A stretch of 64,000 bases of DNA from Cyanobacteria bacterium SIG26. GTDB taxonomy: Bacteria > Cyanobacteriota > Vampirovibrionia > Gastranaerophilales > Gastranaerophilaceae. Positions 1-64,000 of this stretch are shown here, piece by piece. The position numbers were made by a program, and so were the translations under genes. The notes beneath the pieces were generated by a model. That model ran no database searches and was not told the origin of the DNA. It saw only the letters and a list, made by a program, of their open reading frames with translations. Location: contig SUTS01000008.1 of NCBI GenBank assembly GCA_015152555.1, forward strand, positions 8,779 through 72,778, in the 5' to 3' direction. Within the stretch, counting starts at the first letter, position 1, and every line of letters begins with the position of its first letter.

Positions 1-40
1 GCCGACGAAAACAATTAATAATTGTTTGAGGAGAGGTAGG
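1..40. repeat. Degenerate copy of a dispersed repeat
   Basis: The first 40 bases resemble the repeat at 538-578 and 47137-47176: a GCCGA start, an AT palindrome around ACAATTAATAATTGTT, then GAGAGGTAGG. The copy is diverged and may continue left of the window. It lies just upstream of a tRNA gene. Confidence 0.45.
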
Positions 41-116
41 TAGCGCACCGAGTGTAACGAGGTTAGCTACCACAAGCATACAGTCTGTGATATAATTGAA
101 TAATAAAAGACGTCAC

Positions 117-188
117 GGGCCTGTGGCGCAGCGGTAGCGCAGAGGACTCATAATCCTTTGGTCGTGGGTTCGAATCCCTCCGGGCCCA
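117..188 (+). tRNA. tRNA with CAT anticodon (Met, or Ile2 read by lysidine)
   Basis: The cloverleaf folds by eye. A 7-bp acceptor stem pairs 117-123 with 181-187. A 4-bp D stem is GCGC/GCGC. A 5-bp anticodon stem (142-146/154-158) carries CAT at 149-151. The T arm has a TTCGAAT loop and one T-T mismatch. CCA is not encoded. A CAT anticodon could be elongator Met or Ile-CAT; the initiator is unlikely because the first base pair is a normal G-C. I cannot separate Met from Ile2 by eye. Confidence 0.9.
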
Positions 189-194
189 AATATG

Positions 195-221
195 AAAGAC
201 ACTTACACGAGTGTCTTTTTT
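195..221 (+). terminator. Rho-independent terminator of the tRNA
   Basis: A perfect 9-bp stem (195-203 with 210-218) has a 6-base loop and runs into a T tract, starting seven bases after the tRNA. Confidence 0.85.
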
Positions 222-424
222 ATTTTGATTATTTGGGGAGGGTTCTCACCCAGTGGGTTCGACTTCCTCCTTTGTATTTTAATGAGTAGTTTGCTTGGAA
301 ATAAAATCATAGAACAGTCATGCTGAACTTGTTTCAGCATCTTGCCAATTGAGCGTGTTTACTACATTCTGGTAAGACCCTGAAATAAATTCAGGGTGAC
401 AATTAGGTCGGAAGTTTGCATTTT

Positions 425-454
425 CAAACTACTCCAAAAGTGACTTTTGTTACT
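425..454 (+). repeat. 30-bp repeat, inverted copy near 24.3 kb
   Basis: The reverse complement of 24286-24315 matches this stretch with about one mismatch (CAAACTACTCC, then AAAAGTGACTT). Confidence 0.6.
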
Positions 455-537
455 CACTGGCTTCCATATCATCCCATCCGCCTTCGGCACCTTCCCCATC
501 CAGGGAAGGTACAATTATGTCACCCCACCCCTACCCA

Positions 538-578
538 TACCTCTCAGCAAAACAATACTTAATTGTTTTGCTTCGGCA
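538..578 (-). repeat. Dispersed repeat, 40 bp inverted match to 47137-47176
   Basis: It is the exact reverse complement of 47137-47176 over about 40 bases, including the palindromic core AACAATTAAGTATTGTT. Flanking sequence containing CTCTGCCG, a CCCTCCCTGGATG-like segment and GGGGTGACA is shared more loosely on both sides. Confidence 0.75.
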
Positions 579-851
579 GAGTTCATCCAGGAAGGAAACC
601 TCTGCAATTCCTATATTTACCCCCAAGTCAATTGAAAGTCACTTTTGGGAATTTTAAAAGGCATAAACGAAAAAGTTAGCCTACCTACATATTAATTATT
701 GTTGGGTTTCACCCAACCTACCAACTAATTTTATACTTTCAATCTCGTTTATTTCCATAGAAGTCCTCTCTTTATATATAAAAGAATTTATATTCGTAGG
801 ATTTCAATATCGTGTAATTTTGTTACAAAAAGTTATTTAATTTTTAAAATA

Positions 852-889
852 CAAAGAGGCGAATGTAATTCTACATCCGCCTCTTTGTA
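852..889 (-). terminator. Terminator downstream of the ferredoxin gene
   Basis: The inverted repeat CAAAGAGGCG(G/A)ATGTA has an arm of about 15 bp and a short loop. It is followed on the minus strand by a T-rich stretch. It lies 17 bases after the ferredoxin stop codon. Confidence 0.75.
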
Positions 890-905
890 ACAATTAAATT
901 TTTAA

Positions 906-1082
906 TTATTCAACTTCGATAGCTGAAACAGGACAAGCTGCTGCAGCTTCTTTTACAGCGTCAATGTTGTCAGCTACTGCTGCTTCGTTAACTACTGCTT
1001 TGTCTTCGATTGAAAATACAGCGTCACAAATAGCTTCGCAAGCGCCGCATGAAATGCAATCATCAGTTACTTTTACTGCCAT
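906..1082 (-). CDS. Small [4Fe-4S] monocluster ferredoxin
   Basis: This 58-residue protein is a soluble cytoplasmic electron carrier. The motif C9-I-S-C12-G-A-C15 and a late C50-P51 supply four cluster ligands. C19 is present but lacks the following proline, and the C-terminal half has only one Cys. This is the layout of Thermotoga/Desulfovibrio-type single-cluster ferredoxins, in which the extra Cys is not a ligand. The protein is very acidic (many Asp and Glu), as expected for a ferredoxin. The start is set by AAGGAG seven bases before the ATG. It lies 96 bp downstream of deoB on the same strand and ends at a strong hairpin, so it may be transcribed alone or with deoB. Confidence 0.92.
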   Translation of the reverse strand: MAVKVTDDCISCGACEAICDAVFSIEDKAVVNEAAVADNIDAVKEAAAACPVSAIEVE

Positions 1083-1178
1083 TTTACGATCTCCTTATTT
1101 TACATTGTTGTGAAAACTCTTCACGATTTTAATTATATACTAAAAATTTAAAAAATGCTACCAATCTAATGTATGAGA

Positions 1179-2354
1179 TTATATCCAATCTCTTATAAAA
1201 CTTGCAATACAGTCAAATCCTTCAATTTCGCCCAGATTACCTTGAGATGGTAAGGATTTTGAATACATTAAAAACGGTACTTTTTCTCTAGTGTGATCGG
1301 TTCCTGCAACTGTTGGGTCACATCCGTGGTCGGCTGTAATTATTAATATATCTTCTCTTGACATTGCATCAATAATAGGCGCTATATAAGTATCAATTTC
1401 TTCAATAGCTCTGCCGTAACCTTGCGCGTCGTTTCTATGACCATAAAGCATGTCTGTATCTACAAGATTTGTAAATATGATTTCGGTATCATTATATTCA
1501 AGTCCTTTTTGATATGCAATTTCTTCTAAATCAAGTTCTCGTTTAACTGTTTTTAGGGTTAATTCCAGCCCTTCTTTATTAGATCCAGTATGGATAGCAT
1601 GGGTAATTCCGGCTTTAGAGAATATATCTTCAATTTTACCTATACCAATAACTTTTCCTCCATTGTTTTTTATTTCATCAAGTATGGTTGGTGCGATTGG
1701 TTCGATAGAATAATCTCTTCGGTCTTTAGAAATTCTTGTCGGTTTTCCGTCAATAATTTTATAAGGACGAGCAATTACGCGTGAAACGTAGTAATTATCT
1801 TCGGTTAAAATTCTTCTTGCAATTTCACACCATTGATAAAGAGTTTCTAGTGGAATTAAGTCGGTATCCACTGCGATTTGGAATACACTATCTGCTGAGG
1901 TGTATATAATAGGAAACTTTGTTTCGTGATGAGTTTCATTGAGTTCTTCTATAATAGCTGTACCGCTTGCGGGTTTATTTGCTAAAATTCCGCCACAATT
2001 TGTTTCTTTTATAAATTTTTCAAGTAATTCTTGTGGAAATCCATTTGGGAATGTAGCAAATGCTCTATCAAGTGTAATTCCCGCAATTTCCCAATGTCCT
2101 GTTGTTGTATCTTTACCTTTTGATTTTTCAACAAGGGTTGCGTAAGTTGCTATCGGATTTTTTTCTTGTTTTATACCTGTAAAATCTTGTAAATTTCCAA
2201 GCCCCATTTTTTCTAAATTTGGAACGTTTAAACCTTTATTGAATTCACATACATTTTTTAGCGTGTTACATTCTGCTACATCACCAAATTCTTCGTGATC
2301 CGGCATTGCGCCAATTCCCATAGAATCAATAACCATTATAATAGCTCTTGTCAT
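1179..2354 (-). CDS. deoB: Phosphopentomutase
   Basis: This 391-residue protein interconverts ribose or deoxyribose 1-phosphate and 5-phosphate in nucleoside salvage. It belongs to the alkaline-phosphatase-like metalloenzymes. The N-terminal metal site VIDSMGIGAMPD (about residues 8-19) is present. The C-terminal TADHGCDPT and GTDHTRE signatures (about 340-360) supply the remaining Mn ligands. Length matches the family (about 390). The ATG follows a GGGGG tract. The DeoC aldolase that uses its product is encoded at 54.5 kb, so the two genes are in one pathway but not one operon here. The divergent histidine kinase gene starts less than 100 bp away. Confidence 0.96.
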   Translation of the reverse strand: MTRAIIMVIDSMGIGAMPDHEEFGDVAECNTLKNVCEFNKGLNVPNLEKMGLGNLQDFTGIKQEKNPIATYATLVEKSKGKDTTTGHWEIAGITLDRAFATFPNGFPQELLEKFIKETNCGGILANKPASGTAIIEELNETHHETKFPIIYTSADSVFQIAVDTDLIPLETLYQWCEIARRILTEDNYYVSRVIARPYKIIDGKPTRISKDRRDYSIEPIAPTILDEIKNNGGKVIGIGKIEDIFSKAGITHAIHTGSNKEGLELTLKTVKRELDLEEIAYQKGLEYNDTEIIFTNLVDTDMLYGHRNDAQGYGRAIEEIDTYIAPIIDAMSREDILIITADHGCDPTVAGTDHTREKVPFLMYSKSLPSQGNLGEIEGFDCIASFIRDWI

Positions 2355-2401
2355 ATTTCCCCCTTTTTTTGTTTATATTTTAACATAAAATATGTCAGAA
2401 T

Positions 2402-2430
2402 TTGCACAGTTGTTTAAATTCGCGTATAAT
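2402..2430 (+). promoter_or_regulatory. Sigma-70 promoter for a leaderless mRNA
   Basis: TTGCAC (2402-2407), a 17-base spacer and TATAAT (2425-2430) form a near-consensus promoter. The ATG at 2437 begins seven bases after the -10 box, where transcription should start. No Shine-Dalgarno sequence is possible, so the histidine kinase mRNA is predicted to be leaderless. Confidence 0.75.
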
Positions 2431-2436
2431 TCTAAT

Positions 2437-4092
2437 ATGAAGAAGTTTGATTTCTTTAACCAGTATAGGGATCCGGTAATAGTTGTTAGGGATTATGAGG
2501 AAGTTGTTTTTAAAAACAACATGTTTTGTCATGTGTTTCAGCAATTTGGTGATATAAGAAAGTTTGCTCATCAAATGAGTTTTGATATGTGCCCTGTTGA
2601 TAGCGAAAATGTTGATTTGTATTCTCCAATATTCCAGGCAATTGTTTCAAAAGAAAATTTTTTTGCCAGGGTTTCTTATTCTTCCGTTAATAATAAGTCT
2701 GCGTTTTATGATTTAACAGCAATAAAACGCGGGCGGTATACAATTCTTTTTCTTGTTGATGTGAGTTCTGATATTTTGTTAAAAACCAACCAAAAAGAGC
2801 GAGAAATGTATCAAAATAAATTAAAAAAATTGCAAGAAGAAAACGATGAACTACAAAAAATTCGTCAAAACGCGCAATCCCAAGCTATTAAAATAGCTTT
2901 GATAAATAAAGTATCAAATAACATAAGAGAATCTATGGATATATCCATGATTTTGAACTCTGCGTTAAAAGAGTTAGCAATAATGTTCGGTTGCTTCAGA
3001 GCATATTATGCATCCTGCGCAGAAGGAGCATTTTATATTGAAGAAGTTTATGGAGAAACAAACATCGCAAAATCTTCTAAAATCAATTTTGATGCTTATA
3101 CAATGAAGCAATTGAATAGTAACAAAATTTCGTTAAGCTATTCCTTAATTGAATATTTGGAAGCTGAACCGTTTAAACAATCTGTTTTGCGTATTATTGT
3201 CCCTGTGTTTCACATGCAAAAAATGTTAGGCGTAATTGTTCTTTTGAGTTATCAAAAACGTGAACTAAATGAAGAAATAGAAATTCTTGATGCAATATCT
3301 TCTCAATTAGGTAACGCAATTATAAGAGCTGAACTTTATCAAAAAAATGCTAAAAACGTAAAGGATCTAAAGGCTGCGCTTGAAGAATTAAAGGAAACAC
3401 AGTTACAGCTTATAAATTCTGAAAAAATGGCTTCGCTTGGCCAATTGGTTGCCGGTGTCGCTCATGAAATCAATACTCCCGTCGCGTCTATTAAGTCTAA
3501 TAATTCTTTGATTTCTAAATTAATTCCTAAGATTGAACAAGAAGATTTAAAACAAATGTTTTCTGAAATAAATTCTATTGATACAGAAGCTATACAAAGA
3601 ATTAGTAATATTGTAGTGTCACTTAAAAAATTTGTAAGACTGGATGAATCAGACTTGCAAGAGGCAAATATAAATAAAGAAATTGATTTAACTCTAGATT
3701 TGATTAGACACGAAACAAAAGGGAGAGTAGAGATAGAAAAAATTTATGGTGAAATCCCGCCGATTAAATGTTATCCGAATATGTTAAATCAAGTGTTTAC
3801 CAATATACTGGTTAATGCATGCCAAGCTATCGAAGGTAGCGGGAAAATTACAATTGTTACTACATATAATTCGAAAGAGTTGGTTGTTAAATTTAGAGAT
3901 ACCGGTAAAGGTATCAGAAAAGAAGATATCAATAAAATATTTACAGCAGGTTATACTACAAAAAATGTAGGGGTGGGTACCGGTTTGGGACTTGCTATAA
4001 GTCAAAAAATCATAGACAAGCATAATGGTCAAATTAAAGTAAATAGTGAAGTCGGTGTTGGCACCGAGTTTATTATTACTATCAAGTGTTAG
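2437..4092 (+). CDS. Soluble GAF-domain sensor histidine kinase
   Basis: The protein has about 551 residues. A PAS-like N-terminal region (1-130) is followed by a coiled coil, a GAF-like domain (about 155-320), a second coiled coil, a HisKA dimerisation helix and a HATPase domain. The phospho-acceptor His sits in GVAHEINTP (codon 3463-3465, about residue 343). The N box is NILVNACQAI, with G1 DTGKGI and G2 GTGLGLAIS. No membrane segment is visible, so it should sense a cytoplasmic signal. No response regulator is adjacent, so it is an orphan kinase. An ATG at 2392 is in frame, but that start would place the coding sequence across the promoter, so I prefer 2437. Confidence 0.92.
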   Translation: MKKFDFFNQYRDPVIVVRDYEEVVFKNNMFCHVFQQFGDIRKFAHQMSFDMCPVDSENVDLYSPIFQAIVSKENFFARVSYSSVNNKSAFYDLTAIKRGRYTILFLVDVSSDILLKTNQKEREMYQNKLKKLQEENDELQKIRQNAQSQAIKIALINKVSNNIRESMDISMILNSALKELAIMFGCFRAYYASCAEGAFYIEEVYGETNIAKSSKINFDAYTMKQLNSNKISLSYSLIEYLEAEPFKQSVLRIIVPVFHMQKMLGVIVLLSYQKRELNEEIEILDAISSQLGNAIIRAELYQKNAKNVKDLKAALEELKETQLQLINSEKMASLGQLVAGVAHEINTPVASIKSNNSLISKLIPKIEQEDLKQMFSEINSIDTEAIQRISNIVVSLKKFVRLDESDLQEANINKEIDLTLDLIRHETKGRVEIEKIYGEIPPIKCYPNMLNQVFTNILVNACQAIEGSGKITIVTTYNSKELVVKFRDTGKGIRKEDINKIFTAGYTTKNVGVGTGLGLAISQKIIDKHNGQIKVNSEVGVGTEFIITIKC

Positions 4093-4426
4093 TAATATAA
4101 TATAAACAAATATTAAGATTTATTTACAGGTATAACTGAATTACGAGTGTTTTTAATAAAACAAAAACAGTGTCGGTTATGGAATTTTATAAAATAATGG
4201 TAAAAATAATAAATATATGTTATAATAGTAGTACAAATCAAATAAGTGTCAGTTCTACCCTTAATAAATATACTGACCGAACGCAAAATTAGTAGGACAT
4301 AAATTAAAGTAATATGGATTGTAAATAAAAGTTAACAAATAGAAGATAAATAGGCAATAATTTTTGACCAAAAAACTTTATATAGAAGTAGGTGTAATAA
4401 TTATTGTGTAGTGTCGGAGGAAAATA
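4093..4426 (+). promoter_or_regulatory. Gene-free upstream region with possible long 5' leader
   Basis: No gene is seen between the kinase and the HEAT protein. TATAAT at 4221-4226 is a good -10 box, which would give a 5' untranslated leader of about 195 bases. The leader has a weak GTCAGT/ACTGAC stem (4248-4253 with 4272-4277). I see no recognisable riboswitch. Confidence 0.35.
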
Positions 4427-5284
4427 ATGACAATTAGTGTGAACAGTAAGAAAAAACAAGTGAAGAAAACATTTGACGAGTTATTAACTGACTTAAGAAC
4501 AAGTAATTCTGAAAAAGTTAGATATAACGCGGCTCGTATTTTAGGCGAAATGGGTGATTCTAAAGCAGTTGAACCTTTAATTGACGTTTTAAAACACGAT
4601 AAAAATGGTTCCGTAAGATTGTATGCAGCAAGAGCATTAGGTGAATTAGGCGATTCTGCGGCAACTATTCACTTGATTGAATCTTTACGTGAAGACCGTA
4701 ATGTTGACGTACGTGTTCGTGCGGCTCGTGCATTAGGTCGTTTAGGCGGAGCAATTGTAGTAGAACCGCTTGTAGAATCTTTAAACGATGAAAACCCACA
4801 AGTTTGTATTACAGCAACTGATGCGTTAATTGAAATTGGTGATGTTGCGACAGATGCGTTAATCGAATCTTTGGATCACGAAAAAGTTAATGTAAGATGT
4901 GATGCAACAAGAGCTTTGGGCGAAATCGGTAACAAAAAAGCTGTTGATAAAATTATCAATATGTTGTATGACGAATGGGTTAACGTTAGAATTTATGCGG
5001 TAACTTCATTAGGCAAATTGAACGATACAAAAGCTGTTCCGGCTTTAATCGATGTTATGAAAAATCGTTCAGAAAATGAATTAGTTAGGGCAGGTGCTGC
5101 CGCAGCTTTAGGTGTTCTTAGAGACCAAAGAGCGTTGATGCCGTTAAGAGAATTGATTATGGAAGCTGAAGAATTAGGTGAACTAGAAGATACAGCTTTA
5201 AAATCATTCAAGAAAATTATGGCTGCAAATTGGCAATCCATTCCTGGTGCAACAGCTCAGAAAAAACCTGCAGGTACTTTTTAA
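4427..5284 (+). CDS. HEAT-repeat (PBS-lyase-like) protein
   Basis: The 285 residues form a chain of about eight HEAT/PBS-lyase repeats of about 31 residues. Each carries an Ala-x-Ala-Leu-Gly-x-Leu/Ile-Gly core followed by Ala-Val/Ile-x-Pro-Leu-Ile (for example AARALGELGDS and AARALGRLGG). Such solenoids act as scaffolds or protein-binding surfaces. Cyanobacterial relatives attach bilins to phycobiliproteins, but no phycobiliprotein is present, so lyase activity should not be assumed. There is no signal peptide or membrane segment. GGAGG lies seven bases before the ATG. The gene is followed by a strong hairpin at 5312 and stands alone. Confidence 0.85.
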   Translation: MTISVNSKKKQVKKTFDELLTDLRTSNSEKVRYNAARILGEMGDSKAVEPLIDVLKHDKNGSVRLYAARALGELGDSAATIHLIESLREDRNVDVRVRAARALGRLGGAIVVEPLVESLNDENPQVCITATDALIEIGDVATDALIESLDHEKVNVRCDATRALGEIGNKKAVDKIINMLYDEWVNVRIYAVTSLGKLNDTKAVPALIDVMKNRSENELVRAGAAAALGVLRDQRALMPLRELIMEAEELGELEDTALKSFKKIMAANWQSIPGATAQKKPAGTF

Positions 5285-5311
5285 TTAGCTAATGGTTGTT
5301 TATTATAATAA

Positions 5312-5339
5312 AAAGCGGTTCTTGAAAAAGAACCGCTTT
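5312..5339. terminator. Bidirectional terminator between convergent genes
   Basis: A perfect 12-bp stem (AAAGCGGTTCTT, loop GAAA) separates the rightward HEAT gene from the leftward aminotransferase gene, whose stop codon lies inside its right arm. Confidence 0.8.
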
Positions 5340-6516
5340 ATTTATTGTTATTTGTTTCCCTTAATCGAGTTATAAATCGTTCTAATCTTTCTATTGCAAT
5401 TTTTAAATTGTCAATAGAATATGCGTAAGAAATTCTTAAAAATCCTTCTCCACAATCGCCAAAAGCGGTACCGGGAACAACAGCAACTTTTTCTTCTTGT
5501 AAGAATTTTGTTGCAAATTCTTCACTTGTCATTTCAAATTCTTTTATACAAGGAAAAACGTAAAATGCGCCATAAGGTTCGAAGCATTCAAGGCCCATTT
5601 TTTTAAATGCATCAATTAAAAATCTTCGTCTTTGGTTATAAGCTTGGCGCATAATTTCAACATCTTCATCTCCGTTTTTAAGAGCTTCGACCGCTGCATA
5701 TTGGCTTATTGTTGGAGCGCACATAATCGCAAATTGATGAATTTTTGTCATCTGCTTTATAATTTCTTTTGGAGCGCAAGCATAACCTAATCGCCAGCCT
5801 GTCATAGCATAAGCTTTTGAAAATCCGTTGATTAAAATTGTGCGTTCTTTCATTCCTTCGATTTGCGCAATTGAAAAATGTTTTCCTTTATAAGTTAAAG
5901 CTGCGTATATTTCATCAGACATTACCAGAATATCTTTTTCTATACATATTTTTGCAATCCTTTCTAAATCGTCCCGTTCCATAATCGCTCCTGTCGGATT
6001 ATTTGGAAACGGTAAGATTAAAATTTTTGTTTTATCAGAGATTGCAGATTTTAATTCTTCTGCAGTCAAGCGGAATTCATTTTCGACTTTTAAATTAATT
6101 ATTACGGGTTTTGCTCCTGCAAGAATGGCGCAAGGTTCATAAGAAACATAAGATGGTTGAGGAATAATAACTTCATCACCAGGGTTAATGATTGCGCGCA
6201 GACCAATATCAATTGCTTCTGAGCCTCCTACTGTTACGAGAACTTCACTATCCGGATTGTAATTTAGTCCTTGATGGCGTTTTAAGTAATTACATATTTC
6301 AATCCGGAGGTCTTTCAAACCCGCATTTGAAGTATAGAATGTTTTTCCTCTTTCAAATGCATAAATTCCTTCATCTCGGATATGCCAAGGTGTATCAAAA
6401 TCCGGCTCTCCGACACCTAAAGAAATTGCATCTTTCATTTCACTTACGATATCAAAGAATTTGCGGATTCCGGAGGGTTTTATATCTGTTACTGTTTGAG
6501 AGAGAAATCTTCTCAT
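5338..6516 (-). CDS. Class I/II pyridoxal-phosphate aminotransferase
   Basis: This 392-residue fold-type I enzyme is most like the aspartate/aromatic aminotransferase group (PatA, AspC of the I-gamma type). The PLP Schiff-base Lys is K234 in SKAYAMTGWR. The pyridine-ring contact is D201-E-x-Y. PNNPTGA (171-177) is the substrate/phosphate loop. The carboxylate-binding Arg is expected in FLRISYA near the C terminus. It acts in the cytoplasm on an amino acid and 2-oxoglutarate; the exact substrate cannot be read from sequence. It overlaps the upstream Lrp-type regulator gene by four bases, which suggests translational coupling and regulation by the amino acid involved. Confidence 0.9.
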   Translation of the reverse strand: MRRFLSQTVTDIKPSGIRKFFDIVSEMKDAISLGVGEPDFDTPWHIRDEGIYAFERGKTFYTSNAGLKDLRIEICNYLKRHQGLNYNPDSEVLVTVGGSEAIDIGLRAIINPGDEVIIPQPSYVSYEPCAILAGAKPVIINLKVENEFRLTAEELKSAISDKTKILILPFPNNPTGAIMERDDLERIAKICIEKDILVMSDEIYAALTYKGKHFSIAQIEGMKERTILINGFSKAYAMTGWRLGYACAPKEIIKQMTKIHQFAIMCAPTISQYAAVEALKNGDEDVEIMRQAYNQRRRFLIDAFKKMGLECFEPYGAFYVFPCIKEFEMTSEEFATKFLQEEKVAVVPGTAFGDCGEGFLRISYAYSIDNLKIAIERLERFITRLRETNNNK

Positions 6517-6995
6517 GAAATGATTACCTCTCTTTCATCTGAAATTTCTTTATTTAATATTGTTCCGTAATCTTTGTATTTTTTTAGAATAAAATGCGTT
6601 GCAGTACTTAACACGCTATCTAAAGTTGATAATTTATCAGATACAAAGTTTGCAATTTCTTTTAAAGACTTTTCTTCCAATATTACAAGTAAATCATATC
6701 CGCCAGAAATTAAATAAACAGCTTTAACTTCAGGATAATTATAAATACGTTCCGCAATATTATCAAAACCTTTGCCGCGTTGTGGTGTAACTTTTACTTC
6801 AATCAATGCCATAACTTTTTCAATAGAAGTTTTTTCCCAATTAATTAATGTATGATAACCACATATCACACCTTCTTTTTCTAATTCGCTCAATTGCTGC
6901 AAAACTTCTTCTTCTGAAACTCCAAGCATTACAGCTAGTTCAGAAAAATCAATTCGGCTGTTATTTTCGATTATTGATAATAATTCATCTTTCAT
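6513..6995 (-). CDS. Lrp/AsnC-family transcriptional regulator
   Basis: The protein has 160 residues. An N-terminal winged helix-turn-helix (about 1-55, including SELAVMLGVSEEEVLQQL) is followed by the RAM ligand-binding domain (about 65-150), with GGYDLLVILE as the beta-strand signature. Family members bind amino acids and form octamers on DNA. The gene is first in a two-gene unit with the aminotransferase and overlaps it, so it probably controls that gene and itself. Length is normal for the family. This pairing of an Lrp regulator with a PatA-like aminotransferase is common in Firmicutes and related groups. Confidence 0.93.
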   Translation of the reverse strand: MKDELLSIIENNSRIDFSELAVMLGVSEEEVLQQLSELEKEGVICGYHTLINWEKTSIEKVMALIEVKVTPQRGKGFDNIAERIYNYPEVKAVYLISGGYDLLVILEEKSLKEIANFVSDKLSTLDSVLSTATHFILKKYKDYGTILNKEISDEREVIIS

Positions 6996-7067
6996 ACGTA
7001 TTTATCTCCTGTTATATTCAATTAAATTATAACAGAAAATAAGGATTAGAAACGATTTTAGATTTGA

Positions 7068-10007
7068 TTATCCTACATAAATAGGAGTTTCATAAATTCG
7101 CATTCCGTTTGCATCTTTGAAATATCCAATTATACGTTTTGCAACCTCATAATCTTTTTGAGCATTGCCAGCTTCTGGATTTAAAATATATAACAAATCT
7201 TGATAATCAGGTACTTCCCCTTCTTTTTGAGAAGCTTGCCACTCTTTTATTTCAGTCATATATTCTTTATATTTGCTATCAATTTTAACAAAATTGATAC
7301 GTTTTTTAGGATCTAATGCGACAACTTTACCATCATTAGTTTGTGCAGGGGTTGGCTCATTTAATGGGAATTTTTTAGTTAGTGCAAATAATTCTAATTT
7401 GTCACACATCACTTCAAAACTCATATTATAAACATCTTTACATTTTGTAGAATCATACAATACATCTGCTAAAGCCTGCTCATACGCTAACAGCTTCAAT
7501 TTTGTATTTTCATCTAATATAGCCGATTTTGGAATTACTGCAATAGTACCTCTTTCGTATGAATGTTGGCGTTTTTTACAAACTCTTTGCACAAAATCTT
7601 TCAAAGAAAATCCTGATAACATTTCTGTTCTTATTGCTACCCCGATTTCTCTAAAATAACCATCCAAAATATCTTTTGGCAGGAATGAAAAACGCTTGCC
7701 AAATAATTCTTTAGCTCGTATTATTGCAAACATATCTGCATACACAGGTTGATGGGTTATTGGGTGTGTTACTAATGCACTTTCACGCAACTGCTCAGGC
7801 ATATTTGCATAAAACTTACTTGCAAATACCATTTTTACATCTACAGGATAAGCTGTTTTATCTGAGAATAATACATTTGCGGATCTACCATAGCTATCAA
7901 TATAGAACCGCAATCCAGAATCATTATTATACACCTCTGTAAGCGCATCTTTGTCGAAATTTTTAGCTCCTGATTTTGCACTTAAAAAATTATACGTAAT
8001 TATATCGTCAATTTCATCTTGCGATAAATCTTGTTTAAACTGTTCATATAAATAATTCACGCGATTTGGATTAAGTGATTTTTTCTTATTTTTTGCATTT
8101 ATTTCATATATTTTACCATTTTCGTCAGATTTTAGAGTAAAAGATTCGCCACGTTCTAATTTATTTGCGGCAGAAATAATATCTTTGCACTCCATTGCAA
8201 AAACTTCCGCAGCTCCCGTTGCCGTGTATAATGCATCTGCTAATGCTGCTTCTAATGCTCGTTCAAACTTTTGGGTATTATATTTAACAAAACTTTGACC
8301 GCACTTTAACAAATACTTTTCGTCCTCATTTAGGGGTTCATTTTTGTAATATTTAATATAACAATCTAACCAATCATCATCTAGCCCATCTAACGCTACA
8401 TTATAATAGTCATTCCAGAAATTTTTAGGAAGAGCTGAACAGTTTGGATATTGTTTTGTATGATAATATTTAAATTCTTCTTGTTTTGAATTAAATCGAG
8501 GTTCTTTTGGCTTTTCTTCAACAACTTTAGCTTTTTTCATATCCTCAATATCTCTAATACGTTGGTTTTTATTACGATTAATTTCTTCTTTTAAAGCATT
8601 GAATGTTCCGTTCTTAATTGCAAGCTCAATTTTGAAAGCCGCAGTCTTAATACTATCACCAAGTTTTTGTGCATATTCAGGGTGGGAATCCCAGAATTCA
8701 GTCATTATACGAGATTGAAATTCTGAAAATTCTTTTGAAGAATATAGCACATCTGTAGGCTTATAAACGTTATATTCTTTTAAATGAGTTGACAAATCCA
8801 TAATAATATCTTTGCAGTTATTCCAAGCTTCAATCATTGCATATCGAGAAGCCTCACCGCCTTTTTTCATTCTGTCAATATAATCTGTTCGCTCGGTAGG
8901 TGACATATTTTTCCATCGAGCAACGAGATTACGCATTCTCATTAAATGCAAGGTATCCTTATCAGCTTCTGATAAAGTATTCAAATAATTTTGCAAATTA
9001 TTTGATGCCCACATTTTGAATAATTCATTATTCCGCAACTCATTTGACCCAACTTTTACACGTTCAGGCTTTTCTTGTGCAGGTTCTATCCCTTCTGATC
9101 TCATTGTTTTCTTACGAGCACGTTCAAAACGCCTGTATTCTTTTAACATTGCTTCTTGAGGATCATCAGCCGCCAACATTTCCATCAACTCATCTTTTGT
9201 TAATTTGCCCCAAAATCTTTCAGCACCTTGGACTAATCTTTTTGCTTTTTCTGTACGCTGCTCATAAGACAATGAATTCCAAAAATCAATTTGCGCTTTT
9301 TGGATTTTTGCCCCCATATAATCAGCATAACCATCACGAGTATAACGTAATGAAGTTAAATAATCATCATCCGGCAATTTTATACCAAATGAATCTAATG
9401 TACCACTATGAATATACTTTGAATCAGGATTCTTACGTCTAAAATCAGCTTTAAAATCTTCGTCGAAATCTTTTTCCAAATCCTCATTTACTTCATCAAT
9501 AGTTTTCGCTTCAAGGAAGAATTTTTTAACAAGATAAACTGTTAAATCTTGTTTATCTTTTAAAATACCTTTATCCATAAGTTTTAATAAATCTTTATTT
9601 ATTCGGTAGGTATTCAAAATACCTCGAGTAGCCTTTGTATCTTCAATATCAACCAAATTTTCAAACAATGGTTCGGTCGGATATGCTTTTTTAATATCTT
9701 CAACAGTTTTAATTTCATCTGATGCCAATTTTGCAAAAGCAACTTGTTGAGCTTCCAATGGAGTTAAAGCATCTCTATCTTCCATATTACGCACATATTC
9801 TTCAACTGTTTTTGGCATTCTTTCTTTATTTACCCTATAAAAACGAGTTAGAGTTTTTTCTACACGTTCGCCGAAACTCACCAAGTAATCATTGAATTTT
9901 GGACGTAATTCATAAGTTGAAGTTGTATAATTTTGAGCTTCTGATTGTTTTAATGGTTGTTCTTTTTTTTGTATATTTAGATATGGGGTAATTTTATCTA
10001 TTCTCAT
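7068..10007 (-). CDS. Large protein of unknown function with FKG-type leader
   Basis: I do not recognise this 979-residue protein. It is rich in charged, predicted helical sequence with many Lys, Glu, Asp and Tyr, and has no signal peptide or clear membrane segment. The N terminus starts MRIDKITP and runs through a polar stretch to VSFG at residues 43-46, the same architecture as its neighbours. A Lys/Pro/Glu-rich linker lies near residues 490-515 (KKAKVVEEKPKEPRF). Several internal segments repeat an alternation of helical blocks, including an Ala-Leu-Ala-Asp-Ala/Val-Leu-Tyr motif seen twice (about residues 620 and 890), hinting at internal duplication. The start follows GAAAGG. It lies 13 bp downstream of the carbonic anhydrase gene and is probably co-transcribed with it. 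Confidence 0.8.
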   Translation of the reverse strand: MRIDKITPYLNIQKKEQPLKQSEAQNYTTSTYELRPKFNDYLVSFGERVEKTLTRFYRVNKERMPKTVEEYVRNMEDRDALTPLEAQQVAFAKLASDEIKTVEDIKKAYPTEPLFENLVDIEDTKATRGILNTYRINKDLLKLMDKGILKDKQDLTVYLVKKFFLEAKTIDEVNEDLEKDFDEDFKADFRRKNPDSKYIHSGTLDSFGIKLPDDDYLTSLRYTRDGYADYMGAKIQKAQIDFWNSLSYEQRTEKAKRLVQGAERFWGKLTKDELMEMLAADDPQEAMLKEYRRFERARKKTMRSEGIEPAQEKPERVKVGSNELRNNELFKMWASNNLQNYLNTLSEADKDTLHLMRMRNLVARWKNMSPTERTDYIDRMKKGGEASRYAMIEAWNNCKDIIMDLSTHLKEYNVYKPTDVLYSSKEFSEFQSRIMTEFWDSHPEYAQKLGDSIKTAAFKIELAIKNGTFNALKEEINRNKNQRIRDIEDMKKAKVVEEKPKEPRFNSKQEEFKYYHTKQYPNCSALPKNFWNDYYNVALDGLDDDWLDCYIKYYKNEPLNEDEKYLLKCGQSFVKYNTQKFERALEAALADALYTATGAAEVFAMECKDIISAANKLERGESFTLKSDENGKIYEINAKNKKKSLNPNRVNYLYEQFKQDLSQDEIDDIITYNFLSAKSGAKNFDKDALTEVYNNDSGLRFYIDSYGRSANVLFSDKTAYPVDVKMVFASKFYANMPEQLRESALVTHPITHQPVYADMFAIIRAKELFGKRFSFLPKDILDGYFREIGVAIRTEMLSGFSLKDFVQRVCKKRQHSYERGTIAVIPKSAILDENTKLKLLAYEQALADVLYDSTKCKDVYNMSFEVMCDKLELFALTKKFPLNEPTPAQTNDGKVVALDPKKRINFVKIDSKYKEYMTEIKEWQASQKEGEVPDYQDLLYILNPEAGNAQKDYEVAKRIIGYFKDANGMRIYETPIYVG

Positions 10008-10020
10008 TTTTACCTTTCTA

Positions 10021-10686
10021 TTAGTTAAAATAGTGTGTCACCGGAGTAAAATAATAATTTGCGGGATAAGCTTGCGCGAATTCTTTATTGACTTCGACAA
10101 CCTCATGATTTAAGTCTTTATTTGAATAATTTTCATCAATAATCGGTAAATTATTTGCTTGTTCTTGTGTTTTTATAATTTCTCCGGCCGGAATATATCT
10201 GTTTGAAGGAACTTTTACTCCAATAACTTTTGCCGTAGGTTCAATTACAACATTATCGCCAATTTCTGATTTGAATACAAATGATTGCATTCCTGCAAAA
10301 ACATTGTTGCCGATTTTAGCAGGACCGTGGATTTGGGCTTGGTGTGCGAGACTTGTATTTTCTCCAATAAATACTGAATATTCCTGGTTTTGGTGTTTAA
10401 CTTTACCATCTTTTAGTCCGTGAATAATAACGCCATCTTGTACATTTGTTCCGTCACCTATGTAAATAGGAGTTCCTTCATCTGCACGAATAGAGGCAAA
10501 TGGTGCGACATTAACTTGACGACCTATTAAAACGTCTCCTATTACACTTGATTGTGGATGAATTGCACTACCGGTCATTATAGACGGGTATTTTGGCATC
10601 GGTGTGAAACTTGTATAAACATTAGGCTGTGCATTTTTCGGGTATTGTGTATAAATTGGCCGAGGATATGTTAAAATCGGTTGCAT
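10021..10686 (-). CDS. Gamma-class carbonic anhydrase (Cam/CcmM-like)
   Basis: This 221-residue protein has a left-handed beta-helix of hexapeptide repeats. It should interconvert CO2 and bicarbonate as a trimer, with zinc at subunit interfaces. The three zinc His are in DGVIIHGL (H89) and SLAHQAQIHGPA (H115, H120). R67, D69 and E70 in IRADEG and Q83 match the catalytic residues of Methanosarcina Cam. The C-terminal helix region (YIPAGEII..QANNLP) also follows Cam and the CcmM N-terminal domain. The CcmM RubisCO-small-subunit repeats are absent, so this is an enzyme and not a carboxysome scaffold. The first 35 residues are polar and proline-rich, not a signal peptide. It is upstream of, and likely co-transcribed with, the 979-residue protein gene. 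Confidence 0.93.
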   Translation of the reverse strand: MQPILTYPRPIYTQYPKNAQPNVYTSFTPMPKYPSIMTGSAIHPQSSVIGDVLIGRQVNVAPFASIRADEGTPIYIGDGTNVQDGVIIHGLKDGKVKHQNQEYSVFIGENTSLAHQAQIHGPAKIGNNVFAGMQSFVFKSEIGDNVVIEPTAKVIGVKVPSNRYIPAGEIIKTQEQANNLPIIDENYSNKDLNHEVVEVNKEFAQAYPANYYFTPVTHYFN

Positions 10687-10835
10687 TCTATTCTCCTTTT
10701 TGGTTTTAAACCTGCTAAATACATTTTTTTGCCAAATGTTGCCGTTTATTAATATAATTTTAACTTTTGTTTACAATAATGAACTATCTTTCTAACAAAT
10801 CGTTATTATAAATGTAGTAGTAAGGTGGTGATAGT

Positions 10836-11690
10836 ATGAAGAAATTTTTTGTAGGATTTGTATTGGTTGGTTTGTTACTTAATTTCGGAACAATATGTTT
10901 TGCAAGTTGTAGAGGTTCATCTTCTTGTGTATATATCGTGGGTAAAGATTTTATGCAATCTGAAGAAAAATTTTTAAACTGTGATAAACATTTTGTTGTA
11001 AAGGATATAACAACGTATCTATATTCAAACGGAACAAGAAGAACACAAGTTTCTGCCACTATTTACAATTTAGACGGTTTGGTTTTAGAATCCGGCTGTT
11101 CTGATGTTGAACACTATATCTATGCAAACAAACATTATTTTTCTTTTTATAAAGACAAAAAATATCAAATCCTAGATGAAACCGGTAAAATTAATACTGT
11201 CAAAAATTACAAAAAAATGAAAGTAATTGTTCCAAATAAATTTTTGGTTAAATTAGACAAGCTTTATGGTGTAATAGATTTATATGAAAATACAATTATT
11301 CCGATAAAATATAAGTCATTTGAACAAATTGGACAGGATTTGTATCTAACAAAACTTAACGGTTATTACGGGATGATAAACAGCTCAAATAAAGTTCTTA
11401 TTAAAAATGAGTATGACAAAATTAAGCCATTTTACGAAATTTATGTTTTAAAAAGAAAAGATCAATATGGACTTGCGAATAAACATGGTGAAATAATACT
11501 TGCGCCGATTTATGAAAAGATCAAAAGATGCGGAGAATATATAATAGTTCAAAAAGGGAAATACTACGGAGTTTTTGACTCAACCGGAAACCAACTTTCA
11601 CCATTTATATATAAAAATATACGCTTGGATAGGAATACTTTACAAGGTAAACTAAACAGCAAATGGGAGGATATAACTCCTAATATTTAA
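10836..11690 (+). CDS. Exported WG-repeat protein
   Basis: The protein has 284 residues. A classic signal peptide (MKKFF, hydrophobic core, cleavage near FAS at about residue 24) sends it across the inner membrane. The rest holds about five WG-type repeats with cores such as KLYGVID, GYYGMIN, DQYGLAN and KYYGVFD, each followed by Ile-Pro/Lys-x-x-Tyr. WG repeats are predicted beta units of unknown binding function. A Cys-rich start after cleavage (SCRGSSSC) could form a disulfide. Start: GGTGGTGAT precedes the ATG. It is transcribed alone, divergent from the carbonic anhydrase gene, and ends at a hairpin terminator. Confidence 0.87.
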   Translation: MKKFFVGFVLVGLLLNFGTICFASCRGSSSCVYIVGKDFMQSEEKFLNCDKHFVVKDITTYLYSNGTRRTQVSATIYNLDGLVLESGCSDVEHYIYANKHYFSFYKDKKYQILDETGKINTVKNYKKMKVIVPNKFLVKLDKLYGVIDLYENTIIPIKYKSFEQIGQDLYLTKLNGYYGMINSSNKVLIKNEYDKIKPFYEIYVLKRKDQYGLANKHGEIILAPIYEKIKRCGEYIIVQKGKYYGVFDSTGNQLSPFIYKNIRLDRNTLQGKLNSKWEDITPNI

Positions 11691-11693
11691 CCC

Positions 11694-11724
11694 TAAAAAA
11701 GGAGGCTTAAGACCTCCATTTTTT
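11694..11724. terminator. Terminator after the WG-repeat gene
   Basis: AAAAAAGGAGG-loop-CCTCCATTTTTT forms a stem with A and T tracts on both sides, so it can work in both directions. Confidence 0.8.
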
Positions 11725-11782
11725 ATTCTTGAGAACAAGGTATATTTTCTGTTAATATCGCCACTGGATTATTGGTGTTTAT

Positions 11783-12736
11783 TTACATTATTAATCCCCA
11801 TTTATCGCCAATAAGTCCCTCCCACGTTTCTTCCAATATTCTGGTCAGATCAGCATCTATATTCTTGGGGTTTGGTCTAGATTTTAATCTTAAAGTATTA
11901 TAATCCATACAGTCTAATATTATCCTTGCAAATTCTTCAGCAAATGTTTCCATTAAAGATGTTTGCCCGTATTTACTTGTTGTTCTTGATAATATAATTC
12001 TTATTCCATCAAGAATGTGTGGATTATAAACAGGATTTCCATTTTTATCATTTATTTTTCTTCGGAGTTTATTCATTAAGGATTCGGTAGCTGGATTGAA
12101 TTTATACGCCGGATCAGGGAAAAACGACCCATATTTTTTATATAATTTATGTGCATGTAAATTATGCGCATATTCATGTATAAAACATTGCATAAAGTGT
12201 TCATACGAGTTTGACGGGTCAGTATTTAATGATTTTTCCATGTGATTTTCCCAATCATAATCTAAATTATAAACAATTGTTCTGGCTGGAGAACCTCCAC
12301 CGTGAGGATTTGGAGCCGGATAATGACAAGCTAGAATACTTGAGTCTCCCATACTTTCTATTCCTATTTTTCTTGGCAGTACAAGATTTAATTGCCTAAA
12401 CATTTCATTTGTATGAAATGAGCCGTATGCAACCACTTGATTCATTTTTTTAGAACCACGAGAAAAATTTGCAGGGATACCCAATGAAGCAAAATAATTT
12501 TCAACAGCTTTGGGAAGACCCGGCTCCATAGCAGCTCTGATATGCTTTCGTAATAGTTTTTGATAAACAAATTTATTGACTAGGTTTTCTCCACCAGTAA
12601 AATAAACACTTGAACCTTTCTCGTAAATACTTTTTGTGTATTTATCAGATGTCGGAATGTCCTTAGTAACTGGTATTGTTTTTTTACTATTTGTTGTCGG
12701 ATTAAAAACCCTTGCTTGTATTGGTGTTATATACAT
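11783..12736 (-). CDS. Predicted zincin metallopeptidase with FKG-type leader
   Basis: The protein has 317 residues. The zinc motif is HEYAH (187-191), preceded by a hydrophobic Cys-Phe-Ile. A downstream METFAEEFA (about 262-270) is placed like the glutamate helix of gluzincin-like peptidases. It matches no family I can name. The N terminus starts MYITPIQAR and reaches VYFTG at 44-48, the shared leader layout of this region. There is no signal peptide or transmembrane segment, so any export would be non-Sec. It is the last gene of a three-gene leftward unit (ankyrin, acidic repeat protein, zincin) with gaps of 22 and 17 bp. Confidence 0.75.
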   Translation of the reverse strand: MYITPIQARVFNPTTNSKKTIPVTKDIPTSDKYTKSIYEKGSSVYFTGGENLVNKFVYQKLLRKHIRAAMEPGLPKAVENYFASLGIPANFSRGSKKMNQVVAYGSFHTNEMFRQLNLVLPRKIGIESMGDSSILACHYPAPNPHGGGSPARTIVYNLDYDWENHMEKSLNTDPSNSYEHFMQCFIHEYAHNLHAHKLYKKYGSFFPDPAYKFNPATESLMNKLRRKINDKNGNPVYNPHILDGIRIILSRTTSKYGQTSLMETFAEEFARIILDCMDYNTLRLKSRPNPKNIDADLTRILEETWEGLIGDKWGLIM

Positions 12737-12753
12737 AATTTATACCTTTAAAC

Positions 12754-13350
12754 TTATAAAATATCAGATATATCAATATCTATATCAGGTTCAATCTCAG
12801 GCTCAATTTCTATTTCCGGTTCAAATTCAATCTCAGATTCAATTTCAATCTCAGGTTCTATTTCCGGTTCTATTTCAATATCTGGTTTAATATCAGAATC
12901 TACTTCATTATCTATATCAGCATCAAATTCATCGGTTTCTGAATTGTTTATTTCTTCGGAAGCCTCAATGTTTTGGTTTTCATCTGTCATATCTATTTCA
13001 TCTTTGGTTTGTTCTGTGTTTTCAGTAGTTTTTGAGGCATCTTTGTTTCCTTTAAATTTATTAACTGTAGATTTCGCGCCCTCTATACCTGTCCCCATTG
13101 CGACACCAGAGGTTACACCTTCTACTGCAGCATTGCCTGTATTTGCATTTTTGGGATTAGATTGTGCACCGTTGCCATACATATTTTCAACGTGTTCAAT
13201 AATAATGGTTTGATCTTTTTCAAGGCTTGGTGTAAAAGAATCTCCACTCATTATTCCTCCTCCGTTTCGAATATTTTGAGTAAGAGCATTTATCCTGTCA
13301 GTCATACCTCTAAATGGTACCACTCTTGTTGTGTAAAAATTAACCTTCAT
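12754..13350 (-). CDS. Acidic low-complexity protein with short leader
   Basis: The 198 residues look mostly disordered. The N terminus reaches VPFRG at residues 11-15, a short version of the shared leader. A Gly/Ala-rich segment around residues 70-90 is weakly hydrophobic. The second half is dominated by Asp, Glu and Ile, ending in a run of Glu-Ile/Pro-Glu units. I do not recognise a domain. Such acidic tails often bind basic proteins or metal, but this is a guess. It lies between the ankyrin and zincin genes in the same operon. Confidence 0.7.
   Translation of the reverse strand: MKVNFYTTRVVPFRGMTDRINALTQNIRNGGGIMSGDSFTPSLEKDQTIIIEHVENMYGNGAQSNPKNANTGNAAVEGVTSGVAMGTGIEGAKSTVNKFKGNKDASKTTENTEQTKDEIDMTDENQNIEASEEINNSETDEFDADIDNEVDSDIKPDIEIEPEIEPEIEIESEIEFEPEIEIEPEIEPDIDIDISDIL
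12766..12896 (-). repeat. Imperfect short tandem repeats encoding an acidic tail
   Basis: About ten imperfect units built on TCAGGTTCAATTTC or TCCGGTTCTATTTC, with a 12- or 18-base period, code for the Glu-Ile/Pro tail of the acidic protein. The period keeps the reading frame, so unit number can change without frameshift. Confidence 0.7.
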
Positions 13351-13372
13351 ATATTTCCCCTTTCATTGTTTT

Positions 13373-15568
13373 TTACCCGCCAAAACCTAGTGTTAATGCT
13401 GTTTTAATTAATTTTTTAATTGTTCGTTTTGTTTGTTTTTCATCTTGGTGTTCAACTACACTATCAAAAAGTTCTTTATATTTGTTTTGTGATCGTGCTA
13501 CTTTTTTATTATAAACTTCTTGATATTTTTCGAAATTTTTTTCTTTATTTTCTAGTTTTGATAATATAGTTTGTCTGGTTTTTGTTTCTCCTGCTCGATA
13601 TGAAACATATTCGACGCCATCTTTTAAATAATTGTTTATCTTTAGATATTCGTCAGATAAGTTTTTGATATTTTTATCTAAGTATTTTTCTTTAATATAT
13701 GTATGATTATTTAATAATGCTGTTGCGTATTCTTTAATTTTTTCAAGAAAATGGCCTGACGTAAACATTTGAACGAAAGTTCCAACCAGTGGTATTTTTG
13801 AACCTTTAGGATTCTTTTTTCGTAAGGCTTGGAGTTTTTCAGACACATCAATTCTATAATTTTTTAGAATTACATCAATTGATCTGTATGCGTTCAATAC
13901 TTTTTCTTCTTCTTTTTTTAGTTCTTTATACGCCATCGTAATTCCTGTATCAAGATCTGATGCAGAAGCAATGATTTCATCAATTTTTTTTGTTGTAAGT
14001 TTGATTTTTTGATCTAATACCTTTTTGTTATAATCTGGAACAAAATCCTCGGGGTTTCTGATATCAAAGCCAGTAAATGTTACTTGTTTTGCATTTTTTG
14101 CGGCTTTTTTATACCAGCTATTGTATTTTTCATATAGTTCAAAACAATCTGCTACAGTTTTGTTATTAGGTGTTTTTGAATCTTGTATACCTCGTTCGGT
14201 TAATGCTGTAACCATTTTTTTATTACCTAATAATGCGTAGTGTTGTATTGGAGTATAACCTTTTGTATTGATTATCGCTGTGTTTGGCTTATATTTTAGT
14301 ATTTCGTCTATTTGTTTTGAGTCTGAGAGATAAAACATTGCAGAATTCCCAAGCTTATCCGTTTTATTAGGGTTTGCTCCTGCTTCTAAAAGCATTGAAA
14401 AATATTCAAAATCATTCTTTTTAAGAGAGTTTATTAAGTAATTTCTGTAATTAGGATCTGCTCCACCATGTAATAAAAATGCTCTTATATTATTATTTTG
14501 AGCGTAATCTAGCGGAACGTAATCTTTATTATCTTTAATATTACAATCTGCGCCTGCCGTTACAAATAAGGCTACAATATTCAAATTATTAGCCTTGACA
14601 GTATTATGTAAAAGGGTACTTCCTGTTGGTAATACCACATCAGGGTTTGCTTTATTATCTAGTAACAAGCCAATTAATTTGGCTGTTCTTGCATATGCTA
14701 ATGGTGGCAACTTTTTCTTATCTATAGCATTTACATCTGCACCTTTTTGCAATAAATATTTTGAATTTTCAAAATTTCCATTGTTTATATTTTGATGTAA
14801 AGGAGTTGTCCCCTTTTTATCTTGAAGATTTATTTCTGCGCCATTATCAACAATCCATTTTAACGTAGGTAATGTACTTGCATTATAAATTGCAGTACGA
14901 CCGTTTTTATCTTTATAATTTACTCCGACATCATATTTTTTTAAAATCTCTGCTATTTCTAAATTGTTTTCTCCAATGGCACGATGCAAGTGGGTCGTAT
15001 ATTTGTCTACATTTGTGTTTGGATTAACCCCATGCTCTAAATATGCTTCTAACGTTTTGGGAAAATTGTAAACCATTGCATAAGGACTATTACCAATACA
15101 ATCTTCGATATAAGGGGAAGCACCTTTTTCAAGTAACATTGATGTAATAACTGGTTTATCTACAACCTTATGAAGTGCAGTTTGTTCCAAATCATCAACA
15201 CTGTTCACATCAAGGTTTTTATGTTTTAAATATTCTTCAATAATCCGTTTGTTTCCTCTTGAACAAGCTAATACAAATGGAGATTTACCATGTTTGTTCT
15301 TTTGGTTTGGATTAAAGTCTTTATCCAAAAGATATTTTGTGATTTCAAACTGATTATATCTAGCCGCAGAATGCAACAAAGTCTCTTGTTTGTCATTCAC
15401 AAGATTTAAATTATTTATTTGTGAAACTTCGTCAATTTTACCTTCTTTAATCAGTTGTTCAATATCTGAAAAAAGCATGGTTCGAGCTGAAAAAGTGGTT
15501 TCCTGTTTTTTATTAAAGTATGTGTAATTGTTTCTATTTACCCCTAAATAGATTGGTGAGACCCGCAT
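13373..15568 (-). CDS. Ankyrin-repeat protein with FKG-type leader
   Basis: The protein has 731 residues. The N terminus starts MRVSPIYLG and reaches TTFSA at 24-28, matching the leader of its neighbours. About 12-13 ankyrin repeats follow (about 60-460), with clear units such as TLLHSAARYNQ, TPLHQNINNGN and TALHKV. The C-terminal 250 residues are a charged helical, coiled-coil-rich region. Ankyrin solenoids bind proteins; in host-associated bacteria they are common in effectors, but no secretion signal is visible. GGGGT precedes the ATG. It is the first gene of the leftward unit and is divergent from the AAA+ operon across 149 bp. Confidence 0.88.
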   Translation of the reverse strand: MRVSPIYLGVNRNNYTYFNKKQETTFSARTMLFSDIEQLIKEGKIDEVSQINNLNLVNDKQETLLHSAARYNQFEITKYLLDKDFNPNQKNKHGKSPFVLACSRGNKRIIEEYLKHKNLDVNSVDDLEQTALHKVVDKPVITSMLLEKGASPYIEDCIGNSPYAMVYNFPKTLEAYLEHGVNPNTNVDKYTTHLHRAIGENNLEIAEILKKYDVGVNYKDKNGRTAIYNASTLPTLKWIVDNGAEINLQDKKGTTPLHQNINNGNFENSKYLLQKGADVNAIDKKKLPPLAYARTAKLIGLLLDNKANPDVVLPTGSTLLHNTVKANNLNIVALFVTAGADCNIKDNKDYVPLDYAQNNNIRAFLLHGGADPNYRNYLINSLKKNDFEYFSMLLEAGANPNKTDKLGNSAMFYLSDSKQIDEILKYKPNTAIINTKGYTPIQHYALLGNKKMVTALTERGIQDSKTPNNKTVADCFELYEKYNSWYKKAAKNAKQVTFTGFDIRNPEDFVPDYNKKVLDQKIKLTTKKIDEIIASASDLDTGITMAYKELKKEEEKVLNAYRSIDVILKNYRIDVSEKLQALRKKNPKGSKIPLVGTFVQMFTSGHFLEKIKEYATALLNNHTYIKEKYLDKNIKNLSDEYLKINNYLKDGVEYVSYRAGETKTRQTILSKLENKEKNFEKYQEVYNKKVARSQNKYKELFDSVVEHQDEKQTKRTIKKLIKTALTLGFGG

Positions 15569-15717
15569 GTTTTACCCCGTTTTTGCTTATTATAAATACA
15601 AAAATAATTATTTTGACCATTTTTTCTTAAAATATTAAGAAATATAACAAAAGATTTATAAAAAAGTAGCAAAATTTTTTTTTACCTGTTTTAATAACAA
15701 AAAAACTAGGAGGGTAT
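15569..15717. promoter_or_regulatory. Divergent promoter region of the six-gene locus
   Basis: These 149 AT-rich bases separate the start codons of the ankyrin and AAA+ genes. On the minus strand TATAAT lies at 15594-15589. On the plus strand TTGACC at 15613-15618 is a possible -35 box with no strong -10 box. AGGAGGG precedes the rightward ATG. Shared control of both operons is plausible. Confidence 0.45.
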
Positions 15718-17097
15718 ATGTTTATACAAGCGGTTAATTTTGCGACACCGTCATATGGTGCTACAGCTATACAACAAAGAAGGTCTCAATTAAATTATTC
15801 TGTTACTAATTCTGCATTATCTTTCAAAGGGGATAATATACCTAAGATTCCGGAATTTGATTATGAAGCAGTGAAACAAAAAGAATTGGATAAAAGAACC
15901 AAGATAGAAAAACTTTGCTCTTGGGGCAAAACGGCGGCTGAAGAACGAGCTAAGCAACAATTAATAGGTTTTCATACTAGTGTACAGTCACTTATCTTAC
16001 AAAAAGAACAAACCATACAAGCTCACAAAAAAGTTCTTCAAGAAAAAGAGAAAGCTGTTGCAGCATTAAAAGATGCAAAAAGATTATTAGAAGAAAAGTT
16101 AAAAGATGCTGAAGCTAATCACGAAAAAGATATAGTAATTATTGAACTTAGAGCTGAATTAGAGGCTACGAAAAAACTAGAAGCTCAAAAAACTAATGAT
16201 CTTGCGCTTGATAAAGCTAAATTTGAAAGAATAAAACAAGAACAAGAAAACATAAGTCGTCGTGATAAAGATAAAGGTTGGAATAAGGTTGCCGGTTATG
16301 AAAACTTAAAACAAGAAATAGAGGAAGGTTTTTTAAATAAATTTGCAATTGAAAAAGCTGGAGATGATGTTGTTATGCCAAATGGTATACTTCTTTATGG
16401 TCCATCTGGAACCGGTAAAACTTATTTTGCCAACGCTTTAGCTGAACAGGCAAAATGTCATTTTGAGAAAATTGATACATTACAAGATGATGATGATATT
16501 ATTGCTGATCTTCGCAAAACATTAAGAAATGCGAAAAAGAATTACAATCAAGATAATAAAAGAACGATTGTATTACTTGATGATTTTAATTCAATTGCGG
16601 AATTAACAGATGAGGATAAAGCTGAATTAGCTCAAGATGGTATGGATATTTCTTATACAAATGTCGGTCAGCTTTCTAATATATTGCAAAATTGCGCTGA
16701 TAAATTTAAAACAACGATTTTAATGACAACTAATTTCCCAAGAAGAATAGATAAAGAGGTAATGACTGCTAATAACATACCTCATCAAATCTTCTTAGGT
16801 CCACCACAAACTGAAGATCTTGCAGCAATGTTTGAATACCATTTAGATGGTGTTACTGACCAAGATATTGATTATGAAAAATTAGCAAAAGTCGTAAGCA
16901 AAGCGCAAGAAGACAATGAGGCTTATAGCGCTCAAGGGGTTGTAAATATTATCAATAAAGCTAAAGCAAATTGTCCAAATTCTAAAATAACTGAACCAGA
17001 TTTGCTAAAAGCAATTAAGCAAACTCCGCCAGATATAACAAAGGCGCAGTATGCGAAATTTATTGATGATTTAGATGCGATTGTTAATAAAAATTAA
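15718..17097 (+). CDS. AAA+ ATPase with coiled coil and FKG leader
   Basis: The protein has 459 residues. The leader ends in LSFKG (34-38). A long coiled coil (about 70-190) follows, then one AAA+ module of the FtsH/ATAD3 type. Walker A is GPSGTGKT (228-235), Walker B is IVLLDDF with D288-D289, and sensor 1 is N339 in MTTNF. Two Arg (342-343) follow in NFPRRID; the helical lid domain runs to the end. No protease domain or membrane segment is present. It should form an ATP-driven hexamer that remodels proteins. AGGAGGG sets the start. It begins a rightward operon with two genes, 23 bp and then 1 bp apart, the last of which encodes a degenerate copy of this ATPase. Confidence 0.88.
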   Translation: MFIQAVNFATPSYGATAIQQRRSQLNYSVTNSALSFKGDNIPKIPEFDYEAVKQKELDKRTKIEKLCSWGKTAAEERAKQQLIGFHTSVQSLILQKEQTIQAHKKVLQEKEKAVAALKDAKRLLEEKLKDAEANHEKDIVIIELRAELEATKKLEAQKTNDLALDKAKFERIKQEQENISRRDKDKGWNKVAGYENLKQEIEEGFLNKFAIEKAGDDVVMPNGILLYGPSGTGKTYFANALAEQAKCHFEKIDTLQDDDDIIADLRKTLRNAKKNYNQDNKRTIVLLDDFNSIAELTDEDKAELAQDGMDISYTNVGQLSNILQNCADKFKTTILMTTNFPRRIDKEVMTANNIPHQIFLGPPQTEDLAAMFEYHLDGVTDQDIDYEKLAKVVSKAQEDNEAYSAQGVVNIINKAKANCPNSKITEPDLLKAIKQTPPDITKAQYAKFIDDLDAIVNKN

Positions 17098-17120
17098 AAA
17101 AGAATTTAATGGGGTTAAAT

Positions 17121-18821
17121 ATGAATATTAAAACTAACAACTTTTTGCAAGTAACAAATCCAAATATAAGAACAAATGTTTCAAATCCTGCGTTTGTGGG
17201 TATTTTTTCAAAAAATAAAGATGCTAATGTTGATTCAAAAAAAGACGTAAAAAAAGATGAGTTTGTAAAAAAAGCGCCTAAAGAAATTTCTGTAAAACAA
17301 AAAATTTTGTATGGTGTTGCTGCTGCGGGAACAACAGTAGCGGGTATATTCGGAATAAAGAAACTTAAATCTCCAAAAAATATAGATACAGATGGATTAA
17401 AAAAAGCAGGGCAAAAACTTAAACCTATAGTCGAAGGTACAACAACGGCTAAACCAAAATCTGTGGATGTTGATTCTAAAAATCCTGTGGTTGAACCAAA
17501 TCCGAAAACTCCGCAGACTCCAAAGTCTGAAGCTCAGCAACCAAAACCTGAAGATACGCCTAGAAAAACAGACGTTGAATCGGTAAAACCTGAAGTACAG
17601 ACTCCAAAACCTCCAAAAGTAAAAGAAGTTCCAATGACTTTAGATGAGGTTTTTGAAAAATATCCGCCAAGAAATTACGATTTGGCTCAGGAGATTTATC
17701 CTGTGTTGCACAAAAATGCTGAAACTTTAGGTCTTAAACCTGAACATTACGAAGAAATTTTATCAAATATAAACAAAAATAATAAAGAGTTTATGAAAAC
17801 TGAAGGTTTTGATTTAATCGCAAGTAATATGCCTAAATTACGTGATATTTTAACCGAGTCAGAGGCTAATAAAGAAATTGGTTCGATTGTTTCGAGTCTG
17901 GATGTTGAAAATAAAAATGTTTTTGCAAGGGTATTAAACGATCCGGAAACTTTTAAAGTTGATTTCGTTGAAGATCTGGTTACTTATTTAAAATTTTTAA
18001 GACCAAAGAATGAAAAATATACCTTTGAAAAAGCTTTGCCATTGTTAGAAAAATATGAAAAAGATTTAAGATTGGTTGATGCTGAACGTTTTTCTTTGGC
18101 TTTAAATAGTATGAATGCCGATATTGAAGACATTGTACCTCTATTAGCAAAAGAGAACTCGTTCCCTAATTTAAAAAAATATCGTATGTTAATGAATACA
18201 ACAAAAAATAATAAAGAATGTCTAATTCCGTTGATTCAAAATATGGCTAAATTTGGTTTGGATTCTGAAAATGCCGCGGTTACTTTAAAACATTTAAATA
18301 ATTTCCAAAAAAAATCTATTATTGCAGTTGCAGATAATATTGCGAAGTTAGATGAATTAAAACTCGATAAGCTTGATGTTTTAACAAGATTAAATACAGA
18401 GGATTCTTCTAAAATTTTCAATCGTATTATAAATAATGCCGGAAAATATAAACTAAAAGAAGCTTCAGATGTTTCATATTTTGTTGAAAAATTTGAGGGC
18501 AAAGATTTAGATTTTATTGAAAATGATGTTTTACCTAAACTGAAAGAATATGCTGAACCGTTAAGGATTAAGTATGCAGAAGATATTGCAGAAATTGCAG
18601 GTAATCTTACTCCAAAAACGCTTGATAATGTCGAAATAGTTGCTCAATATGCACAGAAGTATGGAAATAATGTCAATTACATTGCTTTATTGGGTGGCTT
18701 GACAGAAGATAATGCTAAAAATCTTACAAAAGTTTTGGATAATATTGAAAGAACCGGACTTTGGGATGATGTGTTGGTTTGTAGTGAAGATTTCAAATAT
18801 TTGTTAGATAAAGGGTTATAA
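17121..18821 (+). CDS. Membrane-anchored helical-repeat protein of unknown function
   Basis: The protein has 566 residues. The leader reaches PAFVG at 23-27. One hydrophobic segment (about 60-78, ILYGVAAAGTTVAGIFGI) could be a membrane anchor. A Pro/Lys/Glu-rich flexible linker follows (about 100-170). The remaining 390 residues look all-helical, with repeated blocks resembling a HEAT-like solenoid. I do not recognise a family. An ATG at 17109 is in frame, but GGGG sits six bases before the ATG at 17121, so I prefer the latter. It is encoded between the intact and degenerate AAA+ genes, so it may be their adaptor or membrane anchor. Confidence 0.75.
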   Translation: MNIKTNNFLQVTNPNIRTNVSNPAFVGIFSKNKDANVDSKKDVKKDEFVKKAPKEISVKQKILYGVAAAGTTVAGIFGIKKLKSPKNIDTDGLKKAGQKLKPIVEGTTTAKPKSVDVDSKNPVVEPNPKTPQTPKSEAQQPKPEDTPRKTDVESVKPEVQTPKPPKVKEVPMTLDEVFEKYPPRNYDLAQEIYPVLHKNAETLGLKPEHYEEILSNINKNNKEFMKTEGFDLIASNMPKLRDILTESEANKEIGSIVSSLDVENKNVFARVLNDPETFKVDFVEDLVTYLKFLRPKNEKYTFEKALPLLEKYEKDLRLVDAERFSLALNSMNADIEDIVPLLAKENSFPNLKKYRMLMNTTKNNKECLIPLIQNMAKFGLDSENAAVTLKHLNNFQKKSIIAVADNIAKLDELKLDKLDVLTRLNTEDSSKIFNRIINNAGKYKLKEASDVSYFVEKFEGKDLDFIENDVLPKLKEYAEPLRIKYAEDIAEIAGNLTPKTLDNVEIVAQYAQKYGNNVNYIALLGGLTEDNAKNLTKVLDNIERTGLWDDVLVCSEDFKYLLDKGL

Positions 18822-18822
18822 T

Positions 18823-20082
18823 ATGCGAATTTCACCAATAGTAAATTTTTCATACACTAAATGTAATCACAACAATAATGTTCCACAAAAAAGAAATGCT
18901 CAGGTTAGTTTCAAAGGGGAGCCAAATGAGACTAATATAGAGTCGTTTCTTGCTCTAGCGTTCAAGAAATTTTTCGAAAAATGTGAAGATGCTATGATTG
19001 ATGGAGTTGCCAGGAGATATATGTTTGTAAAAAACTATGAGAATTTATTATTAAAAGAATTTCCAGATGATTATGAATATCGACAGGAATTAAGTCGTCG
19101 TATAAAGCGTATGGAATCGGAATTCAAAGATAAAGATATTAAAATTAATGGGCTGGTAAATAAAATAGATGATTTAGGTACAGAAATTGAAAATATTAAT
19201 ACAGAAAATTCCGGTATAAAAGAGTCTATTAACAACACTAATTTAAAAAATTCTTTTGAAAATCAACGAGCAAAGATAGTTTTGCGAGATGTTCAACGTC
19301 AAAAGAAAATATATGATGCACTTGATGAACAGTATCTTGCGCTTAGCCGTTTAGAGAATAAAGTTTATCCTAATGGGATTATGATAAAGGGAACACAATC
19401 TCAAGAAGAGATTGAAAAAACTCTTAAATATTTGCAAGATAAAGGGTGTCTATTACTTCGAACAAGTTTTAGTAAAAATGATCAAAAACAAGCTGCAAAA
19501 GAGATGGTTGGCCTATTAAAACGAATTAGAGAAGGTGATAAGCACGGGATTTTATATATAGAAGATTTTAGGGAACATACGGTACCTAGCGAAAAAAATA
19601 GGCGCTTTATAGATAAGTTAAAAGCGCATTTGTGTTCTTGTTCAAAGGATTCTAATGCAACGATTTTGATTTTTGAAAATAATCCGCAAGATATTGATGA
19701 AATTTTATTGAAGGAGCATCGTTTTGGGACCAAAATAGATGTTTCAGATATAAAACATGTTTTTGAACCGGGATTTGTGCCAAAGAAAGACGGGTATACA
19801 TTTTATTATGGGCAAAATGAAAATGATACTGTAGATTTGTATCTCGGAAATTTTGGTCATAATAGAGAGATTTTGTGGGTAGATGAGCCGGATCAGGATA
19901 AGGCCTTAAAGGTGCTTGAAAACATTGATTTAGTTAAATCTCAAGAAAAATTTAAGGATATAAAATATTTACAGATGAGAAAGCCAGTGAAAGTATATAA
20001 AATCTATGAAGATTTTTACACATTAAATCATAAGACAGCGGATTATCATCCAATAATTGAGAAAAAACTTAATATTAAATAA
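18823..20082 (+). CDS. Degenerate AAA+ ATPase paralogue with FKG leader
   Basis: The protein has 419 residues. The leader starts MRISPI and ends VSFKG (28-32). A coiled coil occupies about 75-180. Then the AAA+ order of the gene two upstream recurs: PNGIMIKG aligns with PNGILLYG, but the P-loop is replaced by GTQSQEEIEK (190-199) with no GKT. The Walker B-like ILYIEDF keeps E247-D248, and TILIFENNPQDID aligns with sensor 1 (TILMTTNFPRRID). So nucleotide binding is probably lost while the fold remains. It is probably a structural partner of the intact ATPase. It starts one base after the upstream stop codon, indicating coupled translation. Confidence 0.78.
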   Translation: MRISPIVNFSYTKCNHNNNVPQKRNAQVSFKGEPNETNIESFLALAFKKFFEKCEDAMIDGVARRYMFVKNYENLLLKEFPDDYEYRQELSRRIKRMESEFKDKDIKINGLVNKIDDLGTEIENINTENSGIKESINNTNLKNSFENQRAKIVLRDVQRQKKIYDALDEQYLALSRLENKVYPNGIMIKGTQSQEEIEKTLKYLQDKGCLLLRTSFSKNDQKQAAKEMVGLLKRIREGDKHGILYIEDFREHTVPSEKNRRFIDKLKAHLCSCSKDSNATILIFENNPQDIDEILLKEHRFGTKIDVSDIKHVFEPGFVPKKDGYTFYYGQNENDTVDLYLGNFGHNREILWVDEPDQDKALKVLENIDLVKSQEKFKDIKYLQMRKPVKVYKIYEDFYTLNHKTADYHPIIEKKLNIK

Positions 20083-20207
20083 AACAACAAAACAAACCTG
20101 TTATAGATGATAATACTGACCCTTTCAAGTCTTTATTAAAACAAATTGTGGATGTATTTTGACACTCGGTTTGAGAAGAAAGAATAGTAGGTTTGATAAT
20201 CAGAAAT

Positions 20208-20263
20208 TGTAGGTCAAGCTTTGCTTGACATTATTTTTTTGTCAGGCGTTGCCTGACCTACAA
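20208..20263. repeat. Nested inverted repeat (GTAGGTCA type)
   Basis: TTGTAGGTCAAGCTTTGCTTGAC is followed after a T-rich spacer by an inverted counterpart ending GACCTACAA. Each arm is itself a small hairpin. Related GTAGGTTGGG..CCCAAC units occur at 701-717, 20811 and 22653. It may be a non-autonomous repeat, and may also terminate the flanking convergent genes. Confidence 0.6.
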
Positions 20264-20272
20264 ACTTGCTTA

Positions 20273-20737
20273 CTAATATTGTGGCATTTTTTTAAAATAC
20301 GACAAAAAAGTTTCTTTCTTGTATTTTATATTTCTAAGTTTTTTAGCAATATAAAATACAGAATCATCAGTGCAGGGATGTTTATCTACCATGTGATAAG
20401 TTGTTGGTGGCAAAAAGAGATTCCTTATTCGTTCAAAAATATTTTTTGGAGCTGGCTTAGAATCTAACCAAATCCTCGCCCCTTGATGACGTTCAATCAT
20501 AACTCTTGCTTTAACATCATTTTCTATAAAAAAATTATCAACTTTTGCTAAATCCCTTAATTCTTTTATTACAGTTTTTTCTAAAAACGAACAAGGTACT
20601 TCTTGAAAGGGTGCAAATTTGCATCTAACTACTTTTCTTAATCCCTTAAAACTTTGGTTATTTTGGGGTTCGTAATTATTATATGTTTTTATAGGCTTTT
20701 TAGTATATATATTATTGTTTATTGGCTGTGCTTGCAT
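20273..20737 (-). CDS. Small unknown protein with FKG leader
   Basis: The protein has 154 residues. The leader starts MQAQPI, is rich in Asn, Tyr and Lys, and ends QSFKG at 28-32. The rest is a compact, basic, mixed alpha/beta-looking domain with several Cys and His (RCKFAPFQEVPC; HMVDKHPC) that I do not recognise. There is no signal peptide. A longer in-frame start exists at 20785, but AAAGGA lies eight bases before the ATG at 20737 and the extra 16 residues are hydrophobic promoter-like sequence, so 20737 is the better start. It is convergent with the degenerate AAA+ gene. Confidence 0.72.
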   Translation of the reverse strand: MQAQPINNNIYTKKPIKTYNNYEPQNNQSFKGLRKVVRCKFAPFQEVPCSFLEKTVIKELRDLAKVDNFFIENDVKARVMIERHQGARIWLDSKPAPKNIFERIRNLFLPPTTYHMVDKHPCTDDSVFYIAKKLRNIKYKKETFLSYFKKMPQY

Positions 20738-20810
20738 AATAAGATCCTTTTTAATAATTATAATATAAAAAATAAAAAATCCCAAATTGAACTTTCTATG
20801 GACTTAGTTA

Positions 20811-21066
20811 GTAGGTTGGGTGAAACCCAAACAAAAATAATTTTTCAATATTCCCCAAAAAGTACTTTTGTTACCCTCGCCCCTTCTGGGAGCGACCTAT
20901 GAGCAGAGTGCGGAGTGCTTTTGCCGAAGATAGTAAATCTGAAGGCAAAACACGTAGGCACGTTTAATGCGAATAGGTCAAGACAGAGGGTGCCCAAAGG
21001 GCGGGTGAGGGGTTTATAAAAATGGAAAACAAAATTCATTAAAAAACGTTTTCATCCAGTTTGAAA
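20811..21066 (+). repeat. 254-bp direct repeat, left copy
   Basis: This is nearly identical to 22653-22906 in the same orientation. It begins GTAGGTTG, contains CTCGCCCCTTCTGGGAGCGACC, and ends ATCCAGTTTGAAA. A 64-codon reverse frame through it recurs almost unchanged in the other copy, which reflects the repeat and not a gene. Together the copies bracket one zincin gene. Confidence 0.88.
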
Positions 21067-21181
21067 TTTATTATTTAACTCACTTTCATTCCCCGAAACC
21101 TAGCTAGATTACCACACTTCGCTCGCAATGACAAAAAAGACTTCTGCCCAACTATTTACTAATGCACAATAGTCAACGTTA

Positions 21182-22402
21182 TTATGGTATAATTTTGCCA
21201 CCTAGTCGTTGGTATAATTCCATAACTTCATCGGATAATTTGTTGCCGCTAGCTAGTTCTGCAAACACTTCTGCAACAAATTCCCCAGGAGATGTTGATG
21301 CATAATCGGAAACCGAACAAGCAGTACCGAAATCCTTTTTGTTATCGCCCCAGGCTTTTATCTTTTCAAAGAAACTTACATTTCCTGTGAGGGCTTCATC
21401 ATCATTTCTAACCTTGTCATTAAGGTGCCCGATTTCGTGGAAGATTGTCCTGAACGGTGATTGTTCATTATGTTTCATTTTGTAACCAGATTCTCTAATA
21501 AAGATTTTTTTCATTGTTTCTACAAATCTTGGGTCAGCTTGAGTGTATAAATCTTTATCCAAATCGATTTCAAATAGGTTCAAAAAGTTGTATTTGTTAT
21601 TGTTTTCTCCGTACAAAAGTCCTTTATCAATAAGTTTTTGTTTGGCTTCAGGGTTGTTCATTATTTCTTGAATAAATCTTGCTGGGCTTTGTAATTTTTC
21701 GTTTTCAAATGCTCTGATTTCGTCAAATAATTGGATTTTGTCTTCAAGATTTGTCAATTTGCCTTCTTTATATTTTTGCATAAGTTCTTTTAGCCTTTTT
21801 GTTGTTTTTTCGTCAAAAAGTTCATAATCTCTATCGTTTATGAATGCTTTATTTTTTAATATATTATCAATATTTTCAAAAAAGCTTTTATTTATTCCAA
21901 GCCAAGAGTCATATTTAATGCCATTATGTCGAACCCTTGCCATTACACTCTTTTCTGCTTCGATATATTCAATAGTTTTAGGAATTTTTGCTTTTCCTTT
22001 GAATTTGTTGCTAATTTTAGTCAAACCTTCGTTAATCCAGTTGATGGTATCAAGGTCTTTATCTGTGAAATTTTTGTATTTTTTTATGCCAAGATGTTTG
22101 CGCCCAAACTCAATAGCTTCTTCAAGTGAGTTTGCTCTTGTGAAATCAATATGTTCAGCTAGTTGAACGGCTTTAGAGAATTTACCTTTTAAAATCAGTA
22201 AGGCTGCGGTGCCGATAGCTCCAAGTACACCTAAAAATATGCCCCATTTTGTTTTCTTAGTTAATTTTGGTTGTTTTGTAGAAATTTCAACGCTATCATT
22301 TCCAAAATCTTTAGCTTTCTCAGGTTTTGAAAACTTCTGGGGTTTTTGAAGTTGCTGTGTTGAGATATTGTGGGGTACATTTTGGACCTGAATTTCTACC
22401 AT
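21182..22402 (-). CDS. Membrane-anchored zincin metallopeptidase
   Basis: The protein has 406 residues. A polar N terminus of about 50 residues is followed by one membrane segment (53-72, WGIFLGVLGAIGTAALLIL) and a soluble domain. The zinc motif HEIGH is at 322-326 in RTIFHEIGHLND. EFVAEVFAE (374-382) is the probable third-ligand helix. The family resembles short gluzincin-type or Mlc-titration-factor-like peptidases only in motif layout, so I give no name. It has no FKG motif. It sits alone between two direct repeats, 1.84 kb apart, that could excise it by recombination. Confidence 0.75.
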   Translation of the reverse strand: MVEIQVQNVPHNISTQQLQKPQKFSKPEKAKDFGNDSVEISTKQPKLTKKTKWGIFLGVLGAIGTAALLILKGKFSKAVQLAEHIDFTRANSLEEAIEFGRKHLGIKKYKNFTDKDLDTINWINEGLTKISNKFKGKAKIPKTIEYIEAEKSVMARVRHNGIKYDSWLGINKSFFENIDNILKNKAFINDRDYELFDEKTTKRLKELMQKYKEGKLTNLEDKIQLFDEIRAFENEKLQSPARFIQEIMNNPEAKQKLIDKGLLYGENNNKYNFLNLFEIDLDKDLYTQADPRFVETMKKIFIRESGYKMKHNEQSPFRTIFHEIGHLNDKVRNDDEALTGNVSFFEKIKAWGDNKKDFGTACSVSDYASTSPGEFVAEVFAELASGNKLSDEVMELYQRLGGKIIP

Positions 22403-22621
22403 ATATTTACCTAAAAATTCTTTCTACACTTATATAAAACACATTTTTTATACTTTTTGTCACCTTTGAAGTATTAATTTTACAAAAATTCACGTACATT
22501 CAAAATTTCAGATAAAAAGTGGGAGGACTTCTTTTTTTTATATCTTGTTCTGGTGAAAATATTGTGACAATGGTTGTCGAAAAATCGATAGAAAACAAGT
22601 AGAATTAGGTAAATGTACTAG

Positions 22622-22660
22622 ATTATTCTAACTCGTCAAAGAATTTCAGTCCGTAGGTTG
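22622..22660 (+). repeat. 39-bp direct repeat, left copy
   Basis: The stretch starting ATTATTCTAACTCGTCAAAG and ending CCGTAGGTTG is identical at 24421-24459. Confidence 0.8.
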
Positions 22661-22906
22661 TTGAAACCCAAACAAATATAATTTTTCAATATTCCCAAAA
22701 AGTACTTTTGTTATCCTCGCCCCTTCTGGGAGCGACCTATGAGCAGAGTGCGGAGTGCTTTTGCCGAAGATAGTAAATCTGAAGGCAAAACACGTAGGCA
22801 CGTTTAATGCGAATAGGTCAAGACAGAGGGTGCCCAAAGGGCGGGTGAGGGATTTATAAAAATGGAAAACAAAGTCCATTAAAAAACGTTTTTATCCAGT
22901 TTGAAA
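22653..22906 (+). repeat. 254-bp direct repeat, right copy
   Basis: This is the second copy of 20811-21066, offset by about 1840 bp, with a few substitutions and short indels (for example GTTGGGTGAAACCC against GTTGTTGAAACCC). The remainder of 22403-23068 holds no gene; CACTCGCTTTAAGAAGAAAGAAC near 22967 is another piece shared with 20163. Confidence 0.88.
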
Positions 22907-23068
22907 CTTGATTATCAACCAACTTCCAACCGCCAAGATTCAGTATTGTTGGGCTGATGTAAATAAACACTCGCTTTAAGAAGAAAGAACAGTGAGTTTG
23001 ATAAATTTTGTCGGGTTTCACTCAACCTACGGGTTTGTATTGAGAAAAATTAACATGGGATTTGAGAA

Positions 23069-24055
23069 TTATCTTATTTTTTGCCAAATTAGTGGCAATT
23101 TACAATTGTTTTCTTTGTTTAAACCAGATACAATATTATTATAGATAGGTTTAAATTTACCTTGTTTGTTTAATGCTTCAAATAGCAAATGTTTAGATGA
23201 ATATCGTAAATTTCGTACTGGATCAAACAGTATTGTTTCTTCTTCAGGTATTGATTTATCTGCAATAAATAGATGTTCTTGTAAATGATTTCCCAAAACT
23301 AATATTCCGCCTACCTCTAATTTGTTATAAATTTTATTGTTTATTAAATCATTTAAAACTTCTTGTTTATTTAAATTTAAATCAGGCTTCTCCCCATATC
23401 CGATAATGCCAGTTAAATCATTCTTTATTACATGATAAAAAGCATTTCTAAAAAATATAGCACCAACTTTACCATTGTGAGAATTTAATTCAATATTTTT
23501 AATATTATTAATATCATCTTTAACAAAATGAATATTATTATTTATTGTATATTTCGGAATAAAATATTTTTGCGGGAATAACTCAACATCATCGAAAGCT
23601 AAACAATAAACAGAATCGGTTACATTATCTATTTCTTCATTAGGTTTAGGTATTTCAGTAAAATGTTTATAAAATTTTTTAGTTAATTGTTCTTGTTTTT
23701 TATTCTTAACATCATTTATTAAAAAACCATCAGACATTTGAGGATGAACAGCATAAACACCTCTTTGGGCATAATTTATAGCTTCTGAACAAGGATCAAT
23801 TGAGTAAATTTGATAATTGTTTTTATTTTTCAAAAATGTATTTAAGGATAATGCTTCTTCTCCATTTGAACCTGCATAGACCATTATATTAGTACCTTCA
23901 GGAAAAGTCCTATTAATAATTTGAGCCGATTTTTCTAAAACAGGATGGTCTAAATAAAAAGCAGTACTTGTTGACAGTCCAGTTTCTTTATCAAGTTTAT
24001 TATAACTAGAAAAACTAATCATATTATGGTTTAGATTTATATTATTAATTCTCAT
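23069..24055 (-). CDS. CheR-like SAM methyltransferase with FKG-type leader
   Basis: The protein has 328 residues. The fold is that of the CheR catalytic domain. YAGSNGEEALSL (about 60-71) is the SAM-binding glycine loop followed by the Glu-Glu seen in CheR. IYSIDPCSEAINYAQRGVY matches its second motif. VGAIFFRNAFYHVI corresponds to the CheR Asn-containing motif. The N-terminal CheR helical domain is missing and no chemotaxis gene is nearby, so receptor methylation should not be assumed. The first residues (MRINNINLN..MISFSS) resemble the leader of the other proteins in this region. It stands alone between two repeat-rich gaps. Confidence 0.75.
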   Translation of the reverse strand: MRINNINLNHNMISFSSYNKLDKETGLSTSTAFYLDHPVLEKSAQIINRTFPEGTNIMVYAGSNGEEALSLNTFLKNKNNYQIYSIDPCSEAINYAQRGVYAVHPQMSDGFLINDVKNKKQEQLTKKFYKHFTEIPKPNEEIDNVTDSVYCLAFDDVELFPQKYFIPKYTINNNIHFVKDDINNIKNIELNSHNGKVGAIFFRNAFYHVIKNDLTGIIGYGEKPDLNLNKQEVLNDLINNKIYNKLEVGGILVLGNHLQEHLFIADKSIPEEETILFDPVRNLRYSSKHLLFEALNKQGKFKPIYNNIVSGLNKENNCKLPLIWQKIR

Positions 24056-24285
24056 ATTTATGTAAAAACCAAAAATAAATTATTTTGCTAAACTATATTT
24101 TATGTAGATAAGCAGTAGGATGCATTGCAATGCACCATTGTAATTTCCCCTTTTTGTGTGTCACAGCACACGCTACTTATTAACCATTTTCAAATTCCCC
24201 TAAAGTGACTTTTATGGACATAGCTCAGCTCCCCTCTCCAAGGGGAGGGTTAGGATGGGGGCTGATTTTTGATTAATTTCAATGA

Positions 24286-24315
24286 GTAACATAAGTCACT
24301 TTTGGAGTAGTTTGG
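24286..24315 (-). repeat. 30-bp repeat, inverted copy of 425-454
   Basis: The reverse complement reads CCAAACTACTCC then AAAAGTGACTT, matching 425-454 with about one mismatch. Confidence 0.6.
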
Positions 24316-24420
24316 ATTTTGGTTCTCAGCTTACTTCCAACCGCCATGATTTAGTATTGTTGGGCAAGTATGCACAACTTACAAAAATACACTTCCAACC
24401 AAAACGGACAATAAAATACA

Positions 24421-24459
24421 ATTATTCTAACTCGTCAAAGAATTTCAGTCCGTAGGTTG
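24421..24459 (+). repeat. 39-bp direct repeat, right copy
   Basis: Identical to 22622-22660. A second shared piece, CTTCCAACCGCCA(A/T)GATT, lies at 24334 and 22923. Confidence 0.8.
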
Positions 24460-24957
24460 TGTCTATACCCAGTGGGTTTGACCATTTTTAACACGGCGTT
24501 TGACTAATAGGAACGAGGAAAGCCGAACCCGTCTATTTAATTGTCACTCATCTTGAACTACTTCCAAGATTTGAAAATTGCTTAATTGAATAAATCATTT
24601 TTTGTATTTTTATTCTAACTCTTTTAATTAAAGATTTCAAGCCTTTTAGGGCGGGGAAAGTTCCCCAATTTTGAAATGCTTATCTTGTTTATAATTGACC
24701 GTTAATTTTCAATATTTGCTTATCAAATATCCTTGATTTTTCGTTGCTTATTGGGGAAAAGTTGCAAAAATAAGTTTGTAAAATAAAATAAAATTTTTAA
24801 ATTAGAAAAAATGTAATATTATAACAATATTTCATTTGAAAAAATGTAAAATTTTAAAAAAACTCCATCAAAAAAATGTCATCTTCTTGTATGATTTTTG
24901 CCCAAAACCTATTTACATGCAACATTAAGAAATGTTAAGATGGATTAGAGAGGGTAG

Positions 24958-26271
24958 ATGAAAAGATATACGATTAACAAATTAATTCAATGGAAAAATG
25001 ATCCAAACAAGAAGCCTTTGATTATACGTGGGGCAAGACAAGTTGGTAAAACTTGGCTAATGAAAGAGTTTGGAAAAACTCAATACAAAAAAACTATTTA
25101 TATAAATTTTGAACTAGAAGATTTAATGCGGGAGCATTTTTCTAAGGACTTGAATACAAAGCGAATAATTGAGGGTTTAGAATTAGAATATTCTAAAATT
25201 GATCCTCAAAATACTTTAATTATACTTGACGAAATTCAAGAGTGCCCTAAAGCTTTAACTGCTTTAAAATATTTTTATGAAAACAACCCTGAATATCAAA
25301 TAGTAGCAGCAGGTAGCCTTCTCGGCGTTGCTATTCATGAACAAGTGTCATTTCCTGTTGGCAAAGTTGATTTCATAGATTTATATCCATTGTCTTTCTA
25401 TGAATTTTTAGATGCAAATGGTGAAGAAAAATTTGTTGAATTGCTTCAAAATCCAAATAATGAAAATATTAAAACATTTAAACCTAAATATATTGAATGG
25501 TTAAAAAAATATTATTATATCGGCGGAATGCCTGAAGTTGTAAATAACTTTATTAATACTAATGATTTTCAAAAAGCAAGAAAAATCCAAGAAAACATAT
25601 TAGATGCATATACAAGAGATTTCTCAAAGCATATTTCTTCTACCGGTAAGTTGAAAATAGATTTACTTTGGGAGTCTATTCCTAATCAGTTAACTCAAGA
25701 AAGTAAAAAGTTTGTTTATAAAAAAATTAAACAAGGTGCAAGAGCGGATGAATTTGAAGAAGCTTTATCTTGGTTGATAAATTGCGGTCTTGTTTATAAA
25801 ATAAATCGAATTTCGAAACCAGCTATGCCAATTAAAGCTTATGAAGATACAAAAGCTTTCAAATTATTTATTTTAGATGTTGGATTACTATGCGCATTAA
25901 GCAAATTGCCAGCAAGAACTTTGATTGATGGCGATAAGATTTTTACAGAATTTAATGGCGCATTGGCTGAGCAATATGTTTTACAACAATTAAAAACTCT
26001 TGAAGATATGGGAATTGCATATTGGATAAGCAAATCCGGTAACGCTGAAATTGATTTTGTGATCCAAAACAATGGATATGTGATTCCTGTTGAAGTTAAA
26101 GCTAATACAAATTTACAAGCAAAATCGTTAAAAGTTTATAGAGAAAAATTTGAACCAGAAATAAGTATAAGAACAAGCCTTGCAGATTTTGAGATAAATA
26201 ACGGACTCTACAATATTCCGTTATTTATGGCAGGAAAGTTTGATGAAATTTTGAATCCTAATGAGGTATAA
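24958..26271 (+). CDS. AAA_14/DUF4143 ATPase
   Basis: The 437 residues show the full two-part family layout. An N-terminal AAA ATPase has Walker A GARQVGKT (25-32) and Walker B LIILDEIQE (D91-E92). A winged-helix-like middle follows. The C-terminal DUF4143 domain contains EIDFVI..VIPVEVKA (about 360-380), which fits a PD-(D/E)xK nuclease-like core. Members are widespread in prokaryotes and their role is poorly defined; some have been proposed to act on nucleic acids. GAGAGGG precedes the ATG. The stop codon is two bases before the methyltransferase start, so it is encoded in the same operon as the RM genes, which is unusual and may mean a helper or extra defence component. Confidence 0.9.
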   Translation: MKRYTINKLIQWKNDPNKKPLIIRGARQVGKTWLMKEFGKTQYKKTIYINFELEDLMREHFSKDLNTKRIIEGLELEYSKIDPQNTLIILDEIQECPKALTALKYFYENNPEYQIVAAGSLLGVAIHEQVSFPVGKVDFIDLYPLSFYEFLDANGEEKFVELLQNPNNENIKTFKPKYIEWLKKYYYIGGMPEVVNNFINTNDFQKARKIQENILDAYTRDFSKHISSTGKLKIDLLWESIPNQLTQESKKFVYKKIKQGARADEFEEALSWLINCGLVYKINRISKPAMPIKAYEDTKAFKLFILDVGLLCALSKLPARTLIDGDKIFTEFNGALAEQYVLQQLKTLEDMGIAYWISKSGNAEIDFVIQNNGYVIPVEVKANTNLQAKSLKVYREKFEPEISIRTSLADFEINNGLYNIPLFMAGKFDEILNPNEV

Positions 26272-26273
26272 GA

Positions 26274-28340
26274 ATGGCAAGAAAGAAATATGAAGTATCA
26301 GAAGAAATTTTGCAAAGAGGTATATTAACTAATCCTGATAAAATTGGTAAATATACTTATTATAATATTGGTAATACAATGATAGGAGCTTTAAGGGATA
26401 ATAATTTAATACCCAATAAAGATTATAAAAATGAAGATAGAAAGCCTGATGGACTAATTGTAGATAATACTAAAAGAGTAATCGCTGTAATCGAAAATAA
26501 AAATCTTGCTAAGTATAAAACAGCGAGTTTAAAAGCTTCTGCAACAAAACAAGCTCTTGAAGTTGCTCAAGATCTAGGAGCAAAATTTGTAATTAGTACG
26601 GATAGTGTTAATAGTCAATGGTATAGTGCGTTTGATAATAAACCAATATTAAATATTGATGGAAGTGAATTAAAAGAAGTTTTTGGGATTACAACATGCA
26701 ACACACCTAAAACTGAAAAACTAATTGAACTATTAGATAATACTATAAACAAAAAATGTAGACAAATAACGCAAATACAGGAGGTTGACCCAACTCCATT
26801 AGCATATGCTATATGGCAAAAAATATATAAAGCAACAACAGCTACTCCTGAAAATTGCTTATATACATTTGTTGAAATTTTTATATTTAAGTATTTAAGC
26901 GACTTAAATATACTTGATGAATTGTATCAGTACAATACATTATTGGGAATGTATAAAAAATCAAAAGAAGATAATGTTTTATCATATTATGCTAAAACAA
27001 TAAGACCTGAAATTAAAAAATTATTCCCAGAAGATGATGATAAAACAACAATTATAAATGGAACAATTTTTGTAAATGATACAACAGGTGATTGTTATAC
27101 TGGTTATGGCAAAACTTTTCGCACCATCTTAGAAATGTTTAAAGATGTCGAATTAAAAAATATTGATAAGGATTTTAAATCAAAAATATTTGAAGTATTT
27201 TTCAAAAAAGATACTCAAAAAGGTGGTTTGGGACAATATTTTACACCGCTCAAAGTCGTACAACAAATTGTGAATATGGCAGATATAAAGCCAAACATGA
27301 GAATTTGCGACCCTGCATGTGGTGTAGGAAAATTCTTGTTAGACGCTATTTCAAGAGATATTAATAGATTTTATGAAATTAAAGATGACGAGATAATAAA
27401 TCATATAACAATTGAAGGTTTTGATAAAGGTTTTACAAAAGATAGTGAGAGAACTATTATTCTTGCAAAAGCAAACATGATGATATATTTTTCAGATTTA
27501 ATAAAAAATCATCCTGATATGACTCAAAAATTTTCAAAATTATTTAATAAATCTTTTCACCTTAGAACATCCGTATTAGGTACACTTGATTATATTCCAA
27601 CGGAAAAACAAAAATACGATTTAATACTTTCTAATCCGCCATATGTTGGTGCTACAGACGTTTATAAAAAAGAAATTGACGGTAATGCAAAATTAAAAAA
27701 ATATTATAATAAAAATGGAACTGGCTTAGAAAGTTTATTCATTGAATGGATAATAAGAAGTCTTAAAGATGATGGGCAAGCATTTATAATTGTACCTGAA
27801 GGCTTTATGTATAGACTTCAAGATGTAGATTTAAGACAATTTATAATAGATGAATGTATTATAAATGGGATTATTTCTTTACCCAAAAACACTTTTTTCT
27901 CTACAGAGAAGAAAACTTATATTATTGCTTTAACTAAGAAAAAGCAATCTGAAAAAGTTCGTCAGATTTCACCTATATTTACTTATTTATGTTCATCTAC
28001 CGGCGAAACATTAGATGTTAACCGATTTGATACACAAGAAAATGATTTAGCTGATGCAGCATATGAGTACCATAGTTTTAAGGGTAATAAATCTTTGTAT
28101 GCTGAAAGATTGGGTAATGGTAAAATAGAAAATAAAAGACTTAAAGTTGTTAATATTGATTGGTTTGAAACCAATATTAAAGTAGATTGGATAATTGAAA
28201 ATTTATGGACTGAAGACGAAAAAATAGAGCTCGGAATAAAAGACGAAGATAATATCATGACATCTGAGGAATTATGCATATTTATTGATAATGTTATTGC
28301 GGACTTATCTTCATATAAAGAGGCTGTAAATAATGTGTAA
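26274..28340 (+). CDS. Fused nuclease/N6-adenine methyltransferase (type IIB/IIG-like RM subunit)
   Basis: The protein has 688 residues. The N-terminal 130 residues look like an HsdR_N/PD-(D/E)xK endonuclease: P58-D59 in RKPDGLIVD, then E74-N-K76. A helical connector leads to an HsdM-like methylase. This has GQYFTP (about 335), motif I DPACGVGKF (346-354) and the catalytic NPPY (454-457). A single chain with cutting and methylating domains plus a separate specificity gene matches BcgI-type systems. No hsdR gene is present. The following gene overlaps by eight bases. DNA base composition is even more AT-rich than the surroundings, which agrees with horizontal transfer. Confidence 0.86.
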   Translation: MARKKYEVSEEILQRGILTNPDKIGKYTYYNIGNTMIGALRDNNLIPNKDYKNEDRKPDGLIVDNTKRVIAVIENKNLAKYKTASLKASATKQALEVAQDLGAKFVISTDSVNSQWYSAFDNKPILNIDGSELKEVFGITTCNTPKTEKLIELLDNTINKKCRQITQIQEVDPTPLAYAIWQKIYKATTATPENCLYTFVEIFIFKYLSDLNILDELYQYNTLLGMYKKSKEDNVLSYYAKTIRPEIKKLFPEDDDKTTIINGTIFVNDTTGDCYTGYGKTFRTILEMFKDVELKNIDKDFKSKIFEVFFKKDTQKGGLGQYFTPLKVVQQIVNMADIKPNMRICDPACGVGKFLLDAISRDINRFYEIKDDEIINHITIEGFDKGFTKDSERTIILAKANMMIYFSDLIKNHPDMTQKFSKLFNKSFHLRTSVLGTLDYIPTEKQKYDLILSNPPYVGATDVYKKEIDGNAKLKKYYNKNGTGLESLFIEWIIRSLKDDGQAFIIVPEGFMYRLQDVDLRQFIIDECIINGIISLPKNTFFSTEKKTYIIALTKKKQSEKVRQISPIFTYLCSSTGETLDVNRFDTQENDLADAAYEYHSFKGNKSLYAERLGNGKIENKRLKVVNIDWFETNIKVDWIIENLWTEDEKIELGIKDEDNIMTSEELCIFIDNVIADLSSYKEAVNNV

Positions 28341-29454
28341 AAATGTAGTAATAAAATCAATAAAAGAAATATTTAATCATAAGAGAGGCAATAGCAAATA
28401 CACAAAAGCATATTGCGATAAGTGCAAAGGTGAATATGAGGTATACACAGGTACAACTATTGGAACTTTTGCTAAAATTAATAAATATGATTATGATTAC
28501 CCACTGCTAACATATACTACTGATGGTTATGCTGGAGAATTGTCTGTTATCGAAGGTAAATTCTCTATTGGTGGACATAGAGCAATTTTAATACCAAAGG
28601 ACAAAAATATAAATTTACAGTATTTTAGATATGTATTACAACCATTATTTAGAAATGCAAAACGGGATTGTGCTATACCTACAATTAATTGGCAATTAAT
28701 AAGGGATATAAAAGTTGAAATTCCAATAGATAAAAATGGCAATTACGATTATGATTTTCAAGAAAAAATTGCCCAACGTTATAAAATAATTGAAAAAGAA
28801 AAAAACAAATTAGTTTATGATAAGAATATTTTAAAAAAAAGTCAATTATCGATAAATATTGAAAATTATGAATATAATTTGTTGAAAGTTAAAGAAATAT
28901 TTGATTTAAGTATTTCCACAAATAGTTCAAAATTCACAATCGGCTTTATTAATGAAAATCAAGGAGACATTCCTGTTTATGGTGCTGTAAATACTGAAAA
29001 TTATGCAAGTTATGGATATGTAAAAGACAATATATTTATCGAAGAAAATAAAAATGGCAAAATCACAAAAACTCCAGTTAGATATTTTGAAAATTGCCTT
29101 ACGTATAATATAGATGGAGAAGGTGCATGTGGATATGTATTTTACCGAACAGGTCGATTTAGTCTTTCAGAAAAAGTCCGCCCATTAATCATATTTGATG
29201 AATATAAAGATAAATTAGATCCTATATACTTGAAATATGTACTCCATCCTTTATTTTTATCGAAAGTCAGAGGAAGAAAAATAAACAAAACAATAATTCA
29301 GGATTTGCCAATCCCTATACCTGTAAAGGAAAATGGCGAATTTGATTTGAAAGCACAAAAAGAAATTTCTGAAAAATATAAGAAACTAGAAGCTATTAAA
29401 GAAAAGGTTATCAATGAAATTGATAAAGTTTTAAGTATAACAGTAGAAATTTAA
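28333..29454 (+). CDS. RM specificity subunit with two target-recognition domains
   Basis: The protein has 373 residues. Two half-repeats each hold a target-recognition domain followed by a helical spacer. Half 1 covers about 1-175 and half 2 about 185-373. Both show a KxIF start, a Thr-x-Gly/Ala-x-x-Gly-tyrosine core, YFRYVLQPLF or YLKYVLHPLF, and a final EKIAQRYK or KEISEKYK helix. This is HsdS architecture and gives a bipartite recognition site. The length suits the small S subunits of BcgI-like enzymes (about 340) as well as type I. Translation is coupled to the methyltransferase by an eight-base overlap. Confidence 0.9.
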   Translation: MCKNVVIKSIKEIFNHKRGNSKYTKAYCDKCKGEYEVYTGTTIGTFAKINKYDYDYPLLTYTTDGYAGELSVIEGKFSIGGHRAILIPKDKNINLQYFRYVLQPLFRNAKRDCAIPTINWQLIRDIKVEIPIDKNGNYDYDFQEKIAQRYKIIEKEKNKLVYDKNILKKSQLSINIENYEYNLLKVKEIFDLSISTNSSKFTIGFINENQGDIPVYGAVNTENYASYGYVKDNIFIEENKNGKITKTPVRYFENCLTYNIDGEGACGYVFYRTGRFSLSEKVRPLIIFDEYKDKLDPIYLKYVLHPLFLSKVRGRKINKTIIQDLPIPIPVKENGEFDLKAQKEISEKYKKLEAIKEKVINEIDKVLSITVEI

Positions 29455-29539
29455 TTATGTCCTTTTGTAAAATCTTTTCTGCTTTTTGGCTTTCCTGACT
29501 TCTTTCATGTATTGTGTTTATTGATGTTAGGAGGGATTT

Positions 29540-29749
29540 ATGGAAGAAGCAGGATACAATATTACTGAAAAAGATTTTCAAAAGATTAGCAAATGGGCAG
29601 AAAATATTTATAATACAGCCGTTGTGGTTGATTATTTCGTTAGTAATCAACCCGAAATAGAAGAATGTTATAACCTTGCACCTGTAATCAGGTCATTACG
29701 AGATAACGCAGATTTTCTAAATGCATTTTTTATTGACAACGAAAAATAA
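29540..29749 (+). CDS. Small protein of unknown function
   Basis: The 69 residues are acidic and look all-helical (KISKWAENIYNTAVVVDYF; LAPVIRSLRDNADFL). I recognise no domain. AGGAGGG lies six bases before the ATG, which makes expression likely. It follows the RM operon by 85 bp and may be its last gene or independent. Being small and acidic, it could be a regulator or antidote, but nothing in the sequence shows that. Confidence 0.6.
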   Translation: MEEAGYNITEKDFQKISKWAENIYNTAVVVDYFVSNQPEIEECYNLAPVIRSLRDNADFLNAFFIDNEK

Positions 29750-29888
29750 ATTTAACTTCCGACCTTTTATAAAAAATTTCCGACTCAAAACAGCATAAAA
29801 TATCGGACACATTTGACCCGATTTTGCAAAACGGACAAAAAAAATACATCAACTGTTCTTTCTTCTCAAATCAAGTGTCAAAATACAT

Positions 29889-29910
29889 TGGGTTCGAAAC
29901 CCCTCCGACG
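29889..29910 (+). other. T-arm-like tRNA remnant
   Basis: TGGGTTCGAAACCCCTCCGACG looks like the T arm and 3' acceptor strand of a tRNA. No matching 5' half is found upstream. It might be an attachment-site remnant at the edge of the RM island. Confidence 0.3.
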
Positions 29911-29919
29911 CTATACATT

Positions 29920-29944
29920 AAAAAGAGCCCTTACGGACTCTTTA
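29920..29944 (-). terminator. Terminator of tRNA-Ser
   Basis: On the minus strand AAAGAGTCC-loop-GGGCTCTTTTT directly follows the tRNA and forms a hairpin with a T tract. Confidence 0.75.
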
Positions 29945-29949
29945 AATGG

Positions 29950-30036
29950 AGGAGGAGGTGGGATTCGAACCCACGGTACGCTCGCACGTACGACGGTTTT
30001 CAAGACCGCTCCGATCAACCGCTCTGGCACTCCTCC
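29950..30036 (-). tRNA. tRNA-Ser (UGA)
   Basis: The cloverleaf has a GGAGGAG/CTCCTCC acceptor stem. The anticodon loop reads CTTGAAA with anticodon TGA. A long variable arm (GTACGTGCGAGCGTAC region) is typical of class II tRNA-Ser, and the T loop is TTCGAAT. The base after the acceptor stem is T rather than the usual G73 of bacterial tRNA-Ser. It is followed by CCA at 29949-29947, which may be encoded or chance. Confidence 0.93.
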
Positions 30037-30168
30037 AAGCAATTGCTTCGAATGTATTACTATAATACCAACTCAAGATTTATTGTCAAGTCATATTTTT
30101 AATTACCCTTACAATTTATTGAAAATTCCGACAAATATGTTATCATTATAAAACACAAGGAGGGTATT

Positions 30169-31065
30169 ATGGTAGATATAAAATTTAATGTCGATACAGA
30201 AAAATGTATCAAATGTGGTAAATGCGCGCAAGATTGTATTGCAAAAATCATTCAAATGAATAACAACAATATACCAGAAATATCAATTTATGACGAGAAC
30301 AAATGTATTAAATGTCAACACTGTTTGGCAATTTGTCCAACCGGTGCAATTTCTATACTGGGAAAAAATCCGAAAGATTCTCAACCGTGTGACAATTTCC
30401 CTCAAGCAGAACAAATGCTCAGTTTAATCAAATCCCGTCGAAGTATTCGTCAATATAAAAACGAAAATCTCGATTCTGAAACAATTCAAAGATTAAAAGA
30501 CATGTTAAAATATGTTCCAACAGGCTGCAATCATCACAGTCTACATTTTTCAATCATTGAAGACAAAGAGGTTATGGATAGATTCCGTAACCGTACAAAT
30601 AATAAAATTAAAAAAATGTTTTTATCTGCACAAAAAAATAATATAGTTATCAAAAAATTCGCTCGCTATCAAAAAGCTTTTTTAGATGGGGAAGATGTTA
30701 TATTCAGAGGTGCTCCGCATATGGTTGTTGTTTCAACTCCAATAAATGCTCCGTGTGCTAATGTTGATCCAATTATTGCGCTAAGTTATTTGGAATTGTA
30801 TGCCCAAAGTTTGGGAGTGGGTACTTTGTGGTGTGGTTTTGCGCAACTTTGTGTAAAACTTTTCCCGGATTTGGCTGAGTTTTTAGAAATCCCAGATGGT
30901 TACAAACCTGTCTATGTAATGCTATTTGGCCCAACTGATACGAAATATACCAGAACAATTCAACCTGATGAATATCAAATATCTACTATCAAAGGTAATG
31001 CTGATGTCGATGATATATCTTTATTTAAAAAAATAAAACGATATTTTTGGAATTCAATAAGATAA
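30169..31065 (+). CDS. Ferredoxin-nitroreductase fusion oxidoreductase
   Basis: The protein has 298 residues. The N-terminal 70 residues carry two 4Fe-4S motifs: CIKCGKCAQDC, which lacks the usual Pro after the last Cys, and a standard CIKCQHCLAICP. A nitroreductase-fold FMN domain starts at about residue 85 with the SRRSIRQYK signature and includes GVGTLWCGF near 210. Such proteins pass electrons from the clusters to FMN and reduce unknown substrates. AAGGAGGG is six bases before the ATG. It is a single gene between tRNA-Ser and a strong hairpin. Confidence 0.92.
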   Translation: MVDIKFNVDTEKCIKCGKCAQDCIAKIIQMNNNNIPEISIYDENKCIKCQHCLAICPTGAISILGKNPKDSQPCDNFPQAEQMLSLIKSRRSIRQYKNENLDSETIQRLKDMLKYVPTGCNHHSLHFSIIEDKEVMDRFRNRTNNKIKKMFLSAQKNNIVIKKFARYQKAFLDGEDVIFRGAPHMVVVSTPINAPCANVDPIIALSYLELYAQSLGVGTLWCGFAQLCVKLFPDLAEFLEIPDGYKPVYVMLFGPTDTKYTRTIQPDEYQISTIKGNADVDDISLFKKIKRYFWNSIR

Positions 31066-31071
31066 AATGAA

Positions 31072-31100
31072 GGCGGCGATTTCTGTTAGAAATCGCCGCC
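31072..31100. terminator. Terminator between convergent genes
   Basis: A perfect 13-bp GC-rich stem, GGCGGCGATTTCT, has a 3-base loop and separates the nitroreductase gene from the leftward gene ending at 31119. Confidence 0.8.
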
Positions 31101-31118
31101 AAAATTATTTGAAATAAA

Positions 31119-31790
31119 TTAAATTACAGAATCTGCCAAATTTTGAACATCAGCAATATATTCTTGTATTCCTTTACCTGATTGAATACGTGCAGCATAA
31201 TCCATATAATCTGCCGGCGCTTCCATTCTTACAAAACTATCACCATTTTGAGTCGAAATTAAACCTTTTGAACCTTGAGTTGTATACTTGAGATTCTTCA
31301 ACAAATTATAAATATCTAAAGGTTCACTGAATTCGATATTTGCATCAATAGCAGAATCAGTAGATTTTGCACTTAATGTGAATTTACTACAATCAATATC
31401 ATCTAAATCCGCTCTAAACATTGATCTGGCTATTTCACCTTGCTCATCCTTTGATAACTCTTTTATACCAAAGCCTTTTATAGTATCACCAACTTTTTTT
31501 ACAATAATATCTAATGTATTTTTAACATTGTCAGCCATTACTCTTGGGAAAAAGGCTTCAGCTAAAATATTAGACATATTTTGCTGAGCTATTATTTGCT
31601 CTTTTTGGAAACTATCTACAGGTAACGCTTCTAGCATTGCTTTATTACAGTCTTTCATTTGTTTTGTCGTAAAATTCAAACTTGCTGTATAAACACCGTC
31701 TTGTCCTTGGGTAATACCACGAATTAATCCTTTCATTTGAGATAAGTTATCTAAACCGACAGCTCTTCCAACAGCTAACATACTACACAT
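31119..31790 (-). CDS. Unknown cytoplasmic protein
   Basis: I do not recognise these 223 residues. It looks like a soluble mixed alpha/beta protein with no signal peptide or membrane span. Gln- and Asn-rich helical segments (about 75-120) precede a region with alternating hydrophobic residues. AAAGGA lies six bases before the ATG (MCSMLAVGRAVGL), so the start is sound. It stands alone between the nitroreductase terminator and the efflux operon. Confidence 0.7.
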   Translation of the reverse strand: MCSMLAVGRAVGLDNLSQMKGLIRGITQGQDGVYTASLNFTTKQMKDCNKAMLEALPVDSFQKEQIIAQQNMSNILAEAFFPRVMADNVKNTLDIIVKKVGDTIKGFGIKELSKDEQGEIARSMFRADLDDIDCSKFTLSAKSTDSAIDANIEFSEPLDIYNLLKNLKYTTQGSKGLISTQNGDSFVRMEAPADYMDYAARIQSGKGIQEYIADVQNLADSVI

Positions 31791-31887
31791 ATTATAATCC
31801 TTTCATTTTAACTATACACATAGCTTTATAAAGCAAAAGAAATAAAAATTTTGCTATTACATATAGTTATTTGTTACATTCTTTACA

Positions 31888-33405
31888 TCATAAGTCGATA
31901 TCGGTTTCTTTGATTGGCGCACCGATTACGCGTTCAATTTCTGCAGCATTAATGTTGTACTGAAGAATTGTTGAATAATAGTCTAATTGCGCGTTTAAAT
32001 ATGTGTTTTCAGAATCTTTGAATTCAATGGCATCACCTAAGCCAACTTGGTAACGTCTGAAGGCTAAATCTTGTTGTTCTTTAGCTTGTTGTAGAGCTAG
32101 TTTTGATACCGCAATGCTATCGTGCGAATTCATTAAATTGATATAAGCACTTTTTACTTCCAAATAAACATCTTGTCTTGCTTGTTCATAATCTGCGACA
32201 GCCTTTTTGTAAATTGCGGTTGCTTCATCAACTTGTTTTTTCAAAAGCATTAAATTCACATTTGAATATTGCATTTGAATACCTAAACCATAACCATAAT
32301 CTGAATTTATTTTACGTCCGCCATAATTATACGAAGCAAACCCGCTGATATCAGGAGTATATGCTCGTTTTGTAGCGCGAATAGCAATTTCTGCCGCATC
32401 CATTCGTTTTTTAGCCGCCAATAATGATGGACGAGATTCTTCAGCAATCCTAATTAAATCGGCAAAATTCACATCGTATTCTTTTGTATTTAATCCATCT
32501 TTTAAAACAACTTCAGCCATTTCAGGAATACCCACCGAGTTCGCCAATTCAACGGCTGCAAGCTCCAATGTATTTTTTGCTTTGATTAGATTTAATTTTG
32601 CTTTCCCTAAATTATATTCAGCGTAAGTTACATCGATTTTAGCCTTTTTACCAATGTCATAATATGCACGGGCTTGTTTTAATTGTAACTCATAATCTTT
32701 AACGGTTTCTTCATATACTGAGCGTTGAATTTTAGCAAATACAAGATTGTAATATGCAACTTTTACATTATAAATAACGTTTTCAATACTTGTTTCAGCA
32801 TCAAATCTTGAGGATTCATAACTCTTTTTAGCTGAATCAGCCATAGCTTTTGTTTTTCCAAAATCAAATAATAACATATTCGCTGACATTGTTGGAATGT
32901 AGAACATGTTATGTTTTTGGACAATCATTCTGGTAAAATTCCCGCCCATTGTCATAAACATATCATTACGTGAGTAACTTGCGCCGGCACTAAATGTCGG
33001 GAAATAATTTGACCAAGCCTGACCGACTCGAGATTTATAAATTTCAGCATTACTTATAGCTGCCATAATTGCCGGATGATGAGTAATAGCTAATTTTATA
33101 CAATCAGTTAATGTTACTTCTCCGTTCATATCAGCATAAGATATTTGGCTTGTAATAGCAGGGAATTTTGTCTCATACATTCCTTCTGCTTCTTTAGAAG
33201 ATTTAGCTTTTGTACGCGCGTTAGATTTTAATTTTTTAAGTTCTTTTTTTTGATTTATTTTTCCTTTGTCAGGTTCTACAATTTGAATTTTTTTATTTTT
33301 TTTATTTAATAATTCATCAGGATTTGCCGATGTTTTTGCCAAAATTGTGTTTGTACCAATTGCTAAAACTGATGCTATTAATATCGTATTTATAATTTTT
33401 TTCAT
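31888..33405 (-). CDS. TolC-family outer-membrane efflux protein
   Basis: The protein has 505 residues. A signal peptide ([17 protein letters not shown], cleavage near LAKT) is followed by a basic, disordered stretch of about 50 residues. Then come two TolC-type repeats made of long helices with outer-membrane strands (about 90-290 and 300-500). The typical GxxxAxxAxxxYE- and Ala-Asn-rich helices are present. It should form the trimeric exit duct of the tripartite pump encoded upstream. Its ATG shares one base with the RND stop codon (TAATG), so translation is coupled. The presence of such a protein supports a diderm envelope. Confidence 0.94.
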   Translation of the reverse strand: MKKIINTILIASVLAIGTNTILAKTSANPDELLNKKNKKIQIVEPDKGKINQKKELKKLKSNARTKAKSSKEAEGMYETKFPAITSQISYADMNGEVTLTDCIKLAITHHPAIMAAISNAEIYKSRVGQAWSNYFPTFSAGASYSRNDMFMTMGGNFTRMIVQKHNMFYIPTMSANMLLFDFGKTKAMADSAKKSYESSRFDAETSIENVIYNVKVAYYNLVFAKIQRSVYEETVKDYELQLKQARAYYDIGKKAKIDVTYAEYNLGKAKLNLIKAKNTLELAAVELANSVGIPEMAEVVLKDGLNTKEYDVNFADLIRIAEESRPSLLAAKKRMDAAEIAIRATKRAYTPDISGFASYNYGGRKINSDYGYGLGIQMQYSNVNLMLLKKQVDEATAIYKKAVADYEQARQDVYLEVKSAYINLMNSHDSIAVSKLALQQAKEQQDLAFRRYQVGLGDAIEFKDSENTYLNAQLDYYSTILQYNINAAEIERVIGAPIKETDIDL

Positions 33406-36400
33406 TATACGTCAATCTCCAAATCTTTATCTGTAATTTCTTTTTTCGGGAATCTGTCGACAAATTCTTGAACCAGTACGTAGAATGCAGGTGTTAAAAC
33501 CGCACCTAAAGTACACGCTGCAACCATACCTCCAAAAACAGTAGAACCAACAGAAATACGAGAATTAGCTCCGGCACCAACCGCAAATATCATTGGTAAT
33601 ACCCCGATAATAAATGCTAATTCTGTCATCATAATAGCTCTAAATCTTAATTTTGCAGCCTTTATAGCGGCTTCTTTAATGCCAAGTCCATGTTTTTCGT
33701 GTTCTTCTTTTGCGAATTCAACAATCAAAATAGATTGTTTTGCAGCCAAACCAATTAATGTAATCATACCGACTTGAGAATATACGTCGAAAGATTGGTT
33801 AATCATCATTTGGAACAATAACGCACCCAAAGCTGCAACCGGCGAAATTAATAATACTGCAACAGGTATTGTATAACTTTCGTATAACGCAACAAGAAAT
33901 AAATATACAAAAACAAGTGCAAAGGTTACAATCATTGCAGTTTGTCCAGCCGCTTCTCTTTCTTGAGCTGAGGTTCCTGACCAGTCAAAAGTCATATCTG
34001 AAGGTAATATTTTTCTTGCTAAATTTTCCATTGCATCCATAGCTTCCCCGGAGCTTCTGCCTTCGGCTTCCATGCCGGAGATTTGTACGGATTGGTATTG
34101 GTTGTAGCGTGAAATTGATGCGGTTCCTACAGTTTGCCTTAAAGTTACTACTGATAATACAGGAACTTGAACACCGTTTCTATTTTTTACATAAATACCT
34201 TCCAAATCAGTAGCTTTGTTTCTAAATCTACTTTCTGCTTGTATTTGAACTTTAAACACGCGTCCATATTTATTGAAGTCATTTACATAATATGTACCAA
34301 GCATTGATGATAAAGTTACATAAAGCTCTTGTAAATCAATATTTTGAGCCATTGCTTTTGCATAATCAATATCAACAATATATTGAGGAACGTTAGCTTG
34401 GAATGTTGTGCTGACTCGTCTCAAATAAGGATCTTGGTTTGCTGCTGTAATTAATTTGTTTGCCCAAGTTTCCATTTCTTGTGATGTGTATTCACCTTGA
34501 GATAACATTTGAAACTCAAAACCACCTAACATACTCATCCCTTGAATTGCAGGAGGTGAAAAGACAATAATTGATGCTTCTTTTGTTGTGGCAGTTATTT
34601 GGTTTATTCTTGATAAGATTGCGGTATGTGATAAATCCGTTGGTTTTCCTTGAATTTTTCTTTGAATCCAAGTTATAGGATTGTTTTTTCTTTCTTCATA
34701 GTCTTTTAATAAGATAATAGCGAAAGCTGAGTTTACTGCTCTACCGCCACCAAATACTGTGATTTTTTTTGGTTCAACACCGTCTAGTTGACTAACTTGT
34801 TCAATGAATTTTCTTGAAACTTCTTCTGTTCTTGATAATGATGCGCCATCAGGTAGCGTAATTTGAGAAATCAATACCCCTTGGTCTTCATCAGGGATAA
34901 AGCCTGTTGATATAAACTTAAATCCTAATAAAGTTAAAGCCACAATTATTAAATATGTCGTGATTAACAATTTTCTGTTATAGACAAACTTTTCAACAAA
35001 TTCCATAAAGAAATCTTCAACCTTATCGAAGCCTCTATTGAAAACTCTTACAATAAAACGAGTTCTTCTGCTCATTCTATCTTTAATTCTTACAATATGT
35101 TCACCTAAAGAATGCGCAATCGTACTCAAGTGATCATCTTCAGATTCATGTTTTAGTAAATGAGCACACATCGCAGGAGATAAAGACAATGCGCAAATTG
35201 CAGAAATTGCGATTGAGACAGCAATACAAACAGCAAATTGTTTGTACATAACACCTGTCATACCACCCATAAATACAATTGGTACAAATACTGCCATTAA
35301 AACCATTGCCATCGCAACAAGAGATGCGCCAACTTCTTCCATTGTCAGTTGAGTCGCGATAATAGCGGATTTACCTTCTTCCATGTGTCGTTTAACGTTT
35401 TCAATTACAACAATAGCATCGTCAACTACGACCCCTACCGCTAAAACTAATGCAAATAGTGATAATAGGTTAATAGACATTCCCAACGCCTTTAGGGCAA
35501 AGAATGTCCCAATCAATGATACTGGAATTGTAGCACAAGGAACTAATGTTGCCATACCATCTCCCAAAAATAGGAAAATAATAAGTACAACAATAATACC
35601 GGTTAGTAAAATCGTAAATTCGACTTCTCTCATTGACTCGTGTATATAATCGGCATCGTCTTTGATTGTAATAATTTTTATACCGTTTGTAAGTCTTTCA
35701 TTTAAATCATCGACTTTAGCATGAACACCTTTTGACATGTTGATAATATTAGCATCAGGTTGCTGGGAAATAACAACAACCGCAGAAGGTTTACCACCAA
35801 CCAAACCTAAATTCTGATAAGTTTGAGCACCTAGTTCCACTCTACCAATATCTTTTATTTTAACATTTGAACCATCAATATTTGAACGGATTATTATATT
35901 TTCAAAATCTTTTACGTCGCTAAGTCGACCTTTAGTTTTTAAAGTTAATTGTAATGCGTGTGCTTCATCTGTTGGTAAAGCACCTAAGGCACCTGCGGCA
36001 ACTTGTGTGTTTTGAGCGTTGATTGCTGCTCGAACTTCGCTTGTTGAAACGTTTAGTCCAGCCATTTTTTGTGGATCAAGCCATATTCTCATAGAGTAAT
36101 CACCAGCGCCGTAAACTTCTACATCGGCAACACCTTCTACTCGTTTAAGTTCATCTTTAATATATATTGAACCATAATTTGTTAAGTCTAATTGGCTCCA
36201 GTTTCCTGATTCTGGATATAATGTTAAGATTAATGCCCCTGAGCCTGCTGTTCTTGAAATTGCAGTAACACCAGTTCTTTGCACATCTTCAGGTAATTGA
36301 GATTGTACTTGTTGAATGCGGTTTTGAACATTCATCAGGTTTACGTTTTTATCAGATCCGACTTTAAAATACATGTTTAAAATGTATGTACCATCGTATG

Positions 36401-36668
36401 AGTTTGATGACATATATGTCATATTTTCTACGCCGTTTAGTTTGTTTTCTAAAACTGTTGCGACAGATGATTCGACAACTTCGGCACTTGCACCCATATA
36501 TGTTGCTGAAACTTGAATTTGTGGTGGGGTTACGTCAGGATAACTCTCTTGTTTTAAGCTTAACATTGAAATCATACCCACAATAACAATACAGATTGAT
36601 ATTACAAGGGCGAATCTCGGTTTTTTTATGAAGAAAAACAGTTTTTCTTTATCAAAAATTTTTTTCAT
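33405..36668 (-). CDS. RND-family inner-membrane efflux transporter (AcrB/HAE1)
   Basis: The 1087-residue protein shows two repeats, each with six membrane helices and a large periplasmic loop. The proton-relay pair D416-D417 lies in [15 protein letters not shown] in helix 4. [11 protein letters not shown] starts the second half. It expels drugs, bile salts or other amphiphiles using proton influx. An extra segment of about 55 residues between TM6 and TM7 ([12 protein letters not shown]..) and a Lys-rich insert are slightly longer than in AcrB (1049). Start and stop codons overlap those of the neighbours by one base (TAATG), giving a tightly coupled MFP-RND-OMF operon. Confidence 0.96.
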
Positions 36669-37852
36669 TATTTTTTACCTGCTTTTTGTTTTTTTGTATA
36701 TTCATCATTGGTTAAAATTTTAAGGGCTTGCCCTTCTGTAGTTACGTTTTGAATACCTGCAACTACAATGATGTCATCTTTTGTTAAACCTTCATCTATA
36801 ATCCAGTTGTTGTTTAAATCATCTGAAACCTTTATATCTTTTCTGATGGCTTTGTTATCTTCAACAGCCCATACGTAATAACCGCTCATCGCATCACCTT
36901 TGGTACAAGATTGAGGGACAGTTAAGTAGCTAATTTCTTGTGGTGCAACAAGTGTAACTTTCATATAATCTCCAGGAACTAATATTCCTTTTGGATTATC
37001 AAATGTAGCACGCATTTGAACTGAACCTGAATTTTTATCGATTTGATTGTCGACAAAGTTGATGGTTCCAACGTTTTCATACCAATTTCCGTCACTAAAT
37101 TGGACTTTTACTTCAACATCTTTAAATTTATCACTAGCTCTAAATAGCTTTACGAAATCTGCGCTTCTCAAACTGAAAGTAACGTATACAGGGTCAGTAC
37201 TTGAAATGTTTACTAGTGGTCCTGATGTTACTTGAACATAGTTTCCTTCTGTAATATTAACTTTTCCGATTCTACCGTCAATTGGTGATTTTATCGTTGT
37301 GTATCCTAAATTAACCTTTGCTAGTTCATAACGCTGTTTTGCTGCATCATATAATGCTTTGTTAGAGTTTCTGTTTGCTAGGCTTTGATCTACATCAGAA
37401 CGACTGATTAAATCTTCTTCAATAAGCGCTGTCGCGCGATCTAATTCTTGTTGTGCGTTTTTTAATAGCGCATCGTATTGACGGACTGTTGCGCCTGAAT
37501 TGTTTAATTCTAATTGATATTCTCTAGGATCAATTTGAAATAATAATTGACCTTCTTTTACAAAATCTCCTTCTTTGAAGTGTTTTTTTAATAAGAATCC
37601 TGGGACCCTTGCTACAATATCTACTGAATATTGAGCTTCAACACGACCTGTAGATTGTGCTGAGACAAATGTTGTTTCTGTGTGTGGTTTATCAACGACA
37701 ACTTCTTTTGGCATTTTCATTGCTTGCATCATCAAAAATCCACTAATAGTAGCTGAAAGTTTATTATATATAATTGGCACAATAATTATCAATAAAACAG
37801 CAATAGCCATTTGTTTTCTAGTCATTTTTTTTATTTTCATACTCTGCTCCAT
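36668..37852 (-). CDS. Membrane-fusion protein (AcrA/MFP) of the RND pump
   Basis: The protein has 394 residues. One N-terminal membrane segment (about 14-33) anchors it. A barrel-sandwich (lipoyl) domain is split by a helical hairpin (about 105-175). Beta-barrel and membrane-proximal domains complete the periplasmic adaptor. Signatures are [19 protein letters not shown] and [13 protein letters not shown]. It has no lipobox Cys, unlike AcrA, so it stays as a signal anchor. It is the first gene of the operon, after a terminator at 37916-37944. Confidence 0.94.
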
Positions 37853-37915
37853 TTTCCCTATTTGTCTGGTTTGTTTTATATCGATATCATACTTAATAAA
37901 CGACTTACTGTCAAT

Positions 37916-37944
37916 AAAAAAGCTCCCTTTCTCGGGAGCTTTTT
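37916..37944 (-). terminator. Terminator of the TPR gene
   Basis: AAAAAGCTCCC-loop-GGGAGCTTTTT follows the TPR gene stop codon by a few bases and separates it from the efflux operon. Confidence 0.85.
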
Positions 37945-37946
37945 GT

Positions 37947-40900
37947 TTATTTTTTCATTTCTTTTAAGATGGTTTTTGGACCGTTGGTTCTGGTAGGAAC
38001 TGTTTCTGTTTCTAACCCTAATTCTTTTGAAATATCTTCTCCGTAAAAGTTTTTCATCAACCCATAAATATTACTTTCATCTTCAATTTCTTGCTCATCA
38101 TCTCTATCCCACCACCAAACAAACTTTTTCTTTTCTTTTTTGGAATTTTCTTCCGTAATTATCGGTGTTGAAGAGTTAACATTTTGGTTAACGATATTTG
38201 CGGGAGTTCCGACAATTTCATTCATTTTTTCTTGTACTTGTTCTTCTATTGACAAAGCTTTTTCACTTATTGAATTTTGTGATCCCTCAAATTTTTCATC
38301 ATTGATTAATTCAGTTTCTTCAATATCTTGTTGAATTTGATTGATTTCTTGTTGAGCTGTTTCAGTTGCTTCTGTTTTTGTTTTTTTATTTTTACGTTTA
38401 AAGAAACTAAACCAAGATTTTTTCTCTTTTTTAACCTCTTGTACAGGTATTTCCGTATTATTAGTTTCGGTGTCTGCTTGATCTATGCCAGTTTGTGTTT
38501 CATCAATATTATCTTTTGAGTCTCCTATAAATACTGATTGCACAATTGAGCTTACAGTTTCTTCTGCTGAATTTTCTTCAGTATTCGTTGAAATTTCTGT
38601 TTTTATTTCATCGGATTTTTGTTCTTGTTCAAAGCTTTCTTCAATTTGTTCAGCAATATTTTCTTGAGAATTATTATCAGTTTCAATCTCTTTTTGTTCG
38701 GTTGCTTTAACCGGCACACTCAATGTAGGAATTATTACCACAGGTGATTCAACAATCTCTTGTTGCAGTTGAGTTTCAACTGAGGAAACATTTTCAGAAA
38801 TCTCAATCGAAGAACTGACTTCATTTGGTAAATCTCCGGTTTTAGGTGTGACAACTGATTTAAGCTTATCTGTTATAATAGTTTGTGTTGTTGTAATATC
38901 TTGGCTAATATTTTCAGATGTCTCTTGAATATTATCAATATTATTTTCAACGTTGTCTGTAATTTTAGTTATATCTGATTTTAATGCACTGTTTGCTTCT
39001 GCGACTTGAATATCTTGTTCAAATTGTTTTCCGGCTTCTTTTATATAATTTGTTGGGTCAAAATATACAATTTCATCGCCCTCATTAATTTGAGGGGTTA
39101 TTTTTTGTATGTCAAATTCTTTTAAATCAACGTTTGCGTGTTTTTCTACGATTTGTGTAACTTTTTCTTGAGTTGTATTGATAACTTCAACAGTGTTTGT
39201 TGTTATATTTTCAATGTTAGCTTCTGCATTATTGTTTAAGTCTTCCGTGTTGGTAGGTTCTTCCGAATATAGAATTTTCACATCTTGTGATTCTTTTTGT
39301 TCTTTTGCTTCAAAGATATAGTTCGCTTTTACTTCTTCCATCGAATTTTTAATTGTAGATATAGAAGTTTCTACGTTTTCTTCAACTTTTTCTGAAATTT
39401 CTTGTGGCAAATTCTGAACAAGTTTTTCAGAATTATCTATATTTTCTTCGATTTTTGTTATTTGTTCTTGAGCAAAGTCTTCAACGCTGTTTTCTGCTTT
39501 TTGCGTGGTTATTGGAAAAGCGTTTGTAGCAAGTATTTTTGCAACAGAAGTTTGCTCTTCTGATAATAAAGTATCCATAGGATCTGTAGATTGTTTTAGT
39601 TTAATAGTCGAATTTTCTTCTACAGTTATAATGCTTTGTTCATTTATATCATTAGTTTTGTCAGAAAAAGTTGTTATTAGATAAGTAGGTTCATTGTATT
39701 TAAATGTTATCCCTAAATCATTAAATGTTGTTCTTATATAGTCATATTGTATGTCAACATCATTGTATGTTAAAATTAAATCCACATCTATTTTATCTGC
39801 CGGATTTTTAATTTTGTCCAGTTTGGCAATAATTGGATTATTATAAGCTTTTTCTAATTCGGATTTTGCTCCAAATCCTTTGTCTTGTATAATTTTAGCA
39901 TTTAAATAATGCAGATAATTTGTTAATGTTTTTTCTTTTTCTGATGTTATTTTAATATCATTATTATAGATATCGTTTATGTTATTGCGAATTTTTTCGA
40001 TATCAGCAATGGCAGCATCAAGGTTACCTTTTTCATATTGCGCAAGTGCTCTTAAATATAGAACAGAATTATAATTTGAAACGTGACGATATAAAAGATT
40101 TGTTGAACCTTCGATTACAGAATCATAATCTTTTGCAATATGCTGTGCAATTAACTTGTAGTAAATACTGTTAAAATCACTTTTATTATGTTTTATAGCC
40201 TTATCAAAATTGGATATAGCTTCAGCTTCTTTTCCGTTTTGAAGATAATTTAAACCAATATAATAGTAATATGTTGAACAATTTGGGTTATGAATTAATG
40301 CTTTTTCAAAATATTCTATAGATTTCTTTGAAGATTCCGCATTGAATGTTTTTTCGGCAATTAAATAATATATTTTACCCAAGCTTGCCATAGATTCAAA
40401 ATCATAAGGATTTGCATTCAATGCATTTTCAAATGCAGAAATTGCCTCTTGATCTTGTTCCAAACCTACATAAGCAACCCCTGTTAAGTAGTGACCTAAA
40501 TAGTATTCAGGATATTTTGAGGTGATATTTTGGGTTTTATAAACAGCTTCGTTAAATTGCTCTTTTTCGATCAAGTTGATTGCGTCATAGATGTCTTTAT
40601 CAATACCTGTTGTGTTGATTTTCTTACCGTATTTTTGTGGACAATTTATTTTTGTGATTTCTTTTTTTGAAGGTTGAGGCAAATATATGTGCGAATTATA
40701 TTCAAATGCTTTTTGTAAAGATTCTTCGTAAGCTACGTTATTTTGAGCTTTTTGGGCATACATCAATTGCGCATACATATTCCCCAATTCAGGGTTTTGG
40801 TATTGACTTTGTTTGTCGGCACCCAAAACTACTGCGCTTAAAACTTTTGTTCCGGTTAAAAATTTATCATCTTCCGTTTTAAGTTCGATAGCTTTTTCAA

Positions 40901-41228
40901 AATCTTTTTGCGCTAATTGATACTGACGAAGCTCGTAAAAACATTCACCCCTTAATTGGTATGCTTCGTATTTTTTAGGCTTTGATTGAATATACGCAGA
41001 TAAATAAACTATTGCTGATTGAAAATCTTTCTGACCCATCGCTGATTGAGCTTTTTCAAGGGTTTCTTTATTTGCTTTTATTTGAGCTTCTTGTTCGGAT
41101 GTTGGTTGTTCAAATCTACTTTGCTCAACTCCATCAGATCCGGCTTCAGAAATAAGTGCCGGTTCATTTGCAATAGATATAGAACCTAACAACATCAACA
41201 CTAAAAATAAATTTATCTTTTTATTCAT
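37947..41228 (-). CDS. Exported TPR-repeat protein with long acidic tail
   Basis: The protein has 1093 residues. A signal peptide (MNKKINLFLVLMLLGSISIA) is followed by about eight TPR units (45-120 and 215-420), such as YEAYQLRGECFYELRQYQLAQKDFEKA-type helices. From about residue 520 the sequence is low-complexity: Glu, Thr, Asn, Val and Ile dominate for about 400 residues. Two basic/aromatic patches break it (KKSWFSFFKRKNK; KKKFVWWWDRD), the second near the C terminus. TPRs bind protein partners; the tail may be an extended periplasmic linker. It is the only gene of its unit. The binding partner is not shown by context. Confidence 0.85.
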   Translation of the reverse strand: MNKKINLFLVLMLLGSISIANEPALISEAGSDGVEQSRFEQPTSEQEAQIKANKETLEKAQSAMGQKDFQSAIVYLSAYIQSKPKKYEAYQLRGECFYELRQYQLAQKDFEKAIELKTEDDKFLTGTKVLSAVVLGADKQSQYQNPELGNMYAQLMYAQKAQNNVAYEESLQKAFEYNSHIYLPQPSKKEITKINCPQKYGKKINTTGIDKDIYDAINLIEKEQFNEAVYKTQNITSKYPEYYLGHYLTGVAYVGLEQDQEAISAFENALNANPYDFESMASLGKIYYLIAEKTFNAESSKKSIEYFEKALIHNPNCSTYYYYIGLNYLQNGKEAEAISNFDKAIKHNKSDFNSIYYKLIAQHIAKDYDSVIEGSTNLLYRHVSNYNSVLYLRALAQYEKGNLDAAIADIEKIRNNINDIYNNDIKITSEKEKTLTNYLHYLNAKIIQDKGFGAKSELEKAYNNPIIAKLDKIKNPADKIDVDLILTYNDVDIQYDYIRTTFNDLGITFKYNEPTYLITTFSDKTNDINEQSIITVEENSTIKLKQSTDPMDTLLSEEQTSVAKILATNAFPITTQKAENSVEDFAQEQITKIEENIDNSEKLVQNLPQEISEKVEENVETSISTIKNSMEEVKANYIFEAKEQKESQDVKILYSEEPTNTEDLNNNAEANIENITTNTVEVINTTQEKVTQIVEKHANVDLKEFDIQKITPQINEGDEIVYFDPTNYIKEAGKQFEQDIQVAEANSALKSDITKITDNVENNIDNIQETSENISQDITTTQTIITDKLKSVVTPKTGDLPNEVSSSIEISENVSSVETQLQQEIVESPVVIIPTLSVPVKATEQKEIETDNNSQENIAEQIEESFEQEQKSDEIKTEISTNTEENSAEETVSSIVQSVFIGDSKDNIDETQTGIDQADTETNNTEIPVQEVKKEKKSWFSFFKRKNKKTKTEATETAQQEINQIQQDIEETELINDEKFEGSQNSISEKALSIEEQVQEKMNEIVGTPANIVNQNVNSSTPIITEENSKKEKKKFVWWWDRDDEQEIEDESNIYGLMKNFYGEDISKELGLETETVPTRTNGPKTILKEMKK

Positions 41229-41286
41229 ATATCCCCCTCTTATCTAGTAATTATGTAACAGAATTATACAATAGAAAATCCAATAA

Positions 41287-41315
41287 TTGAAGAACTTAAC
41301 ATATTTAAGTATAAT
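41287..41315 (+). promoter_or_regulatory. Sigma-70 promoter for a leaderless tag mRNA
   Basis: TTGAAG (41287-41292), a 17-base spacer and TATAAT (41310-41315) are followed by six T bases and the ATG at 41322, the same geometry as at 2402-2437. Confidence 0.75.
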
Positions 41316-41321
41316 TTTTTT

Positions 41322-41864
41322 ATGAAAAGATGTTTCTGGGTTGACGAAAAATCCGATATTTACAAACAATATCACGATAAAGAATGGGGTGTCCCCAAAT
41401 ATGATGATAGGGAATTATTTGAGCTTCTTATATTAGAATCATTTCAGGCAGGTTTGTCTTGGTTAACAATTTTGAAAAAACGTGAAGCTTTCAGGCTGGC
41501 CTATGATAATTTCAATATCAACAAGGTTGTGCAATACGATGATAAAAAAGTTGAAGAATTGTTGAATAATAAAGATATTATAAGGTGTAAAAATAAAATA
41601 AAAGCATCCATAAATAATGCTAAAATATTTGTTGATATTCAAAAAGAATTTGGCAGTTTTTCAAATTATATATGGGGATTTTCTGATAATAAAATCATAA
41701 AAAATATAACAGGTAAAATTATTGTAAGCTCACCTTTATCCGATAAAATTTCAAAAGATTTGAAAAAACGCGGTATGAAATATGTCGGAACCGTAATTAT
41801 ATATTCTTATTTACAAGCTATCGGTGTTATTAATGATCACGACAAAGATTGTTTTTTATATTAA
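41322..41864 (+). CDS. tag: DNA-3-methyladenine glycosylase I
   Basis: The 180-residue enzyme removes 3-methyladenine from alkylated DNA. It is HhH-like with a zinc snap. The four zinc ligands match E. coli Tag: C4, H18, H173 and C177. The catalytic Glu in LESFQAGLSW and W22 in HDKEWG line the base pocket. GMKYVGTVIIYSYLQAIGVINDH is the conserved C-terminal region. The length is normal. The mRNA is predicted to be leaderless. A hairpin terminator follows, so the gene is transcribed alone. Confidence 0.95.
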   Translation: MKRCFWVDEKSDIYKQYHDKEWGVPKYDDRELFELLILESFQAGLSWLTILKKREAFRLAYDNFNINKVVQYDDKKVEELLNNKDIIRCKNKIKASINNAKIFVDIQKEFGSFSNYIWGFSDNKIIKNITGKIIVSSPLSDKISKDLKKRGMKYVGTVIIYSYLQAIGVINDHDKDCFLY

Positions 41865-41879
41865 ACTAATGTAAAAGTT

Positions 41880-41908
41880 TTTTGCTAACTAGCAAAATTT
41901 ATTTTTCT
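41880..41908 (+). terminator. Terminator of tag
   Basis: TTTTGCT-AACT-AGCAAAA forms a 7-bp stem followed by TTTATTTTTC. Confidence 0.6.
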
Positions 41909-41975
41909 TTGTTTTAAAATAAAAAAGGATGCAAAATTTCATGTCTCCATTCACATTAAACATATAGGTAAAATA

Positions 41976-42536
41976 ATGGGATTTTCTAACCGTATAAAAC
42001 CAGCACTTGAAACACTGGGCAAAAAATGTACACCTACATACGTGGTTGTTGCTGTCGCAACAGCTAAAGGTATTTTTCGCCCATTATTTACAATGATGGA
42101 TAAAAAAGAATCTCCGGAAACTAAAAAATACACAGCGTTAAGAGAAGGTATGACTGAAGTTGTCGCAATCCCAACATATTTATTTTTTGGTCAATATTTA
42201 CCAAATCAAGCAGTTAAGCTAATCAAAGATCCGGCAAAACAAGTTATGGCTCGACATAATACCAGTTTCATTGGCGTATGTACCGCTGCTTTACTTGTAA
42301 TTCCTGCATTATGTTCAATTACGGTAAAACCTTTTACTGATAGAATTTTCAACAAAAATAAAGGTAAAGATATCGTTAATGCATCTCAAAAATTAGATGT
42401 GATATCTCCGTCAACAGAACCGCAAGTTAAAACTCCAATAACTCAAACAGGTAATTTAGCCGTGTCAAATAGATTAGCTCCATATAAACCTCTAACGATT
42501 GCAAATTTTATGAATACAGGAATGAGGGTAAGTTAA
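41976..42536 (+). CDS. Unknown membrane protein, first of a paralogous pair
   Basis: The protein has 186 residues. Two hydrophobic segments are likely membrane helices (about 58-75 and 93-115). The motif RPLFTMMD (35-42) then ETKKY aligns with RPAFILMD then QTKKF in the next gene, so the two are paralogues. A basic stretch (FNKNKGKD) and a Pro-rich tail end the protein. I do not know the family. A TAGG lies eight bases before the ATG. The downstream gene begins one base after its stop codon, so the pair is co-translated. Confidence 0.72.
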   Translation: MGFSNRIKPALETLGKKCTPTYVVVAVATAKGIFRPLFTMMDKKESPETKKYTALREGMTEVVAIPTYLFFGQYLPNQAVKLIKDPAKQVMARHNTSFIGVCTAALLVIPALCSITVKPFTDRIFNKNKGKDIVNASQKLDVISPSTEPQVKTPITQTGNLAVSNRLAPYKPLTIANFMNTGMRVS

Positions 42537-42537
42537 T

Positions 42538-43125
42538 ATGATAGGTCCAATTCAAAACATAATTACAAACCCAAATTTATTCAGTGCAACACAAAGTGTT
42601 GCAACCCAAGTGTCAGTAGAGACATGCCTTAAAGCAGTTGGTCGTCCGGCATTTATTTTGATGGATAATCAAATCGATACCCAAACAAAGAAATTTTCAT
42701 CAACAAAAGAGTTTTTATACCAACTAATTTGTCTAGGTATTTATTTAGGCGCAGTTATTCCTGTGTTTAAAAAAGGTGCCTATTCAATAGCTAAAAAAAT
42801 GTACCCGGATGAAGCGATATTTAAAGCATTCAAAACTTCTGATGATGCGATGAAATTTATCAAGACAAAATCTGAAAAGCGTCCTGAAATAGTTACGGAA
42901 CTTAATAAAACATTAAAAGAAGGTGAAAATCCATACAAGTTAGAAGATATGAATACAAATTTAGCTAACGGTATTATTCAAGGAAGTTCAATTTTGGGTT
43001 CCGTAACCGGTTTGGCTATAGTTGCCCCGATTGTGTCTCATCCTATGATTCACCCAATTCTAAAGGCTGTTGGCTTAACAAAGCACGACGAAACTAAAAA
43101 AGAAAATTTAGATAAACAAGCTTAA
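42538..43125 (+). CDS. Unknown membrane protein, second of a paralogous pair
   Basis: The protein has 195 residues. It shares RPAFILMD (36-43) and TKKFSSTKE with the product of the gene before it. Two hydrophobic segments (about 60-76 and 150-170) suggest membrane helices, with a soluble helical region of about 65 residues between them. GAGGG precedes the ATG. As a tandem pair in one operon, the two proteins probably form a heteromeric complex. Function unknown. Confidence 0.72.
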   Translation: MIGPIQNIITNPNLFSATQSVATQVSVETCLKAVGRPAFILMDNQIDTQTKKFSSTKEFLYQLICLGIYLGAVIPVFKKGAYSIAKKMYPDEAIFKAFKTSDDAMKFIKTKSEKRPEIVTELNKTLKEGENPYKLEDMNTNLANGIIQGSSILGSVTGLAIVAPIVSHPMIHPILKAVGLTKHDETKKENLDKQA

Positions 43126-43140
43126 TTCTTTGTATCTGTT

Positions 43141-43740
43141 TTATTTGATATCTTTAAAAAACTCATTTGCAATAAGTTGAGAGTATCTATCTTTTTCGTT
43201 AACTGATACTAAAATTTTATCATTTCCATTTTTATCTTTTACAACAGAGATTATTCCGCTAATATCTCCGATTGGTAATTTTTTTAATTTTGCTACAAAT
43301 CTTACGTATGGAACTTCTTGTCCGTATGACTTCATTGTTCCTTTTTCAATTACGTTAAATTCTTCAACCGCTGCAGATTGATATTTTATCTTACTTATTG
43401 CAGTTTTAATTTTTTCTTCTGCATTATCCGATTTTATATCTTCTTGAGTCAGAATAGCTTTTTTGCCGGAATCAACAATTAGCATTTTTTGACCTGAAGC
43501 TTTGTGCTCAGCCAGAACGGCATTATACCCCAGAATTCCTGTAGCTTTTTCTATTTCGAATTCTTTATTTATTTTTGAAAAGTCACCTATTTTTTGAGCT
43601 CTTTCTAATATTGTTTCTTTACTTGGATTTAGATAGTTTTTCACTTGCATTTTTAACCAATCGTGACCGCCAAATGTGACAAAACCAACAATTACCACAG
43701 TTAAAAATATTGAACGTGTTACGTTTTTTAAACAACCCAT
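43141..43740 (-). CDS. Unknown membrane-anchored protein
   Basis: The protein has 199 residues. A single N-terminal hydrophobic segment (about 9-25, SIFLTVVIVGFVTFGG) acts as signal anchor or uncleaved signal. The rest is a soluble alpha/beta domain, Lys- and Glu-rich, which faces the periplasm if the positive-inside rule holds. No family recognised. It is convergent with the membrane-protein pair and divergent from mutS, whose start lies 39 bp away. Confidence 0.7.
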   Translation of the reverse strand: MGCLKNVTRSIFLTVVIVGFVTFGGHDWLKMQVKNYLNPSKETILERAQKIGDFSKINKEFEIEKATGILGYNAVLAEHKASGQKMLIVDSGKKAILTQEDIKSDNAEEKIKTAISKIKYQSAAVEEFNVIEKGTMKSYGQEVPYVRFVAKLKKLPIGDISGIISVVKDKNGNDKILVSVNEKDRYSQLIANEFFKDIK

Positions 43741-43779
43741 GTTGAAATCCTCTTACTTTTAGTATAAGAATATTATATT

Positions 43780-46359
43780 ATGAGCAAAATTGAAATCAAT
43801 CATATTAATAGTTGGGAAATTAATCCGGCTGACACAACTGCCGTTATGAGACAATATTTAGAAATTAAAAAACAGCATCCGGACACGCTTTTATGGTATC
43901 GTTTAGGTGATTTTTATGAGACTTTTTTTGAAGATGCACTTGTCATGTCCAAAGAGTTAGAACTAACCTTAACCGGTCGCGATATTGGCCAGACTTACGG
44001 TAGAATTCCGCTTGCAGGAATTCCGATTAAGGCATCTGATAATTATTTAGAAAAACTAGTTTTAAAAAACTACAAAGTTGCGATTTGTGATCAACTTGAA
44101 GACCCAAAATTTGCAAAAGGGCTTGTAAAAAGAGGGGTAACAAGGGTAATCACCGCAGGAACACTCACTGAAAGTAATTTTTTAAAACAAAACTCTAACA
44201 ATTATATTTGCGCAATTTATCAGGATGAAAAAAGTGATATTTATGGGTTTGCATATACTGACATTTCAACCGGAGAATTTAAAACAACTCAAGCTCCATT
44301 AAATATGATTATGGCAGAATTAGCAAGATTAAATCCATCCGAAATTGTCGGTCCGAGTTTAGCTCAAGAAATCAAACCATTTCAAATCGTGCCGGATGAG
44401 GTCATTAATTTACCCGAAGAAATTACAAAAAGATATAATTGTTCAAAAATACCTGCGACTGTTTTTGAAACAACATTTGCTCAGAATAATTTAAAAGCGG
44501 TATTTAAAACACAAAGCTTGGAAAGTTTTGGGTATTCAAAATATCCGGTAGGATTTAGAGCTGCAGGCGCATTGATTGCTTATGTTTGGGAAACACTCAA
44601 AGAAAATATGCCAAAAGTTGAAAGAATCGAACCTTATGAACTTTCAGAATACATGATTCTTGATTCATCAACGAGAAAAAATCTGGAATTGGTTGAAACA
44701 TTAAGAGAAAAGAACAAATATGGTTCATTGTTATGGGCGATAGATAAAACCCAAACAAATATGGGTGCGCGACTTTTGAAAAACTGGATTTGCCAGCCGT
44801 TAAAAAATGTAGATGACATTATGGCCAGACAAAATGCTGTTTCTGAATTGGTTGAAAGAGAAGATATCAGATATACTTTGGCTGAACATCTGGAGAAAAT
44901 ATATGATATTCAGCGACTTGCAACAAGAATGAGTAACGCATCTGCAAGTCCTAAAGATTTTATCAGCTTAAAGATTTCACTTTCAATGTTACCTCAAATT
45001 CTTGAAGATACGCAGTCTTTAGAGTATGACATGCTTGCTCCGATAAGACAATATAGAGATGAAATTGAGGATTTTGTTAATATGATTGAAAACACAATTG
45101 TAGACAATCCTCCAATTTTGTTAAAAGAAGGAGGCATAATAAAAGAGCAGGTAAGCGGCGAATTAGATTATTTTAGAGACCTTTTAACCGGTGGCGAAGA
45201 TTGGTTGAAACAATTTGAAGAGCAAGAAAAAGAAGCTACAGGAATTAAAAACTTAAAAGTTGCTTATAACAAAGTATTCGGGTATTTTATTGAAGTTACT
45301 AATTCATTTTTAAATTTAGTTCCACCGACATACATCAGAAAACAAACATTAACCGGAGCAGAAAGATTTATTACTGATGAACTTAAAAAACACGAAGACG
45401 ATGTTCTTTCTGCAAAATTTAAATCAACAGAACTTGAATATAAATTGTTTACCGATTTTAGAGAGTACTCAAAAGAGTATGTTTCACATATCAGAGAAAT
45501 CGCTGATTGTATCGCAAGGCTTGATGTTATAACTTCTCTTGCTCAAATTGCGGTTGAAAATAATTATTGTAAACCGGAAATAGATGACTCTGGAGATTTC
45601 TTAATCAAAAACGGCAGACATGCTGTTTTAGAAAAGATATTACCTTTGGGCGAATATGTTGCAAATGATTTAGAATTAAAAATCAAATCAACTAATGCAA
45701 CACAATTTATGATATTGACCGGTCCGAATATGGCAGGTAAATCCACATATATGAGACAAAATGCGTTAATTGCGGTGCTTGCTCAAATTGGGTCTTGGGT
45801 TCCTGCAGATTATGCAAAAATCGGGGTTGTAGATAAGGTATTTACAAGAGTTGGTGCAAGTGATGATTTAACTCTTGGGCAGTCAACTTTTATGGTTGAA
45901 ATGATTGAAACGTCGTATATTTTAAATTCTGCGACTGAAAGAAGTTTAATTTTACTTGATGAAATTGGTCGTGGTACAAGTACGTATGATGGTGTTGCTA
46001 TTGCTTGGTCTGTTGCGGAATATCTTGCGACAAAAATAAATGCCAGATGTATTTTTGCTACTCATTATCATGAACTTAATGTTATGACAAAAACATACCC
46101 ACAAATTAAGAATTTTAGAATAACAATTTCTGAAAATGATGGTCAGATTGAGTTTTTACGTAAGATTGTCCAAGGCGGAACCAGTAAGAGTTATGGTATT
46201 CAAGTAGCGAAAATGGCAGGGTTACCAACTACTGTTATTAAACGTTCGGAAGAATTAATGTTAAAAATGCAAAAAGATTTTTCAAATAACCTTGCATCTC
46301 GGAAGAAAATGGTAAATAATGAAGATGATATTCCTCAATTATCATTATTCGGAATGTAA
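43780..46359 (+). CDS. mutS: DNA mismatch repair protein MutS
   Basis: The 859-residue protein recognises mismatches. F45-Y-E47 in GDFYETFF is the mismatch-reading Phe-x-Glu. The connector, lever and clamp domains follow. The ATPase has Walker A GPNMAGKS (648-655), Walker B LILLDEIGRGTS and the DDLTLGQSTFMVEM loop. The C-terminal helix-turn-helix dimer region includes GTSKSYGIQVAKMAGLP. The last residues (IPQLSLFG) are a beta-clamp-binding-like motif. Length and order are typical of MutS1. No mutL gene is nearby. The region upstream of the ATG is AT-rich with no clear Shine-Dalgarno sequence. Confidence 0.97.
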   Translation: MSKIEINHINSWEINPADTTAVMRQYLEIKKQHPDTLLWYRLGDFYETFFEDALVMSKELELTLTGRDIGQTYGRIPLAGIPIKASDNYLEKLVLKNYKVAICDQLEDPKFAKGLVKRGVTRVITAGTLTESNFLKQNSNNYICAIYQDEKSDIYGFAYTDISTGEFKTTQAPLNMIMAELARLNPSEIVGPSLAQEIKPFQIVPDEVINLPEEITKRYNCSKIPATVFETTFAQNNLKAVFKTQSLESFGYSKYPVGFRAAGALIAYVWETLKENMPKVERIEPYELSEYMILDSSTRKNLELVETLREKNKYGSLLWAIDKTQTNMGARLLKNWICQPLKNVDDIMARQNAVSELVEREDIRYTLAEHLEKIYDIQRLATRMSNASASPKDFISLKISLSMLPQILEDTQSLEYDMLAPIRQYRDEIEDFVNMIENTIVDNPPILLKEGGIIKEQVSGELDYFRDLLTGGEDWLKQFEEQEKEATGIKNLKVAYNKVFGYFIEVTNSFLNLVPPTYIRKQTLTGAERFITDELKKHEDDVLSAKFKSTELEYKLFTDFREYSKEYVSHIREIADCIARLDVITSLAQIAVENNYCKPEIDDSGDFLIKNGRHAVLEKILPLGEYVANDLELKIKSTNATQFMILTGPNMAGKSTYMRQNALIAVLAQIGSWVPADYAKIGVVDKVFTRVGASDDLTLGQSTFMVEMIETSYILNSATERSLILLDEIGRGTSTYDGVAIAWSVAEYLATKINARCIFATHYHELNVMTKTYPQIKNFRITISENDGQIEFLRKIVQGGTSKSYGIQVAKMAGLPTTVIKRSEELMLKMQKDFSNNLASRKKMVNNEDDIPQLSLFGM

Positions 46360-46429
46360 AGATTTCGTTACTAAGTAACAAAATAATTAATGTTTCTGTT
46401 TTCATGCAAAAAACAAGGAGTGTGTAGTT

Positions 46430-47011
46430 ATGCAAGTAGGATTAGATTATCAAATTAATTCAGCAAAAGCACAAAATGCATTTGGGAACTCTTTTACGGT
46501 TCCAAAACTTGAAGATTTAAACAAAGTTGTACCATCAAATTTGTCTAAAAATACCTCTAAACCTGATGCATTTGAAAAAGTTGCAGACACAAAACAGGAA
46601 GTTGTTAATCCACAACCGTCCGCAGAGTGGCAAAAAGAGACTATAACAGCTCCGAAACAACCAAAAACATTCAAAGAAAAAATTGCGGGAGTTTGGAAAT
46701 TTTTTGCATCAGCGGATCAGATGGTAGGTGCAGGAATTAGAGGCGTGATTTACGGTGCAATTACTGGCGTTGCATTATTAGCGGGATCTTGGTTATTTAA
46801 ATCATTACCAAATGCGTTTGCTAAAGAAGGTCCAGGCTTGTGGAATACAATTCGTCATCCGTTAAAAAATATTGGCAAGTCCGGTAAGATTATAGCAGGT
46901 ATTGGAGCAGCAATTGTTCTGGGAGTTAATCTTGTTAAAGGGAAACTTGATACTAATCAAAGAACTGCAGTGATTGATCATAAGATGAAAACCGGCCATA
47001 GAAACGCATAA
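46430..47011 (+). CDS. Unknown membrane protein
   Basis: The protein has 193 residues. The polar N-terminal half (about 1-80) is rich in Pro, Lys and Asn and looks disordered. Two hydrophobic segments follow (about 100-122, GVIYGAITGVALLAGSWLF; and 145-163). The first residues MQVGLDY recur in the 58-residue protein at 52573-52749. AAGGAG precedes the ATG by nine bases. Co-transcription with mutS is possible but not clear. No known domain. Confidence 0.72.
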   Translation: MQVGLDYQINSAKAQNAFGNSFTVPKLEDLNKVVPSNLSKNTSKPDAFEKVADTKQEVVNPQPSAEWQKETITAPKQPKTFKEKIAGVWKFFASADQMVGAGIRGVIYGAITGVALLAGSWLFKSLPNAFAKEGPGLWNTIRHPLKNIGKSGKIIAGIGAAIVLGVNLVKGKLDTNQRTAVIDHKMKTGHRNA

Positions 47012-47136
47012 TATTTTTATTGATAAAATGTATTACTACCGAGACGTAACTTAGAAAGACGTTATCACTATATTATACTGCCCGCGTCATGTCATCCTGA
47101 GGGGATAAATAATATTACCCTCCCTGGATGGACTCT

Positions 47137-47176
47137 GCCGAAGCAAAACAATTAAGTATTGTTTTGCTGAGAGGTA
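47137..47176 (+). repeat. Dispersed repeat copy (partner of 538-578)
   Basis: This is the exact inverted match of 538-578, with a palindromic core AACAATTAAGTATTGTT. Confidence 0.75.
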
Positions 47177-47320
47177 AGGTGGGGGTGACATCATTGTTCC
47201 CTCCCTGGATGGTGCAAAATGAACAGGCGAGGTACGAGCCTTGTGAACTTGTATACCGAGGCGCAGCCGAGTGTTGGAAGGGATAGGGTGGGATAGGGGT
47301 GGGGTGATGTGAATGGTAAC

Positions 47321-47440
47321 GTCATTCTGAGGGGTAAATATATTGGAATCTTTCCGCCTCGTTCGACCTTCGTCATTCTGAGGGGTAAATATATGGGCAT
47401 TTTTCCATTTCGTTCGACCTTCGTCATTCTGAGGGCTTTA
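47321..47440 (+). repeat. Short tandem array, 51-bp period
   Basis: GTCATTCTGAGGG starts at 47321, 47372 and 47423. The first two units are nearly full copies with CGTTCGACCTTC between units; the third is truncated after the core. Confidence 0.75.
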
Positions 47441-47622
47441 GCCCGAAGAATCTCGTAAAATTGTATAAAATAATAATAAGAGATTCTTCGCTTATTCGGT
47501 GCTCGCAATAAACGGCACCGCTCACACTTGCAACGAAAACTCAACGTTTCCGTTGACGCGTGTTCGTCTCTCACTACGTTCGTGCCTCTGCTCACACCGA
47601 CCCAGAATGACGGGTTATTCGA

Positions 47623-49827
47623 TTACTGTTGGAATAATGAGAATGCTTTTTCAATACCTTTTGAAATCAAGTTTTTCGCTGATTCGATCTCTTGAGTAAT
47701 TGAAGAGATTTCTGTATCTAATTGTTTCGTTTTAAGGTCAATAGAATCTTCTTTGTATGTTAATTCAGCTTTTTTAGATGCAAATTCAGCTTCTGCACGG
47801 GCAATAGCATCTGTATCAGAAACTTCTACAATATAACCGGTATCATTATATCTTGTTTGGTAGTAGTACCCATCATCATAATTCAATGATGACAATGAAT
47901 AGCGACCATTCTTAATTAGTGATTCTAAATATTCAGGCTCATCAATAGCGACATCTTCTTTCCAGCCGTGAACAAGAATATTGTTGTACAATTGATCAAA
48001 GAAATCGGCGATTTTTTCATCATTAGACAATTCTTCTTCGGGACTAAGGTCAGCCGCAAATACATAATCTGGATTATCTGTTACGTACACTGAAGTTTCT
48101 GCACTTCTTCCGACAACATATTCTGAATCTTCACCTCTTAGGTAGTTATCATAATATGTTAAGAAAGAAGCAAGCATGTTAGTCAAACTTACCGCTCCAT
48201 AATGGCTGCTGCTATCCATACCGATTGCGTTCATATTGACGGCATTATCGTATGCTGAGTTATCAGTAACACTGTTACCGGCTTTAGTTCCGGAGTTTTC
48301 AACACGCTTAAATTGTTTCATAGTCATGTTATATGCAAATTCTAATGCTTCATTAGAAATATCATCGACGTTTAAACCTGTTCCTGACAAATCTTTAGTT
48401 GATGAATAACCAAATGATTCTATCAATGAATTAAACAATCTTGTTATTCGCGCTTGTAAATTAGCTGCTGATTCGGCATTTGTGTTCTTTATTTCAAATC
48501 CATTACCATCCTTCCAGGTGCCGTCACCAACGTCGGAAACAAAGACAATATTACTGGTTAAAATATCTCCAATTGTCAATTCCTTCATTGTGTCGTAACT
48601 TGATACAATTACGCCATTCTGTACGATATTAAAACCACCACCAAATTGGTTATTAGCATTGAAGAGATAATCGTTATTAGATGTTTGTGTTATATCTTTA
48701 ATATCCAATATTGCACCAGTATGAGTAGCATCATACACTGTTTCAAAATTAGTTTTATCCTTATTTACAAGTGTCTTGATTGAATTAAAAATACTGTCAA
48801 CATTTTCGTTGTTGTATAAATTAATTAATGCGGAGAGATCTTCAGATGTTGATTCACCATATTTATATCCACCATCAGTAGTAGTAGTAATACCTAACGT
48901 TGCTAAATCAGCATCACTCAATACTTTTTTAGGGTTTTTGATTAACTCAAGTTGTAAAATTAATTTATCTAATGTCTCGATTTGTTTTTTGTCATCCTCG
49001 GTAGGTGTAGCATAATAAACTTTTGTACCGTCCCAAGCCAATTTTCTACCTGCTTCCAAATCAGTTTTCATATTTTTTAATTTTGCAAGTAATCTGTCAG
49101 ATGCTGTTTGGTTAACGATATCTTGGTTTAAATTTTCATAAGCCACAATTTCTTTATCATATTCAACCTTAGTAATTGAATATTGATGTTGGGTACCTTC
49201 TTGTACTAAGGTTCCCCAGTCTATAAGTTGTTGACCGATAGCTTCGCTCAAAATGATATCTGCAAGTTCACACATTACTGCAGATGATTTATTATTCACA
49301 GAACCACCCAAACCGGCATAAGGATCCCAATCCAAACCGTTACTAACAGAAATCTCTTTTGAAGTATCGATCTTATTGTCGGTATAATCATAATCGTATT
49401 TGGTAATATTATCTGCAGTACTTTTGGTTACAAGACCTTCACCTGCTAATGCGGCAATAAACTTGTCGCGTTGTTCTTGAGAACCGATACCACCGGCTCT
49501 TGAAATGCCTGCAGCTCTTGCAGCTCTTGCATATTGGCTGTTTAATACAATTGCTCCTGATTGGGTTGTAACCATGTAAGAATTATAATCATTCAATGCA
49601 GAAGGAGACATTAATACTCCATAACTCAACCCAAAGTCGGCAGATACAGCTTCATTTGACCACATTAATTTAGTCGCATTCATGGCATTAGCGTACGTGT
49701 TTGAAATATCAGCCAACTGTCTTGTGATATTTAGCTTTTGTTGAGCTAAATCAGTCGACTTGAATTCACAGTCCGCCTTGCGTGCTGTTAAACATAAAAA
49801 TCTAGCTTGTGACGCTGCCAATCCCAT
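47623..49827 (-). CDS. Large protein of the MGLAASQAR N-terminus type, function unknown
   Basis: The protein has 734 residues. The first 55 residues (starting MGLAASQARFLCLTARK) form an amphipathic helix pattern that I recognise from several large uncharacterised proteins of gut bacteria. The region resembles the N-terminal helix of flagellar axial or secreted proteins, but only in general character. The middle is rich in Asp, Asn, Thr and Tyr (190-640). A coiled coil closes the protein (about 670-732). There is no Sec signal peptide. If secreted, a flagellar/type III route is one possibility, since an FlhB homologue is encoded 6 kb away. The start follows AAAGGA. Confidence 0.75.
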   Translation of the reverse strand: MGLAASQARFLCLTARKADCEFKSTDLAQQKLNITRQLADISNTYANAMNATKLMWSNEAVSADFGLSYGVLMSPSALNDYNSYMVTTQSGAIVLNSQYARAARAAGISRAGGIGSQEQRDKFIAALAGEGLVTKSTADNITKYDYDYTDNKIDTSKEISVSNGLDWDPYAGLGGSVNNKSSAVMCELADIILSEAIGQQLIDWGTLVQEGTQHQYSITKVEYDKEIVAYENLNQDIVNQTASDRLLAKLKNMKTDLEAGRKLAWDGTKVYYATPTEDDKKQIETLDKLILQLELIKNPKKVLSDADLATLGITTTTDGGYKYGESTSEDLSALINLYNNENVDSIFNSIKTLVNKDKTNFETVYDATHTGAILDIKDITQTSNNDYLFNANNQFGGGFNIVQNGVIVSSYDTMKELTIGDILTSNIVFVSDVGDGTWKDGNGFEIKNTNAESAANLQARITRLFNSLIESFGYSSTKDLSGTGLNVDDISNEALEFAYNMTMKQFKRVENSGTKAGNSVTDNSAYDNAVNMNAIGMDSSSHYGAVSLTNMLASFLTYYDNYLRGEDSEYVVGRSAETSVYVTDNPDYVFAADLSPEEELSNDEKIADFFDQLYNNILVHGWKEDVAIDEPEYLESLIKNGRYSLSSLNYDDGYYYQTRYNDTGYIVEVSDTDAIARAEAEFASKKAELTYKEDSIDLKTKQLDTEISSITQEIESAKNLISKGIEKAFSLFQQ

Positions 49828-50260
49828 GATTTTCGTAATCCTTTCGACTTTTAGTCATTGTTTTGCTTAATTATGTTATCGGCATAAATTCTTAAAACTT
49901 TAGACATTTAACTTTAATTGTTAAGAATTTGTTACAAACCTTCTTATGATGTATTCAGGTCAATATTTCCTTTTCTGGATGAGGAGGGGTGAGGGGTAAA
50001 AGTAAAATGTCAAAGATTTCCCCCCTCCTAGGGGGAGGACAGGTTGAGGGGTTGATGTTAATATCCAACTTAATAGATCCTAAATCACCAAGTAGGAACA
50101 GAAAATCACGATTCGTATCCTTATCGGATTTTCTAGTCAGTTCAGGATGACATGATGTGGCTGGGTTCAATCAGGAAAGGAAGGACAACGGTTACCCCCT
50201 CTTGAAATAACAATTGTTACGAGGTATTATTATAATGTGGATTATAGATGGGGTATAACT
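49828..50260. other. Gene-free region with CCCCTCC-type repeats
   Basis: No gene is seen here. GAGGAGGGGTGAGGGG and CCCCCTCCTAGGGGGAGG form hairpin-like units near 49980-50040, like those at 24228 and 47160. TATAAT at 50231-50236 is a good -10 box for the next gene, with no strong -35 box at the right distance. Confidence 0.5.
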
Positions 50261-50761
50261 ATGAAGAAAATATTTGCGTTGTTATTGGTTATTGGAATCG
50301 CAAGTCCTGTTTTTGCAATCAATGAAGTTCCTAAAAAATTAAGCAGAAAATGCCGTAAACATCCTGAAAAATGTCAAATTCAATTAACTACACCTATACA
50401 AGAGCAGCAAATGACATTAGGTGCAGTTCAAAAGGATATAAAAGTGGGCACTTCTCAAGCAGATGTTGCTGTTGCATTAGGTTCTCCAAATATTGTCACT
50501 CAAGATGCAGATGGGCGCGAAACTTGGATTTATGATAAAGTTTCATCTATAACATCTTACGGAAGTTCAGGTTTTGGAATCGGTGCCGGCGGCTTAGGTG
50601 GCGGGATTGGCGGTAGCGCTTTTGGCGGCGGCTTAGGAAATGTTAGCTACGGGAAACGTGGCGGCACAATACAATCCGTTCAGAAAACCCTTACAGTTGT
50701 TTTAAAATTCGATGAAAATAAGAATGTTCATTCTTTCTCATATCACATGAGTTCATTTTAG
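50261..50761 (+). CDS. Exported BamE/SmpA-like protein
   Basis: The protein has 166 residues. A signal peptide (MKKIFALLLVIGIASPVFA) precedes a Lys/Arg-rich stretch. Next comes a SmpA/OmlA-like domain: KVGTSQADVAVALGSPN..WIYDK (about 65-100) matches the family core in which a Gly-x-x-x-x-x-Val turn precedes a tryptophan. The C-terminal half has a Gly-rich loop (15 Gly in about 35 residues). No lipobox Cys is present, unlike BamE. A GTG start at 50237 would add eight residues across the promoter, so I prefer the ATG after GGGG. It is the first of four co-directional genes. Confidence 0.8.
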   Translation: MKKIFALLLVIGIASPVFAINEVPKKLSRKCRKHPEKCQIQLTTPIQEQQMTLGAVQKDIKVGTSQADVAVALGSPNIVTQDADGRETWIYDKVSSITSYGSSGFGIGAGGLGGGIGGSAFGGGLGNVSYGKRGGTIQSVQKTLTVVLKFDENKNVHSFSYHMSSF

Positions 50762-50771
50762 GGGATAAATT

Positions 50772-51296
50772 ATGTTAAAAAGACTTTTAATTGTTTTATT
50801 TATAATATGTATAGCATTGCCAGTTTGTGCAAGAAAAAAGGTTGAGGAGGAAATTATTACCCCTATGTCTCAGCTTGAAAAACGACAATTCCAAACTCGT
50901 ACTTATGAAACTATTGACAAACCGCTTGTAATGAAGGCTATGTTAAACGTCCTACAAGATGAAGGTTTTATTGTATATAACGCAAATCCTTTGTTAGGTT
51001 TTATTTATGGGGTAAAGGATTTTGACACTTCAGATCCCAATATTGATATTTCCAAAGAGTTTGGGCTGTCAAAATCTCGTTTAAACTGGAATGGAATTAA
51101 AGTTGCAACAATTGAAACTACTGCAAATATTACAGAATACGGAAAAAATATGCGCGTTAGAGTGAATTTTAAACGTAAATTATTAAATGTTTATGGCAAT
51201 GCCCAGTTTATAGATGATGTTAATGATGAGAATTATTATCAAGAATTTTTCTCAAAAGTAGATAAAGCAATATTTTTACAGAAACAAAAAATATGA
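50772..51296 (+). CDS. Exported protein, paralogue of the next gene
   Basis: The protein has 174 residues. The signal peptide is MLKRLLIVLFIICIALPVCA. The mature domain carries KRQFQTRTYETIDKPLV..LQDEGF, LLGFI and ITEYGKNMRVRV, and ends with a YYQEFFSKVDKAIF helix. The next gene product shows the same order. The family is unknown to me; the pattern of two strands, a helix and a C-terminal helix is like periplasmic envelope proteins. It lies between the BamE-like gene and its paralogue, and overlaps the latter by four bases. Confidence 0.82.
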   Translation: MLKRLLIVLFIICIALPVCARKKVEEEIITPMSQLEKRQFQTRTYETIDKPLVMKAMLNVLQDEGFIVYNANPLLGFIYGVKDFDTSDPNIDISKEFGLSKSRLNWNGIKVATIETTANITEYGKNMRVRVNFKRKLLNVYGNAQFIDDVNDENYYQEFFSKVDKAIFLQKQKI

Positions 51297-51898
51297 TGAA
51301 AAATTTTGTGATATTGATTTTAGCTATAATATTCCTAACAGGAACAAATTGTTCAGTTTTGGCAAAACGAGTAAAAGGCGCGTCCGCACTTGAACGCAGA
51401 AGTTATGAGACCCATTTTTTTGATACTTCGGATACCGAAACAGTTATGAAAGCTGCGATTAACACATTACAAGATAGCGGGTTTATCATTCAAGAAATAG
51501 AACCGGATTTGGGTTATATACGTGCAAGAAAAATTTATAAAAAACGGTTTATAAATAAAGGACGTGTTGTAGGGAATTCTTTAATGCTTGGACTAACGGC
51601 AGCTTATGCGGTGTTTACTTATGGTTCTACAGCATATTATGTATCTGATCCGACCAGACGAATTTCTAACGAGTTGCACGAAAAAACTATCGTTGTTGAC
51701 TCAAATGTTAATATTGAAAAGTTTGGGAAAAATAAAACTAAAGTCAGATTTGTTGCAGTTCAAAAGGTATTGCAAAATGCCGATGGTTATTCTTTTGTTA
51801 AATCTGCGCCGACAAGAGTATTACGTGTTTATGAGCCAAAAGTTTATCAAGAGTTTTTTGCACAATTAGATAAAAGTATTTTTTATGAGGGTATTTAG
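51293..51898 (+). CDS. Exported protein, paralogue of the previous gene
   Basis: The protein has 201 residues. A signal peptide (about 1-25, ending SVLA) leads into a domain matching its upstream neighbour: ERRSYETHFFDTSDTETVMKAAINTLQDSGF, then DLGYI, then IEKFGKNKTKVRF, then YQEFFAQLDKSIF. A hydrophobic insert (about 85-105, LMLGLTAAYAVFTYG) is absent from the paralogue and may be membrane-associated. A Cys at residue 20 is not in a good lipobox. It overlaps both neighbours or abuts them, so the four genes from 50.26 kb form an operon. Confidence 0.82.
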   Translation: MMKNFVILILAIIFLTGTNCSVLAKRVKGASALERRSYETHFFDTSDTETVMKAAINTLQDSGFIIQEIEPDLGYIRARKIYKKRFINKGRVVGNSLMLGLTAAYAVFTYGSTAYYVSDPTRRISNELHEKTIVVDSNVNIEKFGKNKTKVRFVAVQKVLQNADGYSFVKSAPTRVLRVYEPKVYQEFFAQLDKSIFYEGI

Positions 51899-52576
51899 AT
51901 GCAATATGTCACAATAAAACAAGAAAATAAGGATGGTAAAGATTTTTTTATAGTAAACGCTATTCCGTTAAAAAACACTAAAAATTCAGTAGTTCAAAGA
52001 ATTCCACACCCTTTAGGTTCAGACATTTTGGAGTTTGAAGAGCTTGAAGATGCAAAAGAGGCAGTTACTCGAGCAGGGTTTTCTTATATATTGCCAAATG
52101 GTAAAAAAAGTGGGGTTAATAAGGCTGTTGTCCCCCAAAAAGCATCTCATACTGATTATGATAGATTGGTTTTGAATGCGATTAAAGATAAAGTTGATTC
52201 ATCAAATTCTGCGGTATCAGCAGCAGCTATTTTAGCAATTTCAGAATTTGCTTGTGATGAAGTTTATGAAATCTTATTTTCAAAATTGGGCGAAGATAAT
52301 GATTTAATCCGAAAAAATGCAATTTCCGGCATTTGCAGATATGGTAATATTTTACAAAACAGGATAATTGAAGCTTTGAAATCATCAAATTGGGTTGTAA
52401 GAAATTCTGCACTAAATTGTATTGCAACTCTTGCAAATAGCGGGACTTGTGATGTTGAAGCTTATATATTACCATTGACGGAAACTTGCAATGACCCGAA
52501 TTCTATTGTTCAAACATCTGCGCTAACGACATTAGCACAAGTTTATAAAGTTTATCAAAAAACAAAAAGAGCCTAA
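51899..52576 (+). CDS. HEAT-like repeat protein, cytoplasmic
   Basis: The protein has 225 residues. An N-terminal beta-rich part (1-60) carries an unknown domain. The rest (about 85-220) has HEAT-like helical pairs (AISGICRYGN, ALNCIATLAN, ALTTLAQVYK). No signal peptide is present, unlike the three genes before it. It abuts the stop codon of the preceding gene, so it is probably translated with the exported proteins. Its 3' end overlaps the stop codon of a small leftward gene by four bases. Confidence 0.8.
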   Translation: MQYVTIKQENKDGKDFFIVNAIPLKNTKNSVVQRIPHPLGSDILEFEELEDAKEAVTRAGFSYILPNGKKSGVNKAVVPQKASHTDYDRLVLNAIKDKVDSSNSAVSAAAILAISEFACDEVYEILFSKLGEDNDLIRKNAISGICRYGNILQNRIIEALKSSNWVVRNSALNCIATLANSGTCDVEAYILPLTETCNDPNSIVQTSALTTLAQVYKVYQKTKRA

Positions 52577-52749
52577 CAACTTTTGCGCATCAAATCAGAT
52601 AATTTTAATTCTTTAGGTGCAGGAGATTTTGCAACAGAAGCCTTTTCAACAGGAGTCTTTGCTTCTGTTTTGTAATATGATAAACCTACTTGCATATTAT
52701 TGTTTTTCATCATAAATATTTCTTGAAAAAATGATATTATATTGCCCAT
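52573..52749 (-). CDS. Small protein of unknown function
   Basis: The 58-residue protein starts MGNIISFFQE and contains MQVGLSYY at 19-26, then a Lys/Ala/Pro-rich tail. GGAGAAAT lies just before the ATG. The MQVGL(D/S)Y motif recurs at the N terminus of the 46430-47011 product, so a shorter protein beginning at that Met (52695) may be the functional unit. Function unknown. It is convergent with the HEAT-like gene. Confidence 0.55.
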   Translation of the reverse strand: MGNIISFFQEIFMMKNNNMQVGLSYYKTEAKTPVEKASVAKSPAPKELKLSDLMRKSC

Positions 52750-52876
52750 AAAATTTCTCCTAATAATATTATATACTATTTATTTTAGTGTATATCATAC
52801 ATTTAAACGATTATCCCCTAAAAAATCATTGTACTTTATGTTATATTATTTGTAGGGATTTAGTGAGGAATAAAAT

Positions 52877-53587
52877 TTGAATAATACTTATTATGAAACT
52901 TTAGATGAAAATTTTGCACAAGCTTTGAATTTATATGAACAGCCATTTTCTCATGAAGAATTAATTGATTTATTAAAATGTGGAAATATTGTGCAAAAAC
53001 AGATTGCGGCATTAAGATTGGAATGTGTTAAATCTGTTATTGATGCTGATATTATGATGGCTAATTTAACAGGTCAAGACGGCAAAATTAGAGAAGCTGT
53101 TTCTCTAAGATTATGTGAATTTATGTCAAATCCTGATTTTATAGATTATTTTAAAAACCCTAAAAATTATCCGATTTTCTTAGATGCAATCATCGATATC
53201 AACGGAAATATTTGCCGTAATATAATTGCTGCGGTTTCTTTTTTAAGAGAAGATAGTGCTTTTTGTTCTATATTTTGTAAAGGACTTATCGAGCTTACAA
53301 ATATGCTTTTAAACAAAATTGAAGTTATGGATTTTCAGGACGGGAAGTATAAAGTTAATAAAGAAGTGTTTAAATTATATTGGTGTTTGGAAACGATATA
53401 TGGTTTTTGGGATAAATTGGAATTTGATGAGTTGAAGCAAATAATTTTACGCGCGAAAAATATAGAAGAATACACAATTCGCGAAAAAGCTGCAAAAATA
53501 TTATCATTAGGTTTTGAAGATGAGGATCTGTTAAAAGCGAGAATTCAGTTACAAAATGACCATAATTATTATGTGAGACGATTTTAG
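52877..53587 (+). CDS. HEAT-like helical protein, unknown function
   Basis: The protein has 236 residues. It looks all-helical and has paired helices of HEAT type (IQKQIAALRLE-like; IREAVSLRLCEF; IREKAAKILSLGF). There is no signal peptide or membrane span. The start codon is TTG, chosen because GAGGAA lies seven bases upstream; no earlier ATG is in frame. It ends 18 bp before metF but the metF promoter lies in its last codons, so it is not necessarily co-transcribed with it. Confidence 0.75.
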   Translation: MNNTYYETLDENFAQALNLYEQPFSHEELIDLLKCGNIVQKQIAALRLECVKSVIDADIMMANLTGQDGKIREAVSLRLCEFMSNPDFIDYFKNPKNYPIFLDAIIDINGNICRNIIAAVSFLREDSAFCSIFCKGLIELTNMLLNKIEVMDFQDGKYKVNKEVFKLYWCLETIYGFWDKLEFDELKQIILRAKNIEEYTIREKAAKILSLGFEDEDLLKARIQLQNDHNYYVRRF

Positions 53588-53590
53588 CTG

Positions 53591-53599
53591 TGGTATAAT
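53591..53599 (+). promoter_or_regulatory. Extended -10 promoter for a leaderless metF mRNA
   Basis: TGG-TATAAT (-10 at 53594-53599) is an extended -10 element; AGAATT and the ATG at 53606 follow, with the same six-base gap seen at 2437 and 41322. The -35 region (53571-53576) is weak. Confidence 0.65.
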
Positions 53600-53605
53600 A
53601 GAATT

Positions 53606-54457
53606 ATGGAACTGAAAGAGATTTACGGGCAAACAAATGTTATGGGCAAGTTTTCCAAGTTGCCGATTTCCTTTGAGGTTTTCCCGCCCAAAGATGGTAA
53701 TATATCTGAATTATTTGAGCAAGTTAGAATTTTATACAAATATAATCCGGCATTGGTTTCATTGACTTATGGCGCAAACGGCAGTAATAGAGATTTAGCT
53801 TATGAATTATTACAGATGTTTATACACTTGGGGTTAAATGTTATGCCTCATTTCACTTGTGTTGGTTCTTCTTATAATATGGTACAGGGTTATATTCGTG
53901 AAATTGAGAATTTGGGTATCGAAAACATCTTAGCTTTACGTGGAGATTTACCCGAAGATGATTGTTTGTTGGACTTTGAATATGCAAATGATTTAGTTAA
54001 TTTTATACATCAAAAAAGTAGCTTATCTATTGGAGTTGCGGGTTATCCGGAATGCCATATTGAGTGTAAAAATATTGATAAAGATATTGAGAATTTGAAA
54101 AAGAAGATAGATGCAGGAGCAGATGCAATATTTACGCAACTATTTTTTAATAATGAAAAATTTTATAGATATGTAGATAAGGTTCGTGCTGCAGGGATTA
54201 ATGCACCAATTATAGCCGGTATTATGCCGATAAGAAGCAAAAAACAAATTGAAAAAATGGTATCAATAGCAAATGTAGAAATTCCTGAAAGGTTGAAAAA
54301 TCAATTGGAACAGTTCCCGCAAAATATAAAAAAAATAGGGGTGGAATTTGCTATAAATCAATGTCAGGATTTGATAGATAATGATATAGCAGGATTGCAC
54401 TTTTTCACTTTAAATCACGCAGATCAAACATCAGAAATTTTAGACAATATTTTATAA
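53606..54457 (+). CDS. metF: Methylenetetrahydrofolate reductase
   Basis: The 283-residue TIM-barrel flavoprotein reduces 5,10-methylene-THF to 5-methyl-THF for methionine synthesis. The FAD/folate signatures are ISFEVFPPK (about 22-30) with the catalytic Glu, VSLTYGANGS, MPHFTCVG and ILALRGDLP. AGADAIFTQLFF (about 170-180) and the C-terminal GVEFAINQC are also family-typical. Length matches bacterial MetF (about 290). The mRNA is predicted to be leaderless. A gap of 55 bp separates it from deoC, which has its own good Shine-Dalgarno sequence. Confidence 0.96.
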   Translation: MELKEIYGQTNVMGKFSKLPISFEVFPPKDGNISELFEQVRILYKYNPALVSLTYGANGSNRDLAYELLQMFIHLGLNVMPHFTCVGSSYNMVQGYIREIENLGIENILALRGDLPEDDCLLDFEYANDLVNFIHQKSSLSIGVAGYPECHIECKNIDKDIENLKKKIDAGADAIFTQLFFNNEKFYRYVDKVRAAGINAPIIAGIMPIRSKKQIEKMVSIANVEIPERLKNQLEQFPQNIKKIGVEFAINQCQDLIDNDIAGLHFFTLNHADQTSEILDNIL

Positions 54458-54512
54458 AATAAAAAGGCAAAAAAATCAAAATTATAAAATAAAATTTGAA
54501 TAGGAGAAATAT

Positions 54513-55163
54513 ATGGAAAATTTAAACAAATATGTTGAACATACATTATTAAAACAAGATGCGACAATTGCGGAGTTAGTTAAGCTTTTTGAGGAAGCAA
54601 AAGAGCATAAATTTTTAGGTGTTTGCGTCAATCCTTGCTATGTTTCTTTAGCGAAAGAAAAATTAAAAGACTCTGATGTTAAAATCGTCACTGTTGTAGG
54701 TTTTCCACTAGGTGCAAACACAACAGAAACAAAGATTTTCGAAACGATTAATGCAATTCGTGATGGTGCTGACGAAATCGATATGGTTATCAATGTTACT
54801 ATGTTAAAAGATAGAAATTTGGAATATGTGGTTAATGAAATTTCTGGAATTAAGGCTGCTTGTCAAGGTAAGGCATTAAAAGTAATTATTGAAACCGATT
54901 TATTAACAAAAGAAGAAATAAAATTGGCCAGTGAATTGTGTGTAAAAGGTGGAGCCGATTTTGTTAAAACATCAACAGGATTTGTAAAAGGTGGAGTCGG
55001 CGCAAAAGTTGAGGATGTTGAATTGATGTTTAACACGGTAAAAGATGCAGGGCTCCAAGTTAAAGCATCCGGTGGTGTTCGGGATAAACAAGCCGCTCTT
55101 GCGATGATAAAAGCCGGTGCGGTTCGACTTGGTACAAGTAGTGGAGTGAAAATCGTCAGTTAA
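54513..55163 (+). CDS. deoC: Deoxyribose-phosphate aldolase
   Basis: The 216-residue enzyme splits 2-deoxyribose 5-phosphate into glyceraldehyde 3-phosphate and acetaldehyde. The Schiff-base Lys is in FVKTSTGF (about 150) and the second Lys in VKASGGVRD (about 181). The proton-relay Asp lies in GADEIDMVINV (about 90). Length is that of the short bacterial class (about 215-225). AGGAG is seven bases before the ATG. It may be co-transcribed with metF. It uses the product of DeoB encoded at 1.2 kb. Confidence 0.96.
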   Translation: MENLNKYVEHTLLKQDATIAELVKLFEEAKEHKFLGVCVNPCYVSLAKEKLKDSDVKIVTVVGFPLGANTTETKIFETINAIRDGADEIDMVINVTMLKDRNLEYVVNEISGIKAACQGKALKVIIETDLLTKEEIKLASELCVKGGADFVKTSTGFVKGGVGAKVEDVELMFNTVKDAGLQVKASGGVRDKQAALAMIKAGAVRLGTSSGVKIVS

Positions 55164-55171
55164 AATTTTAC

Positions 55172-55211
55172 TTGCTTCGTATAATTAGCTCATTATAATT
55201 CATGGTATAAT
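55172..55211 (+). promoter_or_regulatory. Promoter region of flhB
   Basis: TTGCTT (55172-55177), 16 bases and TATAAT (55194-55199) form one promoter. A second TATAAT at 55206-55211 has a TGG extension. GAAAGGG precedes the ATG at 55236. Confidence 0.55.
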
Positions 55212-55235
55212 GTAATTACAGAAAGGGTTAAATAA

Positions 55236-56312
55236 ATGGGTGATGAGGATAAGCAGTTTGATGCCACCCCTCGAAAACTCGAGCAGGCAAGAAAAGAAGG
55301 GCAGGTTGTAAAGTCAAAAGACTTTTCAACGGCGGTGTCTTTGCTTGTTTTATTTTCTGTAATATTTGGACTTGCGCCTTTTGTTTGGGATCAAATTGTT
55401 ACTGTTTTTACTCTTTTATATGAACAAATTCCAAATTCTCACATGGAAGATGTTGGTTATATGTATGTTCTTTTAATAGCAGTTAAGGGAGCTGCATTAA
55501 TTATTGGTCCGATTCTTGCGATAGCTTGGATGGTTGCGGTTTTGGCGGATTTCGTTCAAGTGGGACCTTTGGTCGCTATCGCGCCATTGATGCCAAAGTT
55601 GGATAAACTCAATCCTACTAAGTATTTTAAAAACATTATGTCAATAAAAACTCTTTTTGAATTATTTAAAAACATTGTGAAAGTTATTATACTTGGTTAT
55701 ATTGGTTGGATAGTTTATAAAGATCACATCGAATCTATTTTGATGTTGGCTTCTGTAGATAACAATTTTGCAGTTATGATTGAGTTTGGTAAACTTATTA
55801 CAGAGTTTATTTTCAAAGCGTGTATTGCCTTTTTAGTTATTGCAGCTGCGGATTATGGTGTTACCAAGTGGAAGTTTTTAAAAGATCAAAAAATGTCATT
55901 TAAGGAAATTAAAGACGAATACAAAAACTCCGAAGGTGACCCTAATGTCAAAGCTCAACTACGTCAAAGACGTATGCAAATGTTACAACAAGGGGCAATG
56001 GATTCTGTTCCGACGGCTGACTTTGTTGTTACAAACCCAACTCATGTTGCTTGTGCGATAAAGTATGTAGCAGAAGAAATGGACTCACCTATGTTGATCG
56101 CCAAAGGAACTGAGTTGATTGCTAAAAAGATTATAAATATTGCCAAAGAACATAATGTTCCGGTCATTGAAAATCCACCGGTTGCAAGAGCTTTATTTAG
56201 AATGGTTGATTTAAATCATTCAATTCCGCCGGAATTGTATAAGGCTGTAGCAGAAATTTTAACGTTCGTTTATAAGATGAAAAATCCACCAAATAAACGA
56301 CCGCGAAATTAA
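55236..56312 (+). CDS. flhB: FlhB-family flagellar/type III export switch protein
   Basis: The 358-residue protein is an inner-membrane part of the export gate and switches substrate specificity. Four membrane helices lie at about 28-50, 72-105, 145-165 and 190-212. The autocleavage site N267-P268-T269-H270 is intact, followed by the FlhB_C core (VACAIKY..IIENPPVARALFR). The N-terminal cytoplasmic stretch (KQFDATPRKLEQARKEG) is the family signature. Flagellar FlhB fits better than YscU because a sigma-28-type gene follows by 18 bp. No other flagellar gene is in view. Confidence 0.93.
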   Translation: MGDEDKQFDATPRKLEQARKEGQVVKSKDFSTAVSLLVLFSVIFGLAPFVWDQIVTVFTLLYEQIPNSHMEDVGYMYVLLIAVKGAALIIGPILAIAWMVAVLADFVQVGPLVAIAPLMPKLDKLNPTKYFKNIMSIKTLFELFKNIVKVIILGYIGWIVYKDHIESILMLASVDNNFAVMIEFGKLITEFIFKACIAFLVIAAADYGVTKWKFLKDQKMSFKEIKDEYKNSEGDPNVKAQLRQRRMQMLQQGAMDSVPTADFVVTNPTHVACAIKYVAEEMDSPMLIAKGTELIAKKIINIAKEHNVPVIENPPVARALFRMVDLNHSIPPELYKAVAEILTFVYKMKNPPNKRPRN

Positions 56313-56330
56313 TATATTGTAGTATTATTG

Positions 56331-57005
56331 ATGTGTAAAATCATGACAAATCAAGATAGAACAAATTTACAAAAATACATAGATATAGTGCAGAAGGTTG
56401 CAAGAGTTGAGCATAGACGTATTCCGTCACACATGGTTGAATATGAAGAGCTGCTTTCAATCGGTATTATTGCTATTCAGGTGATGATAAAAAATAAAAC
56501 TCCTGAACAACTCGAAAAATATAATTCTGCATACATTGCTACTGCAGTTCGATGGGCTATTAGAAACGAATTAAGAATCAGATATAAATGGTATTCTTTA
56601 AAACATAAAAGTGAAGAAGAATACGATGAGGATGAAGTTGTAGAAGGCATGGATATGAAACAGGCAAAAGTCCGTGAAGCTATTTACGAGACTATTTTGT
56701 CTATTGATGGTTTGGCTGCTGCCGCAAGTGATAATGATTCCCCATTTGACTTTATTAAAGATCCGCATGCTATGCCGGATGAAAATGCCGAAATTTCAGA
56801 AATGGGTAAAATGATTCGTGCCGCAATTTCTAAACTTCCGCCGAAAGAAAGAACAGTAGTAGAATATAGATTTTATAGAAATATGCAAGTAAAAGATATT
56901 GCTACACAAATAGGCCTATCTCCATCAAGGGTTACTCGTATTGTGCAGTCTTCGTTGAATGCTGTTCGTGATTATTTGACTCAACACGAACAATATGGGT
57001 ATTAA
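56331..57005 (+). CDS. Sigma-28/FliA-like RNA polymerase sigma factor
   Basis: The protein has about 225 residues. Region 2 (about 15-90) includes YEELLSIGIIAIQVMI and YIATAVRWAIRNELR. Region 4 (about 165-220) has LPPKERTVVEYRFYRNMQVKDIATQIGLSPSRVTRIV, a clear helix-turn-helix. Region 1.1 is missing, as in the sigma-28 and alternative-sigma groups. Region 3 is short and acidic. The upstream flhB gene suggests a flagellar or envelope regulon. No Shine-Dalgarno sequence is visible; the start could be either ATG at 56331 or 56343. Confidence 0.85.
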   Translation: MCKIMTNQDRTNLQKYIDIVQKVARVEHRRIPSHMVEYEELLSIGIIAIQVMIKNKTPEQLEKYNSAYIATAVRWAIRNELRIRYKWYSLKHKSEEEYDEDEVVEGMDMKQAKVREAIYETILSIDGLAAAASDNDSPFDFIKDPHAMPDENAEISEMGKMIRAAISKLPPKERTVVEYRFYRNMQVKDIATQIGLSPSRVTRIVQSSLNAVRDYLTQHEQYGY

Positions 57006-57100
57006 TAAATCTTAATATATATTTCTAAGTTGGCAAAATTTCTTAAATTAATGTTTTTATATAGATGTGTGAAAGTGTGTATAATTCTATATAAAGGAGT

Positions 57101-57427
57101 GTGTCTATGATAGGAAATGTCGCTACAGTTGGTAATGTTGAAGCTGTAAAACCGTTTGTACCCGTAGAAAAAGGTAATGTTGGTAAAGTTGTTAATGTTA
57201 ACAAAGGTAATATCAGGCAAGTTGTAACAACTCAAAGCGGAGAATCTATTGTAATTCCGGTAATGCTTGGTTCTACTACAACAGTAAAACCATTAAAAGA
57301 TGGTACTTATGAAGTAACAACAAAACCTTCTGTTTATGGTGCTGAAGCTAAAAAGACAATTTTAACAGAAGAGCAATTAATTGAAAAATACGGAGCTTAT
57401 AAAACAAAATTTCATGCAATTGCGTAA
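57101..57427 (+). CDS. Small beta-rich protein of unknown function
   Basis: The protein has 108 residues. The composition is Val- and Gly-rich, with alternating patterns typical of beta structure (GNVGKVVNVNKGNIRQVV). There is no signal peptide or membrane span. TATAAT (57080-57085) and AAAGGAG precede the ATG, so it has its own promoter. A strong hairpin follows. No homologue is recognised by eye. Confidence 0.7.
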   Translation: MSMIGNVATVGNVEAVKPFVPVEKGNVGKVVNVNKGNIRQVVTTQSGESIVIPVMLGSTTTVKPLKDGTYEVTTKPSVYGAEAKKTILTEEQLIEKYGAYKTKFHAIA

Positions 57428-57440
57428 GTTATTATTTAAA

Positions 57441-57475
57441 AAACGGGCGGTTTGGAAGTTCCAAACCGCCCGTTT
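57441..57475. terminator. Bidirectional terminator
   Basis: The stem AAACGGGCGGTTTGGA/TCCAAACCGCCCGTTT (16 bp) has A and T flanks and separates the rightward small gene from the leftward PSP1 gene. Confidence 0.9.
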
Positions 57476-57479
57476 TATT

Positions 57480-58406
57480 TTAAATATTTCCGGTAGAACT
57501 ATTTCTGTCATCTTCAAGTTGTCTTATGTCAATATTTGAGGTGTCTTCATCAGTATAATTGTTTATAACAGGAACATCTATTTCTACGTTAACATCTGCG
57601 TCAACCATTTCAATATCATTTTTATCAAATTCTTTAGTTTTACCGTCTTCCATTTTTACGGCAACTTTTCCGCTCATAAATTGAAGATAACAAACTTTAC
57701 CCAAACCTTCGGTTGTCATTACAGATGAACCTACAGGAGGCATTCCTTTAGCAGCTTCAATGTAATTTGAGTATTCATAAGTTAGACAACACAATAGCCT
57801 GCCACAAGTTCCTGAAATTTTTCCGGGTGCAATTGGCATACCCTGATCTTTTGCCAGTTTTACATTTATTGTTGCAAATTTTCTTAAAAATGTTGAACAG
57901 CAGAATGGTTGCCCACAAATTCCTACACCTTCCAATATTGAGGTTTCATCTCTTACTCCGATATGACGTAAATCAATTCTTACACGAGTGAAAGTTTGTG
58001 TTAAATCTTTCAATAATGCTCTGAAATCAACTCTTTCCGGAGCTGTATAATAAAATGTTATTTTACGCCTATCAAAAGTTATACGACATTGTACAAGATT
58101 CATTGCTAAATTATGTTGTTTAACCAATGCCTGACACTTGAAAAAAGCTTCCACTTCTTCTTTTTTTATATCATCAAGAGTTTGCAAATCTCTTTGAGAA
58201 AGCACTCTTATGACACTTAATGCTTCAGGTTTATTTTTGGCATTTTCCCACAATTGTTCAATTTGAGAATTTACAATAAATACCTTTAAAGCTTCTTCTC
58301 CTTTTTCAGTACGGACAATAACCATTTGATCCGGTTCTAATTTTATAGTGTCCGGTACATTTAGCGGATAATATGTATTTTTCAAATATCTAACGGCAAA
58401 TTTCAT
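57480..58406 (-). CDS. PSP1-domain protein, RicT/YaaT type
   Basis: The 308-residue protein carries the PSP1 C-terminal domain. The conserved Cys cluster is GVGICGQPFCCSTFL and GTCGRLLCCLTYEY (about 165-215), the hallmark of RicT, whose Cys help bind Fe-S clusters in the RicAFT complex. RicT supports RNA processing and phosphorelay control in Bacillus. The last 60 residues are acidic and Asn-rich. RicA and RicF genes are not nearby. The ATG overlaps the gpsA stop codon (TAATG), so translation is coupled. It is the last gene of the long leftward operon. Confidence 0.92.
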   Translation of the reverse strand: MKFAVRYLKNTYYPLNVPDTIKLEPDQMVIVRTEKGEEALKVFIVNSQIEQLWENAKNKPEALSVIRVLSQRDLQTLDDIKKEEVEAFFKCQALVKQHNLAMNLVQCRITFDRRKITFYYTAPERVDFRALLKDLTQTFTRVRIDLRHIGVRDETSILEGVGICGQPFCCSTFLRKFATINVKLAKDQGMPIAPGKISGTCGRLLCCLTYEYSNYIEAAKGMPPVGSSVMTTEGLGKVCYLQFMSGKVAVKMEDGKTKEFDKNDIEMVDADVNVEIDVPVINNYTDEDTSNIDIRQLEDDRNSSTGNI

Positions 58407-59407
58407 TATACGTATCTTTCTTCTTCTTTCAATTTTCTATTCATTAATTTTGATAATAATTGTTCCGGAGTAATATCTGTATATACAGCTTCATAAATAG
58501 CTTCAGATACAGGAACTTCTAATTCTAACTTTTTAGCAAGCTCACAAATTGCTTTTGAGGTTTTTACACCTTCTGCGACCGAACCCAATTCCGCTAAAAT
58601 GTCATTGATTTTTTTCCCTTTTGCAAGCATTGAACCAACGGTATAGTTGCGAGACATTGGTGATGAGCAAGTAGCAATTAAATCACCCATGCCGGATAAT
58701 CCATATAAAGTTGATGGATTTGCGCCAAGTTGGATACTTACGCGTACGATTTCAGCCATTCCGCGGGTAAGAAGTGAACCTGCACAATTGTCACCAAGAC
58801 CCATTGTATGTGCAAAACCTGAAGCGATTGCGATAACGTTTTTCAAGCTACCGCCTAATTCAACACCAATTACATCGGTGTTTGTATACAATCTGAATTT
58901 GCTTGGTACGTTGCAAGCTTGTTGAACAAATTGAGCGGTTTCAATATCTTCGCAAGCAACACATGCTGCTGTTGGTTTTCCTTGTAACACTTCTTTTGCT
59001 AGTGTTGGACCTGATAAGATTACTAATTTTTGTTCAGGTAAAACGTCTTTGATAACTTCTGACATTCTCATCAATGATGGTAGTTCAATACCTTTTGACG
59101 CGTTTACAAGCACTTGGTTTGGTTGTATCCCAGCGAGTTTTAAATTTTCACAAACATCTCTTGTTCCAGAGGTTGCAACAACGGATAAAATAATATCTGC
59201 GTCTTTAATAGCTTCAGATAAATTTGATGAAATTTCAATTTTATCATCTAACTGGACTTCTAAAGGTTTTGAACAATGTTTATTTTTAATTAAATCTTCA
59301 CTTAAATCTTGAGCTCTACCCCAAACGGTTATTTCATCGAAGTTGTCTGTTAATAACCAAGCTAAAGTAAGCCCCCAACATCCTGCTCCAAGTACTGTTA
59401 ATTTCAT
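58406..59407 (-). CDS. gpsA: Glycerol-3-phosphate dehydrogenase (NAD(P)+)
   Basis: The 333-residue enzyme makes sn-glycerol 3-phosphate for phospholipid synthesis. The N-terminal Rossmann fold has GAGCWGLTLA (8-17). The second motif VNASKGIE precedes the LSGPTLAKEV substrate loop. The catalytic Lys is in GGSLKNVIAIASG (about 190). LSGMGDLIATC and SRNYTVG are further signatures. Length is typical. It is 13 bp downstream of murQ. Confidence 0.97.
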   Translation of the reverse strand: MKLTVLGAGCWGLTLAWLLTDNFDEITVWGRAQDLSEDLIKNKHCSKPLEVQLDDKIEISSNLSEAIKDADIILSVVATSGTRDVCENLKLAGIQPNQVLVNASKGIELPSLMRMSEVIKDVLPEQKLVILSGPTLAKEVLQGKPTAACVACEDIETAQFVQQACNVPSKFRLYTNTDVIGVELGGSLKNVIAIASGFAHTMGLGDNCAGSLLTRGMAEIVRVSIQLGANPSTLYGLSGMGDLIATCSSPMSRNYTVGSMLAKGKKINDILAELGSVAEGVKTSKAICELAKKLELEVPVSEAIYEAVYTDITPEQLLSKLMNRKLKEEERYV

Positions 59408-59420
59408 AATATTTATCCTC

Positions 59421-60317
59421 CTACACTGCAGGCTCTTCTAATTTTATCAATTTTCGAAGAACTCCACCGTGCTTTTTCAACTCTATTCTAGCTTGATCTG
59501 TATCAAGTTTTTTCATAATCATAATTATTGCTGTTTTAATTTCCCAATCGCATCTTAAAAGTGCTGCAAGTGCGGCACTATGTGATACTTCAGCTATTTG
59601 AGAAACAATTCTTATAGCTCTATCTTTTAGTTTTTCATTTACGGCCTTTAAATCTATCATAAAGTTTTCGTAGGTTTTGCCGATTTTAATCATAGCTCCG
59701 GTTGTAAGCATATTTAATATCATTTTTTGAGCAGTACCGGCTTTCAGGCGACTGGAACCTGCAATGACTTCAGGGCCAACTTCTGCGCAGATTACGTGTC
59801 CTGCTTCAATAGCAATTTGGCCTTTTGAATTACATGTAATAGCTATTGTTGCAGCTCCAACTTCATCAGCCTTTTCAAGGACACCTAACAAATATTTGGG
59901 ATTTCCGCTTGCTGATATAACAACACAGACATCTTTGTCAGTTAAAACCTCAGCATCTTTTTTCCCGTCAGAAAAATTATCTTCAGCACCTTCTACAGCT
60001 GAAAAGAATGCTTTTTCGCCACCTGCAATTATCCCTTGCACCATAGAAGAATCTACGCTGAATGTAGGAGGGCATTCTGAAGCATCTAAAATTCCAAGTC
60101 GTCCGGATGTTCCTGCACCAAAATAGAATAATCTGCCGCCTTTTAAAAATGCTTTTGCAATCATGTCAATTGCTGTGGCTATATTTGGGGCTTCATCTCC
60201 GACAACTTTTGCGACAATTAAATCTTCTTCGTTCATTTTACGAACCATATCAATTGTTGATAACAAATCAATGTCTTTGGTATTTTCATTTCTGTATTCG
60301 GTTATTACTTCACTCAT
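59421..60317 (-). CDS. murQ: N-acetylmuramic acid 6-phosphate etherase
   Basis: The 298-residue enzyme cleaves MurNAc 6-phosphate to GlcNAc 6-phosphate and D-lactate in cell-wall recycling. The SIS domain has YFGAGTSGRLGILDASECPPTF (about 62-85), where the Glu after Ser is catalytic. A second conserved Glu lies in SAVEGAEDN. The C-terminal domain has the usual helical bundle. Length is normal. No MurNAc transporter (murP) or kinase gene (anmK) is nearby. AAGGAG precedes the ATG. Confidence 0.96.
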   Translation of the reverse strand: MSEVITEYRNENTKDIDLLSTIDMVRKMNEEDLIVAKVVGDEAPNIATAIDMIAKAFLKGGRLFYFGAGTSGRLGILDASECPPTFSVDSSMVQGIIAGGEKAFFSAVEGAEDNFSDGKKDAEVLTDKDVCVVISASGNPKYLLGVLEKADEVGAATIAITCNSKGQIAIEAGHVICAEVGPEVIAGSSRLKAGTAQKMILNMLTTGAMIKIGKTYENFMIDLKAVNEKLKDRAIRIVSQIAEVSHSAALAALLRCDWEIKTAIIMIMKKLDTDQARIELKKHGGVLRKLIKLEEPAV

Positions 60318-60357
60318 ACCCTACTCCTTTTCACCATTATGCTTAAAACGAAATATA

Positions 60358-60822
60358 TTATACAAGTTTAATTAAATTAGACATTTCGATAGCTGCTTTA
60401 GCTGCATCAGAACCTTTGTTACCGGCTTTTGTTCCGGCTCTTTCTATAGCTTGTTCAATATTATCTGTTGTTAATACTCCAAAAATTACCGGTACACCAG
60501 TTTGTAAGCTTACTTGAGCAACACCTTTTGATACTTCTGCACATACATAATCATAATGTGATGTAGAACCCTTAATTACAGCCCCTAGAGTGATTATTGC
60601 ATTGTATTTTTTTGTTTGCGCAAATTTTTGTGCAATAACAGGTATTTCAAACGCGCCCGGAACTTTTACGATATCAATGTTGTCAGTGGAAACTCCGTGT
60701 CTTTTTAATTCATCGATTGCACCTGCAAGTAATTTCGAACCGATAAAATCGTTAAATCTGGATACTATAATACAAAATTTATCATCAACTGTTGTTGTTA
60801 ATTGCCCTTCAAAAGTTTTCAT
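60358..60822 (-). CDS. ribH: 6,7-Dimethyl-8-ribityllumazine synthase
   Basis: The 154-residue protein makes the penultimate riboflavin intermediate from 3,4-dihydroxy-2-butanone 4-phosphate and the pyrimidine. The substrate-binding ISRFNDFI and [14 protein letters not shown] (catalytic His in SHYDY) are present, with [12 protein letters not shown] and [12 protein letters not shown] near the end. Length matches icosahedral RibH. ribA, ribB, ribD and ribE are not adjacent. No FMN riboswitch is visible upstream. It sits within the leftward operon between ccdA and murQ. Confidence 0.97.
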
Positions 60823-60878
60823 TCTACATACTCCTTAAAAATATCCTTCTATATGCTTAAATTTTACAATATGCAAGG

Positions 60879-61577
60879 TTATTTTACAAGAAGACCGCCA
60901 AAAATCTTATAAAAAATATATAAAGCAACAATTATCAATAATAACCCGCTAATTTTCATGATTTTTTCAGATAAATTATAGAATTTTGGGTTAGATTTAA
61001 GTTTAGAGGTTAAAAATCCTGCAATAATAAAGATTAAGCCTTGACCTATTGAAAATAAAAATAGCATAATAACAGCTTGCCAAACATTTGCAGATATTGA
61101 TGCAAATGCCATTATACTTGCTAATATCGGGGTTGAGCACGGTGTGCCTATCAAAGCAAAAACAGCACCTAAAAGTAATGGGTAAAAGAAACTATTTCCC
61201 CATCTGTTTTGAGGAATTTCTTTTATCATCACAGGAAGATCAAAATCAATAGCTCCGATGATTTTCAATCCCATTATTGAAATAACAGAAGCTACAAATA
61301 ACGCAAAGTATGGATTGCCGACAAATATTTTACCTGTTAGAGCACAAATTATTCCTATGATTGAAAAGACAATACCTGTACCCATTACAAATATTATCAT
61401 TTGCGCGAGAGTTTTCAATGGTTTTTCCTGAGAAAAACCACCAATATAACCAATAATCAATGGTAACATTGATAAAGAACAAGGTGAAATAGATGAAATT
61501 AATCCACCGAGTAATGAGGCCGCAAATAAAACATAAATACTGCTTTCACTAGTAAAAAATTGTGTTAAGTTTTCCAT
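60879..61577 (-). CDS. ccdA: CcdA-type thiol-disulfide transmembrane reductase
   Basis: The 232-residue protein has six membrane helices. Two Cys-bearing helices carry ISPCSLSMLP (about 31-40) and GTPCSTPILASI (about 145-156), the redox Cys pair of CcdA/DsbD-beta. It moves electrons from cytoplasmic thioredoxin across the membrane. A membrane-anchored thioredoxin gene ends three bases upstream and is the likely electron acceptor. AATTTATGG-type start follows a weak ribosome site. Normal length for the family. Confidence 0.92.
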   Translation of the reverse strand: MENLTQFFTSESSIYVLFAASLLGGLISSISPCSLSMLPLIIGYIGGFSQEKPLKTLAQMIIFVMGTGIVFSIIGIICALTGKIFVGNPYFALFVASVISIMGLKIIGAIDFDLPVMIKEIPQNRWGNSFFYPLLLGAVFALIGTPCSTPILASIMAFASISANVWQAVIMLFLFSIGQGLIFIIAGFLTSKLKSNPKFYNLSEKIMKISGLLLIIVALYIFYKIFGGLLVK

Positions 61578-61580
61578 AAT

Positions 61581-61970
61581 TTATTTCAATCCTTGAATAT
61601 AATTATCCATTTGTTCTGCAGGGATAGCTGTTTCAATACGCATATATTGTGAACCGTCAGAATTTAGCATTATAATAGTCGGAACCATAACAACTTTATG
61701 TTTTTTTATCATGGCATTTTTCATATCATTTCTGCTATCAACGATTATTTCAGTGTATGCAATACTATCTTTGTATTTTGGCATAACTTCTTGCATAACT
61801 TTTTCAACTTCTTTACATTCAGAACACATAGTTGAAGAAAATTTTATAATTTGAGGCTTTCCTAAAGCTTCAGCAACTGTAGAGGTTGACTTATCAAATG
61901 TCAAACCCCAGAAAGCTAACATAGGTAAAATTAATATTGCTAAAATTGTAATGATTGATTTTTTATCCAT
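61581..61970 (-). CDS. Membrane-anchored thioredoxin-like protein
   Basis: The 129-residue protein has one N-terminal membrane segment (about 6-22, ITILAILILPMLAFWGL) and a thioredoxin fold with a CSEC active site in FSSTMCSECKEVE and cis-Pro in VMVPTIIML. The periplasmic domain should receive electrons from the CcdA protein. An in-frame start at 62003 would add 11 residues, but AAAGGAG is seven bases before the ATG at 61970. It ends three bases before ccdA. Confidence 0.9.
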   Translation of the reverse strand: MDKKSIITILAILILPMLAFWGLTFDKSTSTVAEALGKPQIIKFSSTMCSECKEVEKVMQEVMPKYKDSIAYTEIIVDSRNDMKNAMIKKHKVVMVPTIIMLNSDGSQYMRIETAIPAEQMDNYIQGLK

Positions 61971-62051
61971 AAAATACTCCTTTACTTTATTGTTATACCA
62001 CATTAATACAGATATGCTAAAGAATTTACAATTGCCACAACGGCTATTCTA

Positions 62052-62579
62052 TTATCCTTTTATAGCGCCCCAAGCTTTTACATCAGCTCGTTCATATCTT
62101 ATCAAATAATAAGATCCGGATTCAATGTATTCAATGGAAGCTTCTTGGTAAATATCATCTTCTTCAGTTATAGGTGGCATTCCTTGTTTTGCTCGTTTTT
62201 TATTTGTTTTTTCGATTTCTTTTTGCTCTTTTTTTTCGCGTTTTAATGCTTTTTTATCTTTTACAATTTCGTATTCAGACATGTCAATTTCAACTTTAAA
62301 TACAGGAATAATTGCTATAGCGATTTTTGATTGAATTAGTATTAAAAAGTCTTTTTCGTCTGATAGTGCTAATTCATAATGCCCCGGAGGAATTACATTC
62401 CCGAATTCGTCTTTGATTTCATCTACCAAAGATAATGTCGGATAAGTAGATTCTCTAAGTGAATATTTATAAAAAGATTGGCTACCGACAATTAATCCCG
62501 CCGTAATTTGTGGCTCCACAGGATAAGCTCTTGTTTCGGAATGCATCATTATATTGTCAACAAAAGCCCCTTCAAACAC
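62052..62579 (-). CDS. Unknown protein downstream of rnpA
   Basis: The 175 residues include a beta-rich first half, a Lys/Glu-rich helical segment (about 105-135, KKALKREKKEQKEIEKT) and a final beta part. No signal peptide or membrane span. It starts at GTG right after the rnpA stop codon; an ATG at 62549 is another possible start. Its place matches that of the small conserved gene after rnpA in cyanobacterial genomes, but I cannot confirm homology. Function unknown. Confidence 0.7.
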   Translation of the reverse strand: MFEGAFVDNIMMHSETRAYPVEPQITAGLIVGSQSFYKYSLRESTYPTLSLVDEIKDEFGNVIPPGHYELALSDEKDFLILIQSKIAIAIIPVFKVEIDMSEYEIVKDKKALKREKKEQKEIEKTNKKRAKQGMPPITEEDDIYQEASIEYIESGSYYLIRYERADVKAWGAIKG

Positions 62580-62930
62580 TTAAATTTGCTCCAATACTTT
62601 TTGTACACTCTTGTTTATTTGCTCATAACTCTTTCCAAGGGCTTTTTCTGTTCCGACAAAGACCAAGGATAAATAATTTTGTGATTGTCCTAAATTACCT
62701 TCTTTTAGGTATAATCTATAACTTTCTCTCATTAATCGTTTCAAACGATTACGTTTTACAGCTCGTTTATGGACCTTTTTACTGACAACAAAACCGACTT
62801 TTGTCGGACTGTCATCCTTTTTTTTAATCCCTGCAAACAAAGTTACTCCACCCGAATGGGAGGAGTTTTTAACTTTATATGTAGCTTTAAAAGCTGATCT
62901 TTTTTTTAAGCGGTATTGCTTTGGTAACAC
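62580..62930 (-). CDS. rnpA: Ribonuclease P protein component
   Basis: The 116-residue basic protein binds the RNase P RNA in tRNA 5' processing. The family core FVVSKKVHKRAVKRNRLKRLMRE (about 50-70) contains the RNR motif. LKKRSAFKATY near the start is the pre-tRNA leader region. The preferred start is GTG at 62930, since GAGG lies five bases upstream and the resulting MLPKQYRLKKR is the usual family start; a GTG at 62936 is also in frame. It follows rpmH by 53 bp, the conserved order in bacteria. Confidence 0.96.
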   Translation of the reverse strand: MLPKQYRLKKRSAFKATYKVKNSSHSGGVTLFAGIKKKDDSPTKVGFVVSKKVHKRAVKRNRLKRLMRESYRLYLKEGNLGQSQNYLSLVFVGTEKALGKSYEQINKSVQKVLEQI

Positions 62931-62983
62931 TGTCACCTCGTATTTATTTAATGTTTGTGCCGTGTTCTCCTATTAAAAACCAA

Positions 62984-63136
62984 TTAAGCACGGTTTTTAG
63001 CTGTAATAGCAACTTTATGACGACCGCGAGCTCTACGTCTGTTAATAACTTCACGTCCGCCCGGAGTAGCCATTCTAGCTCTGAAGCCGCTTACGTTTTG
63101 TCTTTTTCTTTTTGTTCCTTCTAGTGTACGTCTCAT
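62984..63136 (-). CDS. rpmH: 50S ribosomal protein L34
   Basis: The 50-residue basic protein is part of the large ribosomal subunit. The sequence [34 protein letters not shown] is the L34 signature; MATPGGR is the conserved centre. It is slightly longer than the 44-47 residues of many L34, with an internal EG insertion near the start. AAAGGA precedes the ATG. It begins the leftward operon, and the proC gene runs the other way. Confidence 0.97.
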
Positions 63137-63175
63137 TTTTTTATTTCCTTTTACTATTTATTTGTCGTATAATTA

Positions 63176-63206
63176 AGATGTTATAGTAAACAAATAAATT
63201 AGTCAA
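63176..63206 (-). promoter_or_regulatory. Promoter of the rpmH operon
   Basis: On the minus strand TTGACT (63206-63201) is followed by either TATAAC with a 15-base spacer or TAACAT with a 17-base spacer. It lies about 45 bases before the rpmH start. Confidence 0.5.
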
Positions 63207-63234
63207 CAAATATTGAAGGGAATAGTTACGTATT

Positions 63235-64000
63235 ATGAAGAAAAATATAGGATTTATAGGTTGTGGCAAGATGGCAAGCGCAATTATAAGCGGAATTAAA
63301 AATTCTGTAATTGCTCAAAATTTTACTATTTTTGGTTCTGAAGTCAATGAACAAATAGCTAAATCTGCTTCTGATAGACTTGGTATTGATGTGTTTTTTG
63401 ACAATAAAGCTTTGGTTAAAGCCTCTGATATAATAATTATTGCAACCAAACCCAATTCAGTAGTTAATGTAATTGATGAAATCAAAGATTATTTAAATCC
63501 GGAAAAACTTGTTGTATCAATTGCTGCAGGAGTCAGTACGGAGAAAATCGGTAATATAATACCAAATAATCACGTAATACGTGTAATGCCGAATACACCA
63601 GCGCTTGTAAATTTAGGAATGTTTGGCATTTGTAAAGGCGTAAATGCTACAGATAAAGACATTCAGCTTATTGAAAATATTTTATCAATACTGGGCAAAT
63701 GTATTATCATTGATGAATCTCAGATAGATATTGTTACAGCTATTTCAGGTTCCGGGCCTGCATTTTTCTATCAGGTAATTGAGAATATTGCGCGTGCCGG
63801 TGAAAAATTAGGGTTAGATTATGATAAATCTCTAATTTTAGCAACTCAGACAGCTTTAGGATCTGCGCAAATGGTATTTGAACGCGGAGATAAAACAGTT
63901 CAAACACTTATTGATAATGTCGCGACAAAAGGCGGTTGTACTTTTGTTGGAATTTCTGAGATGAAATCCCAACAATCTGATAAATTATTTTATGATGTTA
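63235..64000 (+). CDS. proC: Pyrroline-5-carboxylate reductase, 3' end outside window
   Basis: At least 255 residues are visible. The enzyme makes proline from pyrroline-5-carboxylate with NAD(P)H. The Rossmann motif GFIGCGKMASAI (6-17) opens the protein. ATKPNSV, MPNTPALV and ISGSGPAFFY are ProC signatures. ATKGGCTF, near the end of the visible part, corresponds to the conserved C-terminal PGGTT-type substrate loop. The window ends a few residues before the expected C terminus (family about 265-275). The start has only a weak GAAGGG 14 bases upstream. Confidence 0.95.
   Translation, partial: MKKNIGFIGCGKMASAIISGIKNSVIAQNFTIFGSEVNEQIAKSASDRLGIDVFFDNKALVKASDIIIIATKPNSVVNVIDEIKDYLNPEKLVVSIAAGVSTEKIGNIIPNNHVIRVMPNTPALVNLGMFGICKGVNATDKDIQLIENILSILGKCIIIDESQIDIVTAISGSGPAFFYQVIENIARAGEKLGLDYDKSLILATQTALGSAQMVFERGDKTVQTLIDNVATKGGCTFVGISEMKSQQSDKLFYDV

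Follow-up and report, generated by a model that had tools for sequence, protein, structure and literature searches.

What does a AAA+ protein that has lost its nucleotide-binding site do next to a relative that has kept it? The window, as we call the whole 64,000-nucleotide stretch of DNA analysed here, belongs to a 1.86 Mb draft genome and raises this question through an operon of three genes on the forward strand. The first (15718..17097, +) encodes a 459-residue ATP-binding AAA+ protein (Pfam AAA, E 1.7e-16, and motif columns), the second (17109..18821, +) a 570-residue helical-repeat protein and the third (18823..20082, +) a 419-residue pseudo-AAA+ protein. The genes are separated by 11 bases and 1 base, respectively, and a terminator-like hairpin, GTCAAGCTTTGCTTGAC followed by ATTATTTTTT (20213..20229, +), closes the operon about 130 bases past the end of the third reading frame. 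A preliminary description of the 419-residue protein had paired it with the upstream ATPase as the degenerate member of a mixed ring, with a structural role. The pairing of an intact with a degenerate AAA+ protein is borne out by profile comparison, by structure prediction and by its conservation across the bacterial order to which the host belongs. The proposed role is a different matter, and the analysis below points to a probably catalytic one.

An AAA+ fold without Walker A

The relation of the 419-residue protein to AAA+ ATPases escapes single-sequence tools: compared with the 459-residue ATPase by BLASTP, the protein aligns at 19% identity with a marginal E of 0.051, the Pfam AAA score of 18.3 bits lies under the cut-off of 21.2, and an NCBIfam search gave no match. 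A profile of its orthologues, aligned to the ATPase family with hhalign, nevertheless gives E 4e-13 and a probability of 97.9% over 147 columns, an AAA+ match without Walker A in which PNGI strand, Walker B strand and sensor 1 are each paired with their counterpart, as is the helix before the arginine finger. All elements of the ordered alignment suggested earlier are found: a leader ending in VSFKG, a long coiled coil (model helix 84-176), the PNGI strand (185-189) with GTQSQEEIEK in the place of the P-loop, an ILYIED strand (242-246) and a sensor-1-like strand (279-284) followed by NNPQDID. When the orthologue profile was run against the sequences of the PDB, the matches were all weak and mostly coiled-coil.

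Six sequences went into an AlphaFold model whose mean pLDDT is 77.7 (80-90 for most of the core). Its strands lie at residues 185-189, 210-214, 242-246, 279-284 and 301-306, separated by helices as expected, and make up the five-stranded alpha/beta/alpha core of ASCE proteins; an ASCE fold is predicted within residues 180-320, where the preliminary description had placed the AAA+ domain. Foldseek matches the model to the D1 domain of p97 with E 4e-7, and VIA-align places model residues 157-310 on p97 207-371 (Z 15.9, rmsd 2.2 Å, 149 residues). Profile and model together confirm the 419-residue protein as one with a predicted, classic AAA-like fold that has no Walker A. The C-terminal helical lid is missing, and residues 316-419 are instead predicted to form a beta-rich module that has no Pfam match. 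The same module (19768-20079; DGYT..VDLYLG.FG..LW) recurs across the order in proteins where no AAA+ core can be recognised, e.g. L021:7397-8857.

Walker A (GxxxxGK[ST]), with its Gly-Lys-Thr, is absent from the 419-residue protein, which has GTQSQEEI, and from every orthologue. The acidic residues of ILYIED had been thought to be kept, and here the preliminary description does not hold for a catalytic pair: Walker B reads LYIEDF in the window and EN, DN or KN in the orthologues. The sensor-1 position is scattered among the orthologues, and both Walker B and sensor 1 are scattered among the wider set of P-loop-less proteins, hereafter pseudo-subunits. Most pseudo-subunits fall into one large old clade, so the two proteins of the window are distant paralogues and not recent duplicates. 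We also considered a decaying pseudogene and rejected it, since orthologues of about 35% identity retain an open frame, R300 and the C-terminal module.

A finger arginine in the degenerate partner

One feature of the eroded nucleotide site has been kept. The residues H299-R300-F301 are invariant in the orthologues of the 419-residue protein, and in a joint alignment with the ATPases R300-F301 falls on the second arginine finger of classic AAA proteins, within the SRH (R300 codon 19720..19722, +). We take this position to be that of R362 in the established numbering of p97; the p97 superposition, which ends at model residue 310 and p97 residue 371, is consistent with it within one residue. The 459-residue ATPase has a leader ending in LSFKG, a coiled coil, Walker A (GPSGTGKT) and sensor 1 (TTN), and its finger position (MTANNIPHQI) has no arginine, likewise in its orthologues. 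As a positive control, FtsH/CDC48-type proteins in the same loci do have arginine in this column (KRPGRLDRKI and VRAGRFDKTV, L076). That the degenerate member keeps a conserved finger arginine which the intact member has lost suggests a catalytic role in trans. The degenerate status given to this subunit by the preliminary description, which had overlooked R300, stands, and its structural role is probably too weak a reading; "arginine-donating" is probably the better word.

How general is this arrangement? We searched 286 genomes of the order Gastranaerophilales, which are uncultured gut bacteria, and found matches to the 419-residue profile in 68 of them. In a sample of the phylum covering 115 genera, all matches among those listed lie within Gastranaerophilales, and the public records with orthologues are metagenome-assembled genomes of Candidatus Gastranaerophilales or Melainabacteria. 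A literature search found no paper on AAA proteins of this kind from either group. About 90 loci were read, every AAA-like domain was aligned to one profile and the pairing pattern was followed across about 70 loci, with domains counted non-redundantly at 70%. The finger arginine is present in 57 of 62 pseudo-subunits (absent from 5) and in only 17 of 71 P-loop ATPases; the other 54 include that of the window. Intact proteins paired with degenerate ones are widespread in the order. The Fisher values for the association between P-loop loss and the arginine (2e-16 at 70% redundancy, 1e-11 at 50%) ignore kinship and are inflated, and are not to be taken literally. The first set of loci had been retrieved with a pseudo-subunit profile that itself contains the arginine, so a check set was fetched with the ATPase profile; in this partly unbiased test the arginine is present in 26 of 29 pseudo-subunits and absent from 26 of 40 ATPases.

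Phylogeny gives a more modest picture. The trees suggest that the P-loop was lost 3-5 times, with about five origins of pseudo-subunits. The arginine survives in three of these lines, among them the main clade (52 rows). It was not kept in the P-loop-less lines L141/L145 and L066, nor in a degenerate extra domain of L087/L125. When P-loop loss was tested against retention of the arginine by independent contrasts, the result was not significant; there were only three contrasts, too few to decide. Proteins of 624-639 residues in two loci (L087:6844-8718 and L125:9114-11033) contain as many as three degenerate AAA-like domains in tandem, and the arginine is clearly kept in just one of these.

Could the pseudo-subunit be no more than a filler, one that completes a mixed ring or breaks its symmetry and has no part in catalysis? 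Walker A, Walker B and sensor 1 have been lost alike, some clusters, such as those of the L018 type, have an ATPase that retains its own finger, and a few pseudo-subunits (L141, L145, L066) have no arginine, all of which would suit such a role. The ranking of conserved columns speaks against it: despite the erosion of the nucleotide site, the finger arginine is the second best conserved position of the pseudo-subunits (0.92), behind the column of the lysine K267 (0.95) and narrowly before a threonine with which the sensor-1 strand begins (0.90), and most partner ATPases have no finger arginine. We therefore consider a filler unlikely.

The distribution of the arginine within single loci is less tidy than the totals. 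Arginine-bearing pseudo-subunits occur in 65 loci, of which 51 also encode an arginine-less ATPase, and 19 loci hold both finger-bearing and finger-less ATPases. In 10 loci the pseudo-subunit is paired only with arginine-bearing ATPases, and most of the 17 ATPases that keep the arginine still adjoin a pseudo-subunit. Neither partner has it in L141, L145 and L065/L066. One genome (G006; L110, G006:C1:182000-199000) encodes a relative of the window's ATPase that has no finger arginine and no pseudo-subunit in its vicinity; its sensor 1 is altered (SSQ for TTN), and it may be decaying. Conversely, no pseudo-subunit was detected beside a finger-keeping ATPase in G140, which is as a composite-site model predicts. 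In a further group of loci (L018, L020, L057-L064) an extra finger-less ATPase of 699-852 residues, with a glycine/alanine-rich N-terminal region, lies convergently beside the ATPase/pseudo-subunit pair.

A proposed composite ATPase site

Our favoured reading of these sequence patterns, which we think is likely to be right, is that the 419-residue protein is a nucleotide-free AAA+ activator that would give R300 in trans to the finger-less 459-residue ATPase, forming a composite site. The ATPase would bind ATP through its own Walker A, Walker B and sensor 1, and the 419-residue protein would dock on its nucleotide face and insert R300. Hydrolysis would occur only when both proteins meet, making the pseudo-subunit an obligate switch. 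Direct contact between the two is suggested by the shared operon and the complementary motifs, and activation would follow from the same pattern. Protein remodelling is the default activity of classic AAA proteins on their substrates. Walker B of the window's ATPase (VLLDDF) has DD rather than DE, retained in its orthologues, so this enzyme may hydrolyse ATP slowly or only bind it.

Two other readings bear on this proposal. If the window's ATPase, with its DD and no finger, hardly hydrolyses ATP, the pair would be a nucleotide-gated scaffold, an ATP-binding switch and not a motor. The conservation of DD among the orthologues of this ATPase agrees with that, but in the wider family DE is found, together with a sensor-1 asparagine, in most ATPases, and we find such a scaffold very improbable. 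Alternatively, the 419-residue protein could be a regulatory or inhibitory partner that blocks self-assembly of the ATPase or uses its C-terminal module as a ligand sensor, the His-Arg pair serving for binding only. The replacement of the lid by a beta-rich module that a protein of L021, among others, carries without a recognisable AAA+ core would fit this. An inhibitor needs no arginine exactly at the finger position, however, and loss of the ATPase's own finger would not be expected, which makes a regulatory partner quite unlikely in our estimation.

The proposed arginine donor would have a counterpart in animal cells, in Torsin with LAP1, the standard case in which a nucleotide-free AAA+ partner switches on an AAA+ motor. 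Torsin has no arginine finger, and its partners LAP1 and LULL1 are membrane-anchored proteins with a nucleotide-free AAA+ domain that has neither Walker motifs nor the small C-terminal domain and supplies R563 or R449 in trans (PMC4358337, PMC4999309). For Torsin-LULL1 an alternating ring has been argued against (PMC4999309). By analogy, the pair in the window probably completes one active site, as Torsin and LAP1 do. What is shared is a finger-less ATPase and a separate AAA+-fold protein that has no Walker motifs and no lid and carries the arginine, here read from the sequence pattern. The likeness is proposed for the mechanism and not claimed for family membership: Torsin belongs to a Clp/HSP100-like group, whereas the Gastranaerophilales pair matches classic AAA proteins (p97, FtsH, Vps4), and classic-AAA matches dominate the best PDB matches listed, with no LAP1 chain among those by sequence or fold and no TorsinA chain among those by fold. 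Torsin and LAP1 are metazoan proteins of the ER and nuclear envelope; the pair here is bacterial and operon-encoded, no signal peptide was seen, and homology between the two partners can be detected. LAP1 contains a disulfide and lacks the additional beta-rich module of the 419-residue protein, and LAP1 and LULL1 are anchored in the membrane, whereas no transmembrane segment was found in the 419-residue protein, although 16 of 61 relatives have one.

Other AAA+ machines also bear comparison. The p97/CDC48, FtsH and Vps4 proteins share the AAA+-domain fold and sequence of both window proteins, but are mostly homomeric, with P-loop and fingers in one subunit, and the pair here has no protease or N domain. 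Pex1/Pex6, a type II heterohexamer, is likewise a classic-AAA heteromer of active and inactive domains; it forms a double ring, and its inactive domain lies in a subunit that also bears an active one. Clamp loaders and ORC are heteromeric AAA+ assemblies with ATP sites between subunits, in which certain non-catalytic subunits contribute an arginine. They belong to another AAA+ clade, function on DNA and form a fixed pentamer or hexamer, and the window's locus has no DNA-replication context.

In the Gastranaerophilales the arrangement occurs in many species, the partners are still recognisably related, and intermediates exist in the form of finger-keeping ATPases, separate pseudo-subunit origins and clusters with one to three pseudo-subunits; the path from a homomer to an obligate two-part active site is thus directly testable. 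The proteins may also be easier to express than ER-resident ones, and they give a first clue to the mechanism behind a group of genes of gut Gastranaerophilales that lack annotation. The broadest claim would be that these bacterial AAA+ machines with a split active site form a family not described before and apparently restricted to the order, in which ATP binding and arginine have been parted repeatedly between co-encoded paralogues, in convergence with Torsin-LAP1, and the pseudo-subunit or a third protein provides membrane placement; in this full form we regard it as evenly balanced between right and wrong.

Third protein, membrane segments and neighbours

The commonest form in the order is an ATPase followed by a small protein with one transmembrane segment and a pseudo-subunit, or by a pseudo-subunit with its own segment. 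At least one such membrane protein is present in 58 of 68 operons, a share that chance could partly explain, and the segment is found in 16 of 61 pseudo-subunits vs. 5 of 70 ATPases (p 0.004, kinship ignored). In these relatives, the membrane-spanning pseudo-subunit or the small intervening protein would put the motor at the membrane, a placement to which the data point weakly. The only candidate in the window's operon is a weak hydrophobic segment (residues 65-83) in the disordered N-terminal part of the 570-residue protein. Residues 178-570 of this protein are predicted by AlphaFold to form an alpha-solenoid (pLDDT about 90 over residues 180-560), for which a fold search against the PDB found no specific match, and orthologues occupy the same position in four other loci (L014, L015, L016, L098). 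The 570-residue protein is a candidate adaptor or membrane anchor, and may either place the pair at the membrane or select its substrate.

The gene order ATPase, 570-residue protein, 419-residue protein is conserved in four other species, which also share a divergent upstream set on the reverse strand: a 731-residue ankyrin-repeat protein (13373..15568, -; Pfam Ank_2, E 3e-46), a 198-residue acidic protein (12754..13350, -) and a 317-residue protein with an HExxH motif (HEYAH; 11783..12736, -), all three found in the same place in L095-L098. The HExxH motif, present in the window and in L014, L015, L016 and L098, makes this last protein a possible metallopeptidase, and its gene accompanies the ATPase operon in several species beside those for the ankyrin and acidic proteins. 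We also considered an antiphage system. The 459-residue ATPase gives only weak scores against the TRIP13 and IetA models, reflecting general AAA similarity, and a PDC-M72A match of the neighbouring protein falls within its ankyrin repeats, and we make no claim of defence. Elsewhere in the window (24958-29454), an AAA_14/DUF4143-like ATPase is followed by two proteins, one N6-methylase-like and one specificity-like; judged by eye only, the cluster resembles a restriction-modification system with no obvious HsdR.

Finally, the short disordered leader (M.I..I...) that ends in SFKG or similar some 15-40 residues in is found on many unrelated proteins of the genome, for example those of 15718-20082 and its neighbours, 23069-24055 and 20273-20785. 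A strict pattern matches 4 of the 54 genes of the window, one of these matches probably being a signal peptide, vs. 0.4% of internal windows. Looser variants (PFRG, TFSA, SFKS) occur in further genes, and the leader may be a sorting tag.

Follow-up and report, generated by a model that had tools for sequence, protein, structure and literature searches.

A possible gene cassette between two copies of a tRNA-associated, palindromic DNA element in a Gastranaerophilales genome

In the window, that is, the whole stretch of 64,000 nucleotides that was analysed, a putative metalloprotease gene lies between two copies of a composite repeat, and each copy contains an imperfect palindrome belonging to a structured element family that is spread over the order and is usually found behind tRNA or tmRNA genes. 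This tRNA-associated element, missed in the initial annotation, is the more informative part of the repeat. We suggest that the gene may be a cassette held between two folded-DNA recombination-like sites, one in each repeat copy, a reading that falls a little short of what we would call probable.

Table 1. Features of the repeat pair, the enclosed gene and the remnant half-units in the window
Feature	Position	Strand	Basis or remark
Repeat copy A (composite)	20811..21066	+	BLAST, sequence reading
Repeat copy B (composite)	22653..22906	+	96% identical to A
Inner structured element of copy A, GCGACC...CAAGACA	20892..20985	+	Comparison with insert-free copy; covariance-model match 20887-20989, 107 bits
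Inner structured element of copy B	22732..22825	+	Identical to that of A; covariance-model match 22727-22829
Left arm of interrupted CCCTC..GAGGG hairpin, copy A	20874..20891	+	
Right arm of interrupted CCCTC..GAGGG hairpin, copy A	20986..21011	+	
Left arm of CCCTC..GAGGG hairpin, copy B	22714..22731	+	
Right arm of CCCTC..GAGGG hairpin, copy B	22826..22851	+	
REP-like left module of copy A, GTAG and palindrome GTTGGGTGAAACCCAA	20811..20830	+	Copy B counterpart 22653-22671
Putative zinc metalloprotease, 406 aa, HEIGH and ASTSPGEFVAEVFAE motifs	21182..22402	-	Cargo
Remnant left half-unit GGGTTCTCACCCAGTGGGTTCGA downstream of tRNA-Met (117-188)	235..262	+	By eye
Remnant left half-unit downstream of tRNA-Ser (29947-30036)	29889..29910	-	By eye

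The initial annotation had described nearly identical direct repeats around a single gene, and whole-genome BLAST bore out the two same-strand copies (E 5.6e-117), whose spacing, measured start-to-start between copies A and B, is the 1840 bp that had been given. The metalloprotease gene is the sole ORF of at least 80 aa wholly inside, barring a 108-aa ORF antisense within it. The genome-wide count of copies that had been proposed was run and showed that the full repeat is rare, with three copies and not dozens. Global alignment of copies A and B revealed 16 differences in 279 columns, with all of them among the 142 columns outside 20875-21011 and none among the 137 columns within it, a boundary that was set after the data were seen; for the 103-bp interval of the covariance-model match, the comparison of differences inside and outside gave a Fisher p of 0.0007. 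The earlier suggestion that the copies are recent or homogenised thus holds for the central hairpin with its insert, which is identical in both, but not for the diverged flanks. This zero-difference centre indicates that either constraint on the hairpin and its insert or exchange between copies A and B has kept the two alike, and it favours the idea that the gene is a cassette. Recombination between the repeats that deletes or circularises the gene, as first put forward, is a fair hypothesis and agrees with what the sites of this family bracket elsewhere. The intergenic regions near copy B are mosaics of several repeat families, and a 40-bp stretch to the left of this copy (22622-22661) is repeated exactly 1.8 kb onward, at 24421-24460.

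Comparison of the copies showed that the inner 94-bp imperfect palindrome interrupts a hairpin, CCCTTCTGGGA^GAGGG. According to whole-genome BLAST, three genomic copies have the insert and both sides; two of these are adjacent and form the window pair, and the third (84%) is at G000:C3:32306-32523. One outer copy without the insert, in which the left third is fused directly to the right third, is located at G000:C3:143666-143827, and this difference between otherwise matching copies supports the cassette reading. The inner element alone occurs at three further places, behind tRNA-Asn (two genes) and tRNA-Leu, each time with a duplicate of the tRNA 3′ end after it. The modules of the outer repeat also occur singly elsewhere, and the GTAG and palindrome module that opens the left third resembles those called REP. 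The window copies carry neither a tRNA tail nor the first, small hairpin of the tRNA units; here, the insert lies in another stem-loop instead.

The product of the bracketed gene has one hydrophobic stretch near its N-terminus (by eye), and its HEIGH and downstream EFVAEVFAE motifs correspond to HELGH and EFVAEVFAE in a homolog with 52% identity, the best match outside its own genome. Homologs are present in 9 of the 46 genomes of the genus, its own included, so the gene is accessory and its relatives are patchy in the genus. No Pfam or NCBIfam model matched the 406-aa protein, the best match in a PDB search reached only E 0.19, and a search for viral homologs found none. In the same region (13373-24055), several predicted proteins have in common an N-terminal (S/T)F(K/S)G-like motif that is also present in proteins of relatives. 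Further on, at 26274-29454, Type I restriction-modification-like genes, which we take to encode a methylase (NPPY) and a specificity-like subunit, both named by motif, adjoin an AAA/DUF4143 ATPase.

Using a covariance model and strict filters, we found the family, imperfect palindromes of about 94-110 bp, in 158 of the order's 192 genomes, which cover 35 of 45 genera and include 13 genomes from five other families; within the genus, the model detected the element in 43 of 46 genomes. A first DNA search, with hits in none of 23 outside genomes, had pointed to a restriction to the genus, which the covariance model overturned. A scan for the sequence pattern across 84,980 species, each represented by one genome, identified at least 114 stretches with the element. 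Among the 80 matches listed, nearly all are titled Gastranaerophilales, Cyanobacteria, Melainabacteria or uncultured gut or rumen bacteria, and the few stray titles include one Bacteroidales and two Acinetobacter contigs. No prior description of the family was found in the literature as judged by titles and abstract openings, with few subscription journals covered.

The usual layout is a tRNA or tmRNA gene, the palindrome, and then the 3′ end of the RNA once more, split in the T-loop. In 115 loci, 73 of 122 pattern sites lie less than 250 bp behind a tRNA or tmRNA gene on the same strand, and 67 of these 73 duplicate at least 10 nt of its tail. We collected 130 distinct right ends over 282 loci, which were gathered by site and are therefore not a random sample of tRNAs. 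An upstream tRNA was present within 6 kb for 99 of them, and 87 of these 99 bear the tail of their own tRNA (at most two mismatches in 15), while 15 of the 31 others match some tRNA tail. Movement of cassettes between different tRNAs was sought through foreign tails and rejected, given that only one of the 12 mismatching tails equals that of another tRNA; with nearly every tail matching the local tRNA, there is little sign of transfer from one locus to another. The tRNA link, the duplication of the tail and the order-wide spread together support the idea of a cassette-bounding site. Other settings were also observed. A non-tRNA context, TTTTAAGACTTCACAGGTTCG .. AACCCAGGCAGTTTTAAGAG, recurs in L021, L135, L165, L175 and L194, and in L255, L249, L018, L074 and at 273-310 of the window, arrays or remnants often stop at another repeat, T(A/G)TTTTAATG..GTCCGTTTTGGTCGGAAG, as if at a right-border mark. 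A provirus unit with a tRNA-Val tail lies in a viral contig (L234, 1499-1603, minus strand) next to phage genes, which include a reverse-transcriptase-like protein of 386 aa (named by eye).

Successive sites also bracket genes at other loci. Six genomes were listed in full, and neighbouring sites on the same contig and strand were counted by eye: 10 of 15 pairs are spaced 185-216 bp apart and the other five 527-5,330 bp. The wider stretches described here were picked for their spacing and are examples, not a rate, and their proteins were named by eye unless stated otherwise. L272 has a Fic protein between sites with the same tail at both ends, in a stretch without a tRNA; L273 has a 201-aa membrane protein between same-tail sites at tRNA-His. 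At tRNA-Gln (L276), three sites delimit two single-gene stretches, and only the first two tails agree, while at tRNA-Asp (L274), 6.7 kb with a toxin-antitoxin-like pair are enclosed and the tail is partial at the second site. Genes also lie between sites in L078 and L149, but with diverged tails; the RhuM-Fic protein of L149 is backed by Pfam. L275 and L277 were rejected as cassettes because the tails differ or no ORF of 80 aa lies between the sites. No integrase was recognised among the ORFs between sites in L078, L149, L272-L274 and L276, some of which were scanned for families and the rest assessed by eye. The window pair (1.84 kb, one antisense gene) resembles these stretches but stands off a tRNA.

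These loci bear on a rival account with an appreciable, if minor, chance of being correct, in which the window contains an ordinary mosaic of intergenic repeats: duplicated REP- or MITE-like clusters would flank the gene by chance, its loss would proceed by RecA-type recombination or slippage, and the inner element would have no part in it. The occurrence of the outer modules apart from each other, a homology much longer than the site, and the existence of just three full copies, two of them adjacent, are all consistent with such a mosaic. However, it leaves unexplained both the zero-difference centre and the bracketing of genes at tRNAs by the same element.

Evidence for gain and loss was obtained from the orthologous tRNA-Tyr gene, which has a match in 39 genomes; 30 of the loci were inspected visually. 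Thirteen contain full units, of which six have a different palindrome with the same ends; nine are empty, six have remnants cut inside the unit, one is ambiguous and one is at a contig edge. Both tRNA genes of the window, Met and Ser, also have remnants of this kind behind them. This presence and absence, along with the gene cassettes in L272, L273, L276 and L274, supports a cassette origin for the window arrangement. The possibility that remnant half-sites conceal long elements was also considered and rejected, given that the downstream stretches lack right halves with the tRNA tail: none was found in about 40 kb behind the remnants in G063, G023, G015 or at tRNA-Arg of G000, and past the known unit, 37.5 kb of G025 and 4.5 kb of G064 contain none either.

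The recombinases of the genome are one XerC-like, one XerD-like, one longer integrase and two small ones. The integron integrase IntI was not found in this genome (95.6% complete), where the best of five PF00589 proteins scored 163.5 bits on TIGR02249 (cut-off 265). The small tyrosine recombinase (179-182 aa) was discarded as a candidate, as it is absent from the site-rich G021, G017, G061 and G063 and occurs three times in the site-free G007. A Y1 transposase is not required either, being found in 8 of 14 site-bearing genomes, G000 included, and missing from the other six. In this comparison of the small integrase and the Y1 transposase across genomes, no recombinase tracked the sites. XerC/XerD-type recombinases are the first candidates, since they should be common to all hosts. 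The only Y1-transposase gene of its genome is at L296 (1360-1971, minus strand), behind tRNA-Leu; near it are a right half-site with a Leu-like tail, whose left part is interrupted by another palindrome, and a GTAGGGTGCAA..TTGCACC palindrome.

It is improbable, in our view, that the 94-bp palindrome is instead a miniature transposable element that enters hairpin loops, T-loops above all, by means of some transposase, with the tRNA arrays arising through later tandem duplication. Its clean insertion relative to the empty copy, its inverted-repeat ends and the near-identical copies at separate places of one genome (L004, L005, L008 and the window) are what such an element would leave, but no clear target duplication fits all the sites, the distribution of the Y1 transposase does not follow them, and the missing right halves behind remnants indicate that there is no long version.

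The folded structure of the element is supported by covariation. The alignment comprises 105 sites, drawn from a search of 93 of the 115 loci. In it, 91.6% of cells pair, and 636 are double-changed against 171 in shuffles; when the partner columns were slid by 1-3, at most 114 double changes were counted. This alignment was fitted to the covariance model and is biased towards it. G-T pairs make up 32 of 2,608 standard pairs (1.2%) in the sites and 126 of 1,599 (7.9%) in 74 tRNAs of the same loci, a rough comparison, as the two differ in G+C. We read this scarcity as a constraint on folded DNA and not on RNA, although template-switch repair of palindromes could also deplete G-T pairs. A smaller hairpin, GAGAACC..GGTTCGAG, precedes the palindrome and copies the 5′ half of the tRNA T-arm, and the duplicated tail tends to be complementary to the bases ahead of GAGAA: in the 84 of 124 sites that have the anchor (it is missing from the other 40), the mean complementary run is 4.48, compared with 3.21 (sd 0.09) for shuffled tails. 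DNA folding of the window site gave z values of −4.2 on the plus strand and −3.3 on the minus strand. Two tRNA units were folded as well: the values for the first were −2.8 and −2.2, and the second did not reach significance, with −1.2 on the plus strand. Reading the alignment and the tails, we derived a breakpoint consensus, CAAGAC^A(A/G)T. What the targets share is a stem-loop whose breakpoint follows GA close to the 3′ end of the loop: TTCGA^ for most tRNAs and TGGGA^ in the window. Covariation, G-T scarcity and tail complementarity thus argue for a folded site at the cassette ends. That the element is a structured RNA of tRNA transcripts (a processing element, a ribozyme or an intron-like insert), as the strong covariation, the conserved internal loops and the tRNA-sense orientation would allow, is very improbable in view of the G-T scarcity, a terminator-like hairpin between tRNA and unit (by eye), the absence of an Rfam family match and the location of the element also off tRNAs.

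In the mechanism that we propose, the palindrome, folded as single-stranded DNA, would be the recombination site, and an enzyme acting in trans would carry out site-specific recombination on the folded strand. A circle ending in a palindrome site would insert into the loop of a hairpin, at a point resembling GA^G. Usually this loop would be a tRNA T-loop, with the insert supplying an identical copy in place of the 3′ end of the tRNA gene; in the window, the loop of the CCCTC..GAGGG repeat hairpin would take its place. Successive sites would bound cassettes, mostly empty (185-216 bp) and some with genes, and the interval 20986-22825 would be one of the latter, at a secondary site away from tRNAs. 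If the two window sites recombined, the gene would be freed as a circle and one repeat would stay behind. Against a cassette stand the lack of a recombinase that tracks the sites, the almost exclusively local tails, the unconvincing L275 and L277, and the window copies without the first hairpin of the tRNA units. In addition, because homology extends well past the site on both sides in the window, general recombination would yield the same product.

Should the sites recombine, this large, uncultured order of animal-gut bacteria would own a gene-capture device over many tRNA genes per genome, which would help to account for the patchiness of cargo genes and for contigs that break at tRNAs, and would provide a second, independent case of folded-DNA recombination sites for comparison with integrons. 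Even without recombination, an order-wide structured element bound to tRNA T-loops calls for an explanation. A broader proposal, which we consider rather unlikely as a whole, is that this is an independently evolved, integron-like cassette-capture system, with T-loops as docking sites, two-hairpin DNA cassette ends, and a housekeeping Xer-type recombinase acting in trans to move toxins, Fic proteins, membrane proteins and the protease of the window.

Several known systems resemble parts of this arrangement. Tycheposons of marine cyanobacteria are tRNA-linked islands with cargo; the palindrome family is likewise tRNA-linked with cargo and has cyanobacteria-related hosts, but its units lack an integrase, occur in a gut lineage and have hairpin sites. 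REP/RAYT (TnpA-REP) and other bacterial MITEs are short palindromes scattered between genes, and the left module of the repeat, with its GTAG and palindrome, is similar to them. In contrast, the family is located at tRNA T-loops, duplicates the tail and has no dependence on a Y1 transposase within the same genome. Elements that target tRNA or tmRNA genes restore the 3′ end of the RNA and leave a second copy. The ssrA genomic islands of Dehalococcoides insert at such a gene (PMC3146451). The units of the family are likewise at tRNA or tmRNA genes with a second 3′ end at the distal end (a tail that the window copies lack); however, they are about 200 bp long, carry no integration genes, have a conserved two-hairpin structure and use many tRNAs.

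A further likeness is to integrons, whose attC sites are imperfect palindromes in which stems covary and unpaired bases are conserved (PMC2727003). The palindrome family fits this picture in its structure and covariation and forms arrays; its sites would lie behind each cassette, insertion would take place beside a fixed partner site, and successive sites bracket genes, both at 20986-22825 and at tRNA loci. The consensus of the integron core box is GTTRRRY/RYYYAAC. The family, in contrast, has a breakpoint in the tRNA T-loop, AAGAC^A(G/A), and no integron core box; its genome has no IntI and no attI beside an integrase, its cassette genes are often antisense, and its arrays occur at many tRNAs per genome. 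The palindrome system is therefore like integron attC in its logic, but it is not an integron.
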